Shown: one piece after another, positions 1 through 33,171 of the stretch | Numbering within the stretch: the first letter of the stretch is position 1 | Layout of the letters: every line of letters starts with the position of its first letter | Source: Chloroflexi bacterium RBG_16_57_11 | GTDB taxonomy: Bacteria > Chloroflexota > Anaerolineae > Anaerolineales > UBA4823 | Direction: 5' to 3' | DNA length: 33,171 bases | NCBI GenBank assembly: GCA_001795165.1 | Contig: MGNS01000072.1 | Span: forward strand, 4,324-37,494 | Notes under the pieces: model-generated | What the model was told of the DNA's origin: nothing | What the model saw: the letters and a program-made list of their open reading frames with translations, nothing else | The model's database searches: none | Translations under genes and position numbers: made by a program

Positions 1-556
1 GGAAAGCCAGCAGCAGGGCCAGAAAATGAATGCTGCTGCTATTCTTACGCCAGGCCAGGTGATAGCAGAACAGCGCGCCAAATGCCAGACTGATGGCGGG
101 GATTTCCAACATCGACATTGCAGCGCTCATACTATGCAACCTGTCGGCGAGCAAGAAAAGCGGCGGGAGCAGATAAATCAGCGGATGTGCCTCCGGGAGC
201 AGCTCGCGAGCCGAAAGCCACAATAACAGGCCGAACAAAAGATACCAGAACGTGCTGTAGAGCCGGGCGGTTTCTACGCTGGCCCCGGTGAGCAGGAACC
301 AGGCGCTCAACAGCAGGCCATGCCCCGGCGGATACCATTCGGGCTTGGCGAAACTCTGCCACACCGCCGGCAAATCCCGCCGCTGGACCGCCGAAGCAAA
401 ATCCAGACCGCGATTGGCATGCAAGGCCTCGTCCATGTCCATCTGGAGATGGCTGAAGCGGAACACCCCTCGGCCAATCCATAACGTGGATAAGCCCAGC
501 AGCACACAGGCGAGTAAAAAAGAGCTGCGTTCGAGCGTTGAGCGGCTTATTGTCAC
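1..556 (-). CDS. Polytopic membrane protein, glycosyltransferase 39/ArnT-like N-terminal part (runs off the left edge)
   Basis: Manual minus-strand translation from a GTG at 556 is open to base 1: VTISRSTLERSSFLLACVLLGLSTLWIGRGVFRFSHLQMDMDEALHANRGLDFASAVQRRDLPAVWQSFAKPEWYPPGHGLLLSAWFLLTGASVETARLYSTFWYLLFGLLLWLSARELLPEAHPLIYLLPPLFLLADR... An acidic DMDEA loop after TM1 and repeated hydrophobic helices fit PMT-like glycosyltransferases. The ORF track misses it and lists only shadow ORFs here. Confidence 0.65.
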   Translation of the reverse strand, partial: MTISRSTLERSSFLLACVLLGLSTLWIGRGVFRFSHLQMDMDEALHANRGLDFASAVQRRDLPAVWQSFAKPEWYPPGHGLLLSAWFLLTGASVETARLYSTFWYLLFGLLLWLSARELLPEAHPLIYLLPPLFLLADRLHSMSAAMSMLEIPAISLAFGALFCYHLAWRKNSSSIHFLALLLAF

Positions 557-687
557 AAGGATCGTCTCTTCTGTCGAAATATCCCGGCCAGCAATCTGAC
601 AGTTTACCACGACCAAATAGGGGTGTCAATTTTTTCGCCTATCAGCGCGTCTATACAAGCCACCTGCTCCATGATACACTCATGGCA

Positions 688-711
688 GACGATAAAATTT
701 ATTTTACCGTC
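688..711. promoter_or_regulatory. Candidate operator: GACGATAAAAT-tt-ATTTTACCGTC inverted repeat just upstream of the HTH regulator
   Basis: 11-bp arms with one mismatch, 2-bp centre, ending 9 bp before the likely ATG at 721. Confidence 0.4.
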
Positions 712-720
712 GCAACACAC

Positions 721-1719
721 ATGGAATACCTGCGCACGATCCAAGACTTCGAGCATTTAAAAATCCTGGCCGACCCGCGCCGCCTGGCAATCTTACGCCT
801 GCTGATGGTCGATTCGGCCACCCTGTCCCAGCTTGGACAGATCCTGGGCGAACACCCGGCCCGGGTGCGCCACCACTTGAAGCTGCTCGAGCGTGCCGGG
901 CTGGTAGAGCTGGTGGACCAGCGGGTGGTGCGCGGCTTTGTGGAAAAGTATTACCGCGCCCGGGCGCGCGCCTTTACGCTCCAACAAATCGTCCTGCCCG
1001 CCAACGTAGAGACTGGCGCGCTGGTAATCCTGGGCAGTCACGATCTGGCACTTGAGGCCCTGGCTGCCGAGCTGCGCCAGGTCAAGCCCGCCCCGCTGAG
1101 CGTTTTCACCTTGCCGGTGGGCAGCATGGAGGGGCTGGTCGCCTTGCGCCAGGGGCTGGCCCAGGTCGCCAGCTGCCACCTGCTGGACGCTGAAAGCGGC
1201 GAGTATAACCTGCCTTATGTGCGCCACCTGTTTCCAGATCGGGAAACCAGCCTGATCACCCTGGCACACCGGGCGCAGGGCTTGCTGGTCGCACGGGGCA
1301 ACCCGCACCAGATCCGCAAGATAGAAGATTTTGCGCGCCAGGACGTGCGCATGATTAATCGAAACCGCGGATCGGGAACCCGGCTGTGGCTCGACCACCA
1401 GCTGGCGCAACTTTCTCTCCCGCCGCCGTTGTTACGCGGCTACGAGCGCGAGGTGCGCACGCACACCGCCGTCGCCGAAGCCATTGGCTCCGGCAAGGCC
1501 GATGTTGGCCTGGGTGCAGAAGCCGCAGCGCGGAAATTCGGGCTAGATTTTGTCGCGCTCTTTCAGGAGCGCTTCGATCTGGTCATGGCACGCGAGCAGC
1601 TCTCCGATCAACACTTGCGCCCCCTGTTCGATGTCCTGTCAAGCTCGCGCTTTCGCAGCCTGATCGAAGCGTTAGGGGGCTACCAAACCGATCATACGGG
1701 CGACAAGCTTACACCTTGA
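721..1719 (+). CDS. ArsR-like winged-HTH regulator fused to a periplasmic-binding-protein-like domain (molybdate/tungstate-type)
   Basis: MEYLRTIQDFEHLKILADPRRLAILRLLMVDSATLSQLGQILGEHPARVRHHLKLLERAGLV is ArsR-like; the C-terminal part INRNRGSGTRLWLDHQL...HTAVAEAIGSGKADVGLGAEAAARKFGLDFVALFQERFDLVM is PBP_like. The listed ORF starts at 538 but homology begins near 721. Confidence 0.8.
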   Translation: MEYLRTIQDFEHLKILADPRRLAILRLLMVDSATLSQLGQILGEHPARVRHHLKLLERAGLVELVDQRVVRGFVEKYYRARARAFTLQQIVLPANVETGALVILGSHDLALEALAAELRQVKPAPLSVFTLPVGSMEGLVALRQGLAQVASCHLLDAESGEYNLPYVRHLFPDRETSLITLAHRAQGLLVARGNPHQIRKIEDFARQDVRMINRNRGSGTRLWLDHQLAQLSLPPPLLRGYEREVRTHTAVAEAIGSGKADVGLGAEAAARKFGLDFVALFQERFDLVMAREQLSDQHLRPLFDVLSSSRFRSLIEALGGYQTDHTGDKLTP

Positions 1720-1840
1720 TCAGCCCCTAACAACTGCGCATCGAGTGCGCTCGATGAGCGACCAAATTGACCCTGGCTTTTCCGCAGAATTGAGTACAAT
1801 TAGGCCTCTACTGACGATAGTTTAATATATGGAGAATTGC

Positions 1841-2809
1841 ATGAGACAAAGAAAAATAATCTGGTACTTGTTATTAACGCTGGTCCTTAGCGCGTTTGCC
1901 TGCAACCTACCACAAACCGGATCTGCGCCAACCTCGGCCCCTACAGATTCTGGTTTTCAGGCTCCCACACAACCCGCGGAACAAGAGGCGGTCGAGCCCA
2001 GCGCCATGCCTGGCGCACAGACCACCCCTGAGTCGCCTGCGCCGGGAGCAGCCGCACCGAAGGACAAGGAACTAAAACTGGCAACCACCAGCATCCTGGT
2101 AGGGTCGGGCTTGATCGACCAGCTGCTGAGTCAATTCCAGGCCAAAACGGGTTATCAAGTGGAATTGGAGAAGGGCGGGGCTGGCCGCGCCATCAAACTT
2201 GGCGAAAAGTACGTCGTCGATGTGCTGCTTGTGAATGAGCCGGGCTCTGAAATAAAATTCATCGAGGATGGCAATGGCAGAGATCGTCTGCCCGTCATGT
2301 ACACCGATTATGTCATCGTCGGCCCTGCCAGCGATCCGGCCGGTATCAAGAGCGCCGCCAAAGCCAAGGAAGCCTTTAAAAAGATCGCCGACGCACAAGC
2401 GCTGTTTGTCACACGCAGCGACAACCTGGGTGATCAGGGAGCGGAAACCAAATTATGGAAAGCTGCCGGGGTCACGCCACAAGGAGACTGGTATGTTTTC
2501 TCCGACCAGGGCCCGGTCGGGGCGTTAAAACTGGCTTCAGATGGGCAGGGTTATTCGCTCACCGACCGAGCCACATTCCTTGAGAACAAAGATCTGTTAC
2601 AGTTAGAAGTTCTTTACGAAGGAGACGAGCTGCTGCGCGATTATTACCACGTCGTCACGGTCAATCCGGACCGCTCCCCCAAGATCAACTATCCTGCTGC
2701 GCAAGCCCTGGCTCAATTCCTCACCTCACCCGAGGCGCAGGCGATTATCCAGCAAATCGGCGTGGATCAATACGGCCAGCCAATCTTCTTCCCCGCCAGC
2801 CAGCCCTGA
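1841..2809 (+). CDS. tupA: Tungstate/molybdate ABC transporter substrate-binding lipoprotein, TupA-like
   Basis: Lipobox LSAFAC after a signal peptide; TTSILVGSGLIDQLLSQFQAKTGYQVELEKGGAGRAIKLGEKYVVDVLLVNEPGSE...VMYTDYVIVGP; SD GGAG upstream of the ATG at 1841. No permease or ATPase genes follow. Confidence 0.75.
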   Translation: MRQRKIIWYLLLTLVLSAFACNLPQTGSAPTSAPTDSGFQAPTQPAEQEAVEPSAMPGAQTTPESPAPGAAAPKDKELKLATTSILVGSGLIDQLLSQFQAKTGYQVELEKGGAGRAIKLGEKYVVDVLLVNEPGSEIKFIEDGNGRDRLPVMYTDYVIVGPASDPAGIKSAAKAKEAFKKIADAQALFVTRSDNLGDQGAETKLWKAAGVTPQGDWYVFSDQGPVGALKLASDGQGYSLTDRATFLENKDLLQLEVLYEGDELLRDYYHVVTVNPDRSPKINYPAAQALAQFLTSPEAQAIIQQIGVDQYGQPIFFPASQP

Positions 2810-2861
2810 TAAACCCGCACTGGCAATCCGCTCCGGTTGGAAGGATTGAATCAAACGAAAC

Positions 2862-2883
2862 GGCCGTCAGATCAGCGACGGCC
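2862..2883 (-). terminator. Hairpin terminator downstream of recR
   Basis: GGCCGTC-N8-GACGGCC; minus-strand reading is followed by the T-rich GTTTCGTTTG. Confidence 0.5.
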
Positions 2884-2890
2884 CATTCAG

Positions 2891-3499
2891 TTATTCTCCC
2901 AATTCCTGTCTCCCGGCAAGCGCTCGCAGGAGCGTATTCTGATCAGCGTACTCCAGATCGCCGCCCACCGGCAATCCGCGCGCCAGGCGCGTCAGCCTTA
3001 AGTCAAAAGGCAGCAGCTGCTGGCGCAGATACGCCGCCGTGTAATCCCCCTCCAGGCTGGGGTTCGTCGCCAGGATGATTTCCTGGATGCCCCCGGCGCG
3101 CACCCGCTTGACCAATTCCCGAATGCGCAGCTGCTCCGGCCCAATCCCTTCAATCGGCGACAGGGCGCCGTGGAGCACATGATAGCGTCCCAAAAAGCCA
3201 CCGGTGCGCTCCAGCGCAATGACATCCAGCGGCTCTTCCACCACGCACACCTGCCTGAAATCGCGGCCATCATTGCTGCAGATCTCACACTCGATCCGCC
3301 CGGCAGTAGTGATGTTATAACACGTCCGGCAGTAGGTCGTCCCGGCTTTGAGCTGGAACAAGGCCTCCGCCAGGTCGCGCGAGATATCTTCTGGGGCGCG
3401 CAAAAGGTAAAAAGTCAACCGCGAAGCAGTCTTTGGCCCAATCCCGGGTAGCCGCGAGAGGGCATTGACCAGGTTCTGAATCGGTTCCGGTAATAGCAT
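2891..3499 (-). CDS. recR: Recombination mediator protein RecR
   Basis: MLLPEPIQNLVNALSRLPGIGPKTASRL, zinc finger CRTCYNITTAGRIECEIC, Toprim segment VVEEPLDVIALERTGGFLGRYHVLHG. Confidence 0.95.
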   Translation of the reverse strand: MLLPEPIQNLVNALSRLPGIGPKTASRLTFYLLRAPEDISRDLAEALFQLKAGTTYCRTCYNITTAGRIECEICSNDGRDFRQVCVVEEPLDVIALERTGGFLGRYHVLHGALSPIEGIGPEQLRIRELVKRVRAGGIQEIILATNPSLEGDYTAAYLRQQLLPFDLRLTRLARGLPVGGDLEYADQNTLLRALAGRQELGE

Positions 3500-3526
3500 C
3501 GATGAATGTCGGGAGTGGTCAGGCAG

Positions 3527-3853
3527 TTAAAACGGCAAGCCGCCAGCTAATGGCCCCAGGCGCTCTGCCGCCAGGTTGCGCGAAGCCTCGAGGGCGTTGT
3601 TGAAAGCGGTCAAAACCAGGTCTTGCAGCATCTCCACATCGGCGTCTTGCAACAGGGCCGGGTCGATCTCCACGCCTCGACAGTTTTGATTTCCCGTCAT
3701 GGTGATCTTGACTGCGCCCCCGCCCGCAGTTGCAGTCACGGTTTCCTCTGCCAGCTGCTCCTGCACCTGCTGGATTTGCTCTTGCAACTTTTGAATCTGC
3801 CCCATCATACCCATCGGATTCTGCATTTTGGGGGCTTTAAAACCTTTCGCCAT
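3527..3853 (-). CDS. YbaB/EbfC family nucleoid-associated protein
   Basis: MAKGFKAPKMQNPMGMMGQIQKLQEQIQQVQEQLAEETVTATAGGGAVKITMTGNQ; recR-ybaB-dnaX synteny. Confidence 0.92.
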   Translation of the reverse strand: MAKGFKAPKMQNPMGMMGQIQKLQEQIQQVQEQLAEETVTATAGGGAVKITMTGNQNCRGVEIDPALLQDADVEMLQDLVLTAFNNALEASRNLAAERLGPLAGGLPF

Positions 3854-3868
3854 ACCTTCCTCCAATTT

Positions 3869-5563
3869 CTAATTGATATCGACCAGCTCGCCGCCCAGGT
3901 CTCGCAATGCCGCCGCCACAATCCCATCGTCAGCCACACCGGGTGGCACGGTGTCCCGCCGAGCCGTATCTACCCTGCACTGTACGAAAATCTCACGTCC
4001 GAAGACTTGCTGAAGCGCACTGCGCAGCAAAGCCAGGTTTTCAGGCTTTTCCATCTTTGTCTTCAGCACATCACTGGCGAAGCTTAGTGTCAATTGGTCG
4101 CCGTGTAAAGCCCGCGATGTGGAGGAATTTAAGGTTCCATAGGCTGGCTGGCTTTGCTGGCGTACCAATCCAAGGATTTGCTGCCAGACTGCTGCCAGCT
4201 TTTGAGCCGCTAGAACTTCTGACTCGCCGGTTTCACCGACACCTGGAGCGGTTATTTTTGCTGGTTTCGACGATACTGGATTTTGCGCCGAGCCCGAGGG
4301 AGGGCGCTGCGGCGCTGGTGTCTGTTGTACAGGCGGGATCAGTGGCGTGCCAGGCGATTCCACCGGTTTCGCACTATCCGGGCCCTGCGGCACCTCGAGC
4401 GCCTCCACAAAAGCCATCTCCAATGGTAAGGCCGGCTGCCAGGCGCTGCGCGCCTCGCCAGCTGCATAATTAAACACCCGGATGACCCGCAACAACTCGG
4501 ACGTCGAGAACTTCTGCGCGTGGTTCGCCATCTGCACGCGCACTTCCGCCGTGGCATCAACCTGGCTCGAATTACCCATCCGGATCAGCAATAGATCGCG
4601 CAAATAATCCACAATCTGGCGGGCAAACTGGCGTGGGTCGCTGCCGGCATCCAACGCCGTATGGAGGCGATCCAACCCGGCGTCTGCCTGCTGATTGGCC
4701 AGCGCATCGACCACCTCCAGCACTGCCTGGCTGGCAGTCGTGCCTAACACCGCCTGGGCGGCCTCCAATGTGATCGCCTGCCCGGTGGAAGCCAGCTGAT
4801 CCAGGAGTGAAATCGCATCCCGCATCGCCCCGGTGGACTGGCGAGCGATCAACGTTAGCGCATCCGCCTCCACCTGGATGCCCTCTTCATCCGCCATTTT
4901 CTTCAATTGGTCGACAATATCTCCCACCGGGATGCGGCGAAACTCATGTCGCTGGCAGCGCGACAGAACCGTCGCCGGGATCTTATGCACCTCGGTCGTC
5001 GCCAGGATAAATATGGCGTGTGCTGGCGGCTCTTCGAGCGTCTTCAGCAGCGCGTTGAAAGCCGCTGTGGAGAGCATATGGACTTCATCGACAATATAGA
5101 CTTTATAGCGGCCCTGGTTGGGGGTAAAGTTGATCTTGTCCCGCAGATCGCGCACATCCTCCACGCTGGTATTGGAGGCCGCGTCGATCTCGATCAGGTC
5201 CAGGAAGCGGCCCTGGTTCACCGTAAAGTTGATCTTGTCCCGCAGATCGCGCACATCCTCCACGCTGGTATTGGAGGCCGCGTCGATCTCGATCAGGTCC
5301 AGGAAGCGGCCCTGGTTCACCGCCTGGCAGAAATCGCAGGCACCGCAAGGGCGCTTGGCCAGGTCCTCTTCCATGCAGTTGACCGCTTTCGCCAGCAGCC
5401 TGGCGGTGGTGGTCTTGCCTGTGCCACGCGGCCCGGCAAACAGGTAGGCATGCGCCACCCGCCCGGCAGCTAGTGCGTTGCGCAGCGTCGAAATCACATG
5501 CGGCTGCCCAACCACGGCCTCCCAGGTTTGGGGGCGCCATTTTCGATACAGGGCTTGGGACAT
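3869..5563 (-). CDS. dnaX: DNA polymerase III subunit gamma/tau
   Basis: ALYRKWRPQTWEAVVGQPHVISTLRNAL, Walker A GPRGTGKTTTAR, IVDEVHMLSTAAFNALLKTLEEPP; contains an internal 33-aa tandem duplication. Confidence 0.95.
   Translation of the reverse strand: MSQALYRKWRPQTWEAVVGQPHVISTLRNALAAGRVAHAYLFAGPRGTGKTTTARLLAKAVNCMEEDLAKRPCGACDFCQAVNQGRFLDLIEIDAASNTSVEDVRDLRDKINFTVNQGRFLDLIEIDAASNTSVEDVRDLRDKINFTPNQGRYKVYIVDEVHMLSTAAFNALLKTLEEPPAHAIFILATTEVHKIPATVLSRCQRHEFRRIPVGDIVDQLKKMADEEGIQVEADALTLIARQSTGAMRDAISLLDQLASTGQAITLEAAQAVLGTTASQAVLEVVDALANQQADAGLDRLHTALDAGSDPRQFARQIVDYLRDLLLIRMGNSSQVDATAEVRVQMANHAQKFSTSELLRVIRVFNYAAGEARSAWQPALPLEMAFVEALEVPQGPDSAKPVESPGTPLIPPVQQTPAPQRPPSGSAQNPVSSKPAKITAPGVGETGESEVLAAQKLAAVWQQILGLVRQQSQPAYGTLNSSTSRALHGDQLTLSFASDVLKTKMEKPENLALLRSALQQVFGREIFVQCRVDTARRDTVPPGVADDGIVAAALRDLGGELVDIN
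5124..5322. repeat. Perfect 99-bp in-frame tandem duplication inside dnaX
   Basis: 5124-5223 is identical to 5223-5322 (period 99); encodes FLDLIEIDAASNTSVEDVRDLRDKINFT(V/P)NQGR twice. Confidence 0.95.
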
Positions 5564-5648
5564 GCCTAGAGTGTATCAGAGAGATAGGAGTTGGTCAACA
5601 GAATCGCTGTCCTGGCAACGTATATGGTCCCACGGGAATCCGCACGCC

Positions 5649-6064
5649 AAGCCCTGGCGGGCTAAACCCAAGCCCACAGGGCTTCGCACCTCAGCCCGGC
5701 GGCTTCAGCCCCGGGCGATCTCGCCATCTGACGAAACCTAGCTCACCTGGCCCGCACGGGGGTGCAACCCCCGTGCTACGCCCGCAAAGCCCTGGCGGGC
5801 TAAACCACAGCCCGCAGGGCTTTGCACCTCAGCCCGGTGGCTTCAGCCCCGGGCAAACACGCCACCGGACGTAACCTAGCTCATCTGGCCCGCACGGGGG
5901 TACAACCCCGGTGCTACGTTTACAAAGCCCTGCCGGCCTATTTCCGCAGCCCGCAGGGCTTGGCACCTCAGCTCGGTGGCTTCTGCCCCGGGCGATTGCG
6001 CCACCCAGGTCCGCACGGGGGTGCAACCCCCTGGCCTAGACCCTCAGCCTGCCGGCTTCAACCC
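5649..6064. repeat. Three REP/BIME-like units of 138-bp period, each carrying three hairpins
   Basis: Units begin at 5649, 5787 and 5925 (AAGCCCTGsCGGsCT...). Hairpins: AAGCCCTGGCGGGCT/AGCCCGCAGGGCTT; GCCCGG/CCGGGC; GCACGGGGGT-GCA-ACCCCCGTGC. The third unit has a ~17-bp deletion and a diverged tail. Confidence 0.9.
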
Positions 6065-6070
6065 ATACGC

Positions 6071-6496
6071 TCAATCGACCTGCTCCAATTTCTCCCAGAT
6101 CTCCCCCTGAAGGTGATGTTCCTTCTGATGCTTTACATAATTGACCACGGCTGGCAGGTCCTTCTCGCTGAATGATTGCACCCCATATTCCGCTTGCCAG
6201 GCAAAGTAAAAGCCTGGCATAATTACATGATTAACAAAATGCGAGCTATTCCCCTTCACCTAACCAATGAACTCAGACAAAGCAACCTTTGGTGGGACGG
6301 ACACAACCAGGTGTAGATGGTCCTCGAGGCCGCCCATTGCGTGAACGATAGCATCCAACTCTTGAGCCTTCGCTGCGATTGCACGGTAAATCCTGGCCTC
6401 GATTAGGCTATCGACCAGAGTAAGCCGATCTTTCGTGCTCCAAACGAAATGTAGTACAGTCGCCAATAAACCATGGCCCACCTCCCCCACTAACAT
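6071..6496 (-). pseudogene. IS200-like/REP-associated tyrosine transposase (RAYT), interrupted by an in-frame TAG
   Basis: N-part ...LHFVWSTKDRLTLVDSLIEARIYRAIAAKAQELDAIVHAMGGLEDHLHLVVSVPPKVALSEFIG-stop-VKGNSSHFVNHVIMPGFYFAWQAEYGVQSFSEKDLPAVVNYVKHQKEHHLQ. HUH motif (HLH) and candidate catalytic Tyr (VVNYVKHQ) lie on opposite sides of the stop. Confidence 0.85.
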
Positions 6497-6518
6497 TTAC
6501 CCAGCACGGATCCATATT

Positions 6519-6971
6519 TCAGCTCTTCGACTTCAGATCGTCCGACTTTACCGCCTCAAGCTCTTTCTGCGCGTTCAATTTCAATAGCTGAAACTTCTCC
6601 GACGGCGTTTGCAGGTTGTAATCGAAGATCTTCTGGTTGATCTTTTCCACCTGTTCTTCGAACGCCCTCACTGCTCGCTGCCATTCGGCTTCCACCTGGG
6701 CGTAGGGCTGGCTGCCTTGTAAGGAACGTTTACGCCACTCCCAGGCGCGGGCAAGCGTTGTGCGCGCCGCTTCAATTTGAGCGTCGATCTCCTGGCGCGC
6801 CGCGATCCACGGCAGCGTGAAGCCGCTGCTCTTGAGCATGTGGTGGGCAAGCTGCCAATCGGGATCGGCGTACGGGTTGTCGTCCAGGTTCAGCGGCTTG
6901 CCTTTACCGGGCAGGTCGTCGAACTTGCCATCCTCCAGCGCCTTTCGGATGTGGTCTTCGATTTCGGACAT
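6519..6971 (-). CDS. DUF1992 (DnaJ homolog subfamily C28-like conserved domain) protein
   Basis: MSEIEDHIRKALEDGKFDDLPGKGKPLNLDDNPYADPDWQLAHHMLKSSGFTLPWIAARQEID. Confidence 0.85.
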   Translation of the reverse strand: MSEIEDHIRKALEDGKFDDLPGKGKPLNLDDNPYADPDWQLAHHMLKSSGFTLPWIAARQEIDAQIEAARTTLARAWEWRKRSLQGSQPYAQVEAEWQRAVRAFEEQVEKINQKIFDYNLQTPSEKFQLLKLNAQKELEAVKSDDLKSKS

Positions 6972-7024
6972 TTCTCTCCAAACGATCAGGTGGGAACGCT
7001 GATCCAGCCTGCTAGCACCGCATA

Positions 7025-7717
7025 TTATGGCACCACGTAGTTTGCCCGGACGTTGTTCTGCGCGTCGCGCAGGATCACGGTGGTGCCAGATGTCCACACC
7101 GGCTGGTCCAGCCCCCAATATAGCTCAACCACCGAATTCACCCCGGATCGAGTGTAAACGTTCACTGCACCCCCGGAGAACAGGGTCAGTTGCGGGAATT
7201 GGGGGAAGATGAACACATTGCCTTTGTCATCTTCCAATCTCCAGCCGACCAACGAAAGCTCACCTTCGCCACGGTGCTTGAGTAGCACATGCTCCGTATC
7301 CAGGTCGCCTGCGCCGATCACGCTGTCAATGATCACGCTTCCCTGGGGATCCATCGGGATGCGCAGCACCTCCCCCTCTCCCAACGGCTGGGAGCTTGTA
7401 AAGCCATTCACCGCCACCAGCTCTTCGACGCTGACGTTGTGCTCTGCAGCGATGCTCTCAAATGTATCGCCAGATTGGACCTGGTAGACCGAAAAGGCCT
7501 CGGTAGGAGTGGGCTGGGGAGCCTCAGGCGTGCCCGTAGTCTGGACGATCGGAGTTTCGGCCGGCGGGCGTGAAAGGCTGCTGAGCGCCTTGGGTAATAG
7601 ATTACGTGGAAGAGGTCCGGAATACTGATCCCAGATAAATAATACCCCCAGGGTGGTACAGGCAGAGACGAAAATATTCAACAAAATGTAAAAGGTTAGC
7701 CGCTTCCAGGATTTCAT
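7025..7717 (-). CDS. Membrane-anchored LysM plus lamin-tail-like (LTD) domain protein
   Basis: N-terminal TM; VYQVQSGDTFESIAAEHNVSVEELVAVNG is LysM; DLDTEHVLLKHRGEGELSLVGWRLEDDKGNVFIFPQFPQLTLFSGGAVNVYT is LTD-like. Confidence 0.8.
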   Translation of the reverse strand: MKSWKRLTFYILLNIFVSACTTLGVLFIWDQYSGPLPRNLLPKALSSLSRPPAETPIVQTTGTPEAPQPTPTEAFSVYQVQSGDTFESIAAEHNVSVEELVAVNGFTSSQPLGEGEVLRIPMDPQGSVIIDSVIGAGDLDTEHVLLKHRGEGELSLVGWRLEDDKGNVFIFPQFPQLTLFSGGAVNVYTRSGVNSVVELYWGLDQPVWTSGTTVILRDAQNNVRANYVVP

Positions 7718-7836
7718 CTCTAGTAAGTATCCTTCACCTTGATCCCTAGAGAGGCAATGCTGGCTTCCCCAGGTTTCGAGAATAATAGCACAATTTCCAG
7801 ATTGACGGGGGCAGAGTTTGAAACTAAAATGCCTGC

Positions 7837-8319
7837 ATGCCTTACATCATCGACGGGCACAACCTGATCCCGAAGGTCCCCGGTTTGTCGCTGCAACAGA
7901 TGGACGATGAGCAGCAACTGGTCGAGATGTTGCAAGAATTCTGCCGTCACCAGCGCAAGCAGGTCGAAGTCTATTTCGACAACGCCCCACCCGGCGGCGT
8001 ACGGGCGCGTAACCTGGGCCTGGTAACCGCGCGTTTCGTGCGGCAGGGCACTACGGCCGACAGCGCCATCCGCCGGCGCCTGGCAAACCTGGGACGGGTG
8101 GCCCGCAACTGGACGGTGGTCAGCTCCGATCAGGCCGTTCAAGCCGAAGCACGCGCAGCCCAGGCTCAGGCGATGTCCTCGGAAACATTCGCTCGTTTAT
8201 TGACCCGGGCTCTGGATGATTCCTTGATTGACCAGGGGGAAGCCGCTGAAACCGTATTGAACCCGGAAGAAGTGGATGATTGGCTGCAGCTCTTCGGCTC
8301 GGACGAGAGGGACATTTAA
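7837..8319 (+). CDS. NYN-domain (YacP-like) predicted RNase
   Basis: MPYIIDGHNLIPKVPG...VEVYFDNAPPGGV...TTADSAIRRRLANLGRVARNWTVVSSDQAVQAEARAAQAQAMSSETFARLL. Confidence 0.85.
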   Translation: MPYIIDGHNLIPKVPGLSLQQMDDEQQLVEMLQEFCRHQRKQVEVYFDNAPPGGVRARNLGLVTARFVRQGTTADSAIRRRLANLGRVARNWTVVSSDQAVQAEARAAQAQAMSSETFARLLTRALDDSLIDQGEAAETVLNPEEVDDWLQLFGSDERDI

Positions 8320-8404
8320 TCAGAGCACTAATCGGACAGCTTTCGTCCAATATTTCTAACCGCTTATTAATCCGTACCAGACCAAAATAGGATATATTAT
8401 AGAG

Positions 8405-8551
8405 GCCGACACCTGCCCTCCCTGTTTACTGGTAATAACCAGGTGTCGAGTCACCGGCTTTTAGCTCACAGCACGTCCCCCCCGTGTTGTGCTTCCGGTG
8501 GCCCTCCTTAGACTGCCGGGCGTGTCCCCCCCACGTCCGGCAATCTTTTTG
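8405..8551 (+). ncRNA. Candidate C-rich-loop small RNA ending in an intrinsic terminator
   Basis: -10-like TATTAT at 8395-8400; hairpin A 8407-8415/8440-8448 (CGACACCTG/CAGGTGTCG); hairpin B outer 8450-8457/8495-8502 and inner 8467-8475/8483-8491 with loop TCCCCCC; hairpin C 8514-8524/8532-8542 with identical loop TCCCCCC followed by ATCTTTTT. No clear -35. Confidence 0.5.
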
Positions 8552-8562
8552 CCTTCCCACCC

Positions 8563-11500
8563 TCATCCCTCCTGTCGCTTCAACACCAGCAATGTCAGGT
8601 CGTCGGATGGCAAGCCGTTGCCGATAAACTCCTGTACGGCGAGATCAATCTTTTCTAACAGCTGCCCCGCTTCCAGGACACCTTCATCTTGATTCTCACG
8701 GATGGCGGCACTTTCGATCGTCTGGTACAGGCGCAGCTCGCCAAAAACCTCCCCTTGTGGTGAAAACGCCTCCGTCACCCCATCCGTGTATAGAATCAGG
8801 TGATCGCCCGGCTCCAGCCGGGTCTTCCAACCCTGGATATGATTACCTTCCTGCACGCCCAGCGCCATACCGCCGCGCCGGAGCTGTTCGAGTTGGCTAT
8901 TCTGGCCGCGCAGCACCAATGGCAGGTTGTGCCCGGCGTTGGCGAACTCCAGCACACCGGTGTCCAGATCCAACACTGCGTAAAAGATCGTTACGAACAT
9001 CCCACCCTGCGCGTCCGGCACAATAATATCATTCGCCCGTTCCAGTACATCGGCCGGTGAGTCGATCTCTTTTACAGTAGCCCGCACCAATGTGCGCACC
9101 AGGGTCATAAACAGCGCGGCTGGCATACCCTTGTCTGCAACGTCAGCAATGACCAGCCCCAGCCGGTTGCCTGGCAGCTCAAAATAATCGTAAAAATCGC
9201 CTCCGACTTCACGCGCTGTCCGCCAATGCACCTTCAGATCCCAACCCGGCAAATCGGGCACACTCTGTGGGAGGAAGGCGCTCTGAATCTCACGCGCCAG
9301 CTGCATTTCGCGCTCCAGGCGCTCTTGCTCGACCATCTCATGCTGCAAGAGATCATTCTGGATCGCCAGAGCAGCCTGCTGCGAGATGCCCGTGATGATC
9401 TCCAGGCGCTTGCCGCGCAAGCGCCGGTTGGCGTTGCTGGCGCTATATCCCTCCCCGGGCACAGGCTCGGGCTCTTCGATCAGAAAAACGCCTAACACTT
9501 TCCCTTTTATTGAAAGCGGAAAGGCGATCAGCAAACAGGGGGCGTTCTCCAGATAGTCGTTAACTTTATCCGCTTCAGGCGCCGCCAGGTAAGTCCAATC
9601 CTCGGGAACCTGGTCTGAAGCCGAGATCTCGCCCCACAGCGGGTGGGCAAGCAACGTATCTTCGATCAGCACGGTATCGAGCAGAGGGAACTCGCCCAAG
9701 CCGAACGTCGCCGCCTCCGCCGCTCGCGGCAGGCCGTACGATTGCCCCAGCCGGAACATATGCTGTGCTTCATCCCACAGATAAATCAGGGCGCGTTTCA
9801 CACCAACCAGGATCGGGGTGATGCGCACGATCGAGCCCAGGGCTTCATCCAGGTCAGACGAAGAGACCACCGCCTGAGCTACCTGCAGGAGCGCGACAGA
9901 AACGTAGGCTTCCTCCTTCTGTGATTTCTGCAGGTAGATATTATCCACAGCGACCGCAGTCTGGTGGGCGATGCCCTGCAATATCGCCAACCGCTCGTCG
10001 AAAAATGCGTCCAGCGATTTGCCGCTATTCAATACCGGGCTGCTGTAGTCGACCAACATCACTCCCAATACTTCATTGCGTACGGCGAGCGGCACCAGCA
10101 CCATCAGGCCTGTCCGGCGCCGGCTGTCGTCCAGCGGCTCGGGGTAAAGGATGCTGGTCAGGCGCTGATCGTCATCCTCACCATACAGGATCACCGGCTC
10201 GCGCTCGGCGACCAGATGATCGATCGCAGGGACATCGCCTGGGGCAAAACGCCAACGCTCGAATTCCGCCTGCTGTTCGCGGTTGAGCCCGGAGGCTGTC
10301 GCCGGGATGAAATCACCCTCCTCGTCCCGAATATAAAGCAAGCAAGAGCGCACCCCTGCCAGCATGGGCGTGATATGGATCACCGTCGCCAGCAGCTCAT
10401 GTAAATTGGTTAACGATTGGGTCGCGTTCGCCACTTGCAACAATACTGTCGAAACCCAGGCCTGTTCGTGAGCTTCTTCGTACAATCGGGCATTTTGAAT
10501 TGCGACGGCAGCGTAGCTGGCAAACGCCGCGGTCATGCCCCTGGCCTCCGAGCCGTAGCGGCCCGGGGTATGATGTGTCAACACCAGCACACCAAGCGGT
10601 AGCTCGCGGACGCGCAGCGGAGCGGCGATCGCCGAATAATCGAATGGGAACTGCATCGCTCCACCCAGGGGTTCGTGCTCCGACAGGGAGGTCCGTACCA
10701 CCGGCTCATCGGCTCGCAATGCTTCCCGCAGCCAGGTCGAAGCCGCCTGGGAGGTTTCATCCGTAGTTTCCGCGGTGCTGAAAACCAATACCTCTTCAGG
10801 GGTCAGCCCGATCTCCAGGTCGAGATCGCCGGCGCCCAAAACGGCAGCTAGGTGTAAGCTGGGTGAACTTTCCTCGATGTCTTTATCGACCTCTCCATCC
10901 ACCATCCAAATAGCCGCCAGGTCCAATGGCAAATTTTTCCCCAGCTCCTCCAGGATTACCCTCAGCACCTGGTCCAGATCTACATCCGTTGAGAGCAGGC
11001 CGGCCACCTCGCGCACACTGTCAGCCACCCGACGCCGCCAGACTTCCGAACGATAGAGCTGGGCATTGCGCATTGCGATTGCGATATGATCCGCCAGAGC
11101 CTCGAACAGGAAGCGCTCATCTTCCCCAAAGGCATTCGTTTTCTCACTTTGTATGTCCAGAACGCCGAGTACTGAACCGCCAAACACCAGCGGAACAGTC
11201 AGCTCGGAGCGCGTTTCGTCGGGGAGGAATGGCGAGGGCAGGTATCGCGGCTCCTGGCTCACATCGTTCGCCAGTAATGTCTCGCCATGTCTCCCCGCCC
11301 AGGCGATGAGACCCCGTTCCGCATCGAGGTCGAAAGAAAAGTTTTGCTCGCGAAGCTGCAGGCTGCGCTGCCCGCCGCCTGCCTCGTAGAAAATCTTCCG
11401 CCGCCCCGGGTCCACCGAAAACAGGTGAACGAATGGATAGCCAAAGCGCTGATGGATCAATTCGACCACTGCCTCCAGCAGTTGTACCTGATCCAGGATC

Positions 11501-12147
11501 GAAGTGATCGCGCTGCTGACCTCATAGAGCGTAGATAACTGGCTGGCACGACGTTGAAGACGCAACTGCTCCTTGGATAGTCGCAGGCTGGCTTGCAGCA
11601 CCAGGGCTACCTGGATCGCCATCCCCTCCACCAGCTGGATCTCTTCGGCGCTAAATGCTGGTTTGGTGGTAGGACGGACTGCTTGCAACACTCCCAGAAG
11701 CCGATCTGCCTGGCCTTCCGAGCCACGGATCAACATTGGGACTGCACAGGCGTGCGCAGCGCCTCCACCCTCCTCCATCAACCAATAGTTGCCGCTTCGT
11801 GCTTCCTCGCCCAAACAGGGGCGACGCGTTTCCAGGCAGCCGCGCATTAACTCGGATTGCAGGCTGGGCAGCTCAAGCGGGGTCGTTCCCTGCGGCTTGC
11901 CGCTAAGCTGGCTCACGATGTCCTCTGCCAACCATACCGCTGCCTCAGCCTGGACAGCCTGAGCGACGGTCTCCAGGATGATTTTGTTCTGGTTTTTGAG
12001 AATTTCTTCAGATGGATATTGATCGCTAGCGGACTGTTCTACAAGATAGAGCAGTTGCTCCCCCAACCCCAGCACCTGGTGCATTAAATTACCAGCCGAT
12101 ACGCGGCCTTCTATCGGCGCTTGGAAGCCCGGCTGACCGGCGCTCAC
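8563..12147 (-). CDS. Multi-GAF (about five) SpoIIE/RsbU-type PP2C serine phosphatase
   Basis: Repeated GAF-like units (LSTLYEVSSAITSILDQVQLLEAVVELI..., TVLLQVANATQSLTNLHELLATVIHITPML..., VALLQVAQAVVSSSDLDEALGSIVRITPIL...), then LEREMQLAREIQSAFLPQSVPDLPGWDLKVHWRTAREVGGDFYDYFEL...GLVIADVADKGMPAALFM; GTG start abutting the upstream stop. Confidence 0.9.
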   Translation of the reverse strand: MSAGQPGFQAPIEGRVSAGNLMHQVLGLGEQLLYLVEQSASDQYPSEEILKNQNKIILETVAQAVQAEAAVWLAEDIVSQLSGKPQGTTPLELPSLQSELMRGCLETRRPCLGEEARSGNYWLMEEGGGAAHACAVPMLIRGSEGQADRLLGVLQAVRPTTKPAFSAEEIQLVEGMAIQVALVLQASLRLSKEQLRLQRRASQLSTLYEVSSAITSILDQVQLLEAVVELIHQRFGYPFVHLFSVDPGRRKIFYEAGGGQRSLQLREQNFSFDLDAERGLIAWAGRHGETLLANDVSQEPRYLPSPFLPDETRSELTVPLVFGGSVLGVLDIQSEKTNAFGEDERFLFEALADHIAIAMRNAQLYRSEVWRRRVADSVREVAGLLSTDVDLDQVLRVILEELGKNLPLDLAAIWMVDGEVDKDIEESSPSLHLAAVLGAGDLDLEIGLTPEEVLVFSTAETTDETSQAASTWLREALRADEPVVRTSLSEHEPLGGAMQFPFDYSAIAAPLRVRELPLGVLVLTHHTPGRYGSEARGMTAAFASYAAVAIQNARLYEEAHEQAWVSTVLLQVANATQSLTNLHELLATVIHITPMLAGVRSCLLYIRDEEGDFIPATASGLNREQQAEFERWRFAPGDVPAIDHLVAEREPVILYGEDDDQRLTSILYPEPLDDSRRRTGLMVLVPLAVRNEVLGVMLVDYSSPVLNSGKSLDAFFDERLAILQGIAHQTAVAVDNIYLQKSQKEEAYVSVALLQVAQAVVSSSDLDEALGSIVRITPILVGVKRALIYLWDEAQHMFRLGQSYGLPRAAEAATFGLGEFPLLDTVLIEDTLLAHPLWGEISASDQVPEDWTYLAAPEADKVNDYLENAPCLLIAFPLSIKGKVLGVFLIEEPEPVPGEGYSASNANRRLRGKRLEIITGISQQAALAIQNDLLQHEMVEQERLEREMQLAREIQSAFLPQSVPDLPGWDLKVHWRTAREVGGDFYDYFELPGNRLGLVIADVADKGMPAALFMTLVRTLVRATVKEIDSPADVLERANDIIVPDAQGGMFVTIFYAVLDLDTGVLEFANAGHNLPLVLRGQNSQLEQLRRGGMALGVQEGNHIQGWKTRLEPGDHLILYTDGVTEAFSPQGEVFGELRLYQTIESAAIRENQDEGVLEAGQLLEKIDLAVQEFIGNGLPSDDLTLLVLKRQEG

Positions 12148-12669
12148 TCACTTCTCCTTATGTTTTATCATCCGCAACAGATTGCAATTCTTCCCAAGCT
12201 CCAGGTTCTTCATAAAGGAGAACTGGACTTCATCCATCAATTGATAAATAAAATACAGCCCAATGCCGCCCACCTCACGCTCTTCTAGCTCGGCTTTGAG
12301 ATTCGGTTCTGGCACCAGGCTCGGGTCGAAAGGCTTACCGCAATCGATCAACGTCACTTCCAGGTCACCACCAACCATCCGGCAGGTGCATTCGATCTGC
12401 TCCAGGCTTTCTCCCCCATAGGCATGTTCAATGATATTGGTGTAAGCTTCATCTACCGCCAGTTGGACCGCGTAGACCGCGGCCGGCTCCAAGCCGCACT
12501 CCTCCGCAGACTCAGCCACAAATTCTCGTACCCGGTCCAAATTTTCGAACTGCGCAGTTAGAATAATGGATCGATTTGAGCGCACCGATGAACCTGTGAA
12601 AGCCCCAAATTCTGTGCCAGTCTCCTGCGAAATCTCCGGCTGCACCGAATCAGAAAACAGATCAACCAT
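12148..12669 (-). CDS. Anti-sigma-factor-type HATPase (RsbW-like serine kinase)
   Basis: VQLAVDEAYTNIIEHAYGG...LEVTLIDCGKPFDPS...EVGGIGLYFIYQLMDEVQF. Confidence 0.88.
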   Translation of the reverse strand: MVDLFSDSVQPEISQETGTEFGAFTGSSVRSNRSIILTAQFENLDRVREFVAESAEECGLEPAAVYAVQLAVDEAYTNIIEHAYGGESLEQIECTCRMVGGDLEVTLIDCGKPFDPSLVPEPNLKAELEEREVGGIGLYFIYQLMDEVQFSFMKNLELGKNCNLLRMIKHKEK

Positions 12670-12696
12670 AAAGTAAGAACACTAATGCTAAAGATA

Positions 12697-12727
12697 GAGG
12701 CTGAAGGCGAAATCTACCTTCAGCCTC
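12697..12727. terminator. Intergenic hairpin GAGGCTGAAGG/CCTTCAGCCTC between the STAS and HATPase genes
   Basis: 11-bp perfect stem; T-run CCTTTTTTG lies on the + strand side, so terminator orientation does not match the minus-strand operon. Confidence 0.35.
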
Positions 12728-12753
12728 CGTGCGTCCTTTTTTGTTTTCGTCGG

Positions 12754-13089
12754 CTATAACGAGCCGACTGCGTCCAGCACATTGTCGAAGAAGCGGAATA
12801 AAGGCACAAATCCCGCCAACTCCAATGCGTCATAGATGCGCTTGGGGACGGACGCCAGGACAAGTTCGCCTCGGTTATACCGTTTACAAGTCTTCTGCGT
12901 GCTGATGAGCACGCGTAAGCCAGCGCTGGACATAAATTCAACTTCGTCTAAATCCAGGACAACCTTGAACCGGCCTGAGCCGGTGATGTCATCCAGCGCC
13001 TTAGCAAGCTGGGGAGCTGTGGCGCTATCAATCCGTCCGCTGACTTTGACCAGATCGCAATGCCTGTATTGGCTGGGGGTAACATCCAT
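12754..13089 (-). CDS. STAS-domain anti-sigma factor antagonist
   Basis: CDLVKVSGRIDSATAPQLAKALDDITGSGRFKVVLDLDEVEFMSSAGLRVLISTQKTCKRYNRGELVLASVPKRIYDALELAGF. Confidence 0.9.
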   Translation of the reverse strand: MDVTPSQYRHCDLVKVSGRIDSATAPQLAKALDDITGSGRFKVVLDLDEVEFMSSAGLRVLISTQKTCKRYNRGELVLASVPKRIYDALELAGFVPLFRFFDNVLDAVGSL

Positions 13090-13251
13090 CGGCAAACCTC
13101 CGCTGTTGTCCGGTTTCCACTCGGGAGAAAAAATCCATCCGGGCAAATATTATAACACACCCCGATCTGCGGGCCTTTGTTTCCACACTCAACGCTGTTC
13201 AGAGGTAAAATCGACTTAAGGCACCTCACACCTCGATGACCGGAGAAGCCA

Positions 13252-14544
13252 ATGAAAACGACCTCTCGCTATCGCTGGTTCGTTGTTAGTGTGTTCTTCG
13301 CTTTTATGCTGCTCCACCAGGCCGATAAGCTGCTCATCGGCCCGCTGACCACCCCGATCATGGCAGAATTTAACATCAACCGCGCCCAAATGGGTTTTAT
13401 CACCACTGGCGCGCTGCTGGTTGGGGCGGTGATGTACCCATTATGGGGCTATCTCTACGATCGCTATGCGCGCGCCAAGCTGCTGGCACTGGCCTCCTTC
13501 CTTTGGGGTGCGACCACCTGGCTAGGCGCCATCGCTCCAACCTATCCTACTTTTCTGGTTGCCCGCGCCACCACCGGCATCGATGATTCCAGCTACCCCG
13601 GCTTATACAGCCTGATCTCGGACTACTTCCTGCCTAATGTGCGCGGCAAAATTTATGGCTTGCTTGAGTTATCCATGCCCATCGGCTACTTGATCGGCAT
13701 GATCCTGGGTTTATTTCTGGGTGGCTCGATCGGTTGGCGCGGCGTGTTTTATATCACCGGCGGGTTGGGCATTATCATCGCCGCGGTGATCTTTTTTGGC
13801 GTGCGCGAGCCACCCCGCGGCCAGGGCGAGCCGGAACTGGCCGAGCTGGAGCACATCAGTACCTATCGTTTCAATTGGGAAACCGCCCGAGGCTTGTTCC
13901 AGAAGCGCACCCTGCGAATTCTGTTTATCCAGGGCTTCTTCGGCGTCTTCCCATGGAACGTGATCACTTACTGGTTTTTTAACTATCTGGAAACCGAGCG
14001 CGGCTACAGCCAGGATGCTGTCTTCATGACCATGGTGCTCGCCGTGCTGGTGCTGGCTACGGGCTACCCGTTAGGAGGCGCGCTCGGCGACTACTTCTTT
14101 AAGCGCACACCGCGGGGCCGCGCTCTGGTCGCGATGACCGGCGTCTTGAGTGGCGCGGTCATGCTGACCATCACCCTGGCGGTGCCAAACGACAACCAGA
14201 TTTTATTCGCCATCCTGTTATCGTTGACTGCCATTTTCATACCCATGGCGGCACCGAATGTCGTCGCCACTGTATATGATATTACCCTGCCCGAGGTGCG
14301 GAGCACTGCATTGTCGGTGCAATACTTCATCGAATCCTCCGGAGCCGCCCTGGCGCCGGGCTTCGCCGGCCTGATCGCCGACCAGACCTCGCTGAAGTCC
14401 GCCTTTTTGCTCATCTGTGTCACCACCTGGATCCTTTGTGGGATATTTTTTGCACTGGTCGCTCGTGTTGTGCCTAAAGATGTGCACACCTTGCGCACTC
14501 AAATGCGCCAGCGCGCCGAAGAAGAAAAAGCCATTGCCGCCTAG
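13252..14544 (+). CDS. MFS transporter
   Basis: 12-TM pattern, LLHQADKLLIGPLTTPIMAEFNINRAQMGFITTGALLVGAVMYPLWGYLYDRYARAKLL. Confidence 0.9.
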   Translation: MKTTSRYRWFVVSVFFAFMLLHQADKLLIGPLTTPIMAEFNINRAQMGFITTGALLVGAVMYPLWGYLYDRYARAKLLALASFLWGATTWLGAIAPTYPTFLVARATTGIDDSSYPGLYSLISDYFLPNVRGKIYGLLELSMPIGYLIGMILGLFLGGSIGWRGVFYITGGLGIIIAAVIFFGVREPPRGQGEPELAELEHISTYRFNWETARGLFQKRTLRILFIQGFFGVFPWNVITYWFFNYLETERGYSQDAVFMTMVLAVLVLATGYPLGGALGDYFFKRTPRGRALVAMTGVLSGAVMLTITLAVPNDNQILFAILLSLTAIFIPMAAPNVVATVYDITLPEVRSTALSVQYFIESSGAALAPGFAGLIADQTSLKSAFLLICVTTWILCGIFFALVARVVPKDVHTLRTQMRQRAEEEKAIAA

Positions 14545-14556
14545 CCCAACAGCGGA

Positions 14557-15243
14557 TCAGATCGGTTGGACCGCTTCATCCATCATCAAAAGCTCCTTCA
14601 AGCGCGGGTGATCGGCGTATTCGCCGCGCTTCTCCGGAGGAAGCAGCGCAGCGATCCTGCACATGATTTCATCGGTATAGACTTCAAGCGTAGCGTCACG
14701 ATCCTTCTTAGGCAAAGGTGGCAGCCGGAAGGCTCTGCCTACCCGGATCGTAATCACCGTTCGCTTCAGCCGCCGCATGTGCGCCACCACGTTGGCATCC
14801 TCCGACCCAACCAGGGCTACCGGCACGATGGGAACTGCCGCCTTGACCGCCAAATAGCTTGCCCCAGCCCGCGCCTTCTGTAAATTGCCGGTTGGGCTGC
14901 GCGTCCCCTCCGGCGCCAGCACCAGCACACCCCCCTTCTTGAGCCGGTTCAGCATCTCACGAACGGCGCCAAAATCGGCATTAAATCGATCCACCCAAAT
15001 GCCATCGATCTGCTTAACGAACCAGGGGATCAGCGGGATTTTGCGATACTTTTCGGCCACGATCAGGATAATATCTTGCCGCTGGCTGAATTGATAGATC
15101 AGCGCACCGTCCAACCGGCCGATATGGTTGGAAGCCAAAACGAGGCTTTCGTCCAGCGGCGCGTTCTGGCGATCAATGACCTGCAACCTCGCCACCAGCC
15201 GAAATACCAGATTGATCAAAAAGAAAGTGAATTTGCGTCCCAT
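14557..15243 (-). CDS. 1-acyl-sn-glycerol-3-phosphate acyltransferase (PlsC-like)
   Basis: HX4D motif in ASNHIGRLDGALIY and EGTRSPTGNLQKARAGASYLAVKAAVPIVPVAL. Confidence 0.88.
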   Translation of the reverse strand: MGRKFTFFLINLVFRLVARLQVIDRQNAPLDESLVLASNHIGRLDGALIYQFSQRQDIILIVAEKYRKIPLIPWFVKQIDGIWVDRFNADFGAVREMLNRLKKGGVLVLAPEGTRSPTGNLQKARAGASYLAVKAAVPIVPVALVGSEDANVVAHMRRLKRTVITIRVGRAFRLPPLPKKDRDATLEVYTDEIMCRIAALLPPEKRGEYADHPRLKELLMMDEAVQPI

Positions 15244-15406
15244 GTCGGTGCGACCCCGTACGGTAAAGAGGATGATGTATCTTATCTTGTGGGCCGAAAA
15301 ACGTCAATCGGTCAATTTGGTATAATCAACTGTTTCTGGAAAGTCCCGCAGCCTTCAATGTGCCCTGGTCTCCCTCCTCACTCAGATAGCCAGTGGGAAT
15401 AAATGA

Positions 15407-16594
15407 ATGAGCGCCTTGCGGTCAAAAAATACGATCCTACTCGCCATCTCCCAGGCTCTTGGCAGTTGCGGAGGCCCGATCGTGGTTTTCGTCGGTGGCA
15501 TCATCGGCGTAGAGATCGCCCCTTCGCTGGCGTTGGCGACGCTACCCATGTCGCTGATGGTGGTCGGTGTGGCCCTGGCGACCATCCCTGCCGCCTTGCT
15601 GATGCGCCGGGTCGGACGACGTAAGGGCTACATGATCGGCACGACCATCGGGATCGTCGCCGCATTGCTCGCCGCTTACGCTATCTCGCTGTCCGGCTTC
15701 GCCTTGTTCTGCGCCTCCACGCTGTTGCTCGGTGCCCATGGCGCTTTTGTCCAGCAGTATCGCTTCGGCGCAGCCGAAAGCGTGCCGCCGGAACGCTCCG
15801 GGCAGGCAGTTTCGTTTGTCTTGCTGGGCGGCATCGTCGCCGGTTACCTGGGACCTGAGATCGCCAAGCGTACTGAGGACCTTCTACCCGCCGGCCCGTT
15901 CAGCGGCTCGTTCGTCATCCTGGACGGTGTGTTCGTAATCGCAGCGGTGCTGCTATTTTTCCTGGATGAGATCGTGCCGCAGTCGGAGGCGGCCAGCGAG
16001 CCGGAGCGGCCTCTGCGGCGAGTCATCTCCCAGCCGATGTATCTAACCGCAGTCACAGCCGGTGTGGTGGCCTATGGGGTGATGAGCTTTATCATGACCG
16101 CTACCCCGGTGGAAATGCACACCTTGCACGGCTTCTCGCTGCAAGACACCGCCTGGGTGATCCAGAGCCACATCATCGCGATGTACCTGCCTTCGCTATT
16201 CACCGGGTTTCTGTTGGTGAAGCTGGGACTGAAACGGCTGATGCTGATCGGGTGGGTCTGCCTGTTGGTATGTATCGGCCTGGGGATAATCAGCCGTGAG
16301 CTGTTGGAATATTGGGGGACGCTGGTGCTGCTCGGCGTGGGCTGGAACTTCCTTTTCGTTGGGGCCACCGTGCTGCTGACACGCAGCTACCGACCACCAG
16401 AGCGCTTCAAAGCACAGGCAGTGAACGATTTCACCATCTTCGGCACCCAGGCGCTCGCCTCGCTCACTGCAGGGACGGTGCTGTTCCGCGCCAGCTGGGA
16501 GACGCTGATGCTGCTCAACCTGCCGGTGCTGGCCATCATGCTGCTGGTCCTGCTGCAGATGCGGCACTGGCAGCCAGAACCCATCCCAGCGTAG
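15407..16594 (+). CDS. MFS transporter
   Basis: Multi-TM; ALLMRRVGRRKGYMIGTTIGIVAALLAAYAISLSGFALFCASTLLLGAHGAFVQQYRFGAAE. Confidence 0.88.
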   Translation: MSALRSKNTILLAISQALGSCGGPIVVFVGGIIGVEIAPSLALATLPMSLMVVGVALATIPAALLMRRVGRRKGYMIGTTIGIVAALLAAYAISLSGFALFCASTLLLGAHGAFVQQYRFGAAESVPPERSGQAVSFVLLGGIVAGYLGPEIAKRTEDLLPAGPFSGSFVILDGVFVIAAVLLFFLDEIVPQSEAASEPERPLRRVISQPMYLTAVTAGVVAYGVMSFIMTATPVEMHTLHGFSLQDTAWVIQSHIIAMYLPSLFTGFLLVKLGLKRLMLIGWVCLLVCIGLGIISRELLEYWGTLVLLGVGWNFLFVGATVLLTRSYRPPERFKAQAVNDFTIFGTQALASLTAGTVLFRASWETLMLLNLPVLAIMLLVLLQMRHWQPEPIPA

Positions 16595-16767
16595 TTTGAA
16601 TTCACTTTAGAAATTATTCAACCGTCCGTGCTTGCTCGAACAAGGCAATTGGATCCAGACGGTCCACGCCGGGAATATTTTCAAACTGGAAAACTCCTGC
16701 CATATTTCAAGTGGCATCCATTTGGTACAATTAAGGGCATTACACCCGAACAAATGGAGGAAAAATT

Positions 16768-17739
16768 ATGCGCTACCGCCGTTTTGGACGCACAAATTGG
16801 ATGGTCAGCGAAGTGGGCTATGGAATGTGGGGCATGGGCGGCTGGAGCGGCTCGGATGACGCCGAGTCCCTGGCATCGCTGCAGCTTTCGGTCGACCTGG
16901 GGTGCAACTTCTTCGATACCGCCTGGGCCTATGGCGCAGGGCACAGCGAAGGGTTACTGGGACAGCTTGTGCGCTCCAATCCGGGGGTTAAATTGTACAC
17001 TGCGACAAAAATCCCTCCTAAGAACTCCATCTGGCCAAGCCGGCGCGAGTTTGCACTGGATGATTGCTACCCGCCGGAGCACATCGAGGCGTATGTTCAT
17101 AGGAGCCTGCAAAACACCGGGCTGGAGTCCCTTGACTTGATCCAGTTCCACACCTGGGAGGATGGCTGGACCCAGGACGGTCGCTGGGCGAAGAAGATGG
17201 ACCAGCTGAAGCGCCAGGGGCTGATCCACTCCGTGGGGATCAGCATCAACCGCTGGGAGCCTTGGAATGGGGTGCAGGCGGTGCGCAGCGGGCTGATCGA
17301 TGCGGTACAGGTGATCTACAACATCTTCGACCAGAACTCGGAGGATGAGCTTTTCCCGGCCTGCCGGGAAATGGACGTGGCGGTGATCGCCCGCGTGCCT
17401 TTCGACGAGGGCACGCTGACCGGCACGCTGACGCTGGAGAGCAAATGGCCCAAGGGCGACTGGCGCAATACCTACTTCGTAGCCGAGAACCTGAAGTCGA
17501 GTATCGAGCACGCCGAGGCGCTGCGCCCGCTGATCCCGCAGGGGATGAGCCTGCCGGAGATGGCCATGCGCTTCATCTTGAACGAGCCGACGGTGAGCAC
17601 CATCATCCCCGGCATGCGCAAAGAAAAGCACGTGCGCAGCAACCTCGCCTGTAGCGACCTCGGGCCACTGGACCAGGCTCTGCACAGTGCGCTGCGCCTC
17701 CACCGTTGGGACCGCACGCCGACAAAGTGGTCGCAATAG
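16768..17739 (+). CDS. Aldo/keto reductase
   Basis: MRYRRFGRTNWMVSEVGYGMWGMGGW...NFFDTAWAYGAGHSEGLLGQ...LDLIQFHTW...HSVGISINRWEP. Confidence 0.92.
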   Translation: MRYRRFGRTNWMVSEVGYGMWGMGGWSGSDDAESLASLQLSVDLGCNFFDTAWAYGAGHSEGLLGQLVRSNPGVKLYTATKIPPKNSIWPSRREFALDDCYPPEHIEAYVHRSLQNTGLESLDLIQFHTWEDGWTQDGRWAKKMDQLKRQGLIHSVGISINRWEPWNGVQAVRSGLIDAVQVIYNIFDQNSEDELFPACREMDVAVIARVPFDEGTLTGTLTLESKWPKGDWRNTYFVAENLKSSIEHAEALRPLIPQGMSLPEMAMRFILNEPTVSTIIPGMRKEKHVRSNLACSDLGPLDQALHSALRLHRWDRTPTKWSQ

Positions 17740-17746
17740 CTTATTG

Positions 17747-17778
17747 GGTGGGATGCACTTTTAAAAGTGCATCTCACC
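17747..17778. terminator. Palindromic hairpin 3' of the aldo/keto reductase gene
   Basis: GGTGGGATGCACTTTT/AAAAGTGCATCTCACC, 16-bp arms with one G.T wobble. Confidence 0.5.
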
Positions 17779-17802
17779 TGACTCATCGAGAGGAGGTAGG
17801 GT

Positions 17803-19479
17803 ATGGAAGAGATTATCTGGTTCAAGCACTATGACCAGGGGGTGCCACAGCACCTGGATTACCCCGCCGTACCATTGTTCCACTTTTTGGAGGAATCGGC
17901 CCGCAAATACCCCAACACCGCCTGCACGGTGTTCAAAGGGGCGCGCATCTCCTACCGGCGGATGAACCGCATCACCGACCGGCTGGCAGCCGGGTTGGCG
18001 GTGCTGGGCGTGCGTAAGGGTGATCGGGTGGGCATCTTTATGCCCAACACTCCCCAATTCGTGATGGCCTATTTCGGCATCCTGAAGGCGGGTGGCGTGG
18101 TGGTGGCAACCAACCCGCTGTATAGCCCCCGCGAGATCGAGCACCAGCTTAACGACGCGGGTATCCAGGTGATGCTGTCTACGAGCAATTTTTACAAGAT
18201 CATCAAAGAGGTACAACCCAGCACCGGTCTGCGCACAATAGTAGTGACGAATATAAAAGAGGCGTTGCCGTTCCCGCTTAGCACGCTATTCGGGTTGACT
18301 CGGGAAGTCAAGGAGGGTCACCGCGTCCAGCTCCAGGCAGGCGATCTATGGATGAAGGATCTGATCCGGCGCCACACCTCGGACGAGCGGCCGAAGGTCG
18401 AGGTTGGGCCAGATGACATCGCCCTCTTCCAATACAGTGGCGGCACTACGGGTATCTCGAAGGCCGCAGTGACGCTGCACCGCAATCTGGTCGCGAATAC
18501 CTTGCAGGTGCGGGCCTGGTTTGTCAACGCCGACGACGGCAACGAGACGATGCTGATGGCAATCCCGCTGTTCCACGTGTATGGCATGGTCGCCGGGATG
18601 TGTCTGGGGATGCAACTGGGGGCGTCCCTGGTAATGGTGCCCAATCCGCGTGATTTAAAAGACGTCCTTTCGAATATCGAGATCTACCGCACCACGCTGT
18701 TCCCCGGCGTGCCGACCATGTACAACGCCATCAATAACCACCCGGACGTCCAGGCGGGGAAATACGACCTCAGCTCGATTAAAGCCTGCATCTCCGGCTC
18801 AGCCCCGCTGTTGCAGGAGACCAAAGAGAAGTTTGAGAGGCTGACCGGTGGCAAGTTGATCGAAGGCTACGGCCTGTCCGAAGCACCCCCCACACATTGC
18901 AACCCACTGCTGGGGACTAACAAAGCCGGCTCGATCGGCCTGCCGCTGCCAGATGTGGAGGTCAAGATCGTCAGCCTGGACGATGAGGTGACCGAGCTGG
19001 CGCAGGGCGAGATCGGCGAGCTGGTGATCCGCGGACCGCAGGTGATGATGGGTTACCACAACATGCCCACCGAGACGGCCAACACCCTGCGGGACGGTTG
19101 GCTGCACACCGGCGACATTGCTCACATGAATCAGGACGGCTATTTCTTCATCGTCGACCGCAAGAAAGAGCTGATCAAGCCGGGCGGATACCAGGTGTGG
19201 CCGCGCGAGGTCGAAGAGGTGATCGCCCTCAACCCAAAGGTGCTGGAGGTAGGCGTGGCGGGCATCCCCGATGCTTATCGCGGCGAAACGGTCAAGGCCT
19301 GGGTGGTGCTCAAGCCGGGCGAGGTAGCCAGCGAGGACGAGATCAAGGCCTGGTGCAAGGATCGCCTGGCGAAATTCAAAATCCCCACCCACGTGGAATT
19401 CCGCGAGGTGCTGCCACACACCATGGTGGGCAAGCTGCTGCGTCGCGAGCTGGTGCGCCAGGAAGTAGAAAAAAGTTAA
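17803..19479 (+). CDS. Long-chain fatty acid--CoA ligase / AMP-dependent synthetase
   Basis: FQYSGGTTGISKAAVTLHRNL, EGYGLSEAPPTHCNP, GWLHTGDIAHMNQDGYFFIVDRKKELIKPGGYQVWPREVEEVI. Confidence 0.93.
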   Translation: MEEIIWFKHYDQGVPQHLDYPAVPLFHFLEESARKYPNTACTVFKGARISYRRMNRITDRLAAGLAVLGVRKGDRVGIFMPNTPQFVMAYFGILKAGGVVVATNPLYSPREIEHQLNDAGIQVMLSTSNFYKIIKEVQPSTGLRTIVVTNIKEALPFPLSTLFGLTREVKEGHRVQLQAGDLWMKDLIRRHTSDERPKVEVGPDDIALFQYSGGTTGISKAAVTLHRNLVANTLQVRAWFVNADDGNETMLMAIPLFHVYGMVAGMCLGMQLGASLVMVPNPRDLKDVLSNIEIYRTTLFPGVPTMYNAINNHPDVQAGKYDLSSIKACISGSAPLLQETKEKFERLTGGKLIEGYGLSEAPPTHCNPLLGTNKAGSIGLPLPDVEVKIVSLDDEVTELAQGEIGELVIRGPQVMMGYHNMPTETANTLRDGWLHTGDIAHMNQDGYFFIVDRKKELIKPGGYQVWPREVEEVIALNPKVLEVGVAGIPDAYRGETVKAWVVLKPGEVASEDEIKAWCKDRLAKFKIPTHVEFREVLPHTMVGKLLRRELVRQEVEKS

Positions 19480-21086
19480 GCGGCGAGCTGGATCACCCCC
19501 CAGCGCCCATCATACATCCAGGTAGGGTCAAGCGTGTACATTCGTTCACGCAAGCCAGGCGGCAGGCCGACCACGATCTCGGACTTCAGCACGCGCAGCG
19601 CCAGCAGGGGCGCCGGGCGGTAAGCCAGGATGGCGTCGAACGGCGTGGTGAACGGCCAGTGGCGGTCACCCAGCCAGCGGCGGTAGTTGGCGTCGCCCTT
19701 GCTGATCAACAGGTCTGCCTGCGCCAGCTCCTGGCGCAGCGCTTCGGGCATCTCCCAGCCCGCCAGTGGCGAGAGCCAGAAATCGTCCGCCTGAACGAGC
19801 AGGCGGCCTGCCCGCAGGCGCTCTTGCAAGGCCCCCGCCAGCCGCCGAACAGCGGGATAGGCCGAGCCCGCCAGGGCCTCCAACGTCGCTCCAACATCCG
19901 GGATGGTGACATCCGAAACATAGGTGGGGTACGGCTTGGCGTGGAAACGCACCTCTTGGCTCAGCCCGCTCGCCAGAAGGGCCTCGGCCAGCAACAGATC
20001 GTAAGCCAGCTCGATGCCGCTGTTATCCAGGATGAAAATCACTGTACCAGGGCCGCGCTGTTTCACCAGGCCATCCAGGTAAACGCTGGAGCGCCTCGAG
20101 TCATCCACCAGCAAATGAGCCGCTAACTGTTCCTCGCTGGGGCGCTCCGGCTTCTCCCCGCCCTCCGGCCAGACGCTCAAGTCGGCCTGGTTGCCCCAGA
20201 TGGCAGTGCGCAGCAGGTGCGCCAGGGTTTCGACCGGCGCCTGGTGTGTGTTTTCCAGCCATGTACAGGCCGGCTCCAGCGCTTCAGCCGCTCCGGCCAG
20301 GCCGCCTCTCTTCTGTGCCTGGAATGGATCGATCCCCCGTCCTGGTCCATCCTGGAAATAGCCGGTGGCTTCCAGGATGCGGCGGAAGAAGTAGGTTTCA
20401 AGGGCGAACCAGGGTCCTTCCAGCCAGGTCTGGCCCAGGTAGGGCGGCAGGTAGGTCCGCCACAGGGCAGCGTCCGGCGCATCGCCATCCTGTAGGGGGC
20501 GCACGCGACCGTTGGGCATCTCGTCCGCCAGGGCCTGCAGCCGCCTGGCTGCTTCGGGGGGCCAATCGCTATCCTGCAGCACCTGCCGGGCAATCCCCGG
20601 CAGGCGGCGGGAGAGGGTATCTTCGGCAAACGAGCCCGGCTCGTTGCCACGCAATGCGTCGGGAAATGGGGAGGCGACCCCAGGGAAAGATGGTTGTGAC
20701 ATCAGCAGGATTTCTCCTCGGTCAGCGTCCACGCGCAGGCTTTGCCCGCTGCGCAGGCGAGAAATGTCGATTTGATCCACGCAAGGGATCTCGGCGATGA
20801 TACAGCCGGCGGCGGTGATCGTCTCACAGGTGGCGTTGATGATGGCGGCGGGCGCGACGTTGTTGCGCTTCAGGCGATACAGGGTGTACGAGCCAACCGT
20901 CGAGCCTTTGCCGCTGGGGAAAACCAGCACTTTGCCGGCGATGGACTGCCCTTCCAGCTCGTGCCCGCGCTCGATCACCACACCGCTCTCGGGATCGACC
21001 CCGCCGAAGAAGGAGATCCCCATCGCTGTGACCAGCGCCTCGCCCTGGGCTGTGCCGGGGTAAATTTTACGTCCGGTAAGTTTCAT
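19476..21086 (-). CDS. Fusion: aconitase-X small (swivel, DUF126) subunit plus DUF89/ARMT1-like phosphatase domain
   Basis: aa ~1-133: GTAQGEALVTAMGISFFGGVDPESGVVIERGHELEGQSIAGKVLVFPSGKGSTVGSYTLYRLKRNNVAPAAIINATCETITAAGCIIAEIPCVD (DUF126). aa ~140-536: GPWFALETYFFRRILEATGYF...VIFILDNSGIELAYDLLLAEALL...AKPYPTYVSDVTIPDVGATL...ADLLISKGDANYRRWLGDRHWPFTTPF (DUF89). One uninterrupted ORF. Confidence 0.85.
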   Translation of the reverse strand: MKLTGRKIYPGTAQGEALVTAMGISFFGGVDPESGVVIERGHELEGQSIAGKVLVFPSGKGSTVGSYTLYRLKRNNVAPAAIINATCETITAAGCIIAEIPCVDQIDISRLRSGQSLRVDADRGEILLMSQPSFPGVASPFPDALRGNEPGSFAEDTLSRRLPGIARQVLQDSDWPPEAARRLQALADEMPNGRVRPLQDGDAPDAALWRTYLPPYLGQTWLEGPWFALETYFFRRILEATGYFQDGPGRGIDPFQAQKRGGLAGAAEALEPACTWLENTHQAPVETLAHLLRTAIWGNQADLSVWPEGGEKPERPSEEQLAAHLLVDDSRRSSVYLDGLVKQRGPGTVIFILDNSGIELAYDLLLAEALLASGLSQEVRFHAKPYPTYVSDVTIPDVGATLEALAGSAYPAVRRLAGALQERLRAGRLLVQADDFWLSPLAGWEMPEALRQELAQADLLISKGDANYRRWLGDRHWPFTTPFDAILAYRPAPLLALRVLKSEIVVGLPPGLRERMYTLDPTWMYDGRWGVIQLAA

Positions 21087-21107
21087 ACTGTATTCTCGTA
21101 TATCAGG

Positions 21108-21176
21108 TAAACCACAGAGTCACTGAGTCACAGAGTTTTTTATAAATCTCCGTGCTCTCTGTGACTCTGTGGTTAC
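21108..21176. repeat. Imperfect inverted repeat in the gap between the two aconitase-X subunit genes
   Basis: TAAACCACAGAGTCACTGAGTCACAGAG...CTCTCTGTGACTCTGTGGTTACA; arms are built of CACAGAGT-like octamers. Confidence 0.7.
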
Positions 21177-21177
21177 A

Positions 21178-22380
21178 TTACCTTTTTATCGCTTGCTGCA
21201 CAACCTCGTCGAAGGGCAGGAAGCGCGTTTTGAACTTGTTCTTGGCATAGGCGTAGTAGCAGGCTTTCGCGCTATCGGTTGCCAGGGCGTTGAAGCGTCC
21301 TTTGATCGGGGCAACCACACAGCAGGTATCCACGGCGAACTTGGCGCCGCTGGCCTCAATTACCTGGGTGTAACCCAGGCGATCGGCCTGGTATTTGATG
21401 GGGCGGGAGGTGGTGATCCAGAACTCTTTTGCCACCTCCTGGCCACGCAGCAGCTCCGCCAGGCGGGCGATCTCGTCGATCGACAGGTGCGGGCAGCCCA
21501 GGCTGACGAAATCCACCTCAGCGTCGCTGGCATCGTTCAGGGCCGCAACTGCGGCGTCGATCTCGGCCTGGGTGAGGACCAGGCGCTCATCCGGCGAGGT
21601 GTACAGCTCCGCTTCCGGCGTGATACCGGGCATGTGGAACAGCGCCGCCCCGCCGAAGGTGGCCAGGCTGGCGCAGAGTGACTTGAGCTCTTCCAGCGAT
21701 GCACGCTGGACGCCACGGATGTACGGCACGGGTCTTAGATTTTGCGCCTCTAATTGCTCGCCGATGGCCCGGCCCAAAGCGCCGAAGGCGAACGTGCCCT
21801 GCACACCGGCGCGCACATCGATGGTGACTGCGGGCATCCGGTTTTGGTCCAGGTGGTAGCCGTAGGCGGGCGTTCGCCCGGTCAGCGCGGCCGCCAGGGC
21901 GCTTGGGCCGCCCTCGCGGTTGGTTCGTGCCCCCAGCACGGAGTTGGCGTAGCACACCGCGCTGCTCTCGGCCCAGGCGATGTGCTCACCAAAGCCGGGC
22001 GTATTACCGGACAGGTACGGCGTGCACGTACAGGTGACCTGCACCCCCATGTGAGCGAAGGCCTCCAGGACGCGCTGCTGGTTGGCGGCGAAATCCGCCG
22101 GGATGCCCAGCGCCTGCCAATTCTCCACATCCATCCCGGCCGGGTTAAGTGTCGCCAGCACGCGCGCCTGCCCGCCGCCGTCGGCCATCTCTTGCAAGAA
22201 CTCCAGCCCGGCCTCGCCCAGGTTGTCGTAGCTGACCCCGGCGATCTGCACCGAAGTCACAGGCAGCATGCACTCCGCCTCGAAGATTTCACCCAGGGCA
22301 ACCAGGATCTCCATCGCCTTGCGGGCAGCGCGGCCGTGGTCGCCGGCCAACATGGCTTGTTCTTCAGAGGTCAGTCTCAT
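21178..22380 (-). CDS. Aconitase X catalytic (large) subunit, DUF521; candidate mevalonate-5-phosphate dehydratase large subunit
   Basis: MRLTSEEQAMLAGDHGRAARKAMEILVALGE...CTCTPYLSGNTPGFGEHIAWAESSAVCYANSVLGARTNREGGPSALAAALTGRTPAYGYH...VDTCCVVAPIKGRFNALATDSAKACYYA. Confidence 0.88.
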   Translation of the reverse strand: MRLTSEEQAMLAGDHGRAARKAMEILVALGEIFEAECMLPVTSVQIAGVSYDNLGEAGLEFLQEMADGGGQARVLATLNPAGMDVENWQALGIPADFAANQQRVLEAFAHMGVQVTCTCTPYLSGNTPGFGEHIAWAESSAVCYANSVLGARTNREGGPSALAAALTGRTPAYGYHLDQNRMPAVTIDVRAGVQGTFAFGALGRAIGEQLEAQNLRPVPYIRGVQRASLEELKSLCASLATFGGAALFHMPGITPEAELYTSPDERLVLTQAEIDAAVAALNDASDAEVDFVSLGCPHLSIDEIARLAELLRGQEVAKEFWITTSRPIKYQADRLGYTQVIEASGAKFAVDTCCVVAPIKGRFNALATDSAKACYYAYAKNKFKTRFLPFDEVVQQAIKR

Positions 22381-22386
22381 GTGGCA

Positions 22387-23688
22387 TCATCCAATATAAC
22401 GGCTCAACTCCACCTTCGGAAACTCAGCCTTCTCGTACACCTTGCCCCTGGCCTCCAGCGGCTTGGTCAAATCAAAGCCCACTTTGGTCGTTAGATAGGT
22501 GCCCGGCTCGGCGCTGGGGTCCAGGCTGGAGCCCTGTTCTTTTTCCAGCACCACCATATCTCGATCGACCTGGAAACGCGTCGCCATGGCCCATTCCACC
22601 GCCAGAGGGTCGTAGATGTCGATATCCCGGTCCACCACAAAGACGTGCTTGCACGAGCGGTGACCGGCGAAGGCCGCCTGGATGGTCTTCAGCCCGTCGT
22701 CTTCGGCCTGCTTGTCGATCTGCACGACGGCGTGCAGCCAGGAGCAGCCACCTGGGCCAACGTTGACGTCCAGGCAGCGCACCACTTCATTAACTTTCTT
22801 GAAGATAGTTGGCTCACGCGGCATGCCCATCAGCAGCTTGTGCCCCAGCGCGCCGGGCAGCAGGGCGTGCCAGATGGCGTCATGGCGGTGGGTGATCGCC
22901 TTGACGACAAAGACCGGCTCCTGGCGCACCACGTCGTAGGTCTCGGTCAGATCAACAAACGGTCCTTCGGGGTGTCTGCGCTCCAGGTAAACCGTACCTT
23001 CCAGCACGAACTCAGCCTCGGCGGGGATGAGTAGCTCGACGGTTTTTGCACGGACCAGCGGCAGCGGCTCCAGCGCGTTAGCAATCTCCAATTCGTCCAC
23101 GCCGATCTCGACCGAGGTGGCAGCGGCAACCAGCACGTTCGGTCCAACACCGACGCACACCGCCACATCCACCGCCTTCAGCTCCTGCAGGAACGTGTCA
23201 AAATGGCGTGAGCGCACCACGCGCACCGCCATCTCGTTTCTGGAGAACTGCATGCAGCGATGGAAGTCGGCATTCTGCCCGTAGACTGGATGCCGGGCGA
23301 TCACCACCCCCGAGCTGATATAGTACCCGCCATCCCGCTCACAGTGGCGCAGGATGGGGAGCAGGTCCAGGTCGAGTTCCTGGATGATCACCTCCTGGCA
23401 GGGCGCCTCATTGATCACCGGACAAGGTGAGCGCTGATCGATCGCCCGGCTGAGCAAGGGGATGATCCCCGAAACCGGTACGTCGAAATAGCGGGCGAAA
23501 TCGGCCTTGCTGCACACCAGGTTGCCGGCGAGGCGGAACCCAGATTCCTGCACGTTTTCGAACAGCACCGGCCGCGGCTCGAGCTGCTTGAGCACCCCTG
23601 CGATCTCGTAGGTCTTGGAGATCGGAGCGCTAATCCGCACCAGGGAGTGATCCTCTTCCAACTGCTTGAGATGGCTGCGAAAGGACAT
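22387..23688 (-). CDS. UbiD-family (prenyl-FMN dependent) decarboxylase
   Basis: MSFRSHLKQLEEDHSLVRISAPISKTYEIAGVLKQL...PVLFENV...YISSGVVIARHP...RHPEGPFVDLTETYDVVRQEPVFVVKAITHRHDAIWHALLPG. ORF upstream extension to 23802 is probably untranslated. Confidence 0.9.
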   Translation of the reverse strand: MSFRSHLKQLEEDHSLVRISAPISKTYEIAGVLKQLEPRPVLFENVQESGFRLAGNLVCSKADFARYFDVPVSGIIPLLSRAIDQRSPCPVINEAPCQEVIIQELDLDLLPILRHCERDGGYYISSGVVIARHPVYGQNADFHRCMQFSRNEMAVRVVRSRHFDTFLQELKAVDVAVCVGVGPNVLVAAATSVEIGVDELEIANALEPLPLVRAKTVELLIPAEAEFVLEGTVYLERRHPEGPFVDLTETYDVVRQEPVFVVKAITHRHDAIWHALLPGALGHKLLMGMPREPTIFKKVNEVVRCLDVNVGPGGCSWLHAVVQIDKQAEDDGLKTIQAAFAGHRSCKHVFVVDRDIDIYDPLAVEWAMATRFQVDRDMVVLEKEQGSSLDPSAEPGTYLTTKVGFDLTKPLEARGKVYEKAEFPKVELSRYIG

Positions 23689-23763
23689 ATTCTGCCTCTG
23701 CGCCTCCGGCCTGAAGATTCGCCGGATAGTGGCAAAATCCAAGTATAACCCATGACGGGGGTA

Positions 23764-23821
23764 TAAAAAAAGACCCTGAAGGACTGGGGCGATGCTTCGC
23801 ATCGCACATCCTTCAAGGTCT
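23764..23821 (-). terminator. Rho-independent terminator downstream of hsp20
   Basis: AGACCTTGAAGGATGTGCGATGCGAAGCATCGCCCCAGTCCTTCAGGGTCTTTTTTT on the minus strand. Confidence 0.85.
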
Positions 23822-23841
23822 GAAATTTAAGGAGAATATTC

Positions 23842-24252
23842 TCAGCCCGCTTTGACGCTGATCTTGCGCGCCTGGGCGGCGGCAGCCTTGGGCAGGTACA
23901 AGCGCAACACGCCGTCCTTGATCGTAGCCTGGATCTTGTCGCGGTCGATCTCATCCGAAAGCTTGAAGCTGCGCTGGTAATCGCCCACTTCATATTCGGC
24001 GAAAACCGGGGCAAAACCCTCCATCTCGACCGGCTCAGTAAAAGCATTGATGGTCAGGATATTCTTCTCCAGCGTGATCTCAACTGAGTCCTCGTCCACG
24101 CCGGGCACATCTGCCACGATGACCATCTGGTCATCCACTTCGTAAATATCGGCGCGCGGGACAAAGCAGGCACACTCACGGGTGCGCTCAGTGCCTTCCG
24201 CAGGAGCGACCTCTTCTTTTTCAATTTCCATGGTCGTTACGTTTTCAGCCAT
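23842..24252 (-). CDS. Hsp20/alpha-crystallin family small heat shock protein
   Basis: VPRADIYEVDDQMVIVADVPGVDEDSVEITLEKNILTINA...YQRSFKLSDEIDRDKIQATIKDGVLRLYLPKA. Confidence 0.92.
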   Translation of the reverse strand: MAENVTTMEIEKEEVAPAEGTERTRECACFVPRADIYEVDDQMVIVADVPGVDEDSVEITLEKNILTINAFTEPVEMEGFAPVFAEYEVGDYQRSFKLSDEIDRDKIQATIKDGVLRLYLPKAAAAQARKISVKAG

Positions 24253-24298
24253 CTCAAACCTCCATTATTCCATCCTCGATAAGGTGCACCAAGGTATT

Positions 24299-24739
24299 TT
24301 AGGCGCTCTTGACCGCGATCTTGCGCGGCTTGCTTTCCTCGGCGCGCGGCAAGCGGACGTTCAGCACGCCGTGCTTGAAAGTAGCCTCAATCTTTGGGAC
24401 GCTCACCGGGAAGGGTAGTTGCAGCGTGCGGGAGAACTTGCCATAACCACGCTCCTGGCGGTGATAGCGGGCGCCTTCCTTCAGCTCGTCCGGCTTACGG
24501 ACCCCGCTCAAGGTCAGCGTCTCACCAATCACATTGACCTCGATGTCATCCGGGCTGACCCCGGGCACCTCAGCGGTGACCAGCAGCCCCTCATCATTGC
24601 TCCATACATTCAACGCCGGGTAGGACGGGGCGTTGCGTACGCGCATCGGGCCGTAGTCCTCGAATAGACGGTTCATCTCGCGCTGCAGGCGATCCATTTC
24701 ACGCCACATACTAGGGACACGATAGCGACGGTACATCAT
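24299..24739 (-). CDS. Hsp20/alpha-crystallin family small heat shock protein (second copy)
   Basis: YPALNVWSNDEGLLVTAEVPGVSPDDIEVNVIGETLTLSGVRK...FSRTLQLPFPVSVPKIEATFKHGVLNVRLPRAEESKPRKIAVKSA; SD GGAGG before the ATG at 24739. Confidence 0.93.
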   Translation of the reverse strand: MMYRRYRVPSMWREMDRLQREMNRLFEDYGPMRVRNAPSYPALNVWSNDEGLLVTAEVPGVSPDDIEVNVIGETLTLSGVRKPDELKEGARYHRQERGYGKFSRTLQLPFPVSVPKIEATFKHGVLNVRLPRAEESKPRKIAVKSA

Positions 24740-24765
24740 TGGGATACCTCCTGAAATTATAATTA

Positions 24766-24778
24766 ACAAGTTTCTTGT
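24766..24778. promoter_or_regulatory. Small inverted repeat ACAAG-TTT-CTTGT immediately upstream of a minus-strand TATAAT box (24756-24761) for hsp20
   Basis: TATAAT at 24761-24756 (minus), palindrome just upstream, hsp20 ATG at 24739. Confidence 0.35.
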
Positions 24779-24898
24779 AAATCTCAATTCTGAGCCTATC
24801 TTACGCCGTGCGCGTTAGAAAGGCGCAAGCGGAGTATATGAGGAATGTAATAATCGGGGATGCAGTGTTATACTTGATCCAAGCCTAGGAAGAAACAT

Positions 24899-25153
24899 AT
24901 GGAACACTCACTAAATGCTGTTGAGCTAACTGGAACCATTGACGAAAATAGCCAGCTTCGCCTGGATGACCGCTTGCCCATCCCAGGCCCCCGGCGAGTA
25001 CGCGTGATTGTGCTCTATTCCGAGGATCAAGATTGGGAAGAAGGAGAATGGCTCTACGTAGCTACCCGCAGTCCGGCGTTCGACTTTCTGCGGGAACCCA
25101 GAGAGGATATCTACACCCGCGAAGACGGCAAGCCCTTTGATGACGAAGTATAA
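24899..25153 (+). CDS. Antitoxin-like small protein
   Basis: MEHSLNAVELTGTIDENSQLRLDDRLPIPGPRRVRVIVLYSEDQDWEEGEWLYVATRSPAFDFLREPREDIYTREDGKPFDDEV; its 3' end overlaps a toxin-like start (ATGA-type overlap). Confidence 0.6.
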   Translation: MEHSLNAVELTGTIDENSQLRLDDRLPIPGPRRVRVIVLYSEDQDWEEGEWLYVATRSPAFDFLREPREDIYTREDGKPFDDEV

Positions 25154-25298
25154 AGTTGTCCTTGTCCTTTTCCCCTTATAACAGTTGCACCGCCTGCTGA
25201 CCCTATCAACAGCCATTATCCAACGAGAACTAGGGCAATTAAGTCCATTGATGCAAAACGAAGTTCAAAAACGATTAAGGCAGTTATTCAGCATTTAA
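25140..25298 (+). pseudogene. Relic of a MazF/PemK-like toxin (N- and C-terminal ends retained, middle deleted)
   Basis: Manual frame: MTKYKVVLVLFPL-stop-QLHRLLTLSTAIIQRELGQLSPLMQNEVQKRLRQLFSI-stop; N-term resembles the start and C-term the end of PemK/MazF-like toxins, with ~60-70 aa missing. Confidence 0.6.
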
Positions 25299-25544
25299 AT
25301 TAAGCAGCACTCAAAATTTCCTAGCGAAGAAACAATGGGTTTTGGCGCGAAAGGTGCTTCCAACACGTTTCGCTTGCCAGCCCCCGAACAAATTCGGCGG
25401 CGTCTGTTGGCGACGGATGCCACTCGGACACTGTTATCGCATCGGCTGGTTTTCGCAGCTACCGGCATTCTTAGATTCTATTAATAATCCTCCGATACGA
25501 TTCTTACTTTCGAGTATTATAAATATCAGGATCGGAGTCCGCTT

Positions 25545-26519
25545 ATGGAATACAAAGACTACTACAAAACCCTCGGCGTTGGAAAAAACGCCCAGCCGGA
25601 GGAGATCAAGAAGGTCTACCGCAAGCTGGCGCGCCAGTATCACCCCGATCTCAACCCGGGGAATAAAGCCGCGGAAGAGAAGTTCAAGGAGATCAACGAG
25701 GCCTACGAGGTGATATCCGATCCAGCCAAGCGGCAGAAATACGACCAATTTGGCTCGCAGTGGCAGCAGTACACCCGCAGCGGCGGGAGGCCGCAAGACT
25801 TCGACTGGACGCAGTGGACCAACCGCCCCGGCGGCGGTCAAACCTACACCCGCACCGTGACCCAGGAAGACCTGGAGCAGATGTTCGGCGGCAGCTTCAG
25901 CGGGGGTGGCGGTTTTGGCGGCTTCTCCGATTTCTTCGAGACGCTGTTCGGCGGCCTGGGCCGCCAGCCAGGCAGCGCCTACCAGCCACGTGGCGCCCGC
26001 GCCAGCCGCGGTCAGGACAGCGAGCACACCATCCAGGTCAGCCTCGAAGACGCCCTGCGCGGCACCACCTGCAGCCTGGAATGGGAGGGCGGTAAGCGCA
26101 TCGAAGCCAAGATCCCGCCGGGCGTCAAGACCGGCTCGCGCATCCGCCTGAGCGGTCAAGGCGCTGCAGGCGCGGCCGGCGGCCCGACGGGCGACCTGTA
26201 CCTGAAGGTCGAGGTCCTGCCGCACCCGTCGTTCACCCGCGAAGGCGACGACCTGAAGACCACTGTGCCGGTCGATCTGTACACCGCCGTGCTGGGCGGC
26301 ACGATCCAGGTGCCGACGCTGGAAAAATCGGTCGAGCTGACCATCCCGCCGGAGACCGCCAACGGAAAGGTTTTCCGCCTGCGCGGTTTGGGCATGCCCA
26401 AGCTGAAGAACCCCCAGGAGCGGGGCAGCCTGTTCGTCACCGTCCAGGTGCAGTTGCCGCGGGACCTGACCCAGCAGGAGCGCGAGCTATTCCAGAAGCT
26501 GCGCGACCTGCGCAAGTAA
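25545..26519 (+). CDS. DnaJ/CbpA-like co-chaperone (J domain, G/F-rich region, C-terminal domains, no zinc finger)
   Basis: [66 protein letters not shown]; no CXXCXGXG repeats. Confidence 0.92.
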
Positions 26520-26533
26520 AGGCCCGAGTGATC

Positions 26534-26566
26534 AGGTGCGTTGCACATCAAATGTGCAACGCACCT
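26534..26566. terminator. Perfect 15-bp stem hairpin between convergent genes (dnaJ-like and lipoprotein)
   Basis: AGGTGCGTTGCACAT-CAA-ATGTGCAACGCACCT followed by TTCT. Confidence 0.65.
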
Positions 26567-26579
26567 TTCTGATAAACCC

Positions 26580-27266
26580 TCACGGGTAAGGCATAGCCGG
26601 CGGCGGGTAGGACAGGCTAGAGGATTCCTCCGGTGCTGGATAGGGAGTGGTGGAAGGGCTGGGGGTGACGGTCGGCGGGGGCGGGGTCCAAGTCGGCCAG
26701 GATGTGGCTGTGGGCATAGCGTACAAAGTCGCCAGATGGACCGGATCCATGGTGGGTAGCGACCCCGGCGTGATCGGAATCGAAGTACCTGAGAGATAAA
26801 CCTGCTTATCTTCGCGGTTGAGATAGATTACCAGGGAATCATCAGCGCTCAATTGTGGCGTGCTGGCGCGGACGAAGATATCATAATGGGCTAAATCAAT
26901 CGTCGGAGGCGGAAGTTTTAGCGAGCGAGTGAAGGTGACGGTTTGATTCGCTTTAATATCGACACGCCAATCAATCTTACCTTGATCTTTCCAAGATACC
27001 TTACCCGGCTCTGCTTTGAACGCGTCTTGCACGACGATGCTCTTCGGCCAGGTAGTCAGAGAGACCACGAGACCGGCAATGTCTTTCTCGCTGGTCACGG
27101 TGATCATAATCGTGACCGGCTCGTCGAAATGAACAGGTTCTTTCGCCCGAACCTGGATGCATAATTCTCCCTGCATGCTACAGCCGCCCTTGTCCGAAGC
27201 GCTATTTGCGCAGGCTGTGAGACTAGTAAACAGAAGTATACACATTAAGAACCGTTTAACATTCAT
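26580..27266 (-). CDS. Predicted lipoprotein with Pro/Thr-rich C-terminal tail
   Basis: Signal peptide with lipobox (SLTAC) and low-complexity PTWTPPPPTVTPSPSTTPYPAPEE tail. Confidence 0.7.
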   Translation of the reverse strand: MNVKRFLMCILLFTSLTACANSASDKGGCSMQGELCIQVRAKEPVHFDEPVTIMITVTSEKDIAGLVVSLTTWPKSIVVQDAFKAEPGKVSWKDQGKIDWRVDIKANQTVTFTRSLKLPPPTIDLAHYDIFVRASTPQLSADDSLVIYLNREDKQVYLSGTSIPITPGSLPTMDPVHLATLYAMPTATSWPTWTPPPPTVTPSPSTTPYPAPEESSSLSYPPPAMPYP

Positions 27267-27290
27267 CGCCAGCTCCTTATTTTCAGGAGG

Positions 27291-29834
27291 CTATCTGAAT
27301 ACAAGAGGTAGGTGCATCCAGGATTGCACTGGCGCGACTGTGACCTGAAAGACGTCCTCAGCTGTCTTGAAGCTGTCGCTGACTCGCAGGGTCACAATAC
27401 ACTGGCCCAGCCAACCCGGCTGTGGAATCACGTTCACCCATCGTCCATCAAGGCTGGCCTCGCAGTGCCAGTCGCTCACAACTGTGATCTGATAGCTCAA
27501 TTCAGGGTCAGTGCTTTCGTCATCACCTGTAAACGCCCACAGGTCGATGATATGAGGATAGGAAATACCTTGCAGCACAGTAACATCCGGCAGCGGCAGA
27601 TCGAAGCGCGGTGCACCATCGTAATCAATGGTGTTCTGGTAAATCGCCCGCACGGCATTGTGCTTATTTTGCCCGCTGGCCTTCCAACTCTCCCAAAACA
27701 TAGAGAAGCGATCTTCACTCTCTCCATGGAACGCGATATCCGTAATAGGGACAAAGCCAAATGTGGCACTGTCGAATCCTTCGTTTGCACTATCGAACTG
27801 ATCGTATAAGGCGCCGGCTACCCGACCCTCGACGACATCGCCTTCCGGAAATTGATCGCCTCGCCCATGAGTTTCCAGGTTAAAGTGTCTTTCATCTGGA
27901 TTCCCAGTGCAAGGGCCCTCATCATAGTCATAACACGCATCGCCGTTTACCGCTAGAGGAAGGAAATCCGCCCAGCCCTCACTCCAGGCGCAGGTGTCAT
28001 CTTCTTGACTGAACGGCGCATGATCCCAGCATGGAGGATCCCACCACCACCACCCGGTAGCATTCCATAGATAGTGGTGCCCAGCCTCGTGCACAATGGC
28101 GTCAGCGGAAATCACATTGTCTTGGGCGATGAAAATATATGGCCCAAAACCATTTAAAGCACGAGCCTTCAAGACATGGAAACAGCCCATTTTGACCTAA
28201 CTCCCATCGGGCGGAAATAGAGCCGGAATCGATGCCACTGTTTTCATGCACATATTCCCACGCCCGTCGCAAATCTTGGAAAATCCACATTGCTTCAAGG
28301 TTTAGCGAATCGACCAGTATTGGAGTACTCAAGTCAGCAATTCCATCTGGTGCATTGGTGATGGGGGAACGATTCCATTTATAGGTTTGGTCATCAAAGT
28401 CTGCCACACGATGCCTGGACATCCCGCTGTCATTGTAATCGGCCTCGAACACGGCGTACAGGTCGAGCCGGCGGTACATCGGATTGCTGGCCGTACCATC
28501 GGAATCCCAGTTCGTCCTGGCGGGAAATTGAAAGAAGCCATTAGCGTCTGTGGTTGTCGTGACCAGCAGATCATCTATCCCCTCAAGGTCCTGGTCGTAA
28601 AGATAAACGTTAGTGAAACGCCCCCTGACCTGGAGTCGTTCCTGTCTGGATATTCTAATATACCTTGCGCTGTCACCTGCCCAGGCGTATACCTGCGGAT
28701 CATGATGTTATCGACCCAAGGACCTTCATATTGGACAACATTATCACTGTAAAAATACCAGCCTGCCCAAACAGTCGAGTCTCCCAGGTAATTATTTAAA
28801 TCAATTTGTACACCATCCCATTCCGCCGTTCCATCCCACATCAAACCATTGAAAGTGGCGCCATCGCCGGAGGCTCCGAAGAAGATGTAATCATAGTTTT
28901 CCTCAATCTGCCGCCAAAGCCAGAATATTGCTTCGGCTGCTGTGGCTCCTGTGGCATCGCCCAGGTCAAAAGGACCGTAAATCATCCAACTTTGCGCATT
29001 CGGTGGGTAGGTGGAAAATGCAGGGTCCAGGCCATCCGCACCACCATTGGCGGGCCAGGCAGCCCAATAACCATCATTAGAGCGAAAGTCGTCATCATCC
29101 CACAGGTATTCTTTGCCATCGTTTGGATTATTGTCCACCAGCGCCCAACCGGCGCCCGGAAAATTGCTTTCGAACGTCTCAAGCGTGAGGATTCTCCAAC
29201 CATCAGGCTCCAACAATAAGCTTTGAACCTCGCCTTCTGATTTCTTCTCATCTCGATCTGGTGTGATGGATTTTTCTACACCAGGAGGAATACGCAAGGA
29301 GGTTGGACGCCCAGGCGTTCCGGATATCTGTATCGGAAGCGGGCCTACAGGGGTGTAATATATGCTGATCGACGCATCTCGCAGCCACCCGGACTGGCCA
29401 GGAACCGCGTCGCGCACCCAGAAATACCACCCGCCTTGGGCAGGTGTCCCATTAAAAATGTCCAACCCGGTTGCTTTCCCAAGTTCAGGACCTTTAACCA
29501 GGCTACCGCGCTCCCACAAGTGCTGACGGATGATACCATCTTCGCGCGTTAGCAACACCTCCAACTGATCGGTGTTGGGATGTTCTATGCGGTATTTTAC
29601 ATTCGCTTTTGTAACGGTGGTGCCGTCCGGGGCGGCTGGATCCAGCAGGCAAACCTGGAGCCAACTGCCGTCATCAGGAATTTCTTGTTCGTGGAATTGC
29701 GTTGAACAGAGCGGTTTAGTTGCCAGAGCGGTTGAGGCTTCCCCAATCGCTCGAACAGAGCTATCGGTACTAATATACAGACTTAAGCTCAGCAAAGCGC
29801 CGATCACCAGACCAAGTGAGTGTTTCATCTGCAC
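27291..29834 (-). pseudogene. Secreted HEAGH-type metalloprotease-like protein with P-domain-like N-terminal region, split by two apparent frameshifts
   Basis: Three consecutive frames: 28575-29834 (signal peptide, P-domain-like), middle frame including 28102-28479 (GRFTNVYLYDQDLEGIDDLLVTTTTDANGFFQFP...MYRRLDLYAVFE), and 27291-28190 (DAIVHEAGHHYLW...AWSEGWADFLPLAVNGD). Shift sites: GGGGG near 28621-28625 and AAAA near 28190-28193. Confidence 0.75.
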
Positions 29835-30120
29835 CTCCTGGCTGAACCCTCGATTTCGAAAGTTCAGCGTAGATTTTGACCTCTCACTGCTTCACCCTTT
29901 ATGGCGAGATCCAAACTGATAGCCCAAACATTAATATAGGTCTGGTCGCAGAGTAATTCAAGTGTTGTTTATCACCCCCCCCCATATGATATTAATCACA
30001 ATCACGCAATTTAAAAGTGATTTATTTAGTTGGCGCGATCTGAGGCGGGTTTACACCATCCCTGGCCGACTCAACCCGCGTATAGACCCCTACTTGCTTG
30101 ATCATTCCTGATACTGGAAT

Positions 30121-30348
30121 CTACCCCCCGGCCATGGCGCCCACCACCCACAGAGGCTCCGCGCCGGTGACGATCGCCTCTGGCAGCGGGGCCTCCTGTG
30201 GCTCGTGGGACCAATCCTCTTGACAGGCAAAAAACCGGATGAAAGGCCGGCGCTCTTGCGTGACGTGGTCACGCAGCGTCCCGCGCAGCATCGGATACTG
30301 CGCTTCCAGGGCGTCCAACACCGCGCCGATGGTAACCGGCCCATCCAC
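30121..30348 (-). CDS. MoaD/ThiS-like protein, 5'-truncated or rearranged copy, ends in GG
   Basis: [75 protein letters not shown], near-identical to 32289-32585 but lacking the normal N-terminus. Confidence 0.6.
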
Positions 30349-30367
30349 CCGAACCTCAACTTCGCGG
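30121..30367. repeat. Direct repeat copy 1 (MoaD-like 3' part)
   Basis: About 240 bp closely matching 32289-32535; offset 2168 bp. Confidence 0.9.
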
Positions 30368-31651
30368 CTAACGACCAGCGTCAGCCGCTGATAGCTCAGC
30401 CGTTCGGGCTCGCTCGAAGAGCAGTTCGCGTTCGCGTGTGTTGCAGGTGAGTGTTGCCGCGCGCTCGAACTCTGCGCGGGCTTCGTCGAAACGGCCTAGC
30501 CTGGCGAGCAGGTCGCCGCGCACGCTTGGCAGGAGGTGATAATCCTCCAGTGATGGCTCGGAGGTGAGCAAATCAACGATCTCAAGCCCTGCTGCCGGAC
30601 CATACGCCATCGATAACGCGACTGCGCGGTTCAGCTCCACAACGGGTGATGGCATGAGTTGGGCAAGGGCATCGTAGAGCGCCGCGATGCGCGCCCAGTC
30701 CGTCTCGGCGGGGATGCGTGCGCGTGCGTGACAGGCGGCAATTGCGGCCTGCAATGCGTATGGCCCGAGCGCGGCGCCGAGTTTCTCGGCGCGCTCAAGC
30801 GCCACGAGGCCGCGCCGGATGAGGAGCTGGTCCCAGCGGAGGCGGTTTTGATCCAAGAGCAGAATGGGCTCCCCCGACGGGCCAACCCGCGCCCGAATAC
30901 GTGAGGCCTGAATCTCCATCAGCGCAACAAGACCGTGAACTTCGGGCTCGTGCGGAACGAGCTCAGCCAGGATCCGGCCAAGACGGAGCGCATCCTCGCA
31001 CAGCGCCGGTCGCACCCAGTCGTCGCCGGCGGTCGTTGAGTAGCCTTCGTTGAAGATGAGATAGATAACCTCCAACACGGATGACAGTCGGGCGGCGCGG
31101 ACGGATTCGCTCGGGTTCTCGAAAGGAACATGCGCTTCGGCCAGGGTGCGCTTTGCCCGCACGATGCGTTGAGCGATGGTCGCCTCCGTTACCAGGAAGG
31201 CACGCGCGATCTCCCAGGTTGTCAGGCCTCCGATCAGCCGCAAGGTGAGCGCAACGCGCGCCTCAGTCGAGAGCAACGGATGGCACGCTGTGAAGATGAG
31301 GCGCAAGAGGTCGTCACCGATGTCATCGTCGAGGGCGGTATCGAAATCCGCCTCGCTCACCGCTTGTTGGATCTCGAGCTCGCGACCCAGCTGCTCATGC
31401 TTACGCTCCAGCGTAGTTCTTCGCCGCAACTGGTCAACCGCACGATGCTTAGCGGTGGCCATGAGCCAGGCGCCCGGATTGTTCGGGATGCCCGACTCCG
31501 GCCACCGCTCCAACGCGATCACGAGCGCGTCCTGCGCCAGGTCTTCAGCCAGGCCAACCTCACCCACCATGCGAGTGAGACTGGCGATGATCTTCGCCGA
31601 TTCAATCCGCCAGACTGCATCGATTGCGCGATGGGTATCGGAGGTCGCCAT
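30368..31651 (-). CDS. ECF42-like sigma factor with C-terminal TPR-like extension
   Basis: [70 protein letters not shown]...[51 protein letters not shown]; neighbouring DGPF protein. Confidence 0.9.
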
Positions 31652-31686
31652 AACCTAGCTCCACTCGATATAGGATTTGCTTTATG

Positions 31687-32124
31687 CTAGGATCGCTTCG
31701 CACTCCCCTCGACCTGGGCGCGCAGGCGCGCCTCTTGCTCTCTGAGTTCAGGCGTGAACTCGGAGCCAAAGTCGTCCATCTCGAACACCGGGCGAATCTC
31801 GATCTCCGTCTCAGGAGAATTGACCGGATAGGGCATACGCTTGACCCATTCGACCGCCTCGTCCATCGACCTGACCTGCCAGAGCCAGAAACCGGCGATC
31901 AGCTCTTTCGTCTCGGTGAAGGGGCCGTCGATTACGTTTTTCTTCCCTCCCGAGAACCTAACGCGCTTGCCCTTCGAGCTTGGGTGCAGTCCTTCGCCCG
32001 CGAGCATGACGCCGGCTTTCACCAGCTCTTCGTTGTACTGCCCCATTTCGGTAAGCAACTGCTCGCTCGGCATAACGCCTGCCTCGCTGTCCTGGTCAGC
32101 TTTGATCAAAACTATTACTCGCAT
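31687..32124 (-). CDS. YCII-related DGPF-domain protein
   Basis: MRVIVLIKADQDSEAGVMPSEQLLTEMGQYNEELVKAGVMLAGEGLHPSSKGKRV...DGPFTETKELIAGFWLWQVRSMDEAVEWVKRMP. Confidence 0.92.
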   Translation of the reverse strand: MRVIVLIKADQDSEAGVMPSEQLLTEMGQYNEELVKAGVMLAGEGLHPSSKGKRVRFSGGKKNVIDGPFTETKELIAGFWLWQVRSMDEAVEWVKRMPYPVNSPETEIEIRPVFEMDDFGSEFTPELREQEARLRAQVEGSAKRS

Positions 32125-32288
32125 TGTCGTACTCCTTTTGGTTGTGGGATTGGAGCCAGGTTGCCGGGTAAATCTGTACCAAGGCGAAACCTCGCTCTCT
32201 ATATATACGTCGAACGAGGCTTCACAAAATCGACATTAATTGTCAGGATCCCGGAGAAGGTTGCTGGCTGGCATCCTTTTAATGCTGC

Positions 32289-32535
32289 CTAGCCGCCAGC
32301 CATGGCGCCCACCACCCACAGAGGCTCCGCGCCGGTGGCGATCGCCTCCGGCAGCGGGGCCTCCTGCGGCTCGTGGGACCAATCCTCTTGACAGGCAAAA
32401 AACCGGATGAAAGGCCGGCGCTCTTTCGTGACGTGGTCGCGCAGCGTCCCACGCAGCATCGGATACTGCGCTTCCAGGGCGTCCAACACCGCGCCGATGG
32501 TGGCAGGTCCATCGACCTGAAGCTCAATCTCTCGG
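32289..32535. repeat. Direct repeat copy 2 (MoaD-like 3' part)
   Basis: See copy 1 at 30121-30367. Confidence 0.9.
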
Positions 32536-32585
32536 CCGACGTTGGCCAACCGGCGCAAGTGCGTGGGGAGCACAACCCGGATCAT
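32289..32585 (-). CDS. MoaD/ThiS-like ubiquitin-fold protein, full length, ends in GG
   Basis: [102 protein letters not shown] overlap with the upstream gene. Confidence 0.82.
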
Positions 32586-33171
32586 AGCAAGGTCTGGACT
32601 TCGACCGACAGCACGGCAGGGAGATCCCGGACGATGGCGGCCCAACGATCGCCGGAATCGGCCGAGGCGTACACCTGCCCGCCGGTGGTGCCGAAATAAA
32701 CGCCGCCGGGATCGAGCGAGTCGACTGCCAGGGCACTGCGCAGAACATTCACGTAGCAGTCCTTCTGCGGCAGCCCTTTGGTCAGCGCCTGCCACTCCTT
32801 ACCGCCTGTGCGGCTGCGGTAGACGCGCAGCTTGCCCTCGGGAGGATAATGTTCCGAATCGCTCTTGATCGGGACTACGTAAACGGTGTCCGGCTCGTGG
32901 GCGTGGACGGCGATCGGGAAGCCAAAGTCGGTCGGCAGGTCCCCGCTGATCTCGTACCATTGCTCGCCAGCGTTATCGCTGCGCATCACGTCCCAGTGCT
33001 TCTGCATGAACAGAACATCCGGGCGCGAGCGGTGCATGGCAATGCTGTGGACGCAATGGCCCACCTCGGCCTGCGGGTCAGGGAGCTCATAAGCAGATAC
33101 CAGGCCGCTGGTGACCGGCCGCCAGGTCTGGCCACCGTCATCGGTACGGAAGGCGCCGGCTGCCGAGATGG
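32582..33171 (-). CDS. BNR/Asp-box beta-propeller (sialidase/VPS10-like) protein, runs off the right edge
   Basis: Minus-strand frame open to 33171: [23 protein letters not shown]...[40 protein letters not shown]...[19 protein letters not shown]...[14 protein letters not shown]. Confidence 0.82.

Follow-up and report, generated by a model that had tools for sequence, protein, structure and literature searches.

The window, a 33,171-nucleotide stretch of the Chloroflexi bacterium RBG_16_57_11 genome (GCA_001795165.1, contig MGNS01000072.1), carries on the minus strand at positions 19476–23688 a UbiD-family gene, an AcnX large-subunit gene and a 536-aa ORF that joins an AcnX small subunit to a DUF89 domain (Table 1). 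The first-pass annotation had described these three ORFs in this order, and they are present as described. Pfam agrees, identifying UbiD N, Rift and C domains in the first ORF and AcnX (PF04412, 8.6e-149) in the second. The annotation's further claim, that a complete swivel domain is joined to a DUF89 domain with intact DNSG and KGDANYRR motifs, is likewise borne out. The fusion ORF matches the complete AcnX_swivel_put profile (PF01989, aa 24–103, 3.9e-35) and a near-complete ARMT1-like domain (PF01937, aa 157–514, 1.4e-68), Foldseek finds matches for both parts, and alignment with human ARMT1 and an S. pombe DUF89 phosphatase shows the motifs GNQADLS, LDNSG, YVSD and SKGDANYRR to be intact.

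Table 1. Features of the UbiD/AcnX operon, in window coordinates
Feature	Coordinates	Strand	Basis
Predicted AMPD (anhydromevalonate-phosphate decarboxylase), UbiD family, 433 aa	22387..23688	-	UbiD domains, tree, residues
Predicted PMDh (phosphomevalonate dehydratase) large subunit, AcnX, 400 aa	21178..22380	-	PF04412, residues, tree
Strong palindrome between large-subunit gene and fusion gene	21110..21174	-	RNA fold -38.4 kcal/mol, z -7.7
Fusion, 536 aa: predicted PMDh small subunit (DUF126 swivel) + DUF89/ARMT1-like phosphatase domain	19476..21086	-	Pfam, AlphaFold2, Foldseek
Predicted PMDh small-subunit domain, aa 1-128, GKGSTVGSY motif	20703..21086	-	PDB 7cnr_B 2.7e-43; Ser62/Thr63/Val64 equivalents
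Linker, aa 129-139	20670..20702	-	Sequence; pLDDT <50 at 131-139
Predicted DUF89/ARMT1-like phosphatase domain, aa 140-536	19479..20669	-	Pfam, motifs, Foldseek

For the UbiD gene, the ATG at 23688 is a better start than that of the longer ORF at 23802, because the latter lies inside a terminator-like palindrome, recognized by eye, that follows an HSP20-like gene. The palindrome between the large-subunit and fusion genes has 18-nt arms; the same two genes touch or overlap in many relatives, and among the fetched loci a 16-mer of the palindrome is seen only in copies of the same stretch. Elsewhere in the window, a multi-GAF SpoIIE-domain gene (8563–12147) adjoins an HATPase_c_2 (histidine-kinase-like ATPase) gene (12148–12669), both on the minus strand, and at 30368–31651 lies a sigma-70-type regulator that carries DUF6596 and matches TPR weakly.

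The residues of the two AcnX subunits point to mevalonate 5-phosphate as the substrate. The large subunit shares 46% identity with the large subunit of T. kodakarensis AcnX (TkAcnX), and the PDB matches of the window subunits are to PMDh-type subunits of that archaeon. The cluster cysteines and mevalonate 5-phosphate contacts of TkAcnX are taken as given in PMC8184944; the TkAcnX protein is inactive as purified, and activity has been shown for the A. pernix enzyme (PMC10040528). In the alignment, the window and all rows of the two Chloroflexota clades described below carry the cluster cysteines (Tk Cys110, Cys283 and Cys342). The large-subunit contacts Gly48, Val49, Ser50, Asn53, Asn79, Glu129, Ser130, Ser131, Lys361 and Tyr365 are identical in the window, as are Ser62 and Thr63 of the small subunit, and the contacts are also conserved across the window's clade. 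Val64 is present where the hydroxyproline enzyme has Thr, and small-subunit Leu27 is replaced by Phe, a position that is Phe or Tyr in many archaea. With regard to the two chains that PMDh requires, the large subunit is a separate ORF and the small chain is extended by DUF89.

The UbiD protein presents a comparable picture. R144, E241 and D246, with equivalence assigned by alignment, are conserved in all compared archaeal and Chloroflexota rows; the third position of the Glu-Arg-Glu/Asp network is Asp in all of these rows, and HmfF and the Bacillota row have Glu there. No solved AMPD structure was found for comparison. Searches for a UbiX partner and for isoprenoid genes covered 61 genomes, namely the window's own (G000) and 60 relatives. 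The check for ubiX in the same genome that the first-pass annotation had proposed returns one UbiX over cut-off (G000:C161), and the only UbiD match in that genome is the window's. UbiX is present in 34 of 37 genomes with UbiD versus 3 of 24 without, counts that derive from 61 related, non-independent genomes, and in 15 of the 16 genomes, G000 included, whose only UbiD is of the AMPD type. UbiX is inside or close to the operon in five relatives, and a carotenoid-desaturase-like gene adjoins it in two. A role of UbiX in quinone synthesis alone was considered and rejected: the G000 gene adjoins a MenG/UbiE-type methyltransferase gene, but the genome contains no other UbiD match.

Phylogenetic comparison places both proteins among archaeal sequences. 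A scan of public genomes recovered at least 80 loci, from Chloroflexota, diverse archaea, one KSB1 and one Bacillota bacterium, and the gene order UbiD-AcnXL-AcnXS is common to many of the archaea. In a careful UbiD tree, from which nine rows, long branches among them, were excluded, the window clade, of 17 rows, has seven Thorarchaeota as its sister group with support of 100/98. A second Chloroflexota clade stands apart from it, also at 100/98, and a single Chloroflexota clade is rejected (AU p=2.8e-5). A quick AcnX tree likewise separates two Chloroflexota clades and groups the window clade with Thorarchaeota, Diapherotrites and one Aenigmatarchaeota row. G136, from the same class as the window's genome, groups with named Anaerolineae/Chloroflexi in both the UbiD and AcnX trees. 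These trees either have no root or take distant rows as the root, and their archaeal sampling is limited to loci among the 80 recovered; Thorarchaeota are thus the nearest sampled group to the window clade, not a proven donor. Because the second Chloroflexota clade is separate, the topology points to at least two transfers into the phylum, one of them beside Thorarchaeota. Outside Chloroflexota, the KSB1 (L152) and Bacillota (L198) loci carry archaeal-type large and small AcnX subunits, and the UbiD of the latter locus is distant. The proposal that the two enzymes are of the modified mevalonate type is upheld, as both fall within archaeal PMDh/AMPD groups and retain the expected residues, and their predicted assignment as an archaeal-type PMDh and AMPD is well supported by sequence.

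The wider genome fits this assignment in part. Of the mevalonate genes that the first-pass annotation had suggested looking for, G000 has two HMG-CoA reductases, which differ in type; it also has a GHMP decarboxylase, which that annotation had not considered. IspH of the MEP pathway is found in none of the 61 genomes by a search that is positive in 10 of 14 control genomes. One of the HMG-CoA reductases (G000:C117) matches NADPH-type models below their cut-offs, and the other (G000:C71) exceeds the cut-off of the TIGR00532 'degradative' model. The kinases give a divided answer: isopentenyl phosphate kinase and mevalonate kinase each exceed their cut-offs in 55 of the 61 genomes, but neither does so in the G000 assembly, which is 87.6% complete. 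As these two genes are adjacent in relatives (directly seen in G401), a single assembly gap could explain the absence of both, but neither was found in G400, of the same genus, either. A GHMP decarboxylase model is matched in 47 of the 61 genomes. The G000 protein scores 256 bits with the diphosphomevalonate decarboxylase model (cut-off 171) and 186 with the phosphomevalonate decarboxylase model (cut-off 475); a Roseiflexus protein annotated as a diphosphomevalonate enzyme is in fact a phosphomevalonate decarboxylase (PMC3857490). Replacement of the GHMP decarboxylase by AcnX was discarded as an explanation, since AcnX presence and decarboxylase absence are unassociated (p=0.71). With a GHMP decarboxylase resident in G000, the archaeal-type route is probably a second, rather than the only, route and looks dispensable. 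Many of these bacteria thus seem to have two ways of reaching isopentenyl phosphate from mevalonate 5-phosphate.

The fusion ORF is predicted by AlphaFold2 to form two confident domains (mean pLDDT 90.8) separated by a low-confidence linker at residues 131–139. Foldseek aligns the N-terminal part with the small subunit of T. kodakarensis AcnX (rmsd 0.9, TM 0.96) and the C-terminal part with DUF89 structures from human (6umq, ARMT1), S. pombe and S. cerevisiae. The fused DUF89 domain probably functions as a metal-dependent phosphatase. A search for other DUF126-DUF89 fusions, again a suggestion of the first-pass annotation, recovers a second fused ORF in a different genus (G435:C81, whose contig ends inside DUF89), so that the fusion is present in 2 of 38 family genomes. 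No further one was found in 400 genomes sampled across the phylum. In two other genomes, G403 and G405, the small-subunit and DUF89 genes overlap on the same strand. A different apparent fusion, in which an AcnX small subunit is followed by a long hydrophobic stretch in one ORF, is present in an Ardenticatenia MAG (L185:6743-8092).

The two junctions are differently built. In the window, the DUF89 ATG (20702–20700) is retained as part of CTGATG, which also holds a TGA one frame off, and it matches the start of the free-standing DUF89 of G405; GAGGAG at 20719–20714 lies 11 nt upstream of this internal ATG. In G435 the junction is in frame and lacks the ATG. The overlapping gene pairs and differing junctions suggest that adjacent overlapping genes became fused, perhaps twice, which would be the simplest origin for the fusion. 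An assembly artefact as the sole cause was rejected given the independent fused ORF in G435; a one-base event in the window is possible.

The preferred reading, to which we assign a probability of roughly 0.85, is that the locus is a PMDh/AMPD operon of archaeal origin, located beside a GHMP decarboxylase and carrying a tethered phosphatase joined from an overlapping gene. The gene set would have been acquired by a Chloroflexota lineage from archaea, near Thorarchaeota. A [4Fe-4S] heterodimer of the AcnX large and small subunits would convert mevalonate 5-phosphate to trans-anhydromevalonate 5-phosphate, UbiD, a prenyl-FMN enzyme, would decarboxylate this to isopentenyl phosphate, and isopentenyl phosphate kinase would yield isopentenyl diphosphate. 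The resident GHMP decarboxylase probably spends one ATP to arrive at isopentenyl phosphate as well, such that two routes would lead to one product. The DUF89 phosphatase would be tethered to the dehydratase, most likely because an existing DUF89 gene adjoined and overlapped the small-subunit gene. These reactions, the dual-route physiology and the activity and role of the phosphatase are what we infer from the sequence itself, its predicted fold and conserved residues, the phylogeny, and the observed gene order and co-occurrence.

Several other explanations merit consideration. The operon could instead degrade a hydroxy acid, with AcnX acting as a hydroxyproline or other dehydratase and UbiD acting on an unrelated acid, and the neighboring aldo/keto reductase, acyl-CoA ligase and MFS transporter genes would suit such a function. 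However, the mevalonate 5-phosphate residues are in place, whereas the hydroxyproline-specific Asp203, Ile206 and Thr72 are Ala, Ser and Val in the window. The large subunit has 35% identity to the A. tumefaciens hydroxyproline dehydratase, which falls outside the window's clade in the quick AcnX tree, and the NCBIfam hydroxyproline model scores 293.5 bits against a cut-off of 700. The window proteins group with neither hydroxyproline dehydratases nor aromatic UbiD enzymes but with the archaeal PMDh/AMPD groups. The hydroxyproline alternative raised in the first-pass annotation thus loses its footing, and a hydroxy-acid pathway of any kind is very improbable. It is less easy to dismiss the idea that an error or a neutral accident produced the fused frame seen in the window, with DUF89 made separately from the internal ATG. 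The retained ATG, the TGA one frame off and the upstream GAGGAG speak for it, and G405 has the same gene pair with an ATGA overlap; the in-frame G435 fusion, which has no internal ATG at its junction, speaks against it, although that contig ends inside DUF89. Separate synthesis is a serious if unlikely possibility.

The function of the fused DUF89 raises a different set of alternatives. It could have a dedicated role, dephosphorylating a C5/C6 phospho-intermediate or by-product such as isopentenyl phosphate or anhydromevalonate phosphate, or trimming dimethylallyl diphosphate to the dimethylallyl monophosphate that some UbiX enzymes use to make prenyl-FMN (PMC6541611). The intact catalytic motifs, the presence of fusions in two genera and of overlapping genes in two more genomes, and the description of S. 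pombe Duf89 as a phosphatase-pyrophosphatase (PMC11253589) are compatible with such a role. However, DUF89 is free-standing in most genomes, including ones without AcnX. In G400 and G401, of the window's genus, a free DUF89 gene is kept beside an aldo/keto-reductase-like gene resembling the window's, and AcnX small-subunit and UbiD matches are absent. Inspection by eye finds inositol-phosphate-synthase-like and trehalose-type genes among other DUF89 neighbors, and co-occurrence of DUF89 with AcnX is not significant (Fisher p=0.24). A dedicated role is therefore rather improbable. Distinctly improbable is the bolder version, in which DUF89 performs a new pathway-tied step, such as the release of isopentenol from isopentenyl phosphate or the supply of dimethylallyl monophosphate to the UbiX that serves the neighboring UbiD, and the fusion self-regulates a second, oxygen-sensitive isoprenoid route beside the ATP-dependent one. 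DUF89 was also rejected as a conserved pathway partner, on the same co-occurrence result and because the fetched flanks of the named AcnX loci, archaeal and second-clade, contain none; G136 has a DUF89 gene ~6 kb from the AcnX locus on the opposite strand. The best guess for the fused domain is general house-cleaning of phosphorylated metabolites, and it may have no link to the mevalonate pathway. Of the first-pass proposal that this operon may form isopentenyl phosphate or a related product in a bacterium with the phosphatase acting on a pathway compound, the first half is supported by the trees and residues and the second half is not.

The archaeal, or modified, mevalonate pathway, first characterized in Aeropyrum pernix and with a PMDh of AcnX type IIb, has the two enzyme families and catalytic residues seen in the window and, in many archaea, its gene order. 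It differs in that the window's version is in a bacterium, lies beside a GHMP decarboxylase and has a small subunit with a C-terminal phosphatase domain. This pathway was once called unique to archaea (PMC10040528, 2023). PMC13001223 cites a report of it in Ca. Promineifilum breve, of the same phylum (Kanno et al. 2024, doi 10.1128/aem.01106-24); its presence in Chloroflexota is, on that account, already reported in one relative. The Roseiflexus-type alternative, phosphomevalonate decarboxylase plus isopentenyl phosphate kinase (PMC3857490), has the same starting compound and product, and genes of both its families occur in the searched genomes; unlike the window's route, it uses one-step, ATP-dependent GHMP decarboxylation without an Fe-S dehydratase or a prenyl-FMN enzyme. 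The A. tumefaciens hydroxyproline dehydratase belongs to the same superfamily, and its swivel domain is also extended C-terminally, by its own large domains (PMC8184944), but its substrate residues and cluster cysteines differ. The window domain has the predicted fold and catalytic motifs of DUF89 phosphatases such as ARMT1, S. pombe Duf89 and yeast YMR027W; the solved matches are stand-alone, whereas the window domain is fused behind an AcnX small subunit. No report of an AcnX-DUF89 fusion came up in DUF89 searches of the open-licence PMC literature; within that literature the fusion is new, and among the family genomes it is rare.

The finding widens the bacterial spread of a pathway once thought to be confined to archaea. 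These lineages seemingly keep both the archaeal and the ATP-dependent routes, which raises the question of whether oxygen or energy supply sets the choice between them. The fusion also offers a handle on the function of bacterial DUF89 phosphatases.
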